From positions 124,001-188,000 of the forward strand of contig JANQPF010000021.1 in the NCBI GenBank assembly GCA_028285415.1: a stretch of DNA of 64,000 nt. Direction: 5' to 3'. The translations under genes were made by a program, and so were the position numbers. The stretch is from Pseudomonadales bacterium (lineage in GTDB: Bacteria > Pseudomonadota > Gammaproteobacteria > Pseudomonadales > Azotimanducaceae). This document shows, piece by piece, positions 1 through 64,000 of the stretch (the first letter of the stretch is position 1; every line of letters starts with the position of its first letter). The notes beneath the pieces are model-generated. The model worked only from the letters and a program-made list of their open reading frames with translations, did not search any database and was not told where the DNA came from.

Positions 1-1
1 C

Positions 2-337
2 ATGGCCTCGCGGCGCATATTTGTCATGGAGAGCGACGGCAAGGTGTATGTGCCGAGCGGGTACATGAAATCTTTCCTCGGCAGGATCTGGAAAGACTGG
101 GCGTTCGAAGCGGAAGCGGGTAACAACCTCGGGGTGGCCCGGATTGAAGGTGTGCGCTACGAGCGTCAGCTCATACGGGTGAAAGACCCGGCAATCATCG
201 AAGGGGTGGCGCAGAAGATGCTGCAGAAGTACGCGCCGGAAGGCGCGCCGCCGGATCTCATCGAGGAGTTCAGGCGCAGTATTGCCGAGGACGAAACCTG
301 GATTTTCGAAATGGCGCCGAGGAGTAGCGAATCATGA
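2..337 (+). CDS. Hypothetical protein, possibly truncated by the window start
   Basis: A 111-residue reading frame that opens with ATG at base 2; the true start may lie upstream of the window. It is soluble, rich in charged residues, with no signal peptide. The central part (about residues 10-60, a beta-rich stretch followed by helices) is loosely reminiscent of small split-barrel DUF2255/flavin-binding-like proteins, but I do not recognise it firmly. Its stop overlaps the ATG of the next small gene (ATGA, 334-337), so the two are probably co-translated. No function assigned. Confidence 0.55.
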   Translation: MASRRIFVMESDGKVYVPSGYMKSFLGRIWKDWAFEAEAGNNLGVARIEGVRYERQLIRVKDPAIIEGVAQKMLQKYAPEGAPPDLIEEFRRSIAEDETWIFEMAPRSSES

Positions 338-468
338 GCTGGAAGAATTACGCGATGACCTGTGCCGGTATTGCGGTGCTCTGGGCGGTGGGGCTCCTGG
401 CGATTCCCGCGTTTGCCCAACTGATTGAAGGCGTGATGCTGCTGTTTCTTTCTACTCAGGCACGCTGA
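334..468 (+). CDS. Small single-pass membrane protein (44 aa)
   Basis: ATG at 334 overlaps the preceding stop as ATGA, and the frame runs 44 codons to TGA at 466-468. The product is short and strongly hydrophobic from about residue 7 to 40, with a possible signal-peptide-like AFA site near residue 28, so it is either a small inner-membrane peptide or a short exported one. The last codons and the stop lie inside the first copy of a 24-bp tandem repeat, so the C-terminus may have been created or altered by the repeat. The overlap with the upstream frame is the main support that it is translated. Function unknown. Confidence 0.45.
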   Translation: MSWKNYAMTCAGIAVLWAVGLLAIPAFAQLIEGVMLLFLSTQAR

Positions 469-578
469 AGGCTCTCAACCCAAGCACGCTGAAGGCTCTC
501 TACCCAAGCACGCTGAAGGCTCTCTACCCAAGCACGCTGAAGGCTCTCTACCCGGGCACGCTGAGGGCTCTCAACCCA
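459..578. repeat. Tandem repeat, five copies of 24 bp
   Basis: Five contiguous units of 24 bp (459-482, 483-506, 507-530, 531-554, 555-578) with core GCACGCTGAAGGCTCTC; copies 2-4 are nearly identical and the outer two differ at a few bases. There are no spacers. The array lies between two convergent genes: it contains the end of the small membrane ORF and stops 8 bp before the stop codon of the sugar dehydrogenase. The 24-bp unit keeps frame (multiple of three). Confidence 0.9.
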
Positions 579-586
579 GGAGCGCG

Positions 587-1684
587 CTACAGCGGTGCAA
601 GGTCCGGTTCTGCATAGGTCACCCGGTAGATCACACCCTGCTGGTCGTCTGACACCAGCAGGCTGCCGTCGGGGGTGACCAACACGTCGTTCGGTCGACC
701 GCTCACTTTTTCGTTCTCGAGCCAGCCTGTGATGAAGGGGGTATACTCGAGCGTGCCGTTGCGGTCGGTGACCACGCTCACCTGATAGCCGACTTTCTTG
801 CTGCGGTTCCAGGAGCCATGCTCGGCGATGAAGAGAGCGTTCTGGAAACGCTGCGGGAACTGCTTGCCGGTATAAAAATCGAGGCCAAGCGCCGCGGAGT
901 GTGCCTGGATTTTCACGATTGGTGCGACAAACGTCCTCCCTTCCGCGGCTTCATGGTCGCCATACTTCGGATCCGGGATGTCGCCTGCGTGCACGAACGG
1001 GTAACCGAAGTGCTGGCCTCGGCGCTCGATGACGTTGATCTCTTCGGCCGGCACGTCGTCGCCCATCATGTCGCGGCCGTTGTCGGAGAACCACAGCTTC
1101 GCGGTCGCGGGATGCCACGCGAAGCCGACCGTGTTGCGGATGCCTTCCGCCCAGACTTCGGTGTCGCCCGTGTCGGGATCCATCCGTAACAGACTGGCGT
1201 AGCGGGGATCGTCTTCCAGGCAGATGTTGCAGGGCGCACCCACCGGAACATACAGCTGCTCGTCCGGACCGAACTTCAGATACTTCCAGCCGTGGTGCGC
1301 ATCGTCGGGCAGCGCGTCGGTGATCGTCTCCGCCTTCGGATCGGGTTTGAGATTCCGCTCGATGTTGCGCACCCGCAGGATTTGCGAAACGGCGCCGATG
1401 TAGAGGTCACCTTCATACACGGCAACGCCGCTTGGCATGCGCAGATCATCAAAAAGCGTGATGACCTCGGGGTCGCTGTCGGTCAGCGCTCCCGGTACGG
1501 CGTACACGTTGCCCGCGCGGCGCGTTGCGACGATCAGGGTGCCGTTGTCGGTCAGCGCCATCTGCCGTGCGTTCGGCACGGCGAAGTTGAGCGTTTCAAT
1601 CTGAAATCCCACGGGCAGCGCAAGCTCCGTTGCGTGGACATGAGTGGCGGTCAGCAGCACCGCGATGATGAGGTTCTTTTTCAT
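587..1684 (-). CDS. PQQ-dependent sugar dehydrogenase (sorbosone/glucose dehydrogenase family), exported
   Basis: About 365 residues. The chosen start (ATG, 1684-1682) gives a clean signal peptide: MKKN, then a hydrophobic stretch to about residue 19; a longer in-frame ATG start at 1723 would add 13 polar residues before it. The rest is a six-bladed beta-propeller of the GSDH/sorbosone dehydrogenase type, with the expected features: a HHGWKYLKFGPD loop, a paired-cysteine segment (APCNICLED), GIRNTVGFAWHP, LWFSDNGRD, INVIERRGQHFGYP and IAEHGSWNR. In this family the enzyme oxidises aldose sugars in the periplasm using PQQ and passes electrons to the respiratory chain; the real substrate cannot be read from sequence. 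Stands alone, convergent with the genes to its left and divergent from dinG. Confidence 0.85.
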   Translation of the reverse strand: MKKNLIIAVLLTATHVHATELALPVGFQIETLNFAVPNARQMALTDNGTLIVATRRAGNVYAVPGALTDSDPEVITLFDDLRMPSGVAVYEGDLYIGAVSQILRVRNIERNLKPDPKAETITDALPDDAHHGWKYLKFGPDEQLYVPVGAPCNICLEDDPRYASLLRMDPDTGDTEVWAEGIRNTVGFAWHPATAKLWFSDNGRDMMGDDVPAEEINVIERRGQHFGYPFVHAGDIPDPKYGDHEAAEGRTFVAPIVKIQAHSAALGLDFYTGKQFPQRFQNALFIAEHGSWNRSKKVGYQVSVVTDRNGTLEYTPFITGWLENEKVSGRPNDVLVTPDGSLLVSDDQQGVIYRVTYAEPDLAPL

Positions 1685-1762
1685 GGCGCGCGGCAATCTC
1701 TCACACCCGGTGAAGTGACTCAACAGTGGCCACCAACATGTACGACAAGTAAGCTAGCCCCG

Positions 1763-3853
1763 ATGAACGGATCCGCCGCGCAGCCTGTCGCGAATCTCAC
1801 TTCAGAGCTCAAAGACAAGATTCAGACCGCCTATCGGTCCTGGCTGAACGCGCGCGGTTTCAAGGCGCGGCGCGGTCAGCGGGAGATGATCGCGCACGTG
1901 GCGCGGACGCTGGCAAGCGACGACAATCGCATTGCGGTCATCGAGGCAGGCACCGGGACCGGCAAAACGGCGGGTTACTGCCTGGCGGCGATACCCACCG
2001 CACAGACGCTCGGTAAAACCGTCGTCTTGAGTACGGCTACGGTTGCCCTGCAGGAACAGGTGACCTTGCACGACATCCCGGATCTCAAGGAAAACGCTGA
2101 GCTCAAGTTCAGCGTGAGTCTTGCCAAAGGCCGCGGCCGCTATCTCTGTCTGAAACGTCTCGACGATCATCTGAAGTACAACGATCAGCAGGAGATCCCG
2201 CTCTTTGAGGTCGACGACGGCGACCACACGGTGCTGTATCAGGGCATGCTGGATCGTTTTGGCAGGGGTGAGTGGGACGGTGAGCTCGACAGCTGGCCGG
2301 ACGAACTGCCGGACGGCGCCTGGCGCGGCGTCACGACCGATCATCGGGGCTGTGCGAACAATCGCTGCAGCTACTTCAAGCAGTGCCCCTTCTTCCGTGC
2401 GCGCAACGCGCTTGAAGGCACCGATGTCATCGTCGCCAATCACGACCTGGTGCTGGCAGACCTGGCGCTGGGTGGCGGTGCCGTGCTGCCGGAGCCGGAA
2501 GACTGCATCTACATTCTGGACGAAGCCCATCACCTCGCGGACAAAACCCAGAATCACTTCTCCGCGAGCGCGCGTATCGGCGGCACGCTGCAGTGGCTGG
2601 ACCATGTCAACGCGGTGCTCGGCAGCCTCACGCAGCGGTTTGCCCGTCCGGATGAGCTGGTGGCGCTCGCCACGAGCGTCGCCACCGAAACCGGCGTGCT
2701 GCGACCCGCGCTCGAAGCGCTGAGCGCCGGGCTGCATGAGCTCGAGTTCGAAGCGCGCGACGACGACCTCGATACCTGCCGCTTTGCGCTCGGTGACGTG
2801 CCCGACGATATCCGGACGCTGGCGGATGCGGTGATACCGAACCTGACGAAGCTCGGCGACGACATCAATCGTACGCATGGCCTGCTGCAGGACGCGGTGG
2901 CGGGAGAAATAAACTGGCAGAACGCCTTCGAAGCGGAGGACTGGCTGGTGCCGGTGGGACAGCTCGAAACCCGGGCCATGGGCGCGCTGGCGCTCTTTAC
3001 CGACTACGCCCGGGGTTCAGACTATCGGCACGCCCGCTGGATCAATCGCACGGCGTACGACATCGAGATGGTCAGCGCGCCGATAGAGCCCGGACACATT
3101 CTCGACGAGGTCCTCTGGCAGCGCGCGTTTGGCGTCATCTGCACCTCGGCCACTCTCAGCGCGATGGGGCGTTTCGATCGCTTTTTCGAGCGGGTCGGAC
3201 TGTCTGCGGAGGTGCTGCGGGTGCGCATCCCCAGTCCGTTCGACTTTCCCCGGATTGCCACCTTCACGGTGCCGCCGATGGCGTCGGACCCGCGCGATTT
3301 CGACGCTCACACCGAGGAGGTGGTCAAGCTGCTGCCGGAGCTGATGGCGCAGGCGCAGAGCGCGTTGGTGCTCTTCACTTCCTGGCGCCAGCTGAACGCC
3401 GTCGTGAAGGCGCTGCCGAAGTCGCTCGATGAGAAGTTGCTTGTGCAGGGGGAGGGTGCAAAGCAGGTGCTCCTGCGTCAGCATCGTGAACGCATTGACG
3501 CGGGTGAGTCGTCGTATCTGCTGGGTCTGGCGAGCTTTTCTGAAGGCCTGGACCTGCCCGACGATTACTGTCGTCACGTCGTCATCGTGAAGATTCCGTT
3601 TGCGGTGCCGGATGATCCCATCGACCGGGCCATGGCGGAGTGGGCCGAGGCGCGCGGCCGCAACGCGTTCTACGAGATCTCCGTACCGGACGCGGCGCTC
3701 AAGCTGGTGCAGGCCTGCGGGCGCCTCATCCGTCATGAGAACGACCACGGCACGATCACCATGCTCGACAAACGCATTGTTGCGCAGCGCTACGGCCGCG
3801 CCCTGCTCGAATCCCTGCCGCCCTACAACTTCCAGTTGGACAACGGCGCCTAG
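1763..3853 (+). CDS. dinG: DinG-family ATP-dependent DNA helicase (XPD-like, Fe-S)
   Basis: 697 residues from the ATG at 1763 (E. coli DinG is 716). Superfamily 2, 5'-3' helicase. Visible motifs: Walker A EAGTGTGKT near residue 61, Walker B DEAHHLADK in the middle, helicase motifs GLASFSEGLDLP and QACGRLIRH near the C-terminus. Four cysteines in the insertion between motif I and motif II (in RYLCLKR, CANNRC and FKQCPF) match the 4Fe-4S ligands of the DinG/XPD group. The role in this family is resolving R-loops, D-loops and G-quadruplexes during replication and repair. The reading frame continues upstream over the antisense sugar dehydrogenase; the ATG at 1763 was chosen because homology begins there. 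Convergent with the M16 protease. Confidence 0.93.
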   Translation: MNGSAAQPVANLTSELKDKIQTAYRSWLNARGFKARRGQREMIAHVARTLASDDNRIAVIEAGTGTGKTAGYCLAAIPTAQTLGKTVVLSTATVALQEQVTLHDIPDLKENAELKFSVSLAKGRGRYLCLKRLDDHLKYNDQQEIPLFEVDDGDHTVLYQGMLDRFGRGEWDGELDSWPDELPDGAWRGVTTDHRGCANNRCSYFKQCPFFRARNALEGTDVIVANHDLVLADLALGGGAVLPEPEDCIYILDEAHHLADKTQNHFSASARIGGTLQWLDHVNAVLGSLTQRFARPDELVALATSVATETGVLRPALEALSAGLHELEFEARDDDLDTCRFALGDVPDDIRTLADAVIPNLTKLGDDINRTHGLLQDAVAGEINWQNAFEAEDWLVPVGQLETRAMGALALFTDYARGSDYRHARWINRTAYDIEMVSAPIEPGHILDEVLWQRAFGVICTSATLSAMGRFDRFFERVGLSAEVLRVRIPSPFDFPRIATFTVPPMASDPRDFDAHTEEVVKLLPELMAQAQSALVLFTSWRQLNAVVKALPKSLDEKLLVQGEGAKQVLLRQHRERIDAGESSYLLGLASFSEGLDLPDDYCRHVVIVKIPFAVPDDPIDRAMAEWAEARGRNAFYEISVPDAALKLVQACGRLIRHENDHGTITMLDKRIVAQRYGRALLESLPPYNFQLDNGA

Positions 3854-3871
3854 GGAGCCCTCTGTGTTGCG

Positions 3872-6718
3872 CTAACTTTTTGGCGCGTCGCTCCAGTCCT
3901 GGGTGGCATCGCTCAGGAGCGTGCCTTCCTCGGGTATCTCTTCGAACTTGCCGCGGGTGAAGATCACCAGGCGATCGCCGGTGAGGTTTTCCTGCAGGCG
4001 TTCGAAGAACGCCGCCATGTCTTCGCGGGTGAGCGTGGCCACAATGTCGGCAACCTGCTGGCGGCTGTCGAAGGTGAGCACCTCGTCCGTCAGATCCGCC
4101 CAGTATTGCTGCGTCCGCTCGTTCAGGTTCTTCGGCGTCTGCAGCAGACGGTTGATGAGGCCCGCTTTGTGCTGTTCGAAGTCTGCGTCGGAAATATCGG
4201 ACCAGTTTGCAACGAAGGTGTCGACGAACGCTCTTGTGGCAGCCTCGAGACCGGCGGAAGAGGTATTCGGTGACTGCACGATGAACGAGATACCGCCGCG
4301 TTTGGCGACCGGGCGGTTGCTGACGCTGACCACGTAGCCCAGCTGCTGCTCGGTGCGCAGCTCCATGAAGTAGTCCGGCTGCAGAATCTGCGCGCCAAGC
4401 GAGCTGCGCGCGCGGCTTGCATAGGACGTGTCCGGATCTTGTATGTGCAGGACAAGCGTTGCGTCGTCATGCTCGACAGGCAGTTGCAGACGCAGCGCGC
4501 CGACGACGTCGCGCGCCTCAGCGGTGACAAAGGTTTGTTCGGCGAGCGGCAGCTCCGCTTTGAGAAGCTCTCCCAGCGCCCGGGCGTCGGCCGCACCGAC
4601 GTTGCCGTGCAGCAGACCGCGTACGGCAACGTGGTCGAGATGCTCGGCGCGCCAGGCTTCGAGATCCTCGAGGGTCACGGGCTCCATTGCCGCGATGAGC
4701 TGCGGACGCGGCCAGCGGCCGCTGCGCAGCGTATCGGACAGCGCCGCGAATGCCTGGCGGAAAGGCCGTTCCTTGGCGGCGTTGCGCCAGTCTTTGATGA
4801 GGGATGCCTTCAGGGAATCGAAGCGTTCCTCAGTGAAGCGGCTTTCCATGAGTGCGGCGAGCACGGGCTCGAGGAGTGCCCGTTGCTTGTCCTGATAACC
4901 GCTCACGCGGACTTCGAAACCCGCATCCGGGACGGACAGGCTGTAACCAAGACCGGCCAGGTACGCGGGGTAAGTGAGCTCGCTCAGACGGTCCTCGACG
5001 AGCAGCCGATAGAGCTGCGCCATGCCGCGATCGCGCGGCGACTCGAAACCGTCTTCAACGGCAATCTCCAGCAGCAGGTTGGCGCGGGGGCTGCCGAAGG
5101 AGGGATCAGCGTCCAGCCAGATTTCGAGACCCGGCTCGTCGAGCGCCCGCGCAACGGCGGTGTCATCCTCAGGCTTGAGAGTAAGGTCGTCCGGCAGGAA
5201 CGGATTGCTCTGCGGCAGGGTGAAAGCCACATCCGCCACAGGCGTGCACGACGCTTCGGTTCGGCTCAACGTATACGGTACGTTGAACCAGGGTTCCTCG
5301 GTTTCACCGACCACCCCTGCGGCCTGTACCTGCATGAGCATGTTGTCCGGCGTCACGTAGCTCAGGAATTCTTCGATTCGCGCCGCGTCGAAACCTTCCA
5401 TCAGGAATGGCGCCACCAGCAGATCCGATGGCGGGTAGTGATCGATGCGCGGCGCCAGCTGGTAGACGAGGCTCATCGGCGTCGACTTCTCCTGGAAGCG
5501 GAAGCCGAGCGCCGCCACCTGTGCCTGTTCGTCGTACAGCCACTGCTGCGGCGCCTGATCTCGGATGAGGTCCACGTATTGGAAGAGCAGACCCGTGATG
5601 CGGTCGAGGTTAGCCTCGCCGTCGGGCGTGAGCTCAACCGTTACGGACAGAGCGCTGGCGTTGTGGTCGAGATCGCTGGAACCGGCGCTAAGCGTTTCGA
5701 TCCAGCCGCGCTGCTTCAGGGTTTGATACAGGCTGCCGGTGCCTTCGTGGCCGAGCAGGTTGCCGATGTAGAGCTGCGGCTTCGTGCGATACAGCGGCCG
5801 CGTGCTCGGCATCGGGAAGAGGTAGCTGACCTGGGCGCCTTCTTTCAATGTGGCGATGTCGAGCCTGGTGGGCAGCTCAGCGTCGGTATACATCGGCACG
5901 GTAGGGTGCGCCGGCCCGATGTCTTTGTTTGCGATTCTGCCGAAGAGCGGCGTCACCTGCGCCTCGATGTCGTCGAGCGATGCGGGACTCACCACAACCA
6001 GCCCCATCTGATCGGCCGAGTAGTTGGTTTCGAACCACACGGTCAGGTCTTCGTGAATGTCACCGTCCAGGGTGTCGAGGGATCCGATCGTGAACCGCGA
6101 CGCGGGATGCGCCGGGTTGATGGCCTGTTTGCCCACCATATAACCGCGCCAGCCGTCGTCGCGCAGCTGCATGCGATACTCCGAGTCGACCGCATTCTTT
6201 TCGCGCAGCGAGTATTCCTGACTGATGATGGGATCGATGAAGAAGTGGGCAAAGCGTGACAGCGCCTCATCGAACGCCGCGGGCTGAATGTCGAAGAAAT
6301 AGTTGGTGTGATCGAGCGCGGTATAGGCGTTGGACGAGCCACCGCCGGCGCGAATGTAGTTCTGGAAACCGTCGATTTCCGGATACGTTTCCGTCTGGAT
6401 GAACAGCATATGCTCGAGAAAGTGGGCCAGTCCCGGACGGTTATCCGGCTCGTGCATGCTGCCTCGATACACCGCCAGGGCGGCTGCGGATTTTTCCGTT
6501 TGCGGATCTGACACCAGCACGGCACGCAGCTTGTTGGGCAGTTCGAGGTAGCGGTATTCGCGTGTGTCGTTGGGGCTCTTGCGGACGGTGACACCGTCTG
6601 CGACCGCGCCGGGCTCAATCGGCGCCGAGGTACATCCTGCAAGCGTGATGAGCGCCAGCAGCAGGCTGGCTGAAGCAGCAAGATAAACGCGCTGCGTAAC
6701 GTGCTTGAAGCTGGTCAA
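3872..6718 (-). CDS. M16-family zinc metalloprotease (pitrilysin/insulinase type), lipoprotein
   Basis: About 950 residues, the length of pitrilysin (PtrA). It has a lipoprotein signal: hydrophobic run followed by LITLAGC lipobox, so it should be anchored in the outer or inner membrane facing the periplasm. The inverted zinc motif HFLEH (about residue 99 from the chosen start) and the downstream glutamate-bearing EKNAVDSEY stretch give an active N-terminal M16 domain; three further M16-like domains follow, as in pitrilysin. Start choice: a GTG at 6748 sits directly on an AGGAGGTG sequence and cannot use it as ribosome site; a TTG at 6718 has AGGAG seven bases upstream and is preferred here. 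Degrades oligopeptides in the periplasm by family analogy. Convergent with dinG. Confidence 0.88.
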   Translation of the reverse strand: MTSFKHVTQRVYLAASASLLLALITLAGCTSAPIEPGAVADGVTVRKSPNDTREYRYLELPNKLRAVLVSDPQTEKSAAALAVYRGSMHEPDNRPGLAHFLEHMLFIQTETYPEIDGFQNYIRAGGGSSNAYTALDHTNYFFDIQPAAFDEALSRFAHFFIDPIISQEYSLREKNAVDSEYRMQLRDDGWRGYMVGKQAINPAHPASRFTIGSLDTLDGDIHEDLTVWFETNYSADQMGLVVVSPASLDDIEAQVTPLFGRIANKDIGPAHPTVPMYTDAELPTRLDIATLKEGAQVSYLFPMPSTRPLYRTKPQLYIGNLLGHEGTGSLYQTLKQRGWIETLSAGSSDLDHNASALSVTVELTPDGEANLDRITGLLFQYVDLIRDQAPQQWLYDEQAQVAALGFRFQEKSTPMSLVYQLAPRIDHYPPSDLLVAPFLMEGFDAARIEEFLSYVTPDNMLMQVQAAGVVGETEEPWFNVPYTLSRTEASCTPVADVAFTLPQSNPFLPDDLTLKPEDDTAVARALDEPGLEIWLDADPSFGSPRANLLLEIAVEDGFESPRDRGMAQLYRLLVEDRLSELTYPAYLAGLGYSLSVPDAGFEVRVSGYQDKQRALLEPVLAALMESRFTEERFDSLKASLIKDWRNAAKERPFRQAFAALSDTLRSGRWPRPQLIAAMEPVTLEDLEAWRAEHLDHVAVRGLLHGNVGAADARALGELLKAELPLAEQTFVTAEARDVVGALRLQLPVEHDDATLVLHIQDPDTSYASRARSSLGAQILQPDYFMELRTEQQLGYVVSVSNRPVAKRGGISFIVQSPNTSSAGLEAATRAFVDTFVANWSDISDADFEQHKAGLINRLLQTPKNLNERTQQYWADLTDEVLTFDSRQQVADIVATLTREDMAAFFERLQENLTGDRLVIFTRGKFEEIPEEGTLLSDATQDWSDAPKS

Positions 6719-6835
6719 GGTCAAACTCCTGATTGAGGCGCAGTGCACCTCCTGGCAAAAACTGGGAGCTGAATCTAGCAGATGTCGCGTCCCGGTGCTG
6801 TGAAAGTGCCCTCGCAGTGCATCATGGGTGCGTCA

Positions 6836-7522
6836 TCAATGTGTCGATGGATCGCGCCGGAACAAGAGCCGCAGGTAGTAGTCCAGGCTGAAGTAGCGGC
6901 CGCCGCCGATAAACAGCAGCGCAAGCACCATGGCGAAGTAGATCATCGCAAACTCAATGCCGTTGTTGAGCTTGACGATGCTGCCGCTGCCGTTGAGATA
7001 GCGGTAATTCCCATGCTCGCGCAGAATGTCTTTGGCGCGGGACAGTCGTTTCGAAGCTTCGATGGTGCGCTCGTTGACGTTTCTGCATTCGATATAGCGT
7101 TCGAAGACGTTCGAATTGCGGTTGGCGTCACTGTCGGGAATGCAGATGGCCGGTGGATTTGACGGTGCAATGGCCGCCCAGCCGTTATCCCAGTGCACGG
7201 AACCTGCGGCGACCAGCATGGTGATGGCCAGCGGTATGGCCCAGATCCGTGTTGCCAGGCCCAGCAACAGGCAGATCCCGCCGATGAATTCGGTCCAGCT
7301 GGCCAGGAACCAGGACAGCTCCACCGGCAGCACGCTGAAAGGAAACGGCAAGATCTCCTGGCTGAACCAGTTGTTGCCGGTAATCTTCTCCCAGCCCGCG
7401 CCGATCAATACCGGCCCCAGGATCAGTCTCAGGGTCAGCGATGCGATACCGCTGAAATGGGCATTGATGAAATTGAAAATACGGTCGTACCAGTCCCCGA
7501 AGGTGTCGATGAGGTTGTTCAT
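6836..7522 (-). CDS. DoxX-family membrane protein with an internal insertion
   Basis: 228 residues, four predicted membrane segments. The N-terminal half has the DoxX signature: LTLRLILGPVLIGAGWEKI, a second segment with GGICLLLGLATR and a third (AIPLAITMLVAAGS). Between the third and fourth membrane segments lies a polar insertion of roughly 70 residues containing two cysteines, unlike the short loop of ordinary DoxX proteins; the last segment (FAMIYFAMVLALLFIGGGRYFSLDY) is again typical. DoxX proteins are small quinone-related inner-membrane proteins of poorly defined role. Divergent from the glycerate kinase gene; ATG at 7522. Confidence 0.82.
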   Translation of the reverse strand: MNNLIDTFGDWYDRIFNFINAHFSGIASLTLRLILGPVLIGAGWEKITGNNWFSQEILPFPFSVLPVELSWFLASWTEFIGGICLLLGLATRIWAIPLAITMLVAAGSVHWDNGWAAIAPSNPPAICIPDSDANRNSNVFERYIECRNVNERTIEASKRLSRAKDILREHGNYRYLNGSGSIVKLNNGIEFAMIYFAMVLALLFIGGGRYFSLDYYLRLLFRRDPSTH

Positions 7523-7581
7523 TGTTGTTTATCCGCTCCACGTCTGGTTTGGTTAGACTGCGGTTTTGCCCAGGGTTCCCC

Positions 7582-8466
7582 GTGCTCGACCACAAGACAT
7601 TCGAACAATCGCTCGAATCTGCGCTGGTGCAGGCCTTTGGCGCCCTGCCCGAGCGGACACAGGCAGAAGCGTCGAAGTTTGCGGTGTGGTCGTCATTGAG
7701 CGCCGCCGTGGCGCCGTTGATGCTCGCGCGCGATTGCCGGCTGGTGGCCATCAGCGGTTGTCAGGGCAGCGGCAAGTCGAGCCTCGCGCAGGTGCTGGCG
7801 GCGACGCTTAATCAACTCGGTCAACGCGCGGTAGCGGTCTCCATCGATGATTTTTACCTCGGCAAAGCGGCACGTCAGCAGCTGGCGCGCGAAGTCCATC
7901 CGCTGCTGGCCACCCGCGGTGTGCCCGGTACCCACGATGTGGCATGGCTCAGACGCGTGCTCGAAGCGCTCAATGCGGGCGCCGGTGAGATTGAGATACC
8001 GCGTTTCGACAAAGGCGTTGATGATCGTGCGGGCGTCGAACGTGCGGCGGTGAACGTCCTGATCGTCGAAGGCTGGTGCATGGGCGTGCAGCCGCAATCC
8101 GCCGCGGACCTCGATACGCCGGTGAACGCCCTGGAAGCGGACGAAGATGCCGACGGGACCTGGCGCCGCTGGGTAAACGAGCAGATAAGCTGTCATTATC
8201 TGCCGCTATGGGGGTTGATACCCTTCTGGATTCACCTGCGCGCGCCGCACTTTTCCGTCGTTCGTCAGTGGCGCGGCGCAGCGGAGACCGCGCTGCCGAT
8301 GAACCAGCGCATGAACGCAGCGGCGCTGACCCGCTTCGTTGCGCACTATGAGCGTTTGACCCGGGCGCAGCTTGCGCAACCGCCGCTCGGTCCGGGACTG
8401 ATGCTTGCGCTGGATGAGGCGCACGGTGTGACGGAGATCACGGCGGCTGACGCCTCCCGGATCTGA
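7582..8466 (+). CDS. D-glycerate 3-kinase-like P-loop kinase
   Basis: About 294 residues from GTG 7582; a TTG at 7522 would add 20 unlikely residues and overlap the divergent gene start. Motifs: Walker A GCQGSGKSS, SIDDFYL (Walker B-like and substrate region), TRGVPGTHDV, PRFDKGVDDR and VEGWCMGV. This set is typical of the plant/yeast/YggC-type glycerate kinase family (phosphoribulokinase-uridine kinase superfamily), which phosphorylates D-glycerate to 3-phosphoglycerate in photorespiration-like or glyoxylate salvage. No glyoxylate genes are adjacent, so the physiological substrate is inferred only from the family. Confidence 0.8.
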   Translation: MLDHKTFEQSLESALVQAFGALPERTQAEASKFAVWSSLSAAVAPLMLARDCRLVAISGCQGSGKSSLAQVLAATLNQLGQRAVAVSIDDFYLGKAARQQLAREVHPLLATRGVPGTHDVAWLRRVLEALNAGAGEIEIPRFDKGVDDRAGVERAAVNVLIVEGWCMGVQPQSAADLDTPVNALEADEDADGTWRRWVNEQISCHYLPLWGLIPFWIHLRAPHFSVVRQWRGAAETALPMNQRMNAAALTRFVAHYERLTRAQLAQPPLGPGLMLALDEAHGVTEITAADASRI

Positions 8467-8539
8467 CGCGCACCATTCAGATGCGGTTCAGTTGCGCGCT
8501 CTAATATGGGCCTCGAGGTTGAACAACGAGGCTGTAACC

Positions 8540-9076
8540 ATGTTGAACTTGAGAGCGAAAACCGTTGCCAAATTTGCCCTGCCGGCACTGCTTGTGCCCA
8601 GCCTTGCGCTGGGCGCAACCTCTTACGATCGCGCCCGCGTCGTGGGCGTCACTCCGGTATACGAGACCGTCGCCTACGAGGTGCCGGTGGAGCAATGCCG
8701 TGCCGAGCGGGTGCGCTATCCGCGTCATGAGCGAGCGTCCGTTACCGGTCCGTTGCTCGGCGCCGTGATCGGCGGTGCCATCGGTAACGCCGTTGGCCAC
8801 AAGAAACGCAACAAGCAGGTCGGCACCGTGGTCGGCGCGCTTCTGGGTGGCTCGATTGGTGCGGACATTGCCCGTGACCACCGCCGCCACGACCGCCGCT
8901 ACGCGAGCTACGGCACCGAGCAGGTCTGTGACGTATCCTACGAGCTGCAGGAAGAGCAGCGCCTGTCGCACTACGATGTACGCTACGTGTACGGCGGCGA
9001 AACCTACAGCACCCGTATGAACCGGGATCCCGGCCAGTATCTGCGAGTGCGGGTCAGTGTCCGCCCTGCGGAATAA
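8540..9076 (+). CDS. Glycine-zipper 2TM domain protein, exported
   Basis: 178 residues from ATG 8540. N-terminal signal peptide (positive start, hydrophobic core, cut near ALGA-T). The middle holds a glycine-zipper pair (GPLLGAVIGGAIGNAVGH and VGALLGGSIGADIA), the pattern of the 17-kDa surface antigen / Rickettsia 2TM family, which packs helices in or under the outer membrane. The C-terminal part is rich in Tyr, Arg and His, with two conserved-looking cysteines (VEQCRAE, EQVCDVSY). Proteins of this type are envelope-stress or outer-membrane-stability factors; the precise role is unknown. Stands before the PepSY-like gene, 44 bp away. Confidence 0.8.
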   Translation: MLNLRAKTVAKFALPALLVPSLALGATSYDRARVVGVTPVYETVAYEVPVEQCRAERVRYPRHERASVTGPLLGAVIGGAIGNAVGHKKRNKQVGTVVGALLGGSIGADIARDHRRHDRRYASYGTEQVCDVSYELQEEQRLSHYDVRYVYGGETYSTRMNRDPGQYLRVRVSVRPAE

Positions 9077-9120
9077 CGGTAGACGGAGTACAATTGCCCG
9101 CGTGAAGGCGCGAGCTGAGT

Positions 9121-9495
9121 GTGGACCCAACCGTGAAGCATCGGACCAGAAAAACAGGAATACGAGCACTTGCTCAGCTGCTGACGCTGGTGCTCGCGAT
9201 TCTCGCCGGTCCCGTCCATTCGGCCCCAGGTAACGATACGCGGGAGCGCAACGAGCTCAAGGAGCTGCGCGGCCTCAATCCCGGCAACAACGGCAACCGT
9301 TTTGCGCCGCAGCCGGGCGTCGGGTTAGAGCGCGCGACGCAGATTGCGCGTCAGCACACCGGCGGTCGTGTCATTTCGGCGACGCCACATCAGCGGAGCG
9401 ACGGTACCGAGTATCGCGTGCGTATGCTGGTCGATGGTGAGCGCGTAGTGACCGTGACCGTTGACGCCCGCGGCCGGGTCAAGAAAAAGCGCTGA
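9121..9495 (+). CDS. Small exported PepSY-like protein next to a two-component system
   Basis: 124 residues from GTG 9121. A basic N-terminus and hydrophobic stretch ending in VHSAPG make a signal peptide. The remainder is a short domain of PepSY type: helix ERATQIARQHTGG, then strands RVISATPHQ, EYRVRMLVDGERVVTVTVDA, ending in a lysine-rich tail. The gene lies 17 bp upstream of the response regulator; such small PepSY proteins commonly precede PhoPQ/OmpR-like systems and are thought to be periplasmic partners or targets of the sensor. Probably the first gene of a three-gene operon. Confidence 0.72.
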   Translation: MDPTVKHRTRKTGIRALAQLLTLVLAILAGPVHSAPGNDTRERNELKELRGLNPGNNGNRFAPQPGVGLERATQIARQHTGGRVISATPHQRSDGTEYRVRMLVDGERVVTVTVDARGRVKKKR

Positions 9496-9512
9496 TACCC
9501 TCCGGAGGAGCC

Positions 9513-10184
9513 ATGCGAATTCTGATAGTCGAAGACGAAGATGCGCTGCGCGCGCAGCTGACGGATCATCTCAAATCCGAGGGCTTTGCCGTTGATGCGG
9601 CCGCGGATGGCGAGGAAGGCCTCTACTACGGTCGCGAATACGACTACGACGCGGCGGTCATCGACCTGGGCCTGCCGAAGCTGGATGGCATCGAACTGAT
9701 CAAACGTCTCAGAGCAGAAAAGCACGGCTTCCCGATTCTCGTTCTGACCGCGCGCGGTCACTGGCAGGACAAAGTCCAGGGACTGGAAGCGGGTGCGGAC
9801 GACTACCTGGCCAAACCGTTTCAGATGGAAGAGCTGATGGCGCGTTTGAACGCCCTCATCCGCCGCTCGGCCGGATACGCCTCACCGGTATTGAGTCAGG
9901 GTGAGCTGCAGCTCGACACCGCCAAGAAAGAGGTGCGTGTGAACGGCGGTGCGGTTGAGCTGACCGCCTATGAGTACAAGGTATTGGAATACCTGATGCT
10001 GAATCCCGATCGGGTGGTCAGCAAATCCGAGTTGACCGACCACCTTTATGAGCAGGACTTCGACCGCGATAGCAACGTCATTGAGGTATTTGTCGGTCGT
10101 CTGCGCAAGAAAATCTCCCCCGTCGATCTCATTCGTACCGTTCGTGGACAGGGCTACCGCTTTGTGACGGACAGTACTGCTTGA
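9513..10184 (+). CDS. OmpR/PhoP-family response regulator
   Basis: 223 residues. Receiver domain at residues 1-115: acidic pocket in VEDED (residues 7-10), phospho-acceptor Asp51 in VIDLGLP, switch residue in LTARG, and the Lys of YLAKPF. The C-terminal winged helix (about 125-220) ends with RTVRGQGYRF, standard for OmpR-type DNA-binding regulators. A good ribosome site (GGAGG) precedes the ATG. It ends inside the start of the kinase gene (TTGA overlap), so the pair is co-translated. Sequence features resemble the PhoP/QseB branch; the signal is unknown. Confidence 0.92.
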   Translation: MRILIVEDEDALRAQLTDHLKSEGFAVDAAADGEEGLYYGREYDYDAAVIDLGLPKLDGIELIKRLRAEKHGFPILVLTARGHWQDKVQGLEAGADDYLAKPFQMEELMARLNALIRRSAGYASPVLSQGELQLDTAKKEVRVNGGAVELTAYEYKVLEYLMLNPDRVVSKSELTDHLYEQDFDRDSNVIEVFVGRLRKKISPVDLIRTVRGQGYRFVTDSTA

Positions 10185-11521
10185 AGACCTCCATCCAGAA
10201 ACGGCTGCTGGGCACGACAACGTGCGTGCTGGCGCTGTTTCTGGCCATCACCGGATTTGTCCTCGACCGCTCCTTTCAGTCGAGCGTCGTCACGGGCGCC
10301 GAAGAGCAGATGCGTCTCGTCATTTACTCACTGATGGGCGCGGTGGAAGAAATTGACGGACGCCTGAGCCTGCCGGAAGGCGTCACCGAGCCGCGCCTGC
10401 AGCAGCCGGATTCCGGGCTGTACGCACGCGTCAGCAGCGACATCGGCGAGGTGGTGTGGACGTCACCTTCCGCGGTCACCACGGCGGTGGATTTTCCGTT
10501 GGTCGATACCGTGCCAGGGGACTTCGACTTTCTGGAAACTTCGGGCCCGCTGCCGCGCTTTCACCTGAGCTATACGGTGATCTGGGAAGACGCGGATCCG
10601 GAACGGGTGGTGTTCAGCACCGCCTCTGACCAACAGCCGTACCGCGCAACGATCAACGAGTTTCGCCGCAGTCTCTGGATTGGTCTGGGCGCCGCCACTT
10701 TGATCTTTGTGCTCGCCCAGCTTCTGGCGCTGCGCTGGGGACTGCTGCCGCTGCGCACGATGGCCGAGGAGGTGCACGAGCTCGAGGCCGGCGAGCGCGA
10801 AAGCTTGAGCGACTCGTATCCGCGCGAGCTCGAAGGCCTCGCGGAAAACCTCGATCGCTTCGTTGCTCACGAACAGCGCAGCCGGACGCGTTACCGCAAT
10901 GCGCTCGAAGATCTGGCCCACAGCCTGAAAACGCCGTTGGCGGTGGTGCGGAACTCTCTGCTGGACGAGACGCCCGACAAGTCGCTTCTGAGCGAGCAGC
11001 TCGACCGCATGCAGACGACGGTTACGCATCAGCTGACCAAGGCATCTGCTTCCGGTCCGGTTGTGGTGGGGAAGTCGGTGCTGCTGGGTGAGCTCGTGGC
11101 GCGGCTATTGCGCGCGCTGGATACGGCATATGTGGATCGTGGCATTGAGGTTGCCACGGACTTTACCGAAGGCGTCGCCGCACGCGGTGACGAACGTGAC
11201 TTCATGGAAATGCTCGGCAACCTTCTGGAAAACGCTTTCAAATACACCAGCAGCCGCGTCGACGTGCGCATCTCGAACGCCCCGCATCGCGATGACCCGG
11301 AGCGGCGGGTTGCCCTGGTGGTCATTGAAGACGACGGGCCGGGTATTGCCGAGGAGCTGCGCACCGAAGTGCTCGGCCGGGGTAAGCGCGCTGATGAAAT
11401 TCAGTCCGGGCAGGGGATTGGTCTTGCCGTGGTTGCCGAGCTTGTCGGCCTCTACCACGGCTGGCTGGAAATTGGCGTCAGCGAGCTTGGCGGCGCGCGC
11501 CTGGAGCTGGCACTGCCCTGA
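10181..11521 (+). CDS. Membrane sensor histidine kinase (PhoQ-like)
   Basis: 446 residues from TTG 10181, overlapping the regulator's stop. Two membrane segments (about residues 9-28 and 166-185) enclose a 135-residue periplasmic sensor domain. HAMP-like linker, then the phospho-acceptor His247 in ALEDLAHSLKTPLAVV, N box NLLENAFKYT, G1 VIEDDGPGI and G2 GQGIGLAVV. The H box without an acidic residue after His, and the overall layout, match the PhoQ-type kinases of gammaproteobacteria, which sense divalent cations, low pH or membrane-active peptides. The acidic sensor domain is compatible with this but does not prove it. Confidence 0.9.
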   Translation: MKTSIQKRLLGTTTCVLALFLAITGFVLDRSFQSSVVTGAEEQMRLVIYSLMGAVEEIDGRLSLPEGVTEPRLQQPDSGLYARVSSDIGEVVWTSPSAVTTAVDFPLVDTVPGDFDFLETSGPLPRFHLSYTVIWEDADPERVVFSTASDQQPYRATINEFRRSLWIGLGAATLIFVLAQLLALRWGLLPLRTMAEEVHELEAGERESLSDSYPRELEGLAENLDRFVAHEQRSRTRYRNALEDLAHSLKTPLAVVRNSLLDETPDKSLLSEQLDRMQTTVTHQLTKASASGPVVVGKSVLLGELVARLLRALDTAYVDRGIEVATDFTEGVAARGDERDFMEMLGNLLENAFKYTSSRVDVRISNAPHRDDPERRVALVVIEDDGPGIAEELRTEVLGRGKRADEIQSGQGIGLAVVAELVGLYHGWLEIGVSELGGARLELALP

Positions 11522-11524
11522 TTT

Positions 11525-14233
11525 CTAGTTGCGCAAAGAGTTGCGGGAAGCGTTACGGGCCTCAACGCGGGTGGTCAGCGCCGCAAAGAATCGCTCGCGC
11601 AGGGCGTCGGCAGCGGCATCCTTCGGGCCGGATTCGCACCAGCGTTGCAGGTGATATTTGTAGTCATGATCCTGCGGTCGGACCCCCGCATTCATCATCT
11701 CCACCTGAATCTCCATGCGCCGGCCGTGATCGGCCTCCGGGCTTGGCATGTCCGCAGCAATCTCAGCTTCGATGACAAGCTCGAGCCAGTCGCAGGCTGT
11801 GGCGCTGCCGGCTGCACGGGCATGAAACCACTTGTGCGGGGCCTCCATCGTAGCGGCGTTCTGCTCCGCGCGGCTCATGGCCTGGTCCCACTGCGACCAT
11901 TGGCTGAGTTCCGCCAGCTCAGCGTGGCGTTTCTCGTCAGCCAGACGCTCGCGCCACGCACGTTCTGCACTATCGAGCCGTTTGCGTTGCCCGCCTGACG
12001 GCCGGGCGATACTTGCCTGCTCGTCGTAGCTGGCGCGGGCGCTGCGCCAGGCGGATGGGTCTACCGTACCGTCCGTTGCTACCAGCGCCTCGAGCGCCGC
12101 CAGCGCGTCTTCGAGGGCGCTTTGCTGTGCGGTGTAGGCAGCCTGTGCCTCTGCCTTCGCGGTGTCCCGAGTGGCAAAAATCTGATCGCAGAGCTGGCGG
12201 AATTCGCGCCAGAGTTTCTGGTCAGGTCCGCGCGGCGTTGGACCAACGTCGCGCCAGACCTGCTGCAGGCGTTTGGCTTCGTTGATCTGGACGTCGAGTT
12301 CCTGCTCGAGCAGCTGGCGCGCTTCGGCAACAATCGCTTCCTTGGCCTTGACGTTGTTGTCCCACGACACCTTCAGCTTGTCGTGCAGGGTCTGCTGCAA
12401 CGCTTCGAAGCGGGTTTCCACCGGTTTCAGCGCCTTGCGCTCGCACGGGTGGTGCTTGCGCCATTCGTCGCGCGCGGTACGAATGATGTTCTCCGCCGCG
12501 TGCATGTCGGCGGTCTCCCAGTCTGTGTTTTCGAGGTAAGCCTCGAGCTGGTCACAAAGTTTCGCACGTTGCTCGAGGTTGGCAGCGCGCATGGATGCCT
12601 GTTCCTCGTAGTAGACGCGGCAGGGCTCGTAGGCTTTTTCCGCCATCTCGTCGAACGTCTCCTGCTGCGCGGCTTCGTCCGCGTTTGCCGGACGACCGAG
12701 CTGCTGCCACTCAGCGCGCAGTGCTTTCAGGCGGGATGCCTGGGTTGCCGGTTCAGCCGGGTGCTCGGCAAGCTCCGAGATCTGACTGAGCAGCGCTTCG
12801 CGCTTTGGATTGGTGGCAAACTGCTGCCAGTCTCTGAACTCGTCGAGCTGTGCGCTCAACGCAGCGAGCTCCCGGTCGTGACTGCTCAAACCGTTTTTCT
12901 GCAGCCCGCGCGCCTGTTTGAGCGCCTGCACGGCGTCGCGTACGTGACCACCTTCGATGGCGGTCTGCGCTGCCGCCACGTGCTCTGCCAACCGGCGCTC
13001 AGCGTCGGTCTCTTTGTCGGAAAGTCTGGCGGCAGCCGCCTCAACTTTTGCCAGCGTTTCCTGGGCGCTTTGGAGCGCCGCAGGCAGCTCGTGATCGACC
13101 GGCCACGATATCTCGTTGACCTTCTTGCGCCAGCGTTTGAGCCATTGGCGGTGCGCTTTAAGTGAACTGTCCTCTGTCAGAGCGGCGGCGCTGTCGTCGA
13201 GCGACTGTACGTTCAGGTTCGCGAGTTTCTCCCAGGCGCGTCGGTAGGTCTGAAACTGGGCGGAAACCGCTTCGAATCTTGCGTGCTGTGCGGGTGCCGG
13301 CGGGTGGCGATCAGCCTCAGTCAGCCATGTATTCGTCACACGCTCGCGCACGGTGGTGATATCGCCCGGGTCCACGCCCTTGCGCATTGTCTCGCTCAGG
13401 GTGTCTAGAACCTGGACGAGCTCCGGAAATGGGTCTGCTGCGGGCTCCGGCGGCTCGAGATTCATGCCGGCCAGTGGATCCGCAGGGGTCGGAAAGTCAC
13501 CCGCAGCGCCGCCAGCCGAGGTCAACGTCGCGCGCTCGCTTTCCAGTCCCTCGACCACTTCCGCGCGCATCTCGCGCATTTTACTGAGCTTCTGTATGCG
13601 GGCGTAGTCATCCTGCTCGGAGGCTTGAGTCTTTTCGATGGCCTGGTCGATCTCGGCGAGCCTCGCGGCGTGCTCGGTGCAGGCCGCGCGTGCCTGTTTG
13701 ATGGCGTCCAGTCGGTCACGCGCATACCGGTGGCACTGCTTGTCACGACCTTTGGCCTGTTTGACGAGCTGCGTGAGGCCAGCTTCACTCTGCAACAGCG
13801 GATGGCTGAGAATCTGTTCGCGGCTGGCGTCGCGAAAGCGCAGGGCAAGCGCGGCGCAGTGCTCGGCGCTATCGATGTCGCTGAGCAGCTTCGGCAGCTG
13901 ATCGAGGTCAGCCTGCTCAATCCGGGCGCTCAGCACCCGCGGATCGCTGCGGCTGCTGGAATCGACGCCGCTTGCCACCAGCGCGGCTATGCGCTCGGCA
14001 ACGCGCGCGCTCACAGGCTCGTGGTTCAGAAGCTCAGCGCACACATTGTCGTCGGTGAGCTTGTCGATCGCGGCGTCGACGATTGCTGCGGTGTCGTCCT
14101 GCTCGATGAGCCGCTTGAGGTCTGCCTGCCGCGCACGCGCATCGTCGGCGCCGAGTGCCTGCACGGCGGCGAGGCGTTTGTCGGCGTCGGGATGATCCAG
14201 TCGATTACTTCTTTTCAACCATCGACTAAACAT
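11525..14233 (-). CDS. DUF349 repeat protein, large coiled-coil
   Basis: 902 residues, strongly alpha-helical and charged, with no signal peptide or membrane segment. Several DUF349 units can be seen, each with the pattern W..VG......D..LW..F (for example LQQVWRDVGPTPRGPDQKLW and LRAEWQQLGRPANADE). Proteins of this family are widespread in gammaproteobacteria and their biochemical role is not settled. Last gene of the crotonase-CDGSH-DUF349 run, 8 bp after the CDGSH gene; convergent with the sensor kinase, 3 bp apart. Confidence 0.85.
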   Translation of the reverse strand: MFSRWLKRSNRLDHPDADKRLAAVQALGADDARARQADLKRLIEQDDTAAIVDAAIDKLTDDNVCAELLNHEPVSARVAERIAALVASGVDSSSRSDPRVLSARIEQADLDQLPKLLSDIDSAEHCAALALRFRDASREQILSHPLLQSEAGLTQLVKQAKGRDKQCHRYARDRLDAIKQARAACTEHAARLAEIDQAIEKTQASEQDDYARIQKLSKMREMRAEVVEGLESERATLTSAGGAAGDFPTPADPLAGMNLEPPEPAADPFPELVQVLDTLSETMRKGVDPGDITTVRERVTNTWLTEADRHPPAPAQHARFEAVSAQFQTYRRAWEKLANLNVQSLDDSAAALTEDSSLKAHRQWLKRWRKKVNEISWPVDHELPAALQSAQETLAKVEAAAARLSDKETDAERRLAEHVAAAQTAIEGGHVRDAVQALKQARGLQKNGLSSHDRELAALSAQLDEFRDWQQFATNPKREALLSQISELAEHPAEPATQASRLKALRAEWQQLGRPANADEAAQQETFDEMAEKAYEPCRVYYEEQASMRAANLEQRAKLCDQLEAYLENTDWETADMHAAENIIRTARDEWRKHHPCERKALKPVETRFEALQQTLHDKLKVSWDNNVKAKEAIVAEARQLLEQELDVQINEAKRLQQVWRDVGPTPRGPDQKLWREFRQLCDQIFATRDTAKAEAQAAYTAQQSALEDALAALEALVATDGTVDPSAWRSARASYDEQASIARPSGGQRKRLDSAERAWRERLADEKRHAELAELSQWSQWDQAMSRAEQNAATMEAPHKWFHARAAGSATACDWLELVIEAEIAADMPSPEADHGRRMEIQVEMMNAGVRPQDHDYKYHLQRWCESGPKDAAADALRERFFAALTTRVEARNASRNSLRN

Positions 14234-14241
14234 TTGTGGTG

Positions 14242-14484
14242 TTAATCCAGGCTGTTGTGGCTTCCGTCGCAGAGCGGGGCGCCCTTGGTGTATTTACACC
14301 CGCAGAAATACAGCGTGCGGCTTTCCTCGGCGCTGTACGACATCGGCGTAAAGTCGGTCCCCTCGTGAGAGCCGTCACAGAACGGCTGGCGTGCGCTTTT
14401 CCCGCAGGCACACCAGAAGTACTTTTTGCCAGCTTCGACTTCTATCGGGTAGGGCGCCTTCTGCGCCACTGTTGGATCGGACAT
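14242..14484 (-). CDS. CDGSH iron-sulfur domain protein (tandem motif)
   Basis: 80 residues from ATG 14484, which has GAGG five bases upstream; a GTG one codon earlier is too close to that site. Two complete 2Fe-2S CDGSH motifs: CACGKSARQPFCDGSH and CGCKYTKGAPLCDGSH, each with the three-cysteine, one-histidine ligand set. This is the small soluble two-cluster type (MiNT/type II-like), proposed to handle electrons or Fe-S clusters. It sits between the crotonase and DUF349 genes in the same direction, within 35 bp on both sides. Confidence 0.92.
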   Translation of the reverse strand: MSDPTVAQKAPYPIEVEAGKKYFWCACGKSARQPFCDGSHEGTDFTPMSYSAEESRTLYFCGCKYTKGAPLCDGSHNSLD

Positions 14485-14520
14485 CACAACCTCGCTGTGG
14501 TTCTATTTGATACGAACGGT

Positions 14521-15378
14521 TCAGGAAAATTTGCGTTCATCCCACCACGGAAAGTACTCGGGCATGTCTGCGGAGACTTTGCCGGCGAATTCGGCAGGAC
14601 GTTTCTCCAGAAACGACTCCACCCCTTCTTTCGCGTCCGCAGAACGGCCGCGGTGATAGATGCCCCGTGAATCGATTTTATGCGCTTCCATGGGATGGTC
14701 GGCCCCCAGCATGCGCCACATCATGTGCCGGATGAGGCTCACGGAGATGGGTGCCGTATTGTCGCGTATGTCCGCGGCCATGGCCCGGGCGGTAGCCATG
14801 AGCTCGTCCTTGGGATGCAGCGATTTGACCAGCCCGCCCGCAAGCGCTTCTTCGGCGGGAAAAACCCGGCCGGAGTAACACCACTCGAGCGCCTGGCTGA
14901 TGCCGACGACGCGAGGCAGAAAGTAGCTCGAGCAGGCTTCCGGCACGATGCCGCGGCGCGCGAATACGAAACCGAATTTGGCAACGTCAGCCGCGAGGCG
15001 GACGTCCATGGCAAGCGTCATGGTGACGCCAACGCCAACCGCGGCGCCGTTGATTGCTGCAATGATGGGTTTGTTGAGCTCGTAGATTCTCAGCGTCAGG
15101 ATGCCGCCGCCGTCGGGTTGCAGGCCACTTGCGCGATCGTCCCGGGCGTCGGCGTCGAAAGTGTCACCGCCGCTGGATAGATCCGCCCCTGCGCAGAACG
15201 CTCGTCCGGCGCCGGTGACGATGATGGCCTTGACGTTGTCGTCCGCGTCGGCGCGATCGAACGCGTCGAGCATCTCGGCAAGCATTTCGCGGTTGAACGC
15301 GTTCAACGCTTCCGGACGATTGAGCGTCAGCGTCAAGATGCCGTCTTCAACGTCGTAGAGAATCGTGTTGTAGCCCAT
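14521..15378 (-). CDS. Enoyl-CoA hydratase/isomerase (crotonase) family protein
   Basis: 285 residues from ATG 15378, preceded by GGGAGG at a good distance; a longer reading from 15465 lacks homology. Crotonase fold: RPEALNAFNREM, oxyanion-hole segments GRAFCAGADLSSGGD and AAINGAAVGVGVTMTLAMD, then FARRGIVPEACSSYFLPR containing the family's second glutamate, and a C-terminal helix set with FLEKRPAEF. Probably hydrates or isomerises an enoyl-CoA in fatty-acid or side-chain degradation. Divergent from two acyl-CoA dehydrogenases, with which it likely shares a pathway. Confidence 0.9.
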   Translation of the reverse strand: MGYNTILYDVEDGILTLTLNRPEALNAFNREMLAEMLDAFDRADADDNVKAIIVTGAGRAFCAGADLSSGGDTFDADARDDRASGLQPDGGGILTLRIYELNKPIIAAINGAAVGVGVTMTLAMDVRLAADVAKFGFVFARRGIVPEACSSYFLPRVVGISQALEWCYSGRVFPAEEALAGGLVKSLHPKDELMATARAMAADIRDNTAPISVSLIRHMMWRMLGADHPMEAHKIDSRGIYHRGRSADAKEGVESFLEKRPAEFAGKVSADMPEYFPWWDERKFS

Positions 15379-15481
15379 ACCCTGGCCTCCCGCAGATCGT
15401 GTCGACGCGCTATGGTGCCTGTCTCTCGGGTGTTTTTCCACGTGATAAAATGACGCCCGTGGCAAAAGCGCGACGCAATCC

Positions 15482-16621
15482 TTGAAACGTGGTTTGACCG
15501 AAGCTGACGAGGCATTCAGCGCGGTGGTGCACGCCTTTGTCGACCGTCACTGGGACGGTGTGAGCGAGGCGCAACGTGTCACGCACTGGTATACGGCCGC
15601 CCGGGAAGCGGGCTGGGGTGTTCCGATGTGGCCGGCGACGGCGGGCGGACCCGGCTGGAACGCCACCCGCAAGTATCTCTGGTCGCAGATTCTCGCCCGC
15701 CGCGGTGTGCTCCTGCCGCCGTCTCCCGGCATTGATGTGGTTGGGCCGCTGCTGATGGCCGTTGCACCCGAGACAATGCAGGTGAAGCTCCTGCCTGGCA
15801 TTCGCGACGGCGCCACCACCTGGTGCGTCGGGGCTGCGGAGGCAGACGGCCTCGACCTCGAGGGGATGCAGACGACCGCCTTCCAGGTTGCTGACGGATT
15901 TGAGCTGCGCGGTCGAAAACATTTCGTCTGGGGTGCAGGTGACGCCGAGTGGATGCTCTGCATAACACGCCTGAACGAAGGCTACGGCCTCTTTGCGCTG
16001 CCCCTCGACGACCAGGCAGTGGGGGTGAGAGAAGTGCCGACGTTCGATGGCGGGGCGGCGCTCGCTGAGATTGAGCTCAGCAACGTCTTCGTGCCGGCGG
16101 GGCTCGGCTGCGCAATTACGGACCCGGAAGAGGCGCTGCGAAAGCTTGGGGGTGTCGCGCCCATGGCATCCGGTGCTCTGGCCGAAGCGCAACTGACTGC
16201 TATCCGGGAGGTGACGGCCGCCTGGCAGGATGACAATCTGGATGCCGCATGCCGCGAGCTGGGTGTGGCCGTGGAAGCGCTCAAGGCGATGGAAGCGCGC
16301 TACGTCGAAGCTGAAGCGCGGGGTGCTCGAAAGCCTTTTCCGGCGGCAGCTTTGCGCGCCAGGAGCCGCGAAATCTTATTGCAACTTGGCGACCTACAAC
16401 TCTCGAGTTTCGGGTATTATGCGCTTCCCTATCCGGACGAGGCGCTCCTGCACAACGAGGGGCCCATCGGACCGGCAGGTACAACAGCAGCCCTGCGGCG
16501 GAATCTCGCCGCCCGCCTGGCGCTGCAGCACGAAGCGGTCACGTCCCGCGTCGAAGACTGGAAAGATGAAATTGCACGTCATCTCGATGTCGCAGAAGAA
16601 GAACAACAAGACTCCAGATAA
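15482..16621 (+). CDS. Acyl-CoA dehydrogenase family protein, divergent (possibly non-catalytic partner)
   Basis: 379 residues from TTG 15482, the only start after an in-frame stop at 15446. N-terminal helical domain (AREAGWGVPMWPATAGGPGW), middle beta domain (WCVGAAEAD, FELRGRKHFVWGAGDAEWML) typical of acyl-CoA dehydrogenases. The C-terminal domain is atypical: the usual R..FG.PI...Q motif and the GG.G segment near the end are missing, and it ends in a Glu-rich tail. It lies 33 bp upstream of a complete acyl-CoA dehydrogenase, so the two may form a heteromeric enzyme like the alpha2beta2 dehydrogenases of steroid side-chain catabolism. That pairing is inference. Confidence 0.8.
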   Translation: MKRGLTEADEAFSAVVHAFVDRHWDGVSEAQRVTHWYTAAREAGWGVPMWPATAGGPGWNATRKYLWSQILARRGVLLPPSPGIDVVGPLLMAVAPETMQVKLLPGIRDGATTWCVGAAEADGLDLEGMQTTAFQVADGFELRGRKHFVWGAGDAEWMLCITRLNEGYGLFALPLDDQAVGVREVPTFDGGAALAEIELSNVFVPAGLGCAITDPEEALRKLGGVAPMASGALAEAQLTAIREVTAAWQDDNLDAACRELGVAVEALKAMEARYVEAEARGARKPFPAAALRARSREILLQLGDLQLSSFGYYALPYPDEALLHNEGPIGPAGTTAALRRNLAARLALQHEAVTSRVEDWKDEIARHLDVAEEEQQDSR

Positions 16622-16654
16622 ATAGAAGATCAGAGAGAGAAATAGAGGTTAGTC

Positions 16655-17785
16655 ATGGACTTTTCGTTTACAGAAGAACAAACCCTGCTCGAAGAGAGCG
16701 TCGGCCGATTCATTCAGAACGACTACGATTTTGAAGACCGGCAGAAGCTCGTGAAGTCAGAACAGGGTTTCAGCGCCGACAACTGGTCGACCTTCGCTGA
16801 GCTCGGCTGGCTGGGTGTGCCTTTTGACGAGGCTGACGGTGGCTTCGGTGGCGGCGCGGTCGAGTCCATGCTCATGATGGAGAATTTCGGCAAGGGGCTC
16901 GTCGTTGAGCCTTATCTGGCAACGGTTGTTCTCGCGGGTGGCGCCATCAAGTACGGCGGCAGCGCGGACCAGAAAACGAAGCACCTGCCTGGCATCGTCG
17001 ACGGTTCTACACAGGCAGCGCTTGCTTATGCCGAACCACAGGGCCGCTTCAATCTGGCTGATCTGGTCACCACGGCCAAAAAAGACGGCGATGGCTACGT
17101 CATCGAAGGCTACAAGGCGGTGGTTCTGAACGGTCCCGCGGCGAACCTGCTCGTCGTAACGGCGCGCACGTCGGGGGATCAGCGCGACGAAGACGGTGTA
17201 TCGCTGTTCCTCGTCCCAGCGGACGCGGAAGGTGTCAGCCGTCGTGACTATCCCACCGTCGACGGTCTGCGGGCCTCGGAGGTCACCCTCAGCGGCGTCA
17301 AAGTAGACGCCGATGCGCTCCTCGGCGACGAAGGGCAGGGACTTGCGATTGTCGAGCGGGTCGTCGACGAAGGCATCATGGCCGTTGGCGCGGAAGCCGT
17401 CGGCTGCATGGAAGTGCTTTACAAAGACACGGTGGAGTATTGCAAAACCCGCGAGCAGTTCGGCCAGCCGATTGGGAAGTTCCAGGTGCTGCAGCACCGT
17501 ATGGTTGACATGTTCATGGAACACGAGCAGTCGAAATCGCTGATGTACATGGCGGCAATGCGTCTCGATGAGGGCTACGGTCCTGACGCTCAGAAAGCCG
17601 TCAGCGCGTTCAAGGTCCAGGTCGGTAAATCCGGCCGCTTCGTCGGCCAGAATGCGGTGCAGCTGCACGGCGGCATGGGCATGACCGACGAGCTCAACAT
17701 TGGCCACTACTTCAAGCGGCTGACGATTATCGATACGCTGTTTGGCAATACGGATTACCATCTGAAACGCTTCGGCCGCCTCTGA
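16655..17785 (+). CDS. Acyl-CoA dehydrogenase
   Basis: 376 residues; ATG 16655 follows a purine-rich AGAGAGAAATAGAGG leader. All three acyl-CoA dehydrogenase domains are present: helical N-terminus (ELGWLGVPFDEADGGFGGG), beta domain with AALAYAEPQGRF and VIEGYKAVVLNG, and C-terminal helices with CKTREQFGQPIGKFQVLQH (FAD/dimer) and QLHGGMGMTDELNIGHYFKRL. It would oxidise an acyl-CoA to the 2-enoyl-CoA, feeding the divergent crotonase. Substrate chain or ring type cannot be told from sequence. Confidence 0.92.
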   Translation: MDFSFTEEQTLLEESVGRFIQNDYDFEDRQKLVKSEQGFSADNWSTFAELGWLGVPFDEADGGFGGGAVESMLMMENFGKGLVVEPYLATVVLAGGAIKYGGSADQKTKHLPGIVDGSTQAALAYAEPQGRFNLADLVTTAKKDGDGYVIEGYKAVVLNGPAANLLVVTARTSGDQRDEDGVSLFLVPADAEGVSRRDYPTVDGLRASEVTLSGVKVDADALLGDEGQGLAIVERVVDEGIMAVGAEAVGCMEVLYKDTVEYCKTREQFGQPIGKFQVLQHRMVDMFMEHEQSKSLMYMAAMRLDEGYGPDAQKAVSAFKVQVGKSGRFVGQNAVQLHGGMGMTDELNIGHYFKRLTIIDTLFGNTDYHLKRFGRL

Positions 17786-17842
17786 GGCAGGTATACACGG
17801 GCGCAGGGCGTGGGATGACGTGCGGGAAGGGGAGAGCGTTTG

Positions 17843-18739
17843 ATGGCACGTTGGGATAAGAGCAGCAGCAGCGCAAGCGTACCGGACTGGTTCTGGCAGG
17901 CGGTAGATGTCGAGCCCGAGACGCGCAGCGTCGAAGTCGAAGAATGCGATGTTGCCTACCGGTTTTATGCGTCTCCCGGCAAACCCGGGATGCTGCTGAT
18001 CCATGGCATGAACGCGCACTCCCGCTGGTGGGATTTCATTGCGCCGCAGCTCCTGGACGAATACGAGATTGCGGCGATGGATCTCACGGGCATGGGAGAT
18101 TCCGACTATCGCTACGAGTACGACAGCGATACGTTCGCCGGGGAGATCAAAGCTGTCCTCGATCATGCCGGATTCGACAACGGCTGCACGGTGGTTGCGC
18201 ACAGCTTCGGCGGCTACATGGCAGTGCGCGCAGCAAACCTCTATCCCGACCGCTTCGGTTCACTCGTACTGGTGGACTCGGGTATCCGCCATCCGGACGA
18301 TCCGCTGCCGGACCGGCCGCTGATGGGCGGCGGCCGCGCCAAAACCTACCCGGACAAAGAGTCAGCCCTCATGCGCTTCCGGCTGCAGCCGCCGCAGCCC
18401 TGCGAAAACGACTACATCCTCGAATACATCGCGCGCAACTCGCTGATGCCTGTAGAAGGCGGCGGCTGGGCGTGGAAGTTTGACGAAGACCTCATGACCA
18501 CCCTGAAAGACGGCGAACGTCAGCCGGACGATTATCAGAATCTGTCACTGCCGGTGGGTGTCATCTACGGCGAAGACAGCGAGCTTTTCTCCAGACGCAC
18601 GCTCGACTACATGCGCGAGCTCATTCCCCGGGAGTTTCCGGCGGTGGCGCTCCCGGACGCTCAGCATCATCTGTTTCTCGACCAACCGCTCGCCTTCATC
18701 GATGCCCTGCGCGACATGTGCAGGGACCTCAGGGGATAA
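17843..18739 (+). CDS. Alpha/beta hydrolase
   Basis: 298 residues from ATG 17843 with GGGGAGAG upstream. Alpha/beta hydrolase fold: LLIHGMNAHSRWWD oxyanion segment, nucleophile Ser in VAHSFGGYM (GXSXG variant), acid candidate in GVIYGEDSELF and catalytic His in LPDAQHHLFLDQP. No signal peptide. It follows the acyl-CoA dehydrogenase by 57 bp and probably belongs to that operon, perhaps as an esterase or thioesterase of the pathway; the substrate is not identifiable. Confidence 0.88.
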   Translation: MARWDKSSSSASVPDWFWQAVDVEPETRSVEVEECDVAYRFYASPGKPGMLLIHGMNAHSRWWDFIAPQLLDEYEIAAMDLTGMGDSDYRYEYDSDTFAGEIKAVLDHAGFDNGCTVVAHSFGGYMAVRAANLYPDRFGSLVLVDSGIRHPDDPLPDRPLMGGGRAKTYPDKESALMRFRLQPPQPCENDYILEYIARNSLMPVEGGGWAWKFDEDLMTTLKDGERQPDDYQNLSLPVGVIYGEDSELFSRRTLDYMRELIPREFPAVALPDAQHHLFLDQPLAFIDALRDMCRDLRG

Positions 18740-18743
18740 GCGC

Positions 18744-19766
18744 ATGCGGATCAGCGTGACCGTTGTCCTGCTGGTCCTGCTCTCGGGCGTGTGTGCGCAG
18801 GTTCAGGCGGAGACCCTCTTCCCCGCGCAGGCAGCGCCAACCCTCGAAGTTGCACTGCACCTGCCGCTTGCTGAACTCAAGCGGCAGCGGCGTAAGGATG
18901 ACGCCGAAGCCGAAGCGGAGCTGCATCTCGCCGACGGCACGGTCCTGCCGCTCAAAGTCCGTCCCCGTGGAAAGTCGCGCCTGAAAGAATGTGATTACTT
19001 TCCGCTGTGGCTCGATTTCCCCAGGAAGAAGGTGGCCGGGACGGTGTTTGCGGGGCAGAACAAGCTGAAGCTCGTGACTCACTGTGCTGACAAATACGCG
19101 AGCCGCGGCTACCTGGCGCGTGAATACCTCATCTACAAGCTCTTGAACCAGTTTACGGACGTGAGCTTCCGCGTGCGTGCGTTGCGGGTCACCTATGTTG
19201 ATACCGGTAAGAACGACTGGCAGCGGACTCACGATGCCTTTCTCATTGAGCACAAAAAGCAGCTTGCCGAGCGGGTACAGGGAGAGGTGTTGGAAGTTCC
19301 GGAGGTGTTGACCCGAGACATGGCCGCAGACTACGTCAGCCTGGTTAATCTATTTCAGTACTTCATAGCGAACGCGGACTTTTCTCTGCGCAAAGGGCCG
19401 CAGGGCGATGAGTGTTGTCATAACGCGATGCCCCTGCAGGTGGGGGAGGACATCTTCCCGGTGCCGTATGACTTCGACGTTTCCGGTTTTGTTAATCCAC
19501 CCTATGCGGTGCCGCAGGAAGCGCTCGGCATCAGCCGCATGACGCAGCGGAAGTATCGCGGATACTGCCGCCACAATGCGTCACTTGAAACCGCGAGGCA
19601 GCGGTTTCTCGACGAGCAGGCGTCGCTCTTCGCCATGATCGACGGTTTTGATGAGTTGCCCGGTTTACGAGGAGACAAACTCGCGAAGTTTCTGCGGCCG
19701 TTCTTCGACGACCTTGCAGATCAGCGTCAGTACGAGCGCAAGATCATCAAACGCTGCCGCGGCTGA
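18744..19766 (+). CDS. Exported protein, distantly CotH-kinase-like
   Basis: 340 residues from ATG 18744, four bases after the hydrolase stop. Signal peptide (hydrophobic residues 4-20, cut near VQA-E). The body has features recalling CotH-type secreted kinases: a VRPRGKSRL segment, a middle REYLIYKLLNQFTDVSFRVR where CotH has its domain junction, NADFSLRKG and later VPYDFDVSGFVNPP, resembling the metal-binding DFD segment of CotH. Similarity is by eye and weak, so the kinase assignment is tentative. It faces a DUF4956 operon in convergent orientation; CotH and DUF4956 proteins are, as I recall, often neighbours elsewhere. Confidence 0.7.
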   Translation: MRISVTVVLLVLLSGVCAQVQAETLFPAQAAPTLEVALHLPLAELKRQRRKDDAEAEAELHLADGTVLPLKVRPRGKSRLKECDYFPLWLDFPRKKVAGTVFAGQNKLKLVTHCADKYASRGYLAREYLIYKLLNQFTDVSFRVRALRVTYVDTGKNDWQRTHDAFLIEHKKQLAERVQGEVLEVPEVLTRDMAADYVSLVNLFQYFIANADFSLRKGPQGDECCHNAMPLQVGEDIFPVPYDFDVSGFVNPPYAVPQEALGISRMTQRKYRGYCRHNASLETARQRFLDEQASLFAMIDGFDELPGLRGDKLAKFLRPFFDDLADQRQYERKIIKRCRG

Positions 19767-19793
19767 CAGCTCAGCCGTGGGTAACGGCAGGCG

Positions 19794-20702
19794 CTAAGCC
19801 AGCCACTGCGCCAGGAGCTCGCTGGTGCGGGGGTGAATCAGGTAACCGGCGCTGTTGTGTGGATTCGAACGCCCGTAGCGAACCGCCAGGTTGTAAATCG
19901 TATGGTCGCGGATATCGCCGATCAGGTGCCGGTCGAGCATGTCCCGGAAATCGTTCACGACGGTTTTATCGTGACAGATGTAGTCGTCTTCAGCGGCGAT
20001 GTTGTGCCAGGCATTCAGCACAGTTGGATAACGGCGCGCCCCTTTCTCACCGGCACCGGCCAGCCGGCTGCGGACCGAGTTTGCGCCCAGCGGTGAACCC
20101 AGGGTCATCCAGCGGGTGATGCGGCTTTCGTCACTGCGTAGTTCGTGGGAAACACGCCATAGACTGTCCCAGGCGACCACGCTGCCCATGCAATGGCTGA
20201 CGATGAGAATGTTGCTCTTTGCATCCATCAGCGCTGTCAGGTGGCTGGTGAGATCCGCGCGCACCCGTTCCGCCCAGCCGGTGGTGTCCTGCCAGTAGTG
20301 GTTGAGCTCGGGCATCACCTTACGTGTTGCGAGCCGGCCCAGCCCGACGCTGGCGCTGAGATCCATGGCAAACTCTTTGAGCGGCGTTTTCCCGGGTAGC
20401 GACTCGTAGTGCTTGCGGCGAAAGTCTTTGGGCTTGGCTCGCGCCGCAAGCTCGGCGAGGCTCTGACGACGGTTGTCGAGATCCAGCGTTTCGCTGAATC
20501 CTTCCTCGAAGAAGTCGGTCAGGTCGTCGGCGTAGTAGACCATGTGCTTGTCAGCGGCGTCGTATGCCTCCAGCGTCTCCGGCGCGTCGCGCTCGAGACC
20601 CAGCCGCAGCGATTCTTCCCACAGCGAGCTGAGTGCCGCCTTTGCCGGCTTGGCACCGCGACCGTGTACGAAAACGATGTGATTGTCAGAAGAAGCGGAC
20701 AT
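19794..20702 (-). CDS. Alpha/beta hydrolase-like esterase, cytoplasmic
   Basis: 302 residues from ATG 20702, which overlaps the end of the upstream gene by 17 bp. Begins directly with an alpha/beta hydrolase strand, IVFVHGRGAKPAK, followed by a long helical insertion and the nucleophile elbow LIVSHCMGSVVAWDSLW (Ser in SHCMGS). TLGSPLGANSVRSRL and the late HNIAAEDDYICHD (Asp/His) complete a lipase-like arrangement; similar proteins are annotated as lipid or depolymerase-type hydrolases. Third gene of an overlapping operon after DUF4956 and the SdiA-regulated-like lipoprotein. Substrate unknown. Confidence 0.75.
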   Translation of the reverse strand: MSASSDNHIVFVHGRGAKPAKAALSSLWEESLRLGLERDAPETLEAYDAADKHMVYYADDLTDFFEEGFSETLDLDNRRQSLAELAARAKPKDFRRKHYESLPGKTPLKEFAMDLSASVGLGRLATRKVMPELNHYWQDTTGWAERVRADLTSHLTALMDAKSNILIVSHCMGSVVAWDSLWRVSHELRSDESRITRWMTLGSPLGANSVRSRLAGAGEKGARRYPTVLNAWHNIAAEDDYICHDKTVVNDFRDMLDRHLIGDIRDHTIYNLAVRYGRSNPHNSAGYLIHPRTSELLAQWLA

Positions 20703-21486
20703 AGCGTGTGATGGTGCCCCTCCCGTTCTGGCCCTCATCCGCCAGGTATAGCGTATCGTCCGAACCAAGGACAACCCCTTCGGTCTGCAGATGGACGTGA
20801 GGATTCGGCAGCTTGCCGTGCTCGAGGACTTCACCTTGAGGCGTCAGCACCAGGTGATACTGCTCCCTGGCGGCGACGATCACCGCGTTCCCGCTGGCGG
20901 TGAAGCTGATGCCGCTCGGGTGCAGGCGCGGCAGCCCGTGGTCGGCATAGCGAAGCGCAAGCCACGGGTCCGGCTGGAGCGCCTGCGTCTCCGCGGACCA
21001 GGCATAGATGAGAAGCGATTTCCTGAAACCTTTTTTGTAGGGCGTTTTGCACAAGAGCAGCAGACGCGGCTGACCGGGATACGTCGCCAGTCCTTCCAGC
21101 TCACATGTTTTTTTGAGCGCGGTATCGAACTGCTCGAAGGCGCCGTCGTCCGCGTTCGCGGGTTTAGCGAGGAGGTCACCTTCGCTGGTGACGATGTACA
21201 GGGTATCTCCCAGGAGCGCGATGCCCTCGAAGTCACCTTTGACGCTTTTCTTCCCGCCGAAGCGGGAATGCAGGGTGACTTCCGCCTGGTCGAAGCGAAT
21301 CCGGTAGATGTCCGCCCGCTCGTCAGCGACGGCCAGCAGTTCGCCGCCGGGAGTCATCGTCAGCCCCGAGATTTCCTCGAGCCCTTTGGGGAGCTTCAGC
21401 TGCGGCACGCGCTCATGAGGCGGTGGCGTCTCGCAGCCGGCCAGTACCCACAGGAGGACAACACCCAGACTACAGGTTCTTGTCAT
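20686..21486 (-). CDS. SdiA-regulated-domain-like lipoprotein (beta-propeller)
   Basis: 266 residues from ATG 21486. Lipoprotein signal MTRTCSLGVVLLWVLAGC; mature part is repetitive beta structure: LEEISGLTMTPGGELLAVADE, GDFEGIALLGDTLYIVTSEG, CELEGLATYPGQPRLLLLCK, LHPSGISFTASGNAVIVAA, TEGVVLGSDDTLYLADEG. This repeat style (EG.A..GD.LY...) is that of SdiA-regulated / phytase-like esterase propellers. It overlaps the DUF4956 gene at its start and the hydrolase gene at its end, by 17 bp in each case. It is probably an envelope-anchored binding or esterase domain. Confidence 0.78.
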   Translation of the reverse strand: MTRTCSLGVVLLWVLAGCETPPPHERVPQLKLPKGLEEISGLTMTPGGELLAVADERADIYRIRFDQAEVTLHSRFGGKKSVKGDFEGIALLGDTLYIVTSEGDLLAKPANADDGAFEQFDTALKKTCELEGLATYPGQPRLLLLCKTPYKKGFRKSLLIYAWSAETQALQPDPWLALRYADHGLPRLHPSGISFTASGNAVIVAAREQYHLVLTPQGEVLEHGKLPNPHVHLQTEGVVLGSDDTLYLADEGQNGRGTITRYVRFF

Positions 21487-22117
21487 CCCGCCCGCGACCG
21501 GTGAGAAACGAGAAGAACGGCGTGGTGAGGTCCGCACCGTAGTCGAGTTTCCACAGCAGCAGATTGATGTAGACAAACCCGACGGACACCACAAAAGCAA
21601 TCCCGAGCGCGCCAATCCCGGCCCCGAGACCCACCGCAATCGCGGCAAAAATGTACAGCGCGTGCGCGGGCTGCTCGAGCGCGAAGCGGAATCGCACGGC
21701 CGCGACGATCCCGGCGAGGCTGAAGGCCAGCGGCAGCGAATTCTGCACAATCATGGCAATACCCGCGACGATCACCGGCAGCACGACCATGGTCTGGGCA
21801 AACGAACGGTTGATCTGTTTGCTGCGGGTGGTGATGAAGTACACCCATGAGATTGGCACCATGAGCAGCACCGCGCCGAGAATGGCGGCGCCGAGGGTGA
21901 ACGCGGCACGGCTGACGATTTCTGGCTTTTCGACGAAGGTTGAGATCACTTCCGCGTCGTCCGGTACCTCCGTCAGAAGCTCCTCGACGCCACCGAAAGG
22001 CAGCAGTGCTTGATAGCTCGGGAAAAGCTGGGCAATGCCAAAGATGAGCAGAATCAGCAGGCCAAAGTATGCGGTGATCGCAAACGTCGAGTTGAGAATG
22101 CGGGTCGACTTTCTCAT
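21470..22117 (-). CDS. DUF4956 membrane protein
   Basis: 215 residues with five or so hydrophobic segments; one short periplasmic or cytoplasmic domain (about residues 40-68) follows the first. The core AGIVAAVRFRFALEQPAHALYIFAAIAVGLGAGIGALGIAF pattern, with a conserved Arg-rich RFR between membrane segments, is that of DUF4956, known mainly from operons with VTC-type polyphosphate polymerases and CotH proteins. Its start is 5 bp downstream of a 16-bp tandem repeat array; the AAGAGG ribosome site is formed where the last repeat joins unique sequence. Confidence 0.82.
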   Translation of the reverse strand: MRKSTRILNSTFAITAYFGLLILLIFGIAQLFPSYQALLPFGGVEELLTEVPDDAEVISTFVEKPEIVSRAAFTLGAAILGAVLLMVPISWVYFITTRSKQINRSFAQTMVVLPVIVAGIAMIVQNSLPLAFSLAGIVAAVRFRFALEQPAHALYIFAAIAVGLGAGIGALGIAFVVSVGFVYINLLLWKLDYGADLTTPFFSFLTGRGRDDKNL

Positions 22118-22122
22118 GCGTC

Positions 22123-22218
22123 CTCTTTACCCATTTATCTCTTTACCTATTTATGCCTTTACTCATTTATCTCTTTACCCATTTATCTCTTTACCCATTT
22201 ATCTCTTTACCCATTTAT
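22123..22218. repeat. Tandem repeat, six copies of 16 bp upstream of DUF4956 gene
   Basis: Units at 22123, 22139, 22155, 22171, 22187 and 22203, consensus CTCTTTACCCATTTAT on the plus strand (ATAAATGGGTAAAGAG in the transcribed sense). Four of six copies are identical; a partial, T/C-rich degenerate copy continues to about 22245. It fills the gap between the metallophosphatase stop and the DUF4956 start. In the sense strand each copy holds an ATG and an AAAGAG ribosome-site-like element. Confidence 0.92.
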
Positions 22219-22244
22219 CTCTTCCCCCCTTTGTCCCCTTACCC

Positions 22245-23795
22245 CTATTCCGCGCCTGCGGACCTCGGCCAGTCGAGAATGGCGTCGCGCCGTTTCAATA
22301 GAGCTTTAATTTCGTTTTTCTTTAACAGGCCGTCAAACTCTTTTTCCAGGAGCTCCAGACTGAGCGCGGTGATCGCGTCAGCAAATCCCTGCGGCAGTCT
22401 GGGGGGCACGGCGTAGTTGGGCAGCGTGCTGCTGGAGCCGAACGTCTCCTGGGTGTCGCCCAGCACAATATTCCACCCGGGCAGGGCGTAGAACAGATTG
22501 TCAGCGCCGCGGCTGCGCATGCCGGCGAGCGCATCGAAGGCGGCAAGCAGCTCGTAGGCTGAGGTTTTGTAACACTCGTTTGGACGAAAGATGCCGCGCT
22601 CGGCACGCTCAGCCTCGCTCAGGAGGCGTGCGGGTTCGGCCAGCAGAATGCCGTCACGCCCGTCAACCTGCGTCTCGGTGGTTGCCGGAACCATGTGTAC
22701 GCCCAGCAGACGGTCCAGGCGGTAGGCCGCCAGCGCGCGACGCCGTGCGCTCTTGCCAAGCCGCAAAAAGCGGGCGTTGTCGCCATGGATCTCGGCATCC
22801 GGCGTTGCCGTGTGGCGGATCGGATGCACTTCGCCGTTCGGCCCGAGTGCGCGGAGCTCGTCTGCAGTGATCTCCAGGAGTCGCGGGTTGCCGTTGTAAA
22901 AACTCTGCAGCATGCCGGTGTCGATCATCGTGACGGCGCCGCCGAGGCGCGTGGTGACTTCACGGCTGCGCGTCGGCGTGTGCGCGATGACAATACGGGT
23001 GACACCGAACTGCTGCAGGCGCGCAGCGACGTTGGGGTTTTCGATGATGGTGTGGCACAGCGCGTTGCCCCGGTACCACAGCGGGCCCCAGGGCCCGAAC
23101 AGAGGCTCGTCGCCGAGGTCCCTCAGCGCCGGTGCAACGGAGATCTCGGCAGGGAGTGACAGGAGGTCGACATTGTTGGCGACAATCCCGCTCTCGATAT
23201 GCCGGGCACTCTCGGCAAGCAGGATCTCAATTTGCGCGCTGAGGCGGGTGTTGATCTCCTCGAGACGCCGTCCGGCCAGCAGCGGGCTCAGGCCGCCGTG
23301 GAGAAACACGGATTGGTTGATGCGTATGATGGCTGGCAGCGTTGTCAGCCATTGCCCGTAGCGACCGTCTGCGGCAAACGCTGCACGATGGCCGTCCAGG
23401 CCATTGAATGCGGCCAGCTCTCCCTCACTCACGTCACGCAGGTCGCCGCTCAGATTCATGAGCTCGTGATTACCCAGCAGTACGTGAAACGCGCCGCCCG
23501 CGGCGCCGGCTTCCTGCTGGAGCCTCATGAAGAGATCCATGACGCGCCGCGATGCGGCGCCGCGGTCGAGCATGTCACCGAGGCTCACCACGTGCGCATT
23601 GCCAGCCTGCCAGGACAGCTGCGCGTCGATGATCCCGTTGCCTTGCAGGAGCGCAATCAGCTCGGGGTAAGCGCCGTGAATGTCGCCAATGGCGTAGACA
23701 CGATCGACGTTGTCCCAGGCATACGGCTCCGCCGCGACGGCATGTGTGATGATGCTGGTGGTGCACGCCAGCCAGAGGATGAGCGGAAAGCGCAT
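22245..23795 (-). CDS. Exported metallophosphoesterase (calcineurin/PPP-like)
   Basis: 516 residues with a signal peptide (hydrophobic residues 4-20, cut after VAA). Dinuclear metallophosphatase motifs: YAIGDIHGAYPEL (about residue 35), VSLGDMLDRGAASR, VLLGNHELMNL, then IVIAHTPTRS late in the catalytic domain. The C-terminal 200 residues are less familiar and include a helical part ending in KNEIKALLKRRDAILDW. Family members dephosphorylate proteins or nucleotides; location suggests the periplasm. Lies downstream of the OmpA-like gene, 32 bp away, and upstream of the tandem repeat. Confidence 0.87.
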   Translation of the reverse strand: MRFPLILWLACTTSIITHAVAAEPYAWDNVDRVYAIGDIHGAYPELIALLQGNGIIDAQLSWQAGNAHVVSLGDMLDRGAASRRVMDLFMRLQQEAGAAGGAFHVLLGNHELMNLSGDLRDVSEGELAAFNGLDGHRAAFAADGRYGQWLTTLPAIIRINQSVFLHGGLSPLLAGRRLEEINTRLSAQIEILLAESARHIESGIVANNVDLLSLPAEISVAPALRDLGDEPLFGPWGPLWYRGNALCHTIIENPNVAARLQQFGVTRIVIAHTPTRSREVTTRLGGAVTMIDTGMLQSFYNGNPRLLEITADELRALGPNGEVHPIRHTATPDAEIHGDNARFLRLGKSARRRALAAYRLDRLLGVHMVPATTETQVDGRDGILLAEPARLLSEAERAERGIFRPNECYKTSAYELLAAFDALAGMRSRGADNLFYALPGWNIVLGDTQETFGSSSTLPNYAVPPRLPQGFADAITALSLELLEKEFDGLLKKNEIKALLKRRDAILDWPRSAGAE

Positions 23796-23827
23796 GCCCC
23801 GAGCGTAAACAAAGCAGCGTCCGGGCG

Positions 23828-24853
23828 CTACAGCGGCTTGATCAGGAGTTCGATCCGGCGGTTACTGGCGCGGTTGTCGACGGTGTCGTTGGGTACGCGG
23901 GGTTTGTAGGGTCCGTACGCGCGCGCTTCGAGATGTTCAGGCGCGATGCCCGCGTCACGAAGCGCGTGCACCACATTCAGGGCGCGGTGCGCGGAAAGCT
24001 CCCAGTTGGAGGGAAACTTCTGCTGCAACCGACCGCGGATGGGCACGTCGTCGGTATGACCTTCGACGATGACCTCGTAAGCGCCTTCAGTCGAGAGCCC
24101 GCTCACCATTTCCTGAATCAAACTCTGACCCTGCTGTGACAAGCTGGCCGAACCGGAGGGAAACAGGATTTTGTTGGTCAACACAACTTTGACCGCGTCG
24201 TCCGCCGTACGCTCGACGTCAACGCCGCCGTTGCCTTCCAGCTGGCTGACCAGAGCATCGAAAGTTTCGTTGGCCTTTCTGCGGTACGCAATCTCAAACA
24301 CGAGATCGTTCACGTCATGGGCGAAGAAGGCGAGCGTATTGCCGCGTGCTACCCACTCGCCGCTGCGGTTGGCGTGGTAGGAGACGACTTCAAAATTTGC
24401 CGGGAATACCCAGGCGGAGGCGAAGCGGCCGTACGGCTCGGGATCGTTCCAGATGCCGTAGCGTCCGTTTGCATGTTTCTGACCGTCCCAGGTGTTGAGG
24501 TGGTAGATGCCATCGCGATCGCGGGTGACAGCGGATTTCTCCGGCGCGCTGGTGTTCAGGTAATCGCCCTCGCTGATCAGCGCATAGCTGCCCTGGTCGA
24601 AGATCAGGCGATTCGTGTCGGCTGCGCTGTCATCGAACTCGTAGCGATTGGGGTTGATGTAGAGGTAGTCGCCGAGGCTGTCTGCTTTGTCGAGAAACAC
24701 CGTATATGACGGCACGTCGGAGCGCGTGGTCGCGTAATTGACGTAGCTGTGGCCGTCTTCGTTGATGAACGTCAGCGTTTCGAAACTGACCTGCGCGGAC
24801 GCGAAGGCCGGCCACAGGAGCAGCGTCAGAACCAGTTTGTACAGGCGAACCAT
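23828..24853 (-). CDS. OmpA-family C-terminal domain protein, exported
   Basis: 341 residues, signal peptide ending ASA-Q. The C-terminal 115 residues form an OmpA-like peptidoglycan-binding domain: KILFPSGSASLSQQGQ, VEGHTDDVPIRG, NWELSAHRALNVVHALRDAG, and the Asn-Arg-Arg-Ile signature NRASNRRIELLI. The N-terminal 210 residues are an unfamiliar beta-rich domain with many aromatic residues (for example SAWVFPANFEVVSYH). Probably tethered to peptidoglycan in the periplasm and possibly partner to the downstream metallophosphatase (same direction). Confidence 0.86.
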   Translation of the reverse strand: MVRLYKLVLTLLLWPAFASAQVSFETLTFINEDGHSYVNYATTRSDVPSYTVFLDKADSLGDYLYINPNRYEFDDSAADTNRLIFDQGSYALISEGDYLNTSAPEKSAVTRDRDGIYHLNTWDGQKHANGRYGIWNDPEPYGRFASAWVFPANFEVVSYHANRSGEWVARGNTLAFFAHDVNDLVFEIAYRRKANETFDALVSQLEGNGGVDVERTADDAVKVVLTNKILFPSGSASLSQQGQSLIQEMVSGLSTEGAYEVIVEGHTDDVPIRGRLQQKFPSNWELSAHRALNVVHALRDAGIAPEHLEARAYGPYKPRVPNDTVDNRASNRRIELLIKPL

Positions 24854-24922
24854 GAATTGCTTCCCCGATTGTCCCCGGCGCGTATCCGTCAGCGCATGGC
24901 GTTCAGCCAGAACTCCTGGTCG

Positions 24923-27265
24923 TTACGGGGGTGAGCTGTCTTGGGGAAGGAGCGTAATCGAAAAAGCGCCATTTTTTTCTATAGCAGTTCTCGAATACAG
25001 CAACGGAAACGCGTCGTCCGTGGCCCAGTTGTCCAATAAGTTGTCGTAAAACCGGGATCGCGGGTCACCGGACTGCCCCGGCGTGTTCGTAGCGAGCGCC
25101 GCGTCCCAGTTGCCGACGTCGAGCACCATGCGGAAGCTGGGGCCCACTCGCACCTTGAAGTCGTTGCCGACAAAGCGCGCGCTGTTGGTGGTAAAAACGT
25201 TGCCGCCAATCGGGTAGTCGGGGATGCGCATGTGTCCTGCGAGTTCGGGATCTGCACGCTGCAGCAGCGGATGCTCGAAGTAGCTGCGGTGCAGGTCTCC
25301 CCAGCGCCAGGCTGAAGGATCCTCGCCCAGGAGCGAGCGGGTCTCGCGCCAGGCGGCGGGCAGGGTGGCAAGCGCGGTCTTGCGCCCGGCGGCGGTACCG
25401 ACCCGGTCGAGCACCGTCAGCGAATCCACTTGCCCGGCAGGCAGCGGCGCATCGCCGGCAATCTGCGCGCCGAGCGCCGGATTGAGATGCCGGTTGTACC
25501 ACACGATCCAGAGTGCCGCGGCGGCGGAATCAGCGGACAACACAAAGTCCCAGTTGGCGAGCATCTGTCCTGCGTTGCTGTCACCGAGATTGCCCAGACG
25601 CTGGATGACCTGGCGGGCAAAGACGGAGTGATTGTCACGCTGCAATGCCAGTGAGTCTTCGATGCTGTGCTTGGGCTGCGTTTCCAGCACCTCCCACAGC
25701 CGGTCGTAGCGCCAGGGGCTCGACCATTCGAAGCCGATCCGGTACTCGTCGATGGGATAGTCCACCGGCAGGTTCATCGAATTTGCCGTGCCGGTGAAAC
25801 CGCGTTCCGGGTTGTACTCTTCGGGCAGCACATCCATGTCGAAATACCCCTGCCACTCGTAGCGCCCGTCGCCGGGCACCGGCAGCAGGCCGTCCCAGTT
25901 GCGCCTGACCGGAAACCGCCCGGCGGGTTTGTAACCAATGTTGCCGTCGATGTCGGCGTACACCTGGTTCTCCGAGGGTGCACCCCAGCGATTGAGCGCA
26001 CCCACGAACTCGCGCCAGTTCTGCGCGCGCATGTACTCGATGCTGCCGAAGTAGGGGGACATGCCGGGTTCGAGCCACGCCGCGCGGACGGCGAAGGCGT
26101 GTTTTTCGGTCTCTGCGATGACGGGGCCGTGGCGGGTGAACTTGAGCTCGAGCGGCTGCGCCTTCCCGCCGGAGACGTCCACGGTTTCCGTCAGAATTTC
26201 GAACGGCTCCACGCGGCCGCCATAGCGGTATCCATCGTCTACTTTGTCATAAACGTAGAGGTCTTCCTGATCGATTGGGAAAATGGTGAGACCAAACGCA
26301 ATCCGCTCGTTGTGACCAATCGAAATGCCAGGCAGCGCCGGCTCACCGGCGCCGATGACGTTGATGCCGGGTGCCACCAGGTGGGCGATGTAGCGCAGCG
26401 ACGGCGTGGCATGGCCGCGGTGCGGATCGTCAGCGAGGATGGGCCGGCCGGTATTCGTCCGTTCCGGAGCCACCACCCAGTTGTTGCTGCCGAGGCCGTG
26501 GTTGGGTGTGTCCTGCAGCGCCCACGCAAAGTCCCCTTCCGCGTCGAAGCTGACCGGGGCCTTGGCGAGCTTGTAGACGTCGAGCACGTTTGCCGGAATG
26601 ACGCAGGGGTCGAGTCCGCCGGGTACCCGGGTCTGCCACTCGGGTTCGAGCTGCTTCCAGCTGGCGTCGAGCGCGAGGTTGCCGTCACAGGCTCGCCGTG
26701 CCCGTGCCACCTCGGTGACGACGTTGCGCCACAGACCGTTGCTCCGTATGCGTACAACGTCCGCCGCCTGCCAGCGAGCGGGGCGGTAACCGAGCAGCTC
26801 GAATTCCGGCGGCAGGAGCTCGGGATGGGCTTCGGTGAGCGCAACGTAGGCGTTGATGCCCCGGGTGAACGCCTCGGCAATGCGTTTGGCATCGTTGCCG
26901 TAGGCGAGCCACTCGGCGTACATGTCGTCGCGATAAAGGAAGAGGCGCGCCGCCTTGTCCTGCTCGAGGTAGCGTTCGCCGAGGACGGCGGACAGCTCGC
27001 CGAGCCCGCGCCGGCGCCAGGTATCAATCTGCCAGAGGCGGTCACGGGCGGCGTTGAAGCCTTGTACGAAAAACGCATCGTAGTGCGCCTGCGCGAAAAT
27101 ATGCGGCACCCCCCACTTGTCGACAATGATCTCCGCGGGCTTTTCGAGCCCGGCCACGGTCCAGGTGGCATCCTGATCGATTGCGGTCTCAGCCTGGATT
27201 CCAGACCAGGGGCTGATACAGATGAGTGCGCAGACGACGGCTCGACGCAATGCGGGTACGGACAT
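24923..27265 (-). CDS. Penicillin acylase family N-terminal nucleophile hydrolase, exported
   Basis: 780 residues with signal peptide (cut near QAE). Typical order: signal, alpha subunit (DKWGVPHIFAQAHYDAFFVQGF, ARDRLWQIDTWRRRGLGEL), spacer, then the autocatalytic N-terminal serine of the beta subunit at about residue 260 in GLGSNNWVV. Beta-subunit motifs PILADDPHRGHATPS and LPGISIGHNERIAFGLT follow. The proenzyme would be self-cleaved in the periplasm; family members hydrolyse amide-linked acyl groups, including homoserine lactones (quorum quenching), but substrate cannot be assigned. Separated from nrdB by a terminator. Confidence 0.92.
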   Translation of the reverse strand: MSVPALRRAVVCALICISPWSGIQAETAIDQDATWTVAGLEKPAEIIVDKWGVPHIFAQAHYDAFFVQGFNAARDRLWQIDTWRRRGLGELSAVLGERYLEQDKAARLFLYRDDMYAEWLAYGNDAKRIAEAFTRGINAYVALTEAHPELLPPEFELLGYRPARWQAADVVRIRSNGLWRNVVTEVARARRACDGNLALDASWKQLEPEWQTRVPGGLDPCVIPANVLDVYKLAKAPVSFDAEGDFAWALQDTPNHGLGSNNWVVAPERTNTGRPILADDPHRGHATPSLRYIAHLVAPGINVIGAGEPALPGISIGHNERIAFGLTIFPIDQEDLYVYDKVDDGYRYGGRVEPFEILTETVDVSGGKAQPLELKFTRHGPVIAETEKHAFAVRAAWLEPGMSPYFGSIEYMRAQNWREFVGALNRWGAPSENQVYADIDGNIGYKPAGRFPVRRNWDGLLPVPGDGRYEWQGYFDMDVLPEEYNPERGFTGTANSMNLPVDYPIDEYRIGFEWSSPWRYDRLWEVLETQPKHSIEDSLALQRDNHSVFARQVIQRLGNLGDSNAGQMLANWDFVLSADSAAAALWIVWYNRHLNPALGAQIAGDAPLPAGQVDSLTVLDRVGTAAGRKTALATLPAAWRETRSLLGEDPSAWRWGDLHRSYFEHPLLQRADPELAGHMRIPDYPIGGNVFTTNSARFVGNDFKVRVGPSFRMVLDVGNWDAALATNTPGQSGDPRSRFYDNLLDNWATDDAFPLLYSRTAIEKNGAFSITLLPQDSSPP

Positions 27266-27282
27266 GAATTCTCCCCATAAAA

Positions 27283-27306
27283 AAAGCCCCCGGCGTTGGG
27301 GGCTTT
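27283..27306 (-). terminator. Rho-independent terminator of nrdAB
   Basis: Nine-base stem AAAGCCCCC / GGGGGCTTT with a six-base loop, followed on the minus strand by a run of seven T residues. It lies 25 bp after the nrdB stop and just upstream of the penicillin acylase start, so it should separate the two transcription units. Confidence 0.9.
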
Positions 27307-27331
27307 AGTGTCCTCGGAGACTCGCTGAGGT

Positions 27332-28621
27332 TCAATCCCAGCTGAGGGCGCCGCCGGTCTGATACTCGGTCACACGGGTCTCGAAGAAATTCTTCTCTTT
27401 CTTCAGATCCATGATTTCCGACATCCACGGGAACGGATTCTTCGCGCCGGGATACTGCTCGGCAAGTCCAATCTGCGCGAGGCGCCGGTTGGCGATGAAC
27501 TGCAGGTACTCTTCCATCATGTTGGCGTTCATGCCGAGCACGCCGCGTGGCATGGTGTCGCGGGCATAGGCAATCTCGAGGTTGGTGCCTTCCAGCACCA
27601 TGGTGCGCGCCAGCTCCTGCATCTCCTGATCCCACAGGTGCGGGTTTTCCAGCTTGATCTGATTGATCACGTCGATGCCGAAGTTCACGTGCATGGACTC
27701 GTCACGCAGGATGTACTGGAACTGCTCGGACGTGCCCGTCATCTTGTTACGGCGTCCCATCGAGAGGATCTGGGTGAAGCCGCAGTAGAAGAAGATGCCC
27801 TCGAGCACGCAGTAGTACGCGATGAGGTTCTTCAGGAGCGTCTTGTCCGTCTCGACCGTGCCCGTGGTGAAGCGCGGATCCTGAATCTCTTTGGTGTACT
27901 TCAGCGCCCAGGACGCCTTGTCGGCGACGCTCGGTATCTCGTGGTACATGTTGAAGATTTCACCTTCGTCCATGCCGAGCGATTCGATGCAGTACTGGTA
28001 CGCGTGGGTGTGGATGGCCTCTTCGAAGGCTTGGCGCAGCAGGTACTGGCGGCATTCGGGGTTGGTGATGAGCCGGTAGATGGCCAGCACCAGGTTGTTC
28101 GCTACGAGCGAATCCGCGGTGGAGAAGAAGCCGAGGTTGCGCTTGACGATGACCCGCTCGTCTTCGGTGAGCCCGTCTTCGGATTTCCACAGCGCGATGT
28201 CCGCGGTCATGTTCACTTCCTGGGGCATCCAGTGGTTGGCGCAGCCGTCCAGATACTTCTGCCAGGCCCAGTCGTACTTGAAGGGCACCAGCTGATTGAG
28301 ATCAGCGCGGCAGTTGATCATGGCCTTCTGATCGACCGTCACCCGCTCGTAGCTCTCGGGCTCGAGGTGCGCGCCGACCTGCAGCGCTTCGTCAGCGACC
28401 GGGGCAGGCGCTTCGATCACAGGCTCCGGGGTGGCAGCCGTTTCGACCGGCGCGGGCTCAGGCGCAGCGACGGCTTCTTCGACGACCGGTGCAGGCGCGG
28501 GTGCTGCCTGCGCCTCGGTGACCGTTGCAATCACCGGTTCGTCGATGACCACCGCTGGCGTGGTCTCCGGTACCTGAACCGGCGCTTTTTCTTCTTCGTT
28601 GTAATCGTCCCAACTCAACAT
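27332..28621 (-). CDS. nrdB: Ribonucleoside-diphosphate reductase beta subunit, class I
   Basis: 429 residues from ATG 28621, with AGGAG upstream. Supplies the radical for NrdA to make deoxyribonucleotides. Metal and radical residues visible: Asp170 (STADSL), Glu201 and His204 (EEAIHTH), Tyr208 as radical site, Glu274 (VLEGIFFY), Glu308 and His311 ([10 protein letters not shown]). Core sequence is like the Chlamydia/Pseudomonas NrdB branch, but with Tyr rather than Phe at the radical position and Asp rather than Glu at the first ligand, i.e. a classical Tyr-radical enzyme. An Ala/Pro/Val/Glu linker of about 70 residues precedes the core. 19 bp after nrdA; same operon. Confidence 0.95.
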
Positions 28622-28640
28622 CTGACTTCTCCTAAGTTCT

Positions 28641-31607
<2,967 letters not shown>

Positions 31608-32467
31608 GGGGTTGTTTCCAGCTCCTCTAGAAAATGCGTTATCGGTGACGTGCCTTACTTCACCTGTTTATTGGTTGTCCCTGTAAGGGAGTGCGTCTCT
31701 CTAGTGAGGTGGTGGCCGGAACGCCGGGCGTACGTCGATCTGCGTGGTCGAAGATGCCTGGAATGGGTTACGTCATGCTGTCTGGAGGTCGCCGACTTGC
31801 GGGGTCACGGACCCTCACGCTGGTTACCGGTGTCTCTTTGCGTCTCAATTTATCGCTATCGATCGTTAGATCATTGCGATAGAGAGGCCACCGCCAACCG
31901 TCGACCGTTGCTCTGTCACAGCTACTCCGACGTCCCTTGCCACTGCCTTGTGACATTGCCGGGAGTTCCCCGGCTCCGGACCTTTGTCCGGTTTCCAACG
32001 CGTCTTACTATCCTTACTAATGACCTGCTAATGAATGCGGCTATCTTTTCGTCAGTTGTCTGTCTTTTCGTCAGTTGTCTGTCGATCGATAGCTCATCAG
32101 CGTCATAAGCCTTTGACTCTTTGCTCTGTTGCTATCGGATGGTGACCCGCCGGCTGTCTTGACAGCTTGCCTGGTGTGGTCCGATTGCACTGGGTCGTGC
32201 GCCTGTCCGGAGGTGTGGCCGGTCGCTTTTCACGTGCTCGTGCACGTGTTTGATGGCCGACTGGCGTTCATCGTCACGCCGTCATGGTTTCCCCGGCATG
32301 CGTGCTCTCAAACGACCCGAGCTACGCAAATCTCTGCAAGCACCCTAAGATCCAAACTACCTTCTCACGTCTCGCATCTGGCGGTAAAAGGACGCGCTAA
32401 ATCGTCCTGAAACCGCTCGATCCCTCCCCGATTCGCGAAAAAAGTTTGACTGAGTCTAACTTTAAAA
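31608..32467 (-). ncRNA. Candidate long structured leader of nrdAB (860 nt, no gene seen)
   Basis: No convincing ORF on either strand; the sequence is visibly poorer in G+C than its neighbours (one 60-base line at 32041 is about 43%). It carries many small inverted repeats: 31802-31814 (stem GGGTC), 31851-31881 (TATCGC stem with inner GATC stem), 31959-31973 (CCGGG), 31976-31991 (CCGGAC, four-base loop), 32153-32166 (GCTGTC), 32231-32248 (CACGTGC, TCGT loop), and two tandem 19-bp copies at 32044-32081. In the nrdA sense, the loops are purine-rich. The putative nrd promoter and NrdR boxes lie at its upstream end, so it should be transcribed. Its RNA nature is inferred. Confidence 0.4.
32044..32081. 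repeat. Direct repeat, two tandem 19-bp copies
   Basis: TCTTTTCGTCAGTTGTCTG is repeated exactly at 32044-32062 and 32063-32081, inside the non-coding leader of nrdAB. The flanks GCTATC and GATAGC (in the nrdA sense) could pair around it. Confidence 0.9.
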
Positions 32468-32483
32468 ACCCCATATATAGGGG
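32468..32483 (-). promoter_or_regulatory. NrdR box, proximal
   Basis: ACCCCATATATAGGGG, a near-palindrome within AAAACCCC-ATATATA-GGGGTTTT. It matches the core of the NrdR consensus (ACACWATATATWGTGT) at the central AT-rich segment and the outer G/C positions. It is paired with a second box exactly 31 bp away, the helical spacing expected for the NrdR repressor, which binds dATP/ATP through its own ATP-cone and represses ribonucleotide reductase genes. Confidence 0.7.
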
Positions 32484-32498
32484 TTTTCGCGACGGGAC

Positions 32499-32514
32499 AC
32501 ACAAGATAATGGGT
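32499..32514 (-). promoter_or_regulatory. NrdR box, distal, overlapping a putative nrd promoter
   Basis: ACACAAGATAATGGGT matches the NrdR consensus at 13 of 16 positions by my count and starts 31 bp from the proximal box. On the minus strand a weak promoter overlaps it (TTGCAT, 17-base spacer, TATCTT), so binding would block transcription of nrdAB. The promoter call is weaker than the box call. Confidence 0.65.
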
Positions 32515-32540
32515 TAATTTCCACAATGCAAGGATTTGTC

Positions 32541-32549
32541 TGTGGATAA
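32541..32549 (-). promoter_or_regulatory. DnaA box upstream of nrdAB
   Basis: TGTGGATAA is the exact reverse complement of the strong DnaA box TTATCCACA. A weaker match (ATTTCCACA, 32517-32525) lies between it and the NrdR boxes. In E. coli DnaA binds upstream of the nrdAB promoter and controls its expression with the cell cycle; the same arrangement is plausible here. Confidence 0.65.
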
Positions 32550-32723
32550 CCTGTGAACAGTGCGGGTACGGTTTGTGGGGGGGATGTTGGTAACCGTCAG
32601 GCCACTGATTTCACTCGAATTTTCAGGTTTCGAGGACCCGGCCTGTGGCTTTGCGCGCTGCCCGGAATCCGCTAGGGTAGCCGCTTTGCGCGCATTCTGC
32701 GGTGCAGACAAGAGGAGCCCGTT

Positions 32724-34223
32724 TTGTCGTACATCTTAGCCCTGGACCAGGGCACCTCCAGCAGTCGGGCCATCGTCTATACCCATGCGGGCGAGGTGGT
32801 CAGCGTTGCCCAGCACCCCTTCGACATGACGTTTCCTGCAGATGGCTGGGTGGAACAGGATCCGGAAGTGCTCTGGCAGACGACGCTGCAGGCGGGTCGC
32901 GACGCCATCGCGGGCGCTGAGATCAGCGCCGAGTCGATCAGCTGTATCGGCATCACCAATCAGCGCGAAACCACGCTCCTGTGGGACCGCGAGACGGGGC
33001 GCTGTGTCTACAACGCCATTGTCTGGCAGGACCGGCGCACGGCCGACCGCTGCGAGCACATGCAGAACGACGCGCTCGGCGGCCGCCCGCTCGAAGCGGT
33101 GCTGGCGGAGCGCACGGGTCTTGTCATCGATCCCTACTTTTCGGCCACCAAGCTCGCCTGGCTCCTGCGCAACGTCGCCGAAACCCGCCACCGTGCCGAG
33201 CACGGCGACCTCTGTTTCGGGACGGTGGACAGCTTTCTCATCTGGCGGCTGACCAAAGGCGGCGCGCACGTCACCGACGCCACCAACGCCAGTCGCACGC
33301 AGCTCTTCGACATACACCGCCAGGTCTGGTGTGAGGAGCTGATGGACTACTTCGAAGTGCCGCTCACGGTCATGCCGCAGGTCTGTGACAGCGCGGGTCT
33401 CTTTGGTGTTGCCGATGCCGAATGGTTTGGGGCGGAAATCCCCATCACCGGCGTTGCCGGTGACCAGCAGGCGGCGCTCGTGGGGCAGGGCTGTTTCCGC
33501 CCGGGTATGACCAAAAGCACCTACGGCACGGGCTGTTTTGTCATGACCAATACCGGCAGCGATGCGTTGACGTCGAACGAAAAGCTCCTGACGACGGTGG
33601 CCTACCGCGTTGACGGCGCCACCACGTATGCGCTCGAAGGCAGCATCTTCGTCGCAGGCGTGGCGCTCAAGTGGCTGCGCGATCAGCTGGGTCTGATCGA
33701 TGACCCGGCAGATACCGAGACCGCCTGGCGGGAAACCGGCGGGGACACCGGCGGCGTGTTCGTCGTGCCGGCCTTCACCGGTCTCGGTGCCCCGTACTGG
33801 CAACCGGCGGTACGAGGGCTCATTACCGGGCTGACCCTCGACTCGACCCGCGCGCAGCTCATCACCGCCTTTCTGCAGGGGATTGTCTTCCAGACCGAGG
33901 AGCTTGCGTCAGCCATGGCGAACGACGGGGCTGCTATCAAAACGCTCAGGGTCGACGGCGGCATGGTGGTGAACGATGCCCTGTGTCAGTTCATTGCCGA
34001 CGTGCTCGACGCTCCGGTCGAACGGCCGACCAATACGGAAACCACGGCGCTGGGCGCCGCGATGCTCGCCGGTCTCGGGCAGGGCATCTACGCTTCCCTG
34101 GATGGGGCGGCGCAGGCCTGGCATGGTCAAGCAGCTTTCCATCCGAACATGGACCAGGCCCACCGGGTAGAGCTCCTGCGCGGCTACCTGCGCGCCGTGA
34201 ATCAGGCGCTGACCGACGCCTGA
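32724..34223 (+). CDS. glpK: Glycerol kinase
   Basis: 499 residues, the usual length. TTG start at 32724 with AAGAGGAG upstream. FGGY-kinase motifs: ALDQGTSSSRAIV phosphate-binding start, GWVEQDPEVLW, GITNQRETTLLWD, NAIVWQDRRTA, CFGTVDSFLIWRLT, and the late GGMVVNDALCQFIADVLD and ETTALGAAMLAGLG. Phosphorylates glycerol to glycerol 3-phosphate in the cytoplasm. No glpF, glpD or glpR is adjacent, so it stands as a single gene. I see no clear sigma-70 promoter in the 170 bp between the DnaA box and its ribosome site. Confidence 0.96.
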   Translation: MSYILALDQGTSSSRAIVYTHAGEVVSVAQHPFDMTFPADGWVEQDPEVLWQTTLQAGRDAIAGAEISAESISCIGITNQRETTLLWDRETGRCVYNAIVWQDRRTADRCEHMQNDALGGRPLEAVLAERTGLVIDPYFSATKLAWLLRNVAETRHRAEHGDLCFGTVDSFLIWRLTKGGAHVTDATNASRTQLFDIHRQVWCEELMDYFEVPLTVMPQVCDSAGLFGVADAEWFGAEIPITGVAGDQQAALVGQGCFRPGMTKSTYGTGCFVMTNTGSDALTSNEKLLTTVAYRVDGATTYALEGSIFVAGVALKWLRDQLGLIDDPADTETAWRETGGDTGGVFVVPAFTGLGAPYWQPAVRGLITGLTLDSTRAQLITAFLQGIVFQTEELASAMANDGAAIKTLRVDGGMVVNDALCQFIADVLDAPVERPTNTETTALGAAMLAGLGQGIYASLDGAAQAWHGQAAFHPNMDQAHRVELLRGYLRAVNQALTDA

Positions 34224-34299
34224 CCCGGCCGACGCGCATTACACAATCGTTACAGTTCCAGAACTCTCGAGAACACCGTTTTCCTAAAATTGCCGGGTG

Positions 34300-35403
34300 A
34301 TGAATCAGGCTGATTTCTATTCGCGGCTCGTGCGGCCGCTGGTCCTATTTGCGGGACTGGCGGCGTATGTGCTGTTTACCGTCGGACTGCTGCGGGCGGG
34401 CCTGCTGGATACCAGTGCCGGCAGCCTTGCGGTCTTGCTGCCCGTCTGGGTGCTCGGCTGCGTGGTGCTCGTCACGTTGCCGGGCTATTTCAGCCGCCTG
34501 CACGGTGCGCCGCTGGTCCTGAGCCGCGCCTTCTGGTTCAACCTCGGCGCAGTGTTCCTTGCCCTCCTCGTACCGGGACCGACGCGCATGATCATGCTCG
34601 TCGTACCGCTCTTCAGCGTCGTCTACGCGGCCATCTACCTCATGCGCGGCCAGGTGCTCGCCGTCGCGCTCGGCACCGCCTTACTCTACGCCGCCTTGGC
34701 GGGCTTTCGCCTTGTCACAACCTCTGCGGATCCGCTGTTCGAACTCCTGAGCGCGCTGGCATTCGGCGTGATGTTGAGCGGCGTGCTGCTGCTCAGCGCG
34801 GAAATGCATCGTCTGCGCGAGAATCTGGTGGAACGTAATCGTGGTCTGCGCGAGGCCATGGAGCGTCTCCAGGAGCTTGCCCTCAGAGACGAGCTGACCG
34901 GACTGCACAACCGCCGCTTCATCATGGAAGTGCTGACGCGTCAGAAGGCGCTTGCCGACCGCGGCCAGCACGGCTTCACCCTCTGCTACTGCGATCTCGA
35001 TCACTTCAAGCAGGTTAATGACAAGTTTGGACACGCGACCGGTGACCAGGTGCTGCGTGCGTTTGCCGACAACGCCGAGGCCGTCGTGCGTAACGTCGAC
35101 TACGTTGCACGCTTCGGTGGCGAGGAGTTTCTGCTGGTTGTCGTAGAGGCGGACGAGACGACCGCGGCCACCGTGGCGCAGCGTCTTGCCGAGCGCACGC
35201 GTCAGATGCAGATGCCGGGTACTGACGAACCGTTTCGTCTGACAGTCTCCGTCGGCGTGACGCGGTATCGCTCCGGAGAGAGCATCGACGATCTCTTGAG
35301 CCGCGCGGACACGGCGCTGTATCAGGCGAAAAGTCTCGGCCGCGACAAGGTAGTCATTGCGCCGGAGCCGAGTGTCAGACCGGTTCGGGTCGAGCTGCCC
35401 TGA
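34300..35403 (+). CDS. Membrane-bound diguanylate cyclase (GGDEF)
   Basis: 367 residues from ATG 34300 (a GTG one codon earlier is possible). Six hydrophobic segments fill residues 10-165, a MASE-like sensor module without a large loop. A short coiled coil (RLRENLVERNRGLREAMERLQEL) leads to the GGDEF domain: DELTGLHNRRF, DLDHFKQVNDKFGHATGDQ, catalytic RFGGEEF near residue 272, and an RNVD inhibitory-site motif five residues before it, so product inhibition by c-di-GMP is expected. Makes c-di-GMP from GTP. Stands between glpK and the large PilZ/DUF1631 protein. Confidence 0.92.
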   Translation: MNQADFYSRLVRPLVLFAGLAAYVLFTVGLLRAGLLDTSAGSLAVLLPVWVLGCVVLVTLPGYFSRLHGAPLVLSRAFWFNLGAVFLALLVPGPTRMIMLVVPLFSVVYAAIYLMRGQVLAVALGTALLYAALAGFRLVTTSADPLFELLSALAFGVMLSGVLLLSAEMHRLRENLVERNRGLREAMERLQELALRDELTGLHNRRFIMEVLTRQKALADRGQHGFTLCYCDLDHFKQVNDKFGHATGDQVLRAFADNAEAVVRNVDYVARFGGEEFLLVVVEADETTAATVAQRLAERTRQMQMPGTDEPFRLTVSVGVTRYRSGESIDDLLSRADTALYQAKSLGRDKVVIAPEPSVRPVRVELP

Positions 35404-35576
35404 CGAGCGCATCGCGTTTTTGTGCTCTGGGTCACGCTCGATCCGCCAAGCACACCACCCCTCAACCGCTCGCGGCGCGAATGTGTATTTCACCGCCTCT
35501 GATAATCGGGTATCGTGCATGAGGGTCGCAGCGCTGCTCCGGCCCGCTGATGAGCTTTTCCAAGTTGTTTGTGTAA

Positions 35577-38500
35577 ATGGATGACACACCTGTAAATCGC
35601 CGCAAATTCGCGCGCCAACCCATTCAGCTTTCGGCACTGGTGCATCCACCGGAAGGCCGCTCATGGCTGTGTTCGATTCGCGATTTTTGTGAAGAAGGCA
35701 TGCTGCTCACGGGTGGCGTGGGGTCGCGCTCGCTCGCGGCAACCGGCGCTCACGTCGATGCCGGTGATACCGTTGCGGTGCACTTTTCCGTAGCCACACC
35801 CACCGGCCAGGAGCACTTCCGCACCCAGGCCAAGGTGGCTCGTGTCCTCGAGGGTGGCAACGGGCTTGGTGTCTGTTTCGAGAACGGACTCGAAGATCGC
35901 GCGTTCAAGGATTTGATGGAGTTTGCCGTCGCCTCCGGCACGGTGGCGCCCGAGATCGACGAGGAAGACATCGACAGTCTGCCGGACGTGGCCACCGTCG
36001 GCGACAACGGCGAAGTCAAGGAAACCCCGGCAGGGGCTGCGGCAAAACCGAAGGCGAGTACCGCAAAGGCTGACGCTCCCATGCGGGATCCGCGTCTGCC
36101 CAAAGAAGCGGCGGATAAGCTGGTTGCGAGAATTCTTGCGGTGACCAAGCGCGCGACGTCGCGCCTCGGCACCTCTTTCTGCAAAGACGCGGGCGAGGCG
36201 CTCCTGATCAACGCCCGGGACGCCGGCACCAACGCCATGCAGACCCGCTATTTCGAGGCGCTGGACGCGCTCGAAAAGTATCAGGAAGTATTTGTTGGTC
36301 AGCTTGTCAGCGGCATGATCAGCCAGATCGAAAAGGTCTCCGACCTGGAAACCGTGCTCGAGCGTCGGCGCAAGCGCGAGTCCGGCAACACCGACAAGCT
36401 GGAGCTGGTCGAAACTGAAAAGTTCGAGCACTGGCTGCTGGTTGCCGAGGAGATCTCCAAGACGGAAAACCGCTTCCGCGATCAGCTTCTCGATATGCGC
36501 GCCCAGTTCGGCATGATTGCCAAACCCTGGAGCCACAAAGACGTCATTCCCGTAGGTCCGGCCAGCTTCTGGTGGGCGTTCGACGACGCGGTTGCGGAAT
36601 TTGCGTTCCGCGACGACATGCGCAAAGAAATTTTCACGCTGTTCGAAACCGACCTCCACACGCATCTATTCAGTCTCTATGAAGCGCTTGGCAAGCTCTT
36701 CGAAGACAGCGGTCAGCTGCCTTCGCTGGAAGAGCTTCGCGAGGCGCTGCAACCGAAGTACACGGTCCGTAACCGTGCCGGCGTGACGGTGGCACCTGCA
36801 GATTACCAGGACATGGACCAGAACCTGCGCGAAGTGGCCATGGCCGCCGACAACGTGGGTGCAGGCCGCGTCAGTGAGAACCCGTTTATCGCTGCGGGTG
36901 GCGCAGGCAGTCCGGCGTACTCCACGGCCCGCTCTATCCTGAATCTGAACCGGCGGACCCAGGAGGTCCTGGGTAAACCGCGCGAGGAAGGCCTTGCAGC
37001 GGCAACCGCGCGGCCGGACGAGGTCTTCAACACCAGCGACATCTTCAACGCGCTGCAGACCATACAGGCAGAGCTCGGTGATGCGCACCTTTCCGACACG
37101 CGCCTCAAGCCGCGTCTGGTGGAAGTGCTGCGCCGTCAGCACGGCGATCACAAAGGGCTCACCGAAGACGACTTCGACACCCTGGCCGTCATGGAAGGAC
37201 TCGTGACCTCGCTTGCCGACGACAGGCTCATCACTGACGGCGTGCGCGAGTGGGTGCAACGTCTGGAAGTGACGCTCAACAAGCTCGCCACGCGTGATCC
37301 CGAGTTTCTTGCCAGCGACCCGGAAAACCCGCACAGCGCCGTGCAGATGTTGAACCAGCTGGCGCGCCTGGGTAACGCCAAAGACATCAAGGCGGGTATC
37401 GACCGTGAGGTCGGCCGCCGCGTCGATGAACTCCTGCAGAAAGTCATCAGCGATTACGACGAGAACCCGGAGGTTTTCTCCGAGGTCGTCGACGAGCTGC
37501 ATCCGTTGATCGATCGTCAGTCCCGGACCTATCGCGGTAACGTCGAGCGTACGATCCGCGCGAGCGAAGGTCAGCAGAAACTGGCCCGGGCGCGGCGTGC
37601 GGTGGTCGACGAAGTCGAGCAGCGCATCGGCGACAAAGACGTACCTGAGCTGATGCTCGAGCTACTGAATCCGGGCTGGCGCAACCTGCTCGTCCATACG
37701 CACCTGCGCCACGGTCCCGACAGCAACGAGTGGCGCGATCAGCTGGCGCTCATTGAGCAGCTGAACGGGCAGCTCAAAGGTGACATCGAGGAGGATGACC
37801 AGGCGTACGTCGAACCCGAAAAACTGCTGCGCCGGGTGGTCGAAGGCTTGAACAGCATCTCCTTTGATCCCAGTAAGCGCACGCCGCTGATCATGCACAT
37901 GTCGAGCGCCCTGGTCGGCGATACCGCCGGCAAGAAGGCGCAGGTCAAATCCCAGCGGGTACCCGTGGAACAGGTTGAGGAAATCCTCGGCTTGACCGGT
38001 CTCCTGCCGGAAGCCAATCCGAAAATCGAATCGAGCGACGAGGGTGTGCGTGCCAGCTTTGCCCAGGCGGTCGAGCGAGCGCGTCGTATCCAGGTAGGTG
38101 AATGGCTTGCAACGTCGGACCGTGAGGGACGGCCGTTGATTCTGTCGGTTGCGTTTGTCGGTGACGAAGCGGCGTCGTTCGTCCTGGTCAACCGCAAGGG
38201 CGTCAAGACCATCGAACGCACGTTGCAGGAAATGGCGGAAGATCTGCACCAGGGGCGCATCACGCTCCTGGACGACTACGATCTGCCGCTCATGGAGCGC
38301 GCGTCCCAACGGATGCTGGAGAACATGCACAACCAGCTTGCGTTCCAGGCGAGCCATGACGACCTCACCCAACTCATGAATCGCAAGGAGTTCGAGCGGG
38401 TCATCGAGGTCTCGCTGAGTGAGGCGAAGGCGCGTGGTACCCAGCATGCGCTCCTGTATCTCGATCTCGATCAGTTCAAGATCATCAACAACACCAGCGG

Positions 38501-39632
38501 TCACAGAGCCGGAGACGAGCTCCTGCGGACGGTTGGCGAGACGCTGTCGACGGTGTTTGCCGACGAAAACCACAAGCTCGCACGCCTGGGTGGCGACGAG
38601 TTCGGCATTCTGCTCAAGGAAGTGGAGAGCGTCGATGCCAGGGACGCCGCTGACAAGGCGCTCGACACGATCCGCGGCATCAATTTCGAGTGGGAAGGCC
38701 GCTCGTACAACCTGACCTCGAGCCTGGGCCTGGTGTTCGTCGATCAGAGCACCGACAGCGTCGACTCGCTCATGCAGCACGCAGACGAAGCCTGCTACTC
38801 CGCCAAAGACGGCGGCCGCAACCGCGTGCAGGAGTACGAGCTGGGTGACAAGCGCATGATGAAGCGTCATGGCGCCATGGAGTGGGTGACGCAGCTCGAT
38901 GCGGCGCTTGCCGACGACCGGCTGATTCTGAACTGCCAGAAGATTGCGCCGGTCGTGGAATCGGCCAACGGCCATGACGTGCACTATGAGATCCTGCTCA
39001 CCATGCTCGACGAGCTTGGTGATGTGGTTGCGCCCACCGAGCTCATCAACGCCGCTGAGACTTACAACCGGATGACCACCATCGATCGGTGGGTGATCAA
39101 GAACGTGCTGCAGTGGATGGCGGACAATCGCGACAAGCTCGACGACTTCGGTGGCTTCACCATCAACGTTTCAGGCCACTCCGTGAACGACACGACGTTC
39201 CCGGATTTTGTCCTCGAGCAGTTCGGGCTCACGCAAGCACCCACCAGCAAAGTCTGTTTCGAGATCACGGAGACCGCGGCCATTGCCAACCTCGACAACG
39301 CCGTGGACTTCATGAACCGCATGCGCATCATCGGGTGTACCTTCTCGCTGGATGATTTTGGCACTGGCCTGTCGTCCTACAGCTATCTGCGCAATCTGCC
39401 GGTGGACTACGTCAAGATCGACGGCGTATTCGTCAAAGACATCGCGGAGAACCCGGCGGATTACGCCGTGGTGCGCTCGATCAACGAGATTGGCCACTAC
39501 ATGGGCAAGCGGACCGTGGCGGAGTACGTCGAAGACGGTGACATTCTGAACAGCGTCCGCGAGATTGGCGTGGATTTCGCCCAGGGTTTCCAGATCAGTA
39601 AACCCTGCCTCCTGCAGGAGCTGGCGGTCTAG
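35577..39632 (+). CDS. PilZ-DUF1631-GGDEF-EAL multidomain c-di-GMP protein
   Basis: 1351 residues. N-terminal PilZ-like domain (residues about 6-120): RKFAR fits the RxxxR motif and RDFCEEG the D/NxSxxG motif, with Cys in place of Ser. Residues about 160-900 are the helical DUF1631 region. Then GGDEF (DDLTQLMNRKEF, RLGGDEFGIL near residue 1005) and EAL (YEILL near 1137; INVSG, FEITETAAI, DDFGTGLSSY, YVKIDGVFV, AEYVE, AQGFQ). All phosphodiesterase metal-ligand and base positions look filled, although EAL reads EIL. It may therefore both bind and turn over c-di-GMP. No membrane segment or signal peptide. Confidence 0.88.
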   Translation: MDDTPVNRRKFARQPIQLSALVHPPEGRSWLCSIRDFCEEGMLLTGGVGSRSLAATGAHVDAGDTVAVHFSVATPTGQEHFRTQAKVARVLEGGNGLGVCFENGLEDRAFKDLMEFAVASGTVAPEIDEEDIDSLPDVATVGDNGEVKETPAGAAAKPKASTAKADAPMRDPRLPKEAADKLVARILAVTKRATSRLGTSFCKDAGEALLINARDAGTNAMQTRYFEALDALEKYQEVFVGQLVSGMISQIEKVSDLETVLERRRKRESGNTDKLELVETEKFEHWLLVAEEISKTENRFRDQLLDMRAQFGMIAKPWSHKDVIPVGPASFWWAFDDAVAEFAFRDDMRKEIFTLFETDLHTHLFSLYEALGKLFEDSGQLPSLEELREALQPKYTVRNRAGVTVAPADYQDMDQNLREVAMAADNVGAGRVSENPFIAAGGAGSPAYSTARSILNLNRRTQEVLGKPREEGLAAATARPDEVFNTSDIFNALQTIQAELGDAHLSDTRLKPRLVEVLRRQHGDHKGLTEDDFDTLAVMEGLVTSLADDRLITDGVREWVQRLEVTLNKLATRDPEFLASDPENPHSAVQMLNQLARLGNAKDIKAGIDREVGRRVDELLQKVISDYDENPEVFSEVVDELHPLIDRQSRTYRGNVERTIRASEGQQKLARARRAVVDEVEQRIGDKDVPELMLELLNPGWRNLLVHTHLRHGPDSNEWRDQLALIEQLNGQLKGDIEEDDQAYVEPEKLLRRVVEGLNSISFDPSKRTPLIMHMSSALVGDTAGKKAQVKSQRVPVEQVEEILGLTGLLPEANPKIESSDEGVRASFAQAVERARRIQVGEWLATSDREGRPLILSVAFVGDEAASFVLVNRKGVKTIERTLQEMAEDLHQGRITLLDDYDLPLMERASQRMLENMHNQLAFQASHDDLTQLMNRKEFERVIEVSLSEAKARGTQHALLYLDLDQFKIINNTSGHRAGDELLRTVGETLSTVFADENHKLARLGGDEFGILLKEVESVDARDAADKALDTIRGINFEWEGRSYNLTSSLGLVFVDQSTDSVDSLMQHADEACYSAKDGGRNRVQEYELGDKRMMKRHGAMEWVTQLDAALADDRLILNCQKIAPVVESANGHDVHYEILLTMLDELGDVVAPTELINAAETYNRMTTIDRWVIKNVLQWMADNRDKLDDFGGFTINVSGHSVNDTTFPDFVLEQFGLTQAPTSKVCFEITETAAIANLDNAVDFMNRMRIIGCTFSLDDFGTGLSSYSYLRNLPVDYVKIDGVFVKDIAENPADYAVVRSINEIGHYMGKRTVAEYVEDGDILNSVREIGVDFAQGFQISKPCLLQELAV

Positions 39633-40543
39633 CCTCCGACGCGTCCGAGCAAGAGGAATTCCATCAGTGCTTTCTGACTGTGCAGCCGGTTGCCGGCTTC
39701 CTGGAAAACCACGCTGCGCGCGTCATCCAGAATCGTATCGTTGACTTCCTCACCGCGATGCGCCGGCAGGCAGTGCATGAAGAGCGCGTCGCCGTTGGCC
39801 TGATCGAGGAGCGCTTCGTTCACCTGATAAGGCGCAAAAATCTCGCGGCGGTTTTCTTCCTGACCTTCGTGGCCCATTGATGACCAGACGTCGGTGACGA
39901 CGAGGTCTGCCTGAGCGACCGCCTCCTGGGGTGTTTCCACCAGCTGGGCGTTGTTCGTGCTGGCGAGGATACCCTCGTCGGGCAGGTAACCTTCGGGGCT
40001 TGCGATCTTGAGGTTAAAACCCCACTGGCGCGCGGCGTTGATGTAGGAGTGGCACATGTTGTAGCCGTCGCCGATGAACGCAACGGTTGCTCCGCTGATG
40101 CTGCCACGCTTCTCCTCGAACGTCTGGATGTCCGCCAGCAGCTGACAGGGGTGCAGCAGGCTCGACATGGCGTTGATGACGGGAATGGTCGAGTACTCTG
40201 CCAGAGTTTCGATGGCCGCCTGGTCGTGGGTGCGGATCATCACAATGTCGACCATCTCCGACAGGACCCGGGCGAAATCGGGAATCGGCTCCCCGCGGCC
40301 AAGCTGGCTGTCCGCCGTGCCGAGAAAAATGGCGTGCCCGCCCATCTGTGCCATGCCCGCCTGGAACGCAACACGCGTGCGGGTGCTGTGCATTTGCAGG
40401 ACCAGCGCGCCCGTCTTGCCGACGAGCGGACGATAGACCTCACCGGCGTCGTGCATCTTGCGGAATTCACGGCCGCGTTGAATCAGGTAGTCGAGTTCTT
40501 CGAAAGAAAAATCCAGAAGCGACAGGAAGTCCCGCTTGGCCAT
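39629..40543 (-). CDS. argF: Ornithine carbamoyltransferase
   Basis: 304 residues, standard length. Carbamoyl-phosphate loop STRTR (residues 53-57), HPCQLLADIQT, ornithine-site stretch TDVWSSMGHE and the catalytic FMHCLPAHRGEEV. Converts ornithine and carbamoyl phosphate into citrulline. It lies 19 bp downstream of argD in the same direction, so the two form an arginine biosynthetic unit; its stop overlaps the convergent GGDEF-EAL gene by 4 bp. Confidence 0.96.
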   Translation of the reverse strand: MAKRDFLSLLDFSFEELDYLIQRGREFRKMHDAGEVYRPLVGKTGALVLQMHSTRTRVAFQAGMAQMGGHAIFLGTADSQLGRGEPIPDFARVLSEMVDIVMIRTHDQAAIETLAEYSTIPVINAMSSLLHPCQLLADIQTFEEKRGSISGATVAFIGDGYNMCHSYINAARQWGFNLKIASPEGYLPDEGILASTNNAQLVETPQEAVAQADLVVTDVWSSMGHEGQEENRREIFAPYQVNEALLDQANGDALFMHCLPAHRGEEVNDTILDDARSVVFQEAGNRLHSQKALMEFLLLGRVGG

Positions 40544-40562
40544 GGCGAATGCCTTTGGTTGG

Positions 40563-41723
40563 TTAGGATTGAACGAGAGAGACGACTTTGGCGGTCAGCT
40601 CGTCTGCTTCAGCGTCGGTCAGCGTCAGCGGCGGCAGGAGACGCAGGATATTGCCCTGCGTCACGTTGATCAGTACCCCTTTGGCGAGACCCGCTTCGAC
40701 CAGGTGCGGTGCGTCCTCGTTGAGCTCCACGGCCAGCATCAATCCCAGCCCGCGGATTTCCTTGACGGCGTTGTTGCCCTCCAGACCGGTGCGCAGGCCG
40801 GCGAGAATCCGCTCACCCAGCTCCGCCGCTCGCGTGCAGAGGCCGTGTTCTTCAATCTCGTCGAGCACGGCGTGGCCCGCGGCACACGCCAGCGGATTGC
40901 CACCGAAGGTAGAGCCGTGATTGCCCGGTACAAAAAGCTCAGCGGCCGCACCCCGGGCGAGGCACGCACCAATGGGCATGCCGTTGCCGAGCCCTTTGGC
41001 GGTCGTGACGACGTCGGGCATGCAGTCGCTGTGCTGGTAGGCGAAGTATTTACCGGTGCGGCCGTTGCCGGTCTGCACCTCGTCGAGCATGAAGAGCCAG
41101 TCGTGCGCGTCACACACTGTGCGCAGCTTCGCAAGATATTCAGGATCGGGGATGACAATCCCGCCTTCGCCGAGGACCGGCTCGACGAAAATACCCACAA
41201 CGTCGGGGTTGTTGTCAGCGATCTGCTGGATCGCCTCGACGTCGTTGTACGGCGCGCGCACGAATCCCGACAGGAGCGGTTCGAAGCCCGCGTGCACCTT
41301 GCGGTTGCCGGTGGCCGTCAGCGTTGCCATCGTGCGCCCGTGAAAGCTGCCGTCCATGACGACAACCGCGGGTTTTTTGATGCCTTTCTGATTGCCTTTG
41401 AGCCGTGCAAGCTTGATCGCCGCCTCGTTCGCCTCGGCACCGGAGTTGGCGAAGAACACCTTTTCCATGCCCGACAGCTCGCACAGGCGGTCTGCGAGCT
41501 TCGTCTGCAGTGGGATCTCGTACAGGTTGGAGGTGTGAGTCAGAGTGCCCGCCTGGTCAGCAAGCGCTCTGGCAACGCGCTCATTGGCGTGACCGATACC
41601 TACGACCGCGAGGCCGGTGAGTCCGTCCAGATAGCGTTTGCCTTCGCTATCTTCCAGGTAAGCGCCTTTGCCGCTGACAAACGACACGGGCAGGCGCGCA
41701 TAGGTATTCATTAAGTGGCTCAC
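40563..41723 (-). CDS. argD: Acetylornithine aminotransferase
   Basis: 386 residues from GTG 41723, giving MSHLMNTYARLPV, a usual N-terminus for this branch; an ATG four codons on is the alternative. PLP fold type I, class III aminotransferase: NSGAEANEAAIKLAR, DGSFHGRTMATLTATG, MLDEVQTGNGRTGK and the PLP lysine in TTAKGLGNGMPIGA. Transfers the amino group of glutamate to N-acetylglutamate semialdehyde (and often succinyldiaminopimelate in lysine synthesis). Upstream of argF. Confidence 0.95.
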   Translation of the reverse strand: MSHLMNTYARLPVSFVSGKGAYLEDSEGKRYLDGLTGLAVVGIGHANERVARALADQAGTLTHTSNLYEIPLQTKLADRLCELSGMEKVFFANSGAEANEAAIKLARLKGNQKGIKKPAVVVMDGSFHGRTMATLTATGNRKVHAGFEPLLSGFVRAPYNDVEAIQQIADNNPDVVGIFVEPVLGEGGIVIPDPEYLAKLRTVCDAHDWLFMLDEVQTGNGRTGKYFAYQHSDCMPDVVTTAKGLGNGMPIGACLARGAAAELFVPGNHGSTFGGNPLACAAGHAVLDEIEEHGLCTRAAELGERILAGLRTGLEGNNAVKEIRGLGLMLAVELNEDAPHLVEAGLAKGVLINVTQGNILRLLPPLTLTDAEADELTAKVVSLVQS

Positions 41724-41775
41724 GGTCTTTATCGCCTATAACCCGAGGATGAATTTTCAGATCCCAGAAAAACAA

Positions 41776-41795
41776 CAGGCGGCTGCTGCCGCCTG
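41776..41795 (-). terminator. Terminator downstream of creD
   Basis: Perfect eight-base stem CAGGCGGC / GCCGCCTG with a TGCT loop, followed on the minus strand by a T-rich stretch (TTGTTTTTC). It lies 35 bp after the creD stop and before the argD promoter region. Confidence 0.8.
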
Positions 41796-41829
41796 ACGAA
41801 ACGAAGGAAGATACTCCAAAGGATGGCAG

Positions 41830-43101
41830 CTATTCAACCCCGGGGATGGGCGGCGGTTCGGCAAGCCGCTGGGTGCTCCACATGAGCGCGCCGATGCCGA
41901 GAAGCAGCAGCAGCGTGCCCGCGAGAAGGGCGTAAGCTTCGAGCAGCAGCAGAACGTAGAGCGCGGTGTATGCACTGACGAGGACGCCGCCTGCGGTCAG
42001 CGTCAGCCGCCTCAGCGCGGTCATGCGGTGTACGTACCAGGTGATGAGACCGCACACGACGGTGCTGGCGGTCACGTAGGCCAGCACGAACGGCAGGTGT
42101 TCAGCCAGCGCCAGCAGCGCCAGGAAAAACACGAGAATTGCCGCGCCCGTGCTCACGTACTGCACGAGGTGGAAACGCCATCCGCTCGTGAGCTCGAAAC
42201 AAATGAGCGTGAGGTAGGTGACGGCAAGAAAGAGCACCCCGTATTTGGCGCTGCGCTGGACCATGCGGTAGATCCCAACGGGCTCGTTGAGGGCCACCAC
42301 GGCGGCCCGGTCGTTGAAGGCGTCAGGCGGCCCGTCTCCCTGCCAGCTGGCGGGCAGGCCGCTGAGTGGCAGATAGCGCCAGGTAGACTCGAAGCCACCG
42401 GCGTCGACGGTTGCCTCCGCGGGGAGGAAGCGGCCTCTGAAACTCGGGTGTGGCCAGGTACCCGACAGGGTTGTGTCCGCCTGCAGCGCCGTCGGCACCA
42501 GCCTCAGGCTCGCCGCGCCGCGCACCGTGAACCGTGCCTCGACCTGGAGCGGCTCACTGGCGTCGACCCGGGCGCTGAGTCCGTCCAGCCCGCTGCCGTC
42601 ATCTGCCGTCTCTTTCGAGGAGAACGGTTGCCAGGTCAGCGCCTCACCGTTGACGTTGAGCTCAGCCTCGGTCAGTCCGAAGCTGTCGGCAAGGCCGACG
42701 ATCAGCTCGGCATTCTGCCAGTCGAGCTGATCGTCGCGGTCCGGCGCGAACTCCGTGCTGACCGTCATCTCAGCCGTGTACACGGGCACGTCGAAAATGC
42801 CGCGGCTGCGCAGCGTATGCTCGAGTTTGACATCGTGGCGTGCCGCGGACGCTGCAAACGTGCGGATCCCCTCCGCCTCGCTGATCTGCCACACCGCGTC
42901 ACCCGGTTTGACGGGCACGCGCAGCATCGGCGCCGTGACCACCTGGGCCTGCCCCCATCCCTCGATCACGGTGGCGCGGGCTTCGGCATAGTAAGTTTCA
43001 CGCTCGTAGGCGAGATCGGTAATGAGCAGGAGTGGCAGCAGCAGCGCGAGTGCCAGCGCGCCAACAAGCAGGAATCGCACGGTCGTGTTGTTCGTGTCCA
43101 T
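41830..43101 (-). CDS. creD: CreD-like inner membrane protein
   Basis: 423 residues. One N-terminal membrane segment (residues about 9-27), a long periplasmic domain (about 28-285; begins ERETYYAEARATVIEGWG) and five or so C-terminal membrane segments (VLFLAVTYLTLICFELTSGW onward, ending in a Leu-rich segment). This layout and the ELTSGWRFHLVQY motif are those of the CreD/colicin E2 tolerance family, usually under control of a CreBC-type system. No creBC neighbours here. Role in the envelope is poorly known. Confidence 0.85.
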   Translation of the reverse strand: MDTNNTTVRFLLVGALALALLLPLLLITDLAYERETYYAEARATVIEGWGQAQVVTAPMLRVPVKPGDAVWQISEAEGIRTFAASAARHDVKLEHTLRSRGIFDVPVYTAEMTVSTEFAPDRDDQLDWQNAELIVGLADSFGLTEAELNVNGEALTWQPFSSKETADDGSGLDGLSARVDASEPLQVEARFTVRGAASLRLVPTALQADTTLSGTWPHPSFRGRFLPAEATVDAGGFESTWRYLPLSGLPASWQGDGPPDAFNDRAAVVALNEPVGIYRMVQRSAKYGVLFLAVTYLTLICFELTSGWRFHLVQYVSTGAAILVFFLALLALAEHLPFVLAYVTASTVVCGLITWYVHRMTALRRLTLTAGGVLVSAYTALYVLLLLEAYALLAGTLLLLLGIGALMWSTQRLAEPPPIPGVE

Positions 43102-43221
43102 GGGTAGGTGCCTCCGGTCCAGAGGAGCACCCTAGATCAGCCTCGCGCAAAATCCGTGCAAATGTCCGCTCGAAACTGCAGGGGTTGGCCTGCATCCGTG
43201 CATCGGCGTTTCTGTGCCGAG

Positions 43222-44376
43222 CTAGCCGTGCAGCGCGTTGAGGCGTGCTTCGATGGCGCTGTTGAGGCGCTCGATGCCGTCGGCGAGGACGCTGCGCGGA
43301 CAGGCGAAGTTGAGGCGAATGTAGCCCGGGGTGCCGAACTGCTCGCCGGGCGAGATACCCAGCCCGTGCTGGACGAAATACGGCTCCGTGTGCTCGAGCT
43401 CGAGATCGCGGACATCGATCCAGGCGAGATAGGTGGCCTGCAGCGGGGTAAGCCGCGGACCGAGGGCCGCTGCCAGGAGCGCGAGATTGCCGCGCAGGTA
43501 GTCCACGAGCTCACCCACCCACGGGCCGCGGTCTTTGAATGCCGCTTCTGAGGCGATGAACCCCAGCGGGCCGATGCCCGGCATGAGGCCGGCGCGTGCG
43601 TCCAGAAACCGCCGGCGCAGCCCGGGATCCGGAATGACCGCAGCGGCGCACGAGATGCCGGGAATGTTGTAGACCTTGGTTGCGGCATAGAGGCTGATGG
43701 TGCGCCTGGCGATCTCCGGGTGTGCGGCTGCAACCGGAATGTGCCGGCTGGCAGGATCGAGCACGATGTTGCAGTGGATCTCGTCGCTCACGAGCAGGAG
43801 GTCGTTCGCCTCGACAAAGCGCGCGAGTGCCGCAAGCTCCTCCGCGTCGTAGGCGCGCCCGGTTGGGTTCTGCGGATTGCAGATCATGAGCATGCGGGTG
43901 TGCGTATCGCTTGCGGCAGACATTGCGTCCATGTCCATTTGCCAGACGTCGTGGTCGAGGCGCATCGGCACCCGCACGTCGCGGATACCGGCGTTGGCCG
44001 CAAGATCGAGAAACGGGTGGTAGACGGGCGTTGGGATCAGGAGGTTGTCCCCGGGGTCGACGCAGCGTGCAGCCAGATTCAGCGCTGGTACCACGCCGGG
44101 TACCCAGACGATCCATGCGTCCGGGACCTCCCAGCCGAAGTGATGGGCAAGCCAGTCGCGCAACGCCTCATTGAGGCTGGCCGGCCGATCCGTGTAACCG
44201 AGTACCGGATGGTCCAGGCGCTCGCGCAGCGCGTCGAGGATGAACCCGGGTGCTGCAAAATCCATATCCGCCACCCACATGGGCAGCACGTCCGGTGGAA
44301 ACTTCAGCCACTTGGTGCTCTGGGTGCCGTGACGGTTGACGGGCGTGTCGAACTGTTTTTCGAAGGGGGCGCTCAT
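43222..44376 (-). CDS. PatB/MalY-type PLP-dependent C-S lyase
   Basis: 384 residues from ATG 44376; an in-frame TTG at 44394 would add six. Fold-type I aminotransferase-like protein of the cystathionine beta-lyase PatB family: LPMWVADMDF, GYTDRP near the start, PTPVYHPFL, MLICNPQNPTGRAY, SDEIHCNIVLDP, and the PLP lysine in YAATKVYNIPG. Cleaves cystathionine or related cysteine S-conjugates. Divergent from grxD. Confidence 0.9.
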   Translation of the reverse strand: MSAPFEKQFDTPVNRHGTQSTKWLKFPPDVLPMWVADMDFAAPGFILDALRERLDHPVLGYTDRPASLNEALRDWLAHHFGWEVPDAWIVWVPGVVPALNLAARCVDPGDNLLIPTPVYHPFLDLAANAGIRDVRVPMRLDHDVWQMDMDAMSAASDTHTRMLMICNPQNPTGRAYDAEELAALARFVEANDLLLVSDEIHCNIVLDPASRHIPVAAAHPEIARRTISLYAATKVYNIPGISCAAAVIPDPGLRRRFLDARAGLMPGIGPLGFIASEAAFKDRGPWVGELVDYLRGNLALLAAALGPRLTPLQATYLAWIDVRDLELEHTEPYFVQHGLGISPGEQFGTPGYIRLNFACPRSVLADGIERLNSAIEARLNALHG

Positions 44377-44463
44377 GAATTGGTTATCTGACAATGGCGC
44401 AAAGGTATAAGCAATTTGGCATCAAATCGCTACAATGTGCCGATTACTTTTTGAGAAATCGAC

Positions 44464-44805
44464 ATGTCCGAAGAAGTTTTGAGCGTGATCAAGCAGCAGA
44501 TCGAGGAAAACCCGATCATTCTCTACATGAAAGGGTCTCCGCAGGCGCCGCAGTGTGGTTTCTCGGCGCAGACGGTGCAGTGCATGGTTGCCTGTGGCCA
44601 ACGCTTCGCCTACGTCGACATTCTCAGCAATCCTGACATCCGCGCAACGCTGCCGGGCTATGCCAACTGGCCCACCTTCCCGCAGCTCTGGGTAGACGGT
44701 GAGCTCGTGGGTGGCTGCGACATCATCACCGAGATGTTCGAAACCGGTGAACTGTTGACGCTGTTGGAAGATACGTCGGCAAAACACGCGCCCGCCGAGG
44801 AATGA
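44464..44805 (+). CDS. grxD: Monothiol glutaredoxin (Grx4 type)
   Basis: 113 residues. Active site CGFS at residues 31-34 (QAPQCGFSAQTV), preceded by YMKGSP, with WPTFPQLWVDGELVGGCDI and the EMFETGEL tail of class II monothiol glutaredoxins. Binds and transfers 2Fe-2S clusters with glutathione, often with BolA. Divergent from the PatB-like gene and next to rnt, as in Pseudomonas. Confidence 0.95.
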   Translation: MSEEVLSVIKQQIEENPIILYMKGSPQAPQCGFSAQTVQCMVACGQRFAYVDILSNPDIRATLPGYANWPTFPQLWVDGELVGGCDIITEMFETGELLTLLEDTSAKHAPAEE

Positions 44806-44815
44806 GGCGAGCGCC

Positions 44816-45412
44816 CTAGTCCGCATCGGGCGGCTCGTACGCCCAGCCATTCACCACCCGGCAGAAGAGTTCTGCGGTGCGCGATGCGTCGTACGCCGCG
44901 CTGTGCGCCTGCTGCTCGTCAAACGCAAGCCCGGCGCGGCGGCACGCTTCCGACAGCACCGTATGACCGTAGGCGACGGCGGCCAGCGAAGCCGTATCCA
45001 GCGAGCTGAACGGGTGGAATGGATTGCGTTTGATACCCGCGCGCGCGCAGGCGGCGTTCAGAAAGCCCTGATCGAAAGAAGCGTTGTGGGCAACGAGGAT
45101 TGCGCGGTTGCAGCCTTCCGCTTTCATGACTTTGCGCACGATGCGGAAGAACTCGGTCAACACCGTTTTCTCATCGCCCGCTTCGCGTCTGGGATCAATG
45201 CCCGTGAACTTGAGGCTTGCCGGATCAATTTCCGCGCCGGGAAAGGGTGCAATGGGCCAGCTATAGAGGGTATCCGTCTGCAGCTGACCGTCCTTGAAGC
45301 TCAGAAACTGGCAGGCCAGCTCCAGCATCGGGTGGATGCTGTTGTCGAAGCCGCCGGTTTCCAGATCCACAACCACCGGAAGGTACCCGCGGAATCGCGC
45401 ACTGAGTTTCAT
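44816..45412 (-). CDS. rnt: Ribonuclease T
   Basis: 198 residues, slightly shorter than the 215 of E. coli. DEDD-family 3' exonuclease: Exo I DLETGG (Asp16, Glu18), Exo II in ILVAHNASFDQGFLNAA, Exo III HSAAYDASRTAELF with the general-base His. Trims tRNA and other RNA 3' ends in the cytoplasm. Convergent with grxD. Confidence 0.94.
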   Translation of the reverse strand: MKLSARFRGYLPVVVDLETGGFDNSIHPMLELACQFLSFKDGQLQTDTLYSWPIAPFPGAEIDPASLKFTGIDPRREAGDEKTVLTEFFRIVRKVMKAEGCNRAILVAHNASFDQGFLNAACARAGIKRNPFHPFSSLDTASLAAVAYGHTVLSEACRRAGLAFDEQQAHSAAYDASRTAELFCRVVNGWAYEPPDAD

Positions 45413-45507
45413 GCAAACACCTTAACAACTTTTCATCGGTGCGTATGGCTCAAGTTTGCCGAGCTGCTGCCGATAACCGTGCTGTGAACCTCCGTAATCG
45501 AAATCGA

Positions 45508-46386
45508 ATGCGCCTGGCGCTTACGACCCTGCTGGTTGTGCTGCCGCTCAAGAGCTTTGCGGACCCGTTGCGGTTCACCGCAGATTGGGAGTCGGACTGG
45601 CAGCATCTCGTGACCGGCGACGTCTGTCAGCTGGTGCTCGAGATCGGTGCTTATGGCGAGGCGCGGTTTGTCGGCTCGACGAGCATGGCGCCCGTGTTCG
45701 AGCTGCAGGCCCGTCGCGATCTGCATGCCCGGGGTCCGCTCGAGGTGTCGCAGTACGCGCCGCCCTGGCATCCCGTGGCGGGCGCGCGCCGCAACCTGGG
45801 TGAGCTTCTCCACATCGAAGGCGGTGGCGCGCTTGCACGCGACGACATGGCGCTCGCCATGCTTGCCGCGCTCAAACAAGGTTGGCATCTCGAGCTCACA
45901 GCACCCGCAAGATACGACGCAGGCCGTACGGTGGTGCTCGATGTGAACGCCAGAAGTCTCGCCCCCTCGCTGCACAATTTCCTCGACTGTGCGCATACAC
46001 AGATTGCCGTTTCCTGGGAGAAGATGTCCCGCACGCGCATCACGTATGAGGTTGACGATCACAACGTGAACGAGGATGGGCAGGCCCGGCTGGCGGCCCT
46101 GGTGCGATTCGTCAAAGAAGATCCGAGCATCAACACGCTCTACGTGGACGGGCATACCGATGACAGCGGCACCCCGCGCAAAAACTATCAACTCTCGAAA
46201 CGCCGCGCCGAGACCGTGGCGCAGCATCTGCGCGACGCGGGGCTCGAGGAGCAGGCCATTGTCGTGCGCTACCATGGCGAAGTGTACCCCGTGGCGGACA
46301 ACACAAGCGTCGACGGCAAGGCCATGAACCGCCGGACAACCGTCAGACTCGCCCGGGAAGGTGGCCAGGCGCTGGTCAGCAAGTAG
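45508..46386 (+). CDS. motY: MotY-like flagellar motor protein
   Basis: 292 residues from ATG 45508 (GTG at 45484 is possible). Signal peptide cut near FA-D. N-terminal MotY domain: CQLVLEIGAYGEARF early and NFLDCAHTQIAVSW later, giving the conserved cysteine pair. C-terminal OmpA-like peptidoglycan-binding domain: VDGHTDDSGTPRKNYQLSKRRAE and NRRTTVRLA. In Vibrio and Pseudomonas MotY forms the T ring and anchors the stator around the flagellar rod. Divergent from rnt and upstream of argG, the order seen in Pseudomonas. Suggests a polarly flagellated cell. Confidence 0.88.
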   Translation: MRLALTTLLVVLPLKSFADPLRFTADWESDWQHLVTGDVCQLVLEIGAYGEARFVGSTSMAPVFELQARRDLHARGPLEVSQYAPPWHPVAGARRNLGELLHIEGGGALARDDMALAMLAALKQGWHLELTAPARYDAGRTVVLDVNARSLAPSLHNFLDCAHTQIAVSWEKMSRTRITYEVDDHNVNEDGQARLAALVRFVKEDPSINTLYVDGHTDDSGTPRKNYQLSKRRAETVAQHLRDAGLEEQAIVVRYHGEVYPVADNTSVDGKAMNRRTTVRLAREGGQALVSK

Positions 46387-46474
46387 TTCCGTCCGCCGCC
46401 TGAGTGAAGTTCGTTATTGCAACTTCGCGGGCTTCGCCTAATATGGCGCGCCCGAAAGGCGGTTGGACAATCTC

Positions 46475-47695
46475 GTGGCAGACAAAATGAAAATTGTGCT
46501 GGCTTATTCCGGTGGCCTGGATACCTCGGTCATCTGCCGCTGGCTGCAGGAAACGTACGACGCTGAGGTGGTCACGTTCACTGCGGACATCGGCCAGGGT
46601 GAAGAAGTGGAGCCCGCGCGTGAGAAGGCCAAGTCGATGGGCGTGCGTGAGATCTACATTGAAGATCTGACCGAGGACTTCGTCGCGAACTACGTCTTTC
46701 CCATGTTCCGGGCCAATACGGTCTACGAAGGCGAGTACCTGCTTGGTACCAGCATCGCCCGGCCGCTCATCACCAAGCGTCTGGTGGAGATCGCCAAGGA
46801 GACCGGCGCGCAGGCGGTCTCCCATGGGTCCACCGGCAAAGGCAACGACCAGGTGCGCTACGAGCTCGGCGCGTATGCGCTGAACCCGGGCATCAAAGTG
46901 ATTGCGCCGTGGCGGGAGTGGGATCTCAACTCCCGTGAGGCGCTGATGGACTTCTGCGAGAAGCACCAGATTCCGGTCGACTACATGCGCGGCGAAAAGT
47001 CACCCTATTCCATGGACGCCAATCTCCTGCACATCTCCTACGAAGGGGGCGGCTTGGAAGATCCGGCACAGCCCGCGGACGAGGACATGTGGCGCTGGAG
47101 CGTGGCGCCTGAAGCGGCGCCCGATGAGCCCGCCATCATCGAGCTCGGCTACGAATGCGGTGATCCGGTGTCCTTGAACGGTACCCCCATGTCAGCCGCG
47201 ACCATCCTGCGTACGTTGAACGAGTGGGGTGGGGCGCATGGCATCGGCCGCAGTGACATCGTCGAGAATCGTTTCGTCGGGATGAAATCGCGCGGCTGCT
47301 ACGAAACCCCCGGCGGCACCATTCTGCTCAAGGGCCACCGCGCCATGGAGTCGATTACCCTCGACCGGGAGGTGGCGCATCTGAAGGACGAGCTGATGCC
47401 GCGCTATGCCAAGCTGATTTACAACGGCTACTGGTGGGCGCCGGAGCGCCACGTTCTGCAGAGTTTGATTGATGAGTCACAGAAAGTTGTCAATGGAGCG
47501 GTTACTCTCAAACTCTATAAAGGCTCAGTGTCTGTTGTGGGACGTAGTTCACAAAACGACAGCCTGTATGACGCGGACGTGGTCACCTTCGAAGACGATC
47601 AAGGGGCCTACGATCAGAGAGACGCCGGCGGTTTCATCAAGTTGAATGCATTACGCCTGCGTCTCGGCGCCAAGCGGGGTCGCGACTACTCCTGA
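46475..47695 (+). CDS. argG: Argininosuccinate synthase
   Basis: 406 residues from GTG 46475, giving an N-terminus M(V)ADKMK that agrees with the family; an ATG at 46487 is second choice. PP-loop [35 protein letters not shown] and [17 protein letters not shown]. Joins citrulline and aspartate with ATP to form argininosuccinate. With argF and argD on the same window; argH is not seen. Confidence 0.96.
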
Positions 47696-47751
47696 TCGAT
47701 GCCTCCTGATTGCACGACGCTGAGCCTCGTTGTAACTACGAGAGCGAAGAG

Positions 47752-48315
47752 ATGGCCAACTATCAGGTGTTGTTCAACGGGGATATCGCAGAGGCGGCGA
47801 GCGTCGAAGCCGTGCGCGATAATCTGGCGCGCGAGCTTGGGCTCGATGAACGCAAAGCCAAGCAACTGTTCAGCGGACGCACGGTGGTGATCCGCAGCCA
47901 GCTGGATCAGCACCAGGCTCAGGCCTGGGCAGACAAGCTGGCGAGCCTGGGTGCCATCTGCCGGATCAAAGACCTCACGCCCAAGGCGGACAAAGCAGCC
48001 TACGCGATCGACACCAAGGGAGATCGGGACAACGTGGAAGAGACGCTGCGCGACATTACTGCAGCCCATCTCGAATGCCCCCGCTGCGGCCACCTGCAGC
48101 TCGACTCCAGCCACTGTGCACGGTGCGGCGTCGATCTGGAAGCGGCTTTCCGGCAGAAGTCGAAGGAAGATCTCCTGATCGAGAAGAAGATCCGCGAGTT
48201 GCGCGCGAAGCGCGAAGCCGCGAATGCCCCTGTGGTCGAGGACGATCACCTCGAAGCCACCGGCACCGACGAGGCCAAACCCAGAAAGGGTATGCTCAAC
48301 TGGTTCAAGCGCTGA
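47752..48315 (+). CDS. Uncharacterised protein with zinc ribbon
   Basis: 187 residues from ATG 47752 (GAGCGAAGAG upstream). The first 75 residues (YQVLFNGDIAEAASVEAVRD, LFSGRTVVIRSQLDQHQAQ, LASLGAICRI) look like an N-terminal module I have seen in front of various membrane or adaptor domains in gammaproteobacteria. A zinc ribbon follows at about 103-121 (CPRCGHL and CARCGVD), then a charged helical tail ending in GMLNWFKR. Function unknown. Lies alone between argG and murI. Confidence 0.72.
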   Translation: MANYQVLFNGDIAEAASVEAVRDNLARELGLDERKAKQLFSGRTVVIRSQLDQHQAQAWADKLASLGAICRIKDLTPKADKAAYAIDTKGDRDNVEETLRDITAAHLECPRCGHLQLDSSHCARCGVDLEAAFRQKSKEDLLIEKKIRELRAKREAANAPVVEDDHLEATGTDEAKPRKGMLNWFKR

Positions 48316-48400
48316 GCGCGTCGGCCCACGAAGCCGGGCGCTTGCGTCATGCGCAGCCGCCGCTACCATGACAACCCGACTCCACTGAGCGGGACTTTCC

Positions 48401-49210
48401 TTGGGTTCTGACCCTTCACTTCCCATTGGCGTATTCGACTCCGGAATGGGTGGCCTCACCGTCCTTGCGGAGCTGCGTCGCCAGCTGCCTGGCGAACGAT
48501 TCATCTACCTGGGGGACACCGCCCGCCTGCCTTACGGAACCAAGTCACCGGACACGGTCGTGCGGTACGCCACGCAGGCGTCTGATCAGCTGGTTGAGCG
48601 CGGGGTGAAAGCGTTGGTGGTGGCATGTAACACAGCGTCGGCGTTTGCACTGGATCACCTTGCAGAGCACTTTGCGCCGCTGCCGGTTTACGGGGTGGTC
48701 GAGCCGGGGGCCGCTGCCGCTGCCCGCGAAGCAGACGCGAGCGGGGTGCTGGTGCTGGCGACGGAGAGCACAATTCAAGGTGGCGCCTATCAGCGCGCGC
48801 TTACCGCGCTTGCGCCCCGCTTGCCGGTCTTCGGGCGGGCGTGCCCACTGTGGGTAACGCTCGCCGAGCAGGGGCCGCAGGATCGCGCGCTGACCGAGCC
48901 CGTGCTGGCGCACTACGTCAGCGGATTCGTAGCCAACGGTCCACGCACCGTTCTGCTCGGCTGCACGCACTTCCCTGTGTTTCGCGAAGCCCTGGCCACG
49001 GTGTTACCCACCGATGCGCGTATCGTGGACTCAGCGCGCACGACCGCCGCTGCTGTCGCCGCTGAGCTTCGCGCTCACGAACTGCTGAACACAGACGGCT
49101 CGGGCCAATGCCGCTACCTCGCCACCGATGGCGTCGCCCGCTTTCAGCGTGTGGGCAGCTACTTTCTTGGCGGGGTTGCTGAGATCAACGCTGAGCTCGT
49201 GGATCTTTGA
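48401..49210 (+). CDS. murI: Glutamate racemase
   Basis: 269 residues from TTG 48401. Motifs: IGVFDSGMGGLTV, YLGDTARLPYGTKS, catalytic cysteine in VVACNTASAF, and the second in LLGCTHFPVF. Makes D-glutamate for peptidoglycan in the cytoplasm. The weak TTG start is supported by homology beginning at the next codons. Convergent with nth, 9 bp apart. Confidence 0.94.
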   Translation: MGSDPSLPIGVFDSGMGGLTVLAELRRQLPGERFIYLGDTARLPYGTKSPDTVVRYATQASDQLVERGVKALVVACNTASAFALDHLAEHFAPLPVYGVVEPGAAAAAREADASGVLVLATESTIQGGAYQRALTALAPRLPVFGRACPLWVTLAEQGPQDRALTEPVLAHYVSGFVANGPRTVLLGCTHFPVFREALATVLPTDARIVDSARTTAAAVAAELRAHELLNTDGSGQCRYLATDGVARFQRVGSYFLGGVAEINAELVDL

Positions 49211-49219
49211 TCCGCGTGA

Positions 49220-49858
49220 TCATTCGATCTCCGTTTTCTCTTTGAACTCACAGAGGTCTTCGATGAGGCAGGATCCACAGCGGGGCTTGCGCGCCACGCA
49301 GGTGTAGCGTCCGTGCAGGATGAGCCAGTGATGGGCGTCCTGCTTGTACTCAGCCGGTACAACTTTCAACAGCTTCTGCTCGACCTGATTGACGTTTTTC
49401 CCCTGGGCAATCCGTGTGCGGTTCGACACCCTGAAGATGTGGGTGTCCACGGCGATCGTCGGGTGACCAAACGCGGTGTTGAGAATCACGTTGGCGGTTT
49501 TGCGGCCGACGCCGGGGAGGGCTTCCAGGGCTTCGCGATCCTCGGGCACCTCGCCGTTGTGCTCATCGAGCAGTATCCGGCAGGTTTTGACGACGTTGGT
49601 GGCCTTGGTGTTGAACAGGCCAATCGTCTTGATGTACTCCTTCAGGCGTTTTTCGCCGAGCTTGTGCAGCGCGGCCGGTGTGTTCGCTTTCTTAAAAAGC
49701 GGTCCGGTTGCCTTGTTGACGCTGACGTCGGTGGCCTGGGCCGAGAGAATCACGGCAATCAGAAGCTCAAACGGAGAGCTGTACTCGAGCTCCGTCGTGG
49801 GCTTGGGGTTGGCTGTCTGAAAGCGGGCGAAAATCTGTGCACGTTTGTCGTTGTTCAT
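49220..49858 (-). CDS. nth: Endonuclease III (DNA glycosylase/AP lyase)
   Basis: 212 residues, the same length class as E. coli Nth. Helix-hairpin-helix LPGVGRKTAN with catalytic Lys120, and Asp138 in IAVDTHIFR, at the same numbers as in E. coli. The C-terminal 4Fe-4S loop shows four cysteines (CVARKPRCGSCLIEDLC). Removes oxidised pyrimidines. Its start overlaps the rnfE stop by 4 bp, the usual position of nth at the end of rnf operons. Confidence 0.97.
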   Translation of the reverse strand: MNNDKRAQIFARFQTANPKPTTELEYSSPFELLIAVILSAQATDVSVNKATGPLFKKANTPAALHKLGEKRLKEYIKTIGLFNTKATNVVKTCRILLDEHNGEVPEDREALEALPGVGRKTANVILNTAFGHPTIAVDTHIFRVSNRTRIAQGKNVNQVEQKLLKVVPAEYKQDAHHWLILHGRYTCVARKPRCGSCLIEDLCEFKEKTEIE

Positions 49859-50511
49859 GTGGCGTCCGTATCCGGGGTTGTCGTAGCGGGCCTGGCGCGC
49901 AGGAGGCGATTGCCGAGCGCAAGCAGCAGGCCCGCGACGATGAAAGCGCCGGGGGCCAGCGCCGCCAGCGGCAGCACCTCAAATCCCAGCGAGATTTGCC
50001 AGCCTGCCGCGTGAGTGCCAAAGAGATGCTCTGCGTCGCGCAAGAGCGTCCCATGGGCAAGCACCTCGCGGACGGCGCCGAGTGTCACCAGCGCAAGCGC
50101 AAAGCCTGCTGCCGTTCCGGCGGCGTCAAGAAGGCTCCTGCCGACGGGCTGACGGCTTGCAAACGCTTCAGCGCGCCCGAGGATCATGCAGTTGGTCACG
50201 ATGATCTGCACAAAAAGCGCAATCTTCTCATAGAGACCATAGGCGTACGCCTCGAGAAGCAGCGTTGCCACCGTCGTGAACGTGGCGATGATGAGCACAA
50301 AGCAGGGCAGGCGGGCCATGTCCGGTATCTGTCGGCGAAGCACGGAAATGAGCGTGTTGCTCCCAATCACCACAAATGCCGAAGCTGCGGCGAGTCCCAG
50401 CGCGTTGACGACGCTGTTGCTGACTGCCAGCAGCGGACAGAGGCCCAGCAGCTGCGCCCAGGCTGGATTGCGGGCGATGGCGGCGCTGGCGAAGGTTGAA
50501 TCAGGAACCAC
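49855..50511 (-). CDS. rnfE: Rnf electron transport complex subunit E
   Basis: 218 residues from GTG 50511, overlapping the rnfG stop by 11 bp. Six membrane segments; characteristic LLGLCPLLAVSNSVVNALG at the start, FVQIIVTNCMILGRAEAFASR and a C-terminal membrane helix. Homologous to RnfA; the two form the membrane core with iron-sulfur and electron passage. Overlaps nth (ATGA). Confidence 0.93.
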   Translation of the reverse strand: MVPDSTFASAAIARNPAWAQLLGLCPLLAVSNSVVNALGLAAASAFVVIGSNTLISVLRRQIPDMARLPCFVLIIATFTTVATLLLEAYAYGLYEKIALFVQIIVTNCMILGRAEAFASRQPVGRSLLDAAGTAAGFALALVTLGAVREVLAHGTLLRDAEHLFGTHAAGWQISLGFEVLPLAALAPGAFIVAGLLLALGNRLLRARPATTTPDTDAT

Positions 50512-50995
50512 AGCTCGAGACCTCGCGTTCGAAAATGCCAGCCAGCTCGTCCGCAGCGTGGCGCATGGCGTCGCTGGTGATGGTGGCACCACTGACCGTA
50601 TCCAGTGAACGCCATTCTTTGACGGGCAAGCCGTCGAGCTCAGGTATCCAGCTGCTGCGGGCATGATCGATGAAGTCACCAATGCCCGGGGTCTCACGGT
50701 GCGCCGTCACCCGCAGGCTCAAGGTGCCGCTGCGGTAGAAAGCCAGCAGATCGATGGGTCCAGCGTAGCCGTTCGCCTCGTGGCGGCGGAAGAGCCAGGC
50801 GGGGCAGTCACCAAACTGTGCTGCGTCAGGGTTCATGCCTTCGGGCAGCGCCCTGCCAAGCAGCGCCTCTGCCAGCGCCCGCGCGCGGGCCTGGCGGGCA
50901 TACTCGATGTCGGGCCGCGTCAGCGCATCCGTGGCGACCAGGAGCCCGGCGCAGGCTGCGCCGATGACGACAACGGTCGTGAGCGCGCGAATCAT
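50501..50995 (-). CDS. rnfG: Rnf electron transport complex subunit G (short)
   Basis: 164 residues, clearly shorter than the roughly 200 of typical RnfG. One N-terminal membrane anchor (residues 5-25), then the FMN-binding domain with GIGDF and the covalent flavin attachment motif DTVSGATITS (Thr in SGATIT). The region between anchor and domain is compressed. Overlaps rnfD by 4 bp and rnfE by 11 bp. Confidence 0.9.
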   Translation of the reverse strand: MIRALTTVVVIGAACAGLLVATDALTRPDIEYARQARARALAEALLGRALPEGMNPDAAQFGDCPAWLFRRHEANGYAGPIDLLAFYRSGTLSLRVTAHRETPGIGDFIDHARSSWIPELDGLPVKEWRSLDTVSGATITSDAMRHAADELAGIFEREVSSCGS

Positions 50996-51906
50996 GAGGC
51001 TCTCCGCGCCACCAGCGGCGCTTCATAGCGGTTCATCAACGGTACGAAGGCGTTTGCAAAGAGCACTGCAAAGGCGATGCCGTCGGGGAAGCTGCCGTAG
51101 GCGCGAATCAGATAGATCAGGACGCCAATCATCAGTCCATAGAGGATCTGATTACGCGGCGTACGCGGATGACTCACCGGATCGGTGGCGATGAAGAAGG
51201 CGGCTGCGACGGTGCCGCCGGTTGTCCAGTGGAAGAAGGTCGATCCGAGGCTGGTGGACGAACCCTGGTCGTAGCCGAAAAGTGCTGCAAGCGCGACCCC
51301 GCCCATTACCGCCGCTGGCACGCGCCAGGCGGCAAGGCGCAGGTAAAGGAGTACAAGTCCACCGGCGAGAAAGCAGAAGGCGACAACCCGTTGATCAGCG
51401 CCGGCCTTGGGGTGAGCCGCCACAAACTCGGCCACGGTCAGGCCTTCGCGGTAACGAAACTCGCTCAATAGCGTGGCGCCGCTGAAGCCGTCGACACCGG
51501 CCGGCGCGGGCCAGTGTGCCAGCGCTTCGGGAAAGGACACCATGACCACTGCGTAGCCGACCATCGCCGGATTGAAGACGTTCTGACCGAGCCCGCCGTA
51601 GACGTGTTTGCCGAGCCCGAGTGCCGCCAGTGCAGCAAGTGCCAGAATGCCGGGCGCCACATAGGGCGGCAGACAGATGGCAATGAGCCAGCCGGTGAGG
51701 AGCGCGCTCAGATCTTTGAGGTGAAAGCTGATGTCTCTGAGGCTGCGTGTCCCAGCTGCGAGGAGAAACACCGCCTCCGCGATGAGCGCAAAACCGCTCA
51801 TCCACGCCAGATTCCAGAGCACGCCGAAGCCCCACACCGAGACCATTGCGGCGACTCCCGGAACGAGGGCGGCGAGCACAATCAGCATGATCCGCGACGT
51901 GCTCAT
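50992..51906 (-). CDS. rnfD: Rnf electron transport complex subunit D
   Basis: 304 residues from ATG 51906, chosen because it forms the ATGA overlap with the rnfB stop used throughout this operon; an in-frame ATG at 51912 is possible. Nine or so membrane segments, [21 protein letters not shown], and the covalent FMN site [14 protein letters not shown]. Carries flavin and, with A and E, the ion-pumping core. Confidence 0.93.
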
Positions 51907-52793
51907 GTCCATGAGCGTGTGCCCTTTTGTTTCAATCTGGCGCTGCGCCTGGATTCAGCGCTGGCGGCGTGTTCAGCATGGCGGGCAGCATGGGCGTCGT
52001 AACGCTGCTTGAAACGCCGGCGCGAGGCGTCCTCCGCGGCAGCAAGGGTCAGCTCGCGCTTGTGCGTCGAAAACTCGGCTGCCAGGTTGATGCCGCTGGG
52101 GCAGGCGCGGTCGCAGAGTCCGCATTCGATGCAGTTGCCGAGACCCTGGTCGCGGGCAGTTTCGAGGTGGCCCTGGCGCACATTCTGAATGAGGCTCATG
52201 ACCGGCAGCTCCACGGGGCAGACCGGATCGCAACGGCTGCATTTGATGCACGCACGCAGCGGCACCGCCAGGACTGGTTTCGGTGGCTCACGCCGCCGTG
52301 CGGGTGCGGCCACGTCAATCATCTCGATGCAATCCACCGGGCAGGGCGCAACGCAGAGCTCACAACCGGTGCACTCGTCGGTGATGACCGTGTGCATATA
52401 GTTTGGCGCGCCGACAATGGCGTCGACCGGGCAGGCGGGCAGGCAGAGTGTGCAGCCTATGCATTCTGTTTCATCAATGACGGCAAGCTTGACGGGCGTG
52501 GGTGCTGGCGGCACGCCGCCGGACGCGCCCATCAGACGCTGCAGCTCGGCGTGGGTTGCCGCGCCGCCGGGTGGGCAGAGATCCAATGCCGCCGCGCCGC
52601 CTGCGACCGCCTCCGCGTAGGGCCGGCAACCGGGATAGCCGCACTGCGCGCACTGGGTCTGCGGGAGTGTTGCGTCGATCGCATCGACGAGGGGGCTTGC
52701 ATTGCGCGGGTAACGTCGGCCGAGTGCAAGGAACGCCACGGCGAATATGAGCAACGTGCCAATCAGCAGGAGCGGCGTTGCGACAGCGTTCAC
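51903..52793 (-). CDS. rnfB: RnfB fused to an RnfC-like C-terminal ferredoxin domain
   Basis: 296 residues versus about 190 for E. coli RsxB. Residues 1-170 are ordinary RnfB: membrane anchor, cluster motif CAQCGYPGC...C (Cys48, 51, 56, 73), then two 4Fe-4S motifs (Cys111-121, Cys141-151). Residues 180-235 add two more: [12 protein letters not shown] and [15 protein letters not shown], then a basic Ala/Arg helical tail (to 296). CIECG.C...CPS.I and the tail are hallmarks of the RnfC C-terminus. No rnfC gene lies between this gene and rnfD, which overlap by 4 bp. Fusion and loss are therefore read directly from the layout; the functional consequence is inference. Confidence 0.9.
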
Positions 52794-53368
52794 CCGGCCA
52801 GCCCCGTCAATCCCATGAATGCGAGGCTCATGATGCCCGCGCTGATCAGCGCAATGGGCGCGCCGCGGAACGGCGCAGGAATGCCCTCATGATCGAGCGT
52901 CTCGCGCATCGCGCCGAAGAGCACCATCACGAGTGTAAACCCACCGGCGGCGCCGATGCTGAAGACGAGCGTCTCCAGGAGGCTCAGATCCTGGCTGGTG
53001 GCCAGGAGCGCCACGCCCAGCACCGCGCAGTTACTGGTAATGAGCGGCAGATAGATGCCAAGCATCTGATGCAGCACCACGGAGGTGGCTTCTATGTAGC
53101 GGGAAACAAGCTGCACGACACCTGCGATTACCACGATGAAAAGGATGATGCGCAGGTACTCGAGCTCGAGCGGGACGAGCACGCCGTGATAGACGAGGTG
53201 CGCAATGACCGCGGCAAGCGTCAGCACAAACGTGGTTGCGACTCCGGTGGCAAGCGCGGTGTCGTAACCCCGGGTGATGCCCATGAACGGGCAGAGACCG
53301 AGGAACTGGGCCAGGACAAAATTGTTGACCAGCAGCGCGCCGATCAGAAGCAGCGCTAGATCAGCCAT
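52790..53368 (-). CDS. rnfA: Rnf electron transport complex subunit A
   Basis: 192 residues, as in other Rnf complexes. Six membrane segments; [18 protein letters not shown] near the start and [15 protein letters not shown] with the conserved cysteine. First gene of the operon, overlapping rnfB by 4 bp and 27 bp from the metG stop, so it may be read with metG. Confidence 0.95.
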
Positions 53369-53395
53369 CGCTTGGCTAGCACCCTCGTCCTGACA

Positions 53396-55411
53396 CTAGC
53401 GCACGTCCATGCCGGGCTCAGCACCGCTGTCGGGACTCAGGAGGAAAATGTCTTTTCCGCCGGGACCCGCGGCCAGCACCATGCCCTCGGAGACGCCGAA
53501 GCGCATTTTGCGTGGCGCGAGATTGGCGACGACAACCGTGAGCTTGCCGACGAGATCTGCCGGATCGTACGCCTCGCGTATGCCGGAGAAAACCTGGCGC
53601 TCATGGTCGCCCACGTCCAGGGTCAGCTGCAGGAGCTTGTCCGCGCCGTCCACGAGCTCAGCGGCGACAATTTTTGCAACCTTGAGCTCAACCTTCGCAA
53701 AGTCGTCGATGTTGATGAACTCATCGTCAGCAGCCGGTGCATCGCCGTCTGCCGTCGTCGCCTCGGAAGGCGCTTCTGCAGACGCTGCAACCAGCTTGTC
53801 GACGGTTTTCATCTCCATGCGCGCGAGCATGGCTTTGAACTTGGCGATGGTGTGTCCCAGGAGTGGTGTCTGTGCATCCGCCCACGTGAGCGGCTCAACC
53901 TGCAGGAAAGCCTCGGTCTTGGCCGCCATCTCCGGCAGGATCGGTTTCAGGTAAATCGCGAGCACGCGGAACATGTTGATGGCCTGGCTGCAGACGAGCT
54001 GCACATCCTCGCGCCGTTCCGGGTCTTTGTTGAGGTTCCACGGTTCGTGCTGGGCAATGTACTGATTGGCGAGATCGGCAAGCGCCGTGATCTCTCTGAC
54101 CGCTTTGCTCGTATCGTCCGCTTCGTAGTACTCGGCGATCGCCTCGCTCTGTGCAGTGAATTTCTGCCACAGCTCGCCGTCGTGCATGGTGTCGGCCAGC
54201 TTGCCGTCGAAGCCCTTGACCAGGAATCCGGCGCAGCGGCTGGCAATGTTGATGACCTTGCCAACGAGGTCCGAATTGACGCGCTGCACGAAGTCTTCCA
54301 GATTGATGTCGACGTCGTCGGCAGTGCCGTTCAGTTTGGTGGCGTAGTAGTAGCGCAGGTACTCGGGATCGAGATAGTCGAGGTAGTCGTTTGCCAGAAT
54401 GAAGGTGCCGCGGCTCTTCGACATTTTTGTGCCGTTCACAGTGATGAAGCCGTGGGTGTGAATGCGCGTAGGCGTGCGGAAACCGGCACCGTCCAGCACC
54501 GCCGGCCAGAAGAGCGCGTGGAAGTTGATGATGTCCTTGCCGATGAAGTGATGCACTTCGTACTCACTCTCAGGTTGCCAGAAATCGTCGAACTGCATGT
54601 CGTTTCTCTGATCACAGAACTTCTGGAAGCTCGCCATGTAGCCGATGGGGGCATCCATCCACACGTAGAAGTACTTGTCAGTGGTGCCCGGAATGACAAA
54701 GCCGAAGTAGGGGGCATCGCGGGAGATGTCCCAGGCTTTGAGCCCGCCGTCGAGCCACTCAGCGAGCTTGTTGGCTATCTCCGGCTGCACCGCGCCGGAA
54801 CGGGTCCACTTCTTGAGGAAGTCGGTGTACTGGGGCAGATCGAAGAAATAGTGCTCTGATGCCTTCAGCTCGGGGGTGGCGCCGGAATAGACCGACTTCG
54901 GGTTTTTGAGATCCGTCGCATCGTAGGTGGCGCCGCAGACTTCGCAGTTGTCGCCGTATTGACCCGCAGCGCCGCAGTTCGGACATTCGCCCACGACGAA
55001 GCGGTCCGCGAGAAAAAGCTTCTTTTCGGGGTCGTAGAGCTGCTCGACTTCGCGGGTGAAGATGAGACCGCGCGCCTGCAGGCGTTCATAGATGAGCTCG
55101 GAGAAATGCCGGTTTTCATCGGAATGGGTCGAGTAGTAGTTATCGTGGCTGACTAAGAAGCGCTCGAAATCGCTGACGTGATCTCTGCGCACCGCTTCGA
55201 TCAGCTGCTCGGGCGCCACGCCGTCTTCTTCCGCGCGAATCATGGTGGCCGTGCCGTGCGTGTCGTCGGCGCAGACGTAGACAACCTGGTGACCGCGCAT
55301 GCGCTGAAAGCGCACCCAGATGTCGGTCTGGACGTGCTCATACATATGGCCAAGGTGAATTGGTCCATTGGCGTTGGGCAGCGCGCTGGTCACAAGAATG
55401 TTACGAGTCAT
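53396..55411 (-). CDS. metG: Methionyl-tRNA synthetase
   Basis: 671 residues from ATG 55411. HIGH motif [10 protein letters not shown], zinc knuckle CPNCG...CEVCG, KMSKS loop GTKMSKSRG, and a C-terminal tRNA-binding (EMAP/Trbp111) domain from about 565 ([17 protein letters not shown]). Between catalytic and tRNA-binding parts lies an Ala/Asp/Glu-rich linker. Charges initiator and elongator tRNA-Met. Divergent from mrp and upstream of rnf, the Pseudomonas order. Confidence 0.97.
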
Positions 55412-55534
55412 ACCCGCTCTCAAATCCGCGTGGTGGCAAAAGGGCGCTAATTCTACCCATAGGTACCGGCAGAAAATAGGCAGATTGGTGCGCACCCACT
55501 TATACTGGGCGGCTTTCTCCAACCCTGAGCAGAC

Positions 55535-56548
55535 ATGAAAGTCGAAGATTTTGTAGACCCTTACCTCGGCAAAACCTGGGGCCAGCTGGGCGCACGGGTG
55601 CTCACCAGCGGCAGGCAGGTGGCCGTCACCCTCGGCTACCCGGCTGCGGGTATGCAGGCTGAGCTGACCGAGGCATTGTCGGCGCACCTGGGCGGCGCCG
55701 AGGTAGAGCTGGAACTCGCCTTCAGCGCGCCGCGCGGCCGCGGCTTCGGCCAGGTCAAGCACATCATCGCCGTGGCCTCGGGTAAAGGCGGCGTCGGCAA
55801 ATCGACCACCGCCGTGAACCTGGCGCTGGCGCTCGATGCCGAAGGGGCCAAAGTTGGCCTCCTCGACGCCGACATCTACGGCCCGAGCCAGGGCATGATG
55901 CTAGGCGTCGACGAAGGTCGCCGGCCCGCGATCAAGGACGGCAAGTTCTTCGAACCCATTCGCGCCCACGGTCTCAAAGCCATGTCCATGAGCTTCATGG
56001 TGACCGACTCGACACCCATGGTCTGGCGTGGCCCGATGGCGTCCGGCGCGTTGCAGCAGATCCTCACCCAGACCCTGTGGGACGACCTCGACTACCTCAT
56101 TGTGGATATGCCGCCGGGCACCGGTGACATACAGCTGACGCTCTCTCAGAAAGTGCCGGTCGCGGGTGCGGTCATTGTCACGACGCCGCAGGACATTGCG
56201 CTCCTGGATGCGGTCAAAGGCATTGAGATGTTCGCCAAGGTGGACATCCCCGTGCTCGGCATCATCGAGAACATGAGCGTGCACTGCTGTCCGAACTGCG
56301 GTCATGTCAGCCATCTGTTTGGCGAAGGCGGCGGTACCCGCGTGGCGACGGAGCTGGGTGTGCCGCTGCTCGGCGAGCTGCCGCTGGCCATGGAGATCCG
56401 CGAGCAGGCCGACAGCGGCAAGCCGACGGTGCGTGCCGATCCGGAATCCGAGGTGAGCGCCATCTACCGTAAAGCCGCCCGCCATATGGCGGCGCGACTG
56501 TGGGATCAGGAGCAGGCGGCGCCGACCATACGGATGGTGGACGACTGA
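55535..56548 (+). CDS. mrp: Mrp/ApbC-type iron-sulfur cluster carrier ATPase
   Basis: 337 residues. N-terminal MIP18-like part (residues 1-75), then a MinD/Mrp ATPase: deviant Walker [25 protein letters not shown], and a CxxC in [12 protein letters not shown] for 4Fe-4S binding. Loads or transfers Fe-S clusters in the cytoplasm. Divergent from metG, upstream of dcd. Confidence 0.95.
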
Positions 56549-56602
56549 TCCGGGTAAGGACGCTGAAGCCAACCCTCGACCGAATAGAACAAGGAAAACC
56601 GC

Positions 56603-57166
56603 ATGACCATCAAATCCGACCGCTGGATCATTGAGCAGGCCAACAATGGGATGATTGAGCCGTTCGAGGCCGGCCAGGTGCGTGAAACCGGGGGCCAGAA
56701 AGTCATCTCGTACGGCACGTCGAGCTATGGCTATGACGTGCGCTGCGCGCCGCAGTTCAAAGTGTTCACCAACATCCATTCAGCAACGGTTGATCCCAAG
56801 GCGTTTGATGAGGACAGCTTCGTCGACGTGGAAGGCGACGTTTGTGTGATTCCACCCAATTCGTTTGCGCTTGCAAGCACGGTCGAGTACTTCCGCATTC
56901 CGGAAGACGTGCTCACCATCTGTCTCGGCAAATCGACTTACGCGCGCTGCGGGATCATCGTCAACGTGACGCCGCTCGAGCCCGAGTGGGAGGGTCACGT
57001 GACGCTCGAGTTTTCCAACACGACCACGCTGCCGGCGAAGATTTACGCCAACGAAGGGGTGGCGCAGATGCTCTTTTTCCAGTCGGACGAACGCTGCGAG
57101 GTGACGTACAAGGATCGCGGCGGGAAGTATCAGGGACAGACGGGCGTGACGCTGCCGAAACCCTAG
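56603..57166 (+). CDS. dcd: dCTP deaminase
   Basis: 187 residues. [23 protein letters not shown] with the nucleotide-binding Ser/Arg, and catalytic Glu136 in [10 protein letters not shown]. Makes dUTP from dCTP for thymidylate synthesis. AGGAA upstream of ATG. The stop overlaps that of purM (convergent) by 4 bp. Confidence 0.96.
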
Positions 57167-58206
57167 CTGATGACGATCTGCTGGGATCCGGGCACAGCGT
57201 CTGCTGGCACGATCCGACCCACCTCGACCGGTGATTCGCCCGCGTCGATCAGCACGTCCGTCAGCGCGGATGCCGCTTGCGCATCCACAACCAGCAGAAA
57301 GCCGATGCCGCAGTTGAACGTGGTGAGCATCTCGCGTTCGTCGATGTTGCCGGCCTGCTGCAGCCAGGCAAAGAGCTCCGGGCGCTGCCAGCTGTCGAGA
57401 TCGACGAGCGCGGCCTTGCCTGCCGGCAGCACCCGCGGCACGTTCTCGTAAAAACCGCCGCCTGTGATGTGCACCATGGCGTGGATGTCTACCTGGCGGG
57501 CTGCCGCGAGAACCGAGCGCACGTAGATACGTGTGGGTGCCAGGAGCTCGTCGAGGAGCTCGGGATTGGGCTGCATGCCCTGGCGCTCCAGGACCTTTCG
57601 AATGAGTGAGTAGCCGTTACTGTGTGGACCCGAACTCGGCAGGCCGATGATGACGTCGTCGGCTGAAACCTTGCTGCCGTCAATGATGCGGGACTTTTCC
57701 ACGACGCCCACGCAGAAACCGGCGAGGTCATACTCGCTGCCGTCGTAGAAGCCCGGCATTTCCGCCGTTTCGCCGCCGGCGAGCGAGCAGCCGGCGAGCT
57801 CACAGCCGTGCGCAATGCCGTTGATCACCGTGGCGGCGGTATCGACGTCGAGCCTGCCGGTGGCGTAGTAATCGAGGAACAGAAAGGGCTCGGCGCCCGT
57901 GACCAGGACGTCGTTTGCACACATGGCAACCAGATCCTGGCCCACTCCTTCGTGGCGACTAAAATCAATGGCCAGCTTGAGTTTGGTGCCAACGCCGTCG
58001 GTTCCGGAAACGAGCACCGGTTCGCGATAGCCCGCGGGGATCTCCGTCATGGCTGCAAACCCACCGAGATTCGACAGCATCTCGGGCCGGTGCGTGGCTT
58101 TGCAGGCGGCGCTGATGCGGCTGACCAGCGCGTTGCCGGCTTCGATGTCGACACCGGCGTCTTTGTAACTCAGGCCGCTGGCGGGGTTGGGAGCGTCTTG
58201 GGACAA
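57163..58206 (-). CDS. purM: Phosphoribosylformylglycinamidine cyclo-ligase
   Basis: 347 residues from TTG 58206 (GGAAAA upstream); an ATG at 58320 would add 38 residues without homology. Motifs: [45 protein letters not shown]-like stretch, [11 protein letters not shown] and [13 protein letters not shown]. Closes the imidazole ring in purine synthesis. Normally followed by purN, which is not here. Confidence 0.95.
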
Positions 58207-58336
58207 TACGTTTTCCGGGGTGCTTGCGAAAGAGCGCGAGTTTAGCAGACCTTGTACTCTTAACCGTCGCGGAATTTGGCTAAAATCTGTTGAGAACAAA
58301 TAGAACGCCAGGGACGACATAGTGCTTGTCGACGGA

Positions 58337-58351
58337 CAGGACTGAGTCCTG
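58337..58351. other. Palindrome in the purM / DUF2066 intergenic region
   Basis: CAGGACTGAGTCCTG, a 15-bp perfect inverted repeat (seven-base arms around one base), flanked by AGTGC (58321-58325) and GCACT (58352-58356) that also pair. A second hairpin, 58363-58389 (CCAGGGGG / CCC..CCTGG), follows. They lie between the divergent purM and DUF2066 genes and could be an operator or RNA hairpins. It does not look like the E. coli PurR box. Confidence 0.4.
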
Positions 58352-58409
58352 GCACTGATGTACCAGGGGGCTGCTGCTCCCTCACCTGGCGAAAAAGAGT
58401 TTGAACCCC

Positions 58410-59483
58410 ATGCGCGCTGATCTGCATCGCTTCCTTCATCTTGTTACGACTGCCCTGGTTGTTGCGGCGTTGGCGACGCCGACCCTTGCCCGGGCCAACA
58501 CCTCCTGGCTCTACGCGGTGGAACGGCCGGTCGAGGCGCAGACGGACGCCGAACGCAGGCGTGCCGCGCGCGAGGGCCTGCTGATTGTGCTTTCGCGGAT
58601 CACGGGCCTTGCCTCGGTGCCGCGCACGCCCGAAGTGAGTGCCGCGCTGGAGCGCCCGGACCGCTACTACAACGAGTTCGTGTTCCGGGAGCGCCGCGAC
58701 GCTCTCAACGAGATTTCGCTGTCCGTGACGCTCACCTACCAGGCAGATGCCCTCATTGCGCTCTGCAAGCAGGCGGCGTTGCCCGTGTGGTGGTCCCGCA
58801 GGCCCCAGGTGGTGGCGTGGGTGGTGGAAGATGGCGGCGAGCGGCAGGTGCTCGGTAGCGGCAGCGAGCACCCGGTCACCGAAGCGCTGGTCGAACGTGC
58901 GCAGCTGCGCGGTGTACCGCTGACGCTGCCGCTCATGGATCTGGATGACAGCCTTGCCGTCAGCGCCGCTGACGTCTGGGGCAAGGTGAGCCAGACGCTG
59001 GACGCTGCCGGGGAACGGTATGGCGCGGATCTGGTGCTGACCGGCCGGCTGCGCGGCATGCCCGGCGTGGACGACATGACCGCCAACTATCGCGGCGATT
59101 GGGAAATCTGGCTCGACGGTGCACCGCTGGTCGAGAAATTTACCGGGGTGGATGCTGCCACGGCTGCGGCCATCGCTGTTGACCTCATCGCCGACCGGCT
59201 TGCCGAACGCTACGCCGTGCTGCCGAGGAGCGTACGCGCACAGCGCGTCTCGATTGTCGGGCTCTCCGGACCGGAAGCGTATGCGGAGATGATGCGTTAC
59301 CTCGGCAGTCTGGAATTCATCGACCGGGTCGACGTCGTGGCGCTGTCGGATGAGTCCCTGGAGCTGCAGGTTGCCAGCCGTGCCGGCGCCGAGCAGCTGC
59401 TGATGCTCCTCACCGCGGAAGACAAACTCCGCGAAGACAAATTTTACCGGGGCATCGACGTGCAGCTGGTCTGGCGGGGATGA
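58410..59483 (+). CDS. DUF2066 exported protein
   Basis: 357 residues from ATG 58410 (AAAAAGAG upstream; TTG at 58401 is possible). Signal peptide ending in ARA-N. Body is DUF2066: [64 protein letters not shown] and the late [10 protein letters not shown]. Role unknown; conserved beside purM and hda in many gammaproteobacteria. Its stop overlaps the next start (ATGA). Confidence 0.87.
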
Positions 59484-60091
59484 CGGGCGTGTCTCAGCTG
59501 CCCAACATCATCACGGTGCTGCGCATTCTGCTGGTGGCGCCCACGGCCTGGCTCCTCTGGGAAGCAATGTACCTCGAGGCCTTTGTGCTCATGGTCATTG
59601 CCGGTTTGTCCGATGCGCTGGACGGGTTTCTGGCGCGGCGCTTCAACTGGATGAGCAAAATCGGCGCCACGCTCGACCCGCTGGCAGACAAGCTCCTCGT
59701 TGCCGTGATGTTTGTGGTCTTCACCATTCAGGGGCATGTGCCGCTGTGGGTCGCAGCGATTGTGCTCGGTCGCGACGTCACCATCGTTTGCGGTGCCGGG
59801 GTCTACAAGCTCCTCTATGAAGAGGTAGAGATCTCACCCACGTTCGTCAGCAAAGCCAACACCGCCATGCAGATTGTGACCGTGTGCCTCTTGATGGCGA
59901 GCCTCCTGCCCGTTGGCGTGCTGGCGGAGCTTGCCGGTCAGCTGGTGCAGCCGTGCTTCTACATTCTTGCCGTGCTGGGCGTAGCCTCCGGCCTCGACTA
60001 CGTGGTGACATGGGGGTCCAAAGCATACCGGGAAGGCAAAAAGCGCAAGCGCTATGCCCGCATGCGGCGCGTCACCGGCGAAGAAGACTAG
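59480..60091 (+). CDS. CDP-alcohol phosphatidyltransferase family protein
   Basis: 203 residues with four or five membrane segments. The full family motif DALDGFLARRFNWMSKIGATLD followed by PLAD fits D-x2-DG-x2-AR-x8-G-x3-D-x3-D. Such enzymes join CDP-diacylglycerol with an alcohol, for instance in phosphatidylglycerophosphate or cardiolipin synthesis. Which one is not clear; it is not obviously pgsA. Lysine/arginine-rich C-terminal tail. Co-translated with DUF2066. Confidence 0.9.
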   Translation: MTGVSQLPNIITVLRILLVAPTAWLLWEAMYLEAFVLMVIAGLSDALDGFLARRFNWMSKIGATLDPLADKLLVAVMFVVFTIQGHVPLWVAAIVLGRDVTIVCGAGVYKLLYEEVEISPTFVSKANTAMQIVTVCLLMASLLPVGVLAELAGQLVQPCFYILAVLGVASGLDYVVTWGSKAYREGKKRKRYARMRRVTGEED

Positions 60092-60096
60092 GCGCC

Positions 60097-60798
60097 GTGC
60101 CGTCCCGGGATCCCAAGCAGTTCGTGCTCGACATCGAACGCCCGCACGAGCAGCAGCTCGAGAACTTTGTGGTCGGTGCCAACGCTGAGCTCCTGGATTC
60201 ACTGACCGCGGCGCCCCGGGAATTCCGCGGGTATTGGATCTTCGGTACGGTGAGCAGCGGTCGCAGTCATCTTCTGCGCGGTAGCTGTCTGGCGGCGCGG
60301 CACGAGGCCTGTTATGTCGGCTGCGCCGACTATGGAGAGAACTTCGCGGGCCTGCTTGCGGCGCTCGCCTACGCCGCTGAGCACGGCAGCCTGGTGGCCA
60401 TTGACGACGTGGGCGTCGTGGCCGGGCATGGCGATGCCGAAGAGCGGCTGATACAGATCTATCAACGCCTCCTCGGCGCTGCGGGTCGGCTCCTGATCGC
60501 CCATACCCACCCGGCGTCGCAGCTCGCCTGGAGTCTGCCGGATCTCGCCTCGCGTCTGGCCAGCCTCGAGCATCACCAGATACAGCCCCTCGACGACGTC
60601 GAGAAAGCTGAGCTCCTTCGTCAGCGGGCACAGAACCGCGGCTACCGGTTGAGCAACGCGGTGCTCGATTACTGGCTGACGCGCGGGCCGCGGGATATGG
60701 GCGCGCTCCTGACCGATCTCGATACGCTCGACAAGGCCTCGCTTGCGCACCAGCGGCTGGTGACCGTCCCGCTCCTGAAACAGGTGCTCGGCTACTGA
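60097..60798 (+). CDS. hda: Hda, DnaA regulatory inactivator
   Basis: 233 residues from GTG 60097. A clamp-binding motif QFVLDI at residues 8-13, then AAA+ domain: degenerate Walker A GTVSSGRSHLL, LVAIDDVGVV (Walker B), LPDLASRL sensor region, and RDMGALLTDLDTLDKASL in the lid, all as in Hda. With the sliding clamp it stimulates hydrolysis of DnaA-bound ATP. Stop overlaps the murG-like start (TGATG). Confidence 0.92.
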   Translation: MPSRDPKQFVLDIERPHEQQLENFVVGANAELLDSLTAAPREFRGYWIFGTVSSGRSHLLRGSCLAARHEACYVGCADYGENFAGLLAALAYAAEHGSLVAIDDVGVVAGHGDAEERLIQIYQRLLGAAGRLLIAHTHPASQLAWSLPDLASRLASLEHHQIQPLDDVEKAELLRQRAQNRGYRLSNAVLDYWLTRGPRDMGALLTDLDTLDKASLAHQRLVTVPLLKQVLGY

Positions 60799-61853
60799 TG
60801 CGCGTCCTCATGGTCGGCGGCGGTTCCGCGGGTCACGTGATCCCCGCCATCCCCGTCATTGCCGCGCTCAAAGCCCGGGGTGACAGCGTTGCGTTCGTGG
60901 GCACCTATTCGGGGCTGGAAGCGCAGCTCCTCGCGGACGCCGGCGTCGACTTTTATCCGATCTCAGCGGGGAAGCTGCGCCGTTACTTTTCCTGGCAGAA
61001 CTTCACGGACCTGTTTCGTATTGCGCGGGGCTGCTGGCAGGCGTTCTGGCTACTCGGACGGGTCAAGCCGGACGTCGTTTTTTCCAAAGGCGGTTTTGTC
61101 TCCTTCCCGGTTGCGCTCGCCTCGTGGCTGAGACGTAAACCGCTGGTTGCGCACGAGTCGGATCTGACCCCGGGACTGGCCAATCGCCTGGTCCTGCCGT
61201 TTGCCGATGCCCTCTGCGTGAGCTTTGCGGACACCCACCCGCCGGCAGGGGTTCGCATGGTACATACCGGCACGCCGCTGCGCGCCGCCATCCTCGAAGG
61301 GAATGCGGCGGCAGGTCGCTCAGCGCTCGACCTTGCACCGGACCGGCCGCTCCTGATTGTGACGGGTGGCAGTCTGGGTGCGGATGCGCTCAATGCCGTT
61401 GTGCACGATGCGGCGCCGCAGCTTGTCACGCGCTTCCACGTGCTGCACGTCTGCGGCGCGGGCAAGCTCAGCGAGCTCGAGCTCGACGGTTACGAACAGC
61501 GCGAATACGTGGATGCCGGGTGGGGCGATCTGATGGCAGCCGCGGACCTGGTGGTCTCCCGCGCCGGTGCCAACGCGCTCTTTGAGCTGCTTGCGCTGCG
61601 CAAACCCAACGTCCTGGTACCGCTCTCAGCCAAAGCCTCGCGCGGCGACCAGCTCGACAACGCGGCGTTCGCCGAACGCTCCGGGTACAGCGAAGTGGTC
61701 CACGAAGAAGCGCTCGACGCCGAGACGCTCCTGACTGCCGTTGACAGAGTATGGGCCGAGCGCGAGCGGCGGATCGAGGCCATGAGCGCCATGCCGGTGC
61801 CGGACGCCGCCCACGCCATTGTCGACGAGCTGGATCGGCTCGCCGCAACCTGA
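60798..61853 (+). CDS. MurG-like UDP-GlcNAc transferase, Firmicute-like subtype
   Basis: 351 residues, GT28 family. N-terminal GGGSAGHVIPAIPVI glycine-rich loop, FSKGGFVSFPVALAS, HESDLTPGLANRL, HTGTPLRAAI, VTGGSLGADALN, SRAGANALFELLAL and ASRGDQLDNAAFAERSGY. These phrases, especially HESDLTPGLAN and SRGDQ.NA, are what I associate with MurG of Firmicutes rather than the dcw-cluster MurG of gammaproteobacteria. It sits outside any dcw cluster. May transfer GlcNAc to lipid I or another acceptor. Confidence 0.83.
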   Translation: MRVLMVGGGSAGHVIPAIPVIAALKARGDSVAFVGTYSGLEAQLLADAGVDFYPISAGKLRRYFSWQNFTDLFRIARGCWQAFWLLGRVKPDVVFSKGGFVSFPVALASWLRRKPLVAHESDLTPGLANRLVLPFADALCVSFADTHPPAGVRMVHTGTPLRAAILEGNAAAGRSALDLAPDRPLLIVTGGSLGADALNAVVHDAAPQLVTRFHVLHVCGAGKLSELELDGYEQREYVDAGWGDLMAAADLVVSRAGANALFELLALRKPNVLVPLSAKASRGDQLDNAAFAERSGYSEVVHEEALDAETLLTAVDRVWAERERRIEAMSAMPVPDAAHAIVDELDRLAAT

Positions 61854-61864
61854 AGCCCCGCGCC

Positions 61865-61893
61865 CGATGACCCGCAAGTTACGCGGCTCATCG
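61865..61893 (+). other. Hairpin after murG-like gene
   Basis: CGATGA / TCATCG outer stem, one C-C mismatch, CCGC / GCGG inner stem, and a seven-base loop AAGTTAC. No T run follows, so it is not a standard terminator. Six loop bases (AAGTTA) are complementary to TAACTT at 61947-61952, the -10 region of the serA promoter. Confidence 0.5.
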
Positions 61894-61923
61894 CCCAGGT
61901 GCAGCGCATTCATGTGTTCTGCC

Positions 61924-61952
61924 TTGACATTCGAGGGAGCGAACCCTAACTT
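61924..61952 (+). promoter_or_regulatory. Sigma-70 promoter for serA
   Basis: TTGACA at 61924-61929, a 17-base spacer and TAACTT at 61947-61952. The -35 is perfect and the -10 keeps the important first, second and sixth bases. Predicted start of transcription is about 28 bases before the serA ATG. Confidence 0.6.
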
Positions 61953-61987
61953 GCGCGGCTCTTTTTCGAAGCCCACAAAGACACCAG

Positions 61988-63166
61988 ATGTTCAAAGTCC
62001 GCACGTACAACGCCATCGCTGCCGCCGGCCTGGAGCGATTCTCCGCTGATCGATACGAAGTTGGCGCGGAAGTGGATGCGCCCGATGCCATGCTGTTGCG
62101 CAGCCATAAGCTGACCGCGGATGATCTGGGCGCTGAGCTCAGGGCCGTTGCCAGAGCGGGTGCCGGCGTTAACAACGTCCCCGTCACTGAATGTTCCGAC
62201 CGCGGCGTTGTGGTCTTCAACACGCCCGGCGCCAATGCCAACTCGGTCAAAGAGCTGGTGCTGACGGCGCTGTTGCTGGCATCCCGGGATGTCTACGGCG
62301 GGATTGCCTACGTGCGATCGCTGGCGGACGTCGGAGACGAGGCGGAAATGAACCGTCTGGTCGAGGCGGAGAAAAAGCGTTTCAAAGGGAAAGAGCTCAT
62401 CGGCAAGAGTCTCGGCGTGGTTGGCCTCGGCGCCATCGGCTCGCTGGTTGCCCGGGCGGGTCTCGATCTCGGGATGAACGTGCTCGGCTACGACCCGGCG
62501 CTTTCGGTGGAAGCCGCCTGGCGGGTGCCGGCGGAAGTCGAGCGTAAAGAGAACCTGACGAGCCTCTTCGCCCAGGCGGACTACGTGACGCTGCACGTAC
62601 CGCTCCTGCCTGCGACGGAAGGTCTGATCAACGCCGAGAGTCTGAGCGCTTTCAAACCCGGCAGCGTGCTTCTAAATTTTGCCCGGCAGCCGATTGTGGA
62701 CACGCAGGCGCTGGCAGCTGCCCTTGAGAGCGGTCAGGTTGGACGCTACATCGCCGACTTCCCGGTTCCTGGACTCATCGATCACGAGCGGGTCATGCTG
62801 ACCCCCCACCTCGGCGCGAGCACCGCGGAGGCGGAGGAGAACTGCGCGGTGATGGCCGCCGACCAGCTCAAGCGATTTCTGGAAACCGGCAGCATCGCTA
62901 ATTCGGTCAACTTCCCCGTGGTGAGTCTGGAGCCGGTGGATGGTTATCGGCTGGCGGTCACCAACAAGAACGTGCCGGGCATGCTGGGTCAGATGACCTC
63001 GGTGCTGGCCGATCGCAACATCAACGTGATTGATCTCATCAACAAGAGCCGTGATGACGTGGCCTATAACCTGATAGACCTCGCCGAGGCGCCGGATCAG
63101 GGGCTCATCGACGCCATCTGCAACATCGACAGCGTCATCAACGTGCGGCTCCTGTCCAACCGCTGA
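61988..63166 (+). CDS. serA: D-3-phosphoglycerate dehydrogenase with ACT domain
   Basis: 392 residues. Substrate domain (LLRSHKLTADDL, RAGAGVNNVPV), NAD domain VVGLGAIGSLVARAG, catalytic residues in NFARQPIVD (Arg), the acidic partner downstream and TPHLGASTAEAEEN (His). C-terminal ACT domain from about 315 (YRLAVTNKNVPGMLGQMTSVLADRNINV region) is the site of serine feedback in this family. The short 390-residue type. First step of serine synthesis. Confidence 0.9.
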   Translation: MFKVRTYNAIAAAGLERFSADRYEVGAEVDAPDAMLLRSHKLTADDLGAELRAVARAGAGVNNVPVTECSDRGVVVFNTPGANANSVKELVLTALLLASRDVYGGIAYVRSLADVGDEAEMNRLVEAEKKRFKGKELIGKSLGVVGLGAIGSLVARAGLDLGMNVLGYDPALSVEAAWRVPAEVERKENLTSLFAQADYVTLHVPLLPATEGLINAESLSAFKPGSVLLNFARQPIVDTQALAAALESGQVGRYIADFPVPGLIDHERVMLTPHLGASTAEAEENCAVMAADQLKRFLETGSIANSVNFPVVSLEPVDGYRLAVTNKNVPGMLGQMTSVLADRNINVIDLINKSRDDVAYNLIDLAEAPDQGLIDAICNIDSVINVRLLSNR

Positions 63167-63207
63167 CGTCCGCTGCACCACCGCCGTGTGATCAGGTTCG
63201 CCAATCC

Positions 63208-63223
63208 GTGGCGGATTTGCCAC
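63208..63223. promoter_or_regulatory. Inverted repeat upstream of a sigma-54 promoter
   Basis: GTGGC-GGATTT-GCCAC, with a further GTGGC at 63227-63231. It lies about 55 bp upstream of the sigma-54 -24 element, a possible upstream activating site for an enhancer-binding protein. The factor is unknown. Confidence 0.4.
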
Positions 63224-63277
63224 ACCGTGGCTGGGCGCGCCTTCGATTAACTTATTGATTTTCTTAGATTTATATCC

Positions 63278-63293
63278 TGGCACGGTGTTTGCT
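63278..63293 (+). promoter_or_regulatory. Sigma-54 promoter
   Basis: TGGCACGGTGTTTGCT fits the RpoN consensus TGGCACG-N4-TTGCW at every position. It is followed by an AGGAGG sequence (63301-63306) and, 65 bp on, the ATG of the 2TM protein gene, which it probably transcribes. Confidence 0.75.
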
Positions 63294-63357
63294 GTTTAAT
63301 AGGAGGATAAGCGGGTGGGACCGAGGGCTCCCGACAAACAGCGAAACAGGCGAGGTT

Positions 63358-63864
63358 ATGAACGAAGAGCAGGCCAGAGAGCGAATCGAAGAACTCAGGG
63401 GCTTCTACGCCCACCTCGCCGCCTACGTGGCGGTCAACGTCTTTCTCATCCTGGTGAACCTCGTGACTTCGTCCGGATTTCTGTGGTTCATCTTTCCGCT
63501 GGCCGGCTGGGGCATTGGCCTTGCGATCCATGCTGTGATGGTGTTCTGGACTGGCAACGAGTGGGAGACGCGCAAGCTGGAGGAGCTGACCGGGCTCAAA
63601 CAGACCCAGGATGAGCTGCAGCGCCTGTCCGAGCGTACCGATGCGCTCGTCACGATCCTTGCCAGCGTCGACTGGGAGCGCATCGACCCGGAGCTCCTGC
63701 GCACGCGGGACAATCTCGAAGAAGCCAGGGAGCGGGTGCGTGCGCTGCGTACCCATGCCGATCCCGGTTTGCAGGAGGAAGTGAGGGAAGAGATTGAGAA
63801 GCTCGAAGCGTTTGTGACGAGCTCCGAGTTTGCGTACTACGATCAGGCGGCAAAAGGGAAGTAA
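63358..63864 (+). CDS. 2TM-domain protein with coiled-coil tail
   Basis: 168 residues from ATG 63358. Two membrane segments at about 19-37 and 43-64 (AAYVAVNVFLILVNLVT, then WFIFPLAGWGIGLAIHAVMVF), the PF13239-like 2TM module that often precedes sensor or regulator domains; here followed by a 100-residue charged coiled coil (residues 70-160) and no recognisable enzymatic domain. Behind a sigma-54 promoter. The strong AGGAGG at 63301 lies 50 bp upstream of this ATG and matches better a GTG at 63315 in another frame, whose product looks spurious. Confidence 0.75.
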   Translation: MNEEQARERIEELRGFYAHLAAYVAVNVFLILVNLVTSSGFLWFIFPLAGWGIGLAIHAVMVFWTGNEWETRKLEELTGLKQTQDELQRLSERTDALVTILASVDWERIDPELLRTRDNLEEARERVRALRTHADPGLQEEVREEIEKLEAFVTSSEFAYYDQAAKGK

Positions 63865-63894
63865 CGCCGCCCGTTGAACCTCTCGCGGCGTGCC

Positions 63895-63916
63895 TGTGAC
63901 TCAAGTTCGAGTCACA
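63895..63916. other. Hairpin next to a ribosome site
   Basis: TGTGACTC-AAGTTC-GAGTCACA, perfect eight-base inverted repeat followed immediately by GGAG and the ATG at 63926. Between the 2TM gene and a partial gene at the window end. Could be an operator or an RNA hairpin; no T run follows. Confidence 0.5.
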
Positions 63917-63925
63917 GGAGCCCAC

Positions 63926-64000
63926 ATGACCTATCCCTATCAAATTTCCAACCAGGCTTTGTTGTTTTCGTTCCTCCTGCTCGTCGCGGTCTGCGCAGGC
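63926..64000 (+). CDS. N-terminal fragment of a protein running off the window
   Basis: ATG 63926 with AGGAG six bases upstream; 25 codons are visible. They read as a polar start (MTYPYQISNQ) and then a hydrophobic run, a signal peptide or first membrane segment. Identity cannot be told. Confidence 0.5.
   Translation, partial: MTYPYQISNQALLFSFLLLVAVCAG

Follow-up and report, generated by a model that had tools for sequence, protein, structure and literature searches.

The window, a 64-kb stretch of DNA, carries an rnf operon in the order metG-rnfA-B-D-G-E-nth with all genes on the minus strand (Table 1). The ORF coordinates agree with the first-pass annotation, which had read an A-B-D-G-E-nth order with overlaps of 4 to 11 bp and no rnfC. 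From rnfA to nth, the successive overlaps are 4, 10, 4, 11, and 4 bp, and therefore there is no space for rnfC. All five Rnf subunits (A, B, D, G, and E) were recognized by NCBIfam and Pfam models. RnfB scored 190.5 bits against TIGR01944 (cut-off 68.7) and has the N-terminal transmembrane helix, the FeS domain, and the two [4Fe-4S] clusters of that family, with scores below the equivalog cut-offs. RnfG was below its subfamily cut-off (59.8 vs 102 bits). The window's RnfD has no N-terminal extension. The FMN/NAD(H)-binding and SLBB part of RnfC is absent; its 2x[4Fe-4S] domain is present but fused to RnfB. Neither NqrA nor NqrF is encoded in the operon; the genome has a separate nqrA, on contig C11.

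Table 1. Features of the rnf locus, in positions of the 64-kb window.
Feature	Coordinates	Strand	Description
metG	53396..55762	minus	listed ORF, true start probably downstream; upstream neighbor in mapped genus loci
rnfA	52790..53368	minus	192 aa; membrane [2Fe-2S] cysteines present
rnfB-rnfC fusion gene	51903..52793	minus	GTG start, 296 aa; TM helix, FeS domain, 2x[4Fe-4S] plus RnfC-derived 2x[4Fe-4S] and basic C-terminal helix
RnfC-derived tail, ~residues 181-296	51906..52253	minus	Fe-S motifs C182-C192 and C221-C231; modeled helix 237-295
rnfD	50992..51912	minus	306 aa; FMN-attachment Thr in SGAT (144-147)
rnfG	50501..50995	minus	164 aa; FMN-attachment Thr in SGAT (135-138)
rnfE	49855..50511	minus	~218 aa, start read as GTG at 50511 (mechanical ORF opens at 50697); membrane [2Fe-2S] cysteines present
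nth, endonuclease III	49220..49858	minus	rnf-linked, as in many mapped relatives

The RnfB of the window is an ordinary RnfB up to about residue 163. Beyond this point, residues 179–289 match positions 366–476 of 556 in the RsxC profile NF003454 (64.9 bits), and residues 178–248 match positions 361–431 of 435 in the rnfC profile TIGR01945 (54 bits). The extra Fe-S motifs start at C182 and C221, and the eight tail cysteines are invariant in 18/18 aligned proteins. A PDB sequence search with the tail alone gave RnfC of Azotobacter vinelandii Rnf1 as the best match (8ahx_C, E 7e-9), with tail residues 17–126 aligned to RnfC residues 369–478 across the clusters and the helix. The RnfC of A. woodii (9eri_C) was second at E 7e-7, with other two-cluster proteins only slightly weaker, starting at E 9e-7. 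A model of the RnfC Fe-S domain built from 37 separate RnfCs outscored an RnfB-dicluster model built from 38 short RnfBs in 42/42 tails, with medians of 83.5 vs 17.5 bits (L078 and L182 are identical in sequence, so the 42 tails are 41 distinct ones, and the RnfA count below also includes that sequence twice). A duplicated RnfB ferredoxin is ruled out by the RnfC-first PDB matches together with these scores. By these comparisons, the tail is the ferredoxin-plus-helix end of RnfC and not a copied RnfB ferredoxin. The earlier description of a 296-residue RnfB with two additional 4Fe-4S motifs and a basic C-terminal helix, which in standard complexes belong to RnfC, is thus upheld, and the profile comparison with RnfC C-termini that it had proposed came out in favor of RnfC over the RnfB dicluster.

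An AlphaFold2 model of the window's RnfB (28 rows) is confident in the tail (block mean pLDDT 85–98), which ends in a 59-residue helix at 237–295; the dicluster is poorly modeled, with residues 114–153 weak. A C-terminal helix of more than 50 residues is described for A. vinelandii RnfC in passages of PMC12174285. In the PDB, Foldseek put A. woodii RnfB first (E 5e-4) and A. woodii RnfC second (E 7e-3, 76 columns aligned at rmsd 2.2) among the matches of the modeled RnfB; global TM-scores against PDB RnfB and RnfC were low, at ~0.25. The linker between the RnfB part and the tail is at least 23 residues long. Against a model of the RnfC helix, seven other fused helices scored 18.1–63.5 bits and the window helix only 11.7 bits; therefore, the evidence for the helix is weaker than that for the Fe-S domain.

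We searched the rest of the window's genome (5.97 Mb, 99% complete) for RnfC. PF13375 (RnfC_N) gave nothing over cut-off, and the best of its eight matches was NqrA at 18.3 bits. The single PF01512 match (12.4 bits) was a GGDEF-like protein, and the single PF10531 match was a polysaccharide-export-lipoprotein-like protein (both named by eye) rather than an RnfC-type SLBB protein. On examination, we rejected each of these three matches as an RnfC encoded elsewhere. RnfC_N can miss divergent RnfCs, as in genome G349, where RnfC is found by tblastn, so a second line of search with the fused RnfB as the query matters. The full-length query finds the C-terminus of a separate RnfC in 20/21 genomes of other families (the exception is G044), and it matched nothing RnfC-like in the window's genome. 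Strong RnfC_N matches (at least 64 bits) occur in 19/21 of the other-family genomes vs 0/37 genomes of the window's genus. Weak matches over cut-off, at no more than 28.9 bits, occur in five genus genomes (G036, G028, G010, G025, and G006, with neighbors). In 15 further fused genomes, no RnfC_N match exceeded 33.3 bits, and the matches over cut-off fell in frames of 449–481 aa (the size of NqrA) or 1574 aa. The first-pass annotation had noted that the N-terminal NAD(H)/FMN and SLBB part of RnfC is missing, and this is the case at the locus and, by these searches, across the genome. It had also allowed for an RnfC-like flavoprotein encoded elsewhere, and none was found with PF13375, PF01512, PF10531, or the fused-RnfB query; at the level of sequence similarity, neither an RnfC- nor a NuoF-type protein was detected elsewhere in this genome.

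The full fused RnfB is present in 25 of the 37 genus genomes (in G006 as two pieces of one frame), a truncated match is seen in G031, and the remaining 11 have no RnfB match better than E 1e-30, five of these being at least 90% complete. Genome G075 adds one more, for 26 fused genomes in the genus, across which the fused RnfB persists at 45–55% identity. We mapped the direct B-to-D order without rnfC in 20 of the 26 (the window, L032–L048, L051, and L162); L049 and L050 stop at a contig edge, and four genomes were outside the mapping. One subgroup of the genus has a 180-aa gene, unnamed by our searches, between rnfE and nth (L035:4410-4952, L039:4982-5524).

In wider samples, the fused form occurs in 11/390 genomes of an order-wide set, three of them the genus, in 7/369 genomes class-wide, including the window's own, and in 2/398 phylum-wide, namely the window's own and another of the same class; the class- and phylum-wide counts took matches no weaker than E 1e-69 and could miss fused forms that are short or diverged. 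A scan of named genomes gave nine fused loci (L072–L080) among the best 80 of 591, including MAGs labeled “K189A clade” (L072, probably the window's genus), Chromatiales (L076), and Pseudomonadales (L080). Among the same best 80, a simple tblastn rule places an rnfC match downstream in 66 of the 71 loci with a short RnfB, and 1.5–2.6 kb separate B and D in the other five. The full rnfC that the first-pass annotation gave for the Pseudomonas block was seen in one record (L112, Pseudomonas sp. 21), directly after rnfB and spanning residues 10–605. The proposal of a lineage-specific rebuild did not hold, as the fused form recurs on several distant gammaproteobacterial branches. Another reduced Rnf was seen at L071:3999-6873, which reads metG-rnfB(151 aa)-rnfD-(rnfG-like match)-nth, with no match to rnfA, rnfC, or rnfE.

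To follow the history of the fusion, we used a tree of RnfA, the RnfB core, RnfD, and RnfE (67 rows, 33 of them fused), with branch support from SH-aLRT only; it leaves out the duplicates L072, L074, and L184 as well as 13 loci for which RnfA or RnfD had not been extracted. The tree has six changes of state, of which at least five are forced by starred branches. Placing all fused rows in one clade was rejected (p-AU 2e-93), as was a single clade of the 26 fused rows of the family f1 type (p 0.0004), both on quick trees. A tail-only tree forces just two changes and has too few columns to count origins. Because the larger tree is made from the operon's own genes, host-to-host transfer alone does not account for the pattern.

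The number of changes by itself cannot separate gain from loss. The direction is clear in one genus (f15), where three fused genomes are nested within separate ones. Their fused RnfBs are 82–84% identical to the RnfB of the sister locus L173 and then continue in frame as the L173 RnfC, from residue 355 or 359 to 489, at 79–84% identity. As read from these alignments, the fused form arose from the separate one when an in-frame deletion joined the neighboring genes rnfB and rnfC. We infer the same route for the window's lineage. In its ancestor, an in-frame deletion would have taken the last codons of rnfB together with ~350 codons from the start of the neighboring rnfC, and the two-cluster ferredoxin domain and C-terminal helix of RnfC would thereby have become the RnfB tail. 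Among these separate RnfCs, only that of L173, the locus closest to the f15 fusions, shows a clear change in the FMN motif, to GLSGASFPSLKR. A gradual decay, with an NADH-dead RnfC in the sister genera of the window's family, was considered and rejected, as the alignment shows that L163–L166 largely keep the GLGG[AG]-PT--K-like and ECE motifs.

The dN/dS of the Fe-S tail is 0.016–0.154 in 10/13 pairs, like that of the RnfB core; the other three pairs gave 0 and 0.41, with few changes each, and one ratio that was not computable. The helix is laxer, at 0.12–0.64 across the 10 pairs that gave a ratio, and the linker laxer still, at up to 1.1. Some dS values exceed 1, so all of these ratios are rough. 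Judging from the codon comparisons, the fused ferredoxin is under purifying selection.

The residues of the electron path are also largely conserved. The FMN-attachment Thr of RnfG ([ST]GAT) is kept in 29/29 fused loci holding the gene by alignment (17/29 by a strict regular expression), and that of RnfD in 32/34, with one truncated and one lost. Both RnfA cysteines are kept in 38/40 fused loci and both RnfE cysteines in 28/29. The exceptions are L161, where RnfG was not found and the RnfE cysteines are lost, L183, where the first RnfA cysteine is His and no rnfG or rnfE match precedes nth, and L185, with the same RnfA change. In L183 and L185, a 395-aa gene follows the fused rnfB, and in L183, it lies between rnfB and rnfD. 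We considered a flavoprotein at this position and rejected it, as the gene reads ATPase-like by eye. In all other fused operons mapped with both genes, including the window, no gene lies between B and D. Two further loci are more reduced. L186:2397-3302 has a fused RnfB followed by nth, with no further rnf match in an 8-kb stretch, and L196:3049-5430 has a fused RnfB (354-aa frame) beside an RnfD at 27% identity, with no match to rnfA, rnfG, rnfE, or nth within 9 kb. The fused RnfB thus survives beside decayed or absent rnf genes in L186, L196, L161, L183, and L185, and the tail may therefore work without the pump. A shortened RnfD was rejected as a mark of RnfC loss, since sisters with a separate RnfC also have a short one.

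Rnf is defined as a ferredoxin:NAD+ oxidoreductase. The window shares homologs of A, B, D, G, and E and their cofactor residues with the RnfABCDGE complexes of A. vinelandii (Rnf1), A. woodii, and C. tetanomorphum, as well as the proteobacterial gene order save C, and its tail is homologous to the RnfC ferredoxin domain and helix. Unlike those systems, it has no FMN/NAD(H) and SLBB part of RnfC, and the ferredoxin end of RnfC sits on RnfB. Since the NAD(H) part is absent, the complex is not a strict RnfABCDGE member; it appears to be a new form, likely to operate as Rnf does but with a different partner. The well-studied gammaproteobacterial relative, E. coli Rsx (RsxABCDGE), has the same order and the same link to nth, but with a 741-aa RsxC in the record used, and the fused form is without SoxR as a general companion. 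Na+-NQR has a membrane core homologous to that of Rnf and has also lost the RnfC redox cofactors, according to passages of PMC12174285. It keeps a cofactor-free NqrA, gained NqrF, and lost RnfB, whereas the window's system keeps RnfB.

A further relative is the long RsxB of NF005415, which in the two members read has an RnfB core with an RnfC-like C-terminal helix and no extra Fe-S pair. Window RnfB scores 191.9 bits against this model, below its cut-off of 281, and matches over cut-off occur in 2/369 class genomes and in 0/38 in another search. The two long RsxB loci are L208:1492-2157 and L209:1327-2184. Against the RnfC-helix model, these two members scored 17.4 and 19.8 bits, values reached by 0/200 shuffles each, vs at most 0.7 bits or no match for the C-termini of six separate RnfBs. 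This suggests a series from a separate RnfC, through a fused ferredoxin plus helix, to the helix only. A helix-only RsxB also makes it less certain that the tail has to serve the pump.

In solved Rnf complexes, as set out in parts of PMC11889175 and PMC12174285, electrons follow a U-shaped path from RnfB through the RnfA/RnfE [2Fe-2S] cluster, the RnfG FMN, and the RnfD flavins to the two RnfC clusters, FMN, and NAD, and the C-terminal helix of RnfC binds RnfB. The gap between the RnfB and RnfC clusters is more than 30 Å in A. woodii, by the structural account in PMC11889175. In the window, the residues for the rest of the path are present, so that the RnfB clusters, the RnfA/RnfE [2Fe-2S], the RnfG FMN, and the RnfD FMN/riboflavin are presumably all in place. 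By analogy with RnfC, the tail most likely still sits above RnfD, where the RnfC ferredoxin domain sits in solved complexes, and the linker would be long enough to span a gap of this size and let it stay there. The tail would then close the U-shaped path as an open port. Since all is present through the two RnfC clusters and the FMN/NAD(H) part is gone, a one-electron port is expected, and it would exchange single electrons with ferredoxin, flavodoxin, or a similar protein instead of FMN/NAD(H). A donor other than NAD(H) would feed the complex. The reading we lean toward, with modest confidence, is an NAD-free Rnf variant (RnfA-B*-D-G-E) from which the FMN/NAD(H) module is gone and which exchanges electrons with small carriers at both cytoplasmic ports. 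More speculatively, such a pump would probably draw on the ion gradient to drive electrons from one carrier to a ferredoxin that is a stronger reductant, and NADH oxidation in the organism could fall to Na+-NQR, given the nqrA seen.

The most serious alternative, which we nevertheless consider unlikely, is that the tail is an added length of RnfB's ferredoxin-docking wire, of the kind seen in polyferredoxin-type RnfBs, with the RnfD electrons leaving in some other way, or that the fused RnfB is a stand-alone carrier. The persistence of the fused RnfB in L186, L196, L161, and L183, where the complex is missing or decayed, fits this, as does the retention of only an RnfC-like helix on the NF005415 RsxB, and passages of PMC11889175 on A. 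woodii suggest that RnfB has a basic “fishing hook” for ferredoxin at its C-terminus. However, most fused operons retain the residues of the electron path as far as RnfD, so an exit near RnfD is needed. The quinone-site helices of NqrB are not present in RnfD, as described in part of PMC12174285, and the window's RnfD has no N-terminal extension. It is considerably less probable that an unlinked NADH-oxidizing flavoprotein, not recognizably related to RnfC, docks on the tail and keeps the complex linked to NAD(H). Such a protein would be beyond the reach of homology searches, and PF13375 already misses divergent RnfCs such as that of G349, but the genome has no RnfC_N or Complex1_51K match over cut-off and no RnfC-type SLBB protein, and neither the window nor any fused operon mapped with both genes, other than L183, has a gene between B and D.

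SoxR reduction is the role ascribed to E. coli Rsx in passages of PMC12174285, and the window's genome has a SoxR over cut-off. A SoxR-reducing system adapted to work without NADH is still very improbable as a common role, since SoxR is found over cut-off in only 8/19 genus fused genomes (one with an in-frame stop) and in 0/13 other fused genomes. We give least credence of all to an operon decaying toward loss with the fusion as a passive remnant. Decay is indeed seen in L161, L183, L185, L186, and L196, and 11 of the 37 genus genomes have no RnfB match at the threshold given above, but purifying selection on the tail, the 18/18 invariance of its cysteines, and its genus-wide persistence all argue against a remnant.

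In open-access PMC literature, including passages of PMC4014512, PMC11889175, and PMC12174285, we found no report of an RnfB-RnfC fusion or of an RnfC-less Rnf; subscription papers and preprints were outside this scope. More tentatively still, at slightly under an even chance, we propose that deletion of the NAD(H) module alone has repeatedly made Rnf into an ion-coupled pump that is independent of NAD and runs between two small one-electron carriers; if so, the RnfC ferredoxin domain would be shown to be a separable electron port. For annotation, the fusion is a warning that the last piece of RnfC left in a genome can sit in a gene scored as RnfB and nothing more. A recurrent form that is free of the NAD(H) module and has a selected ferredoxin end is a natural experiment on which Rnf parts carry function, and with it, the question of what Rnf does in gammaproteobacteria becomes more testable.
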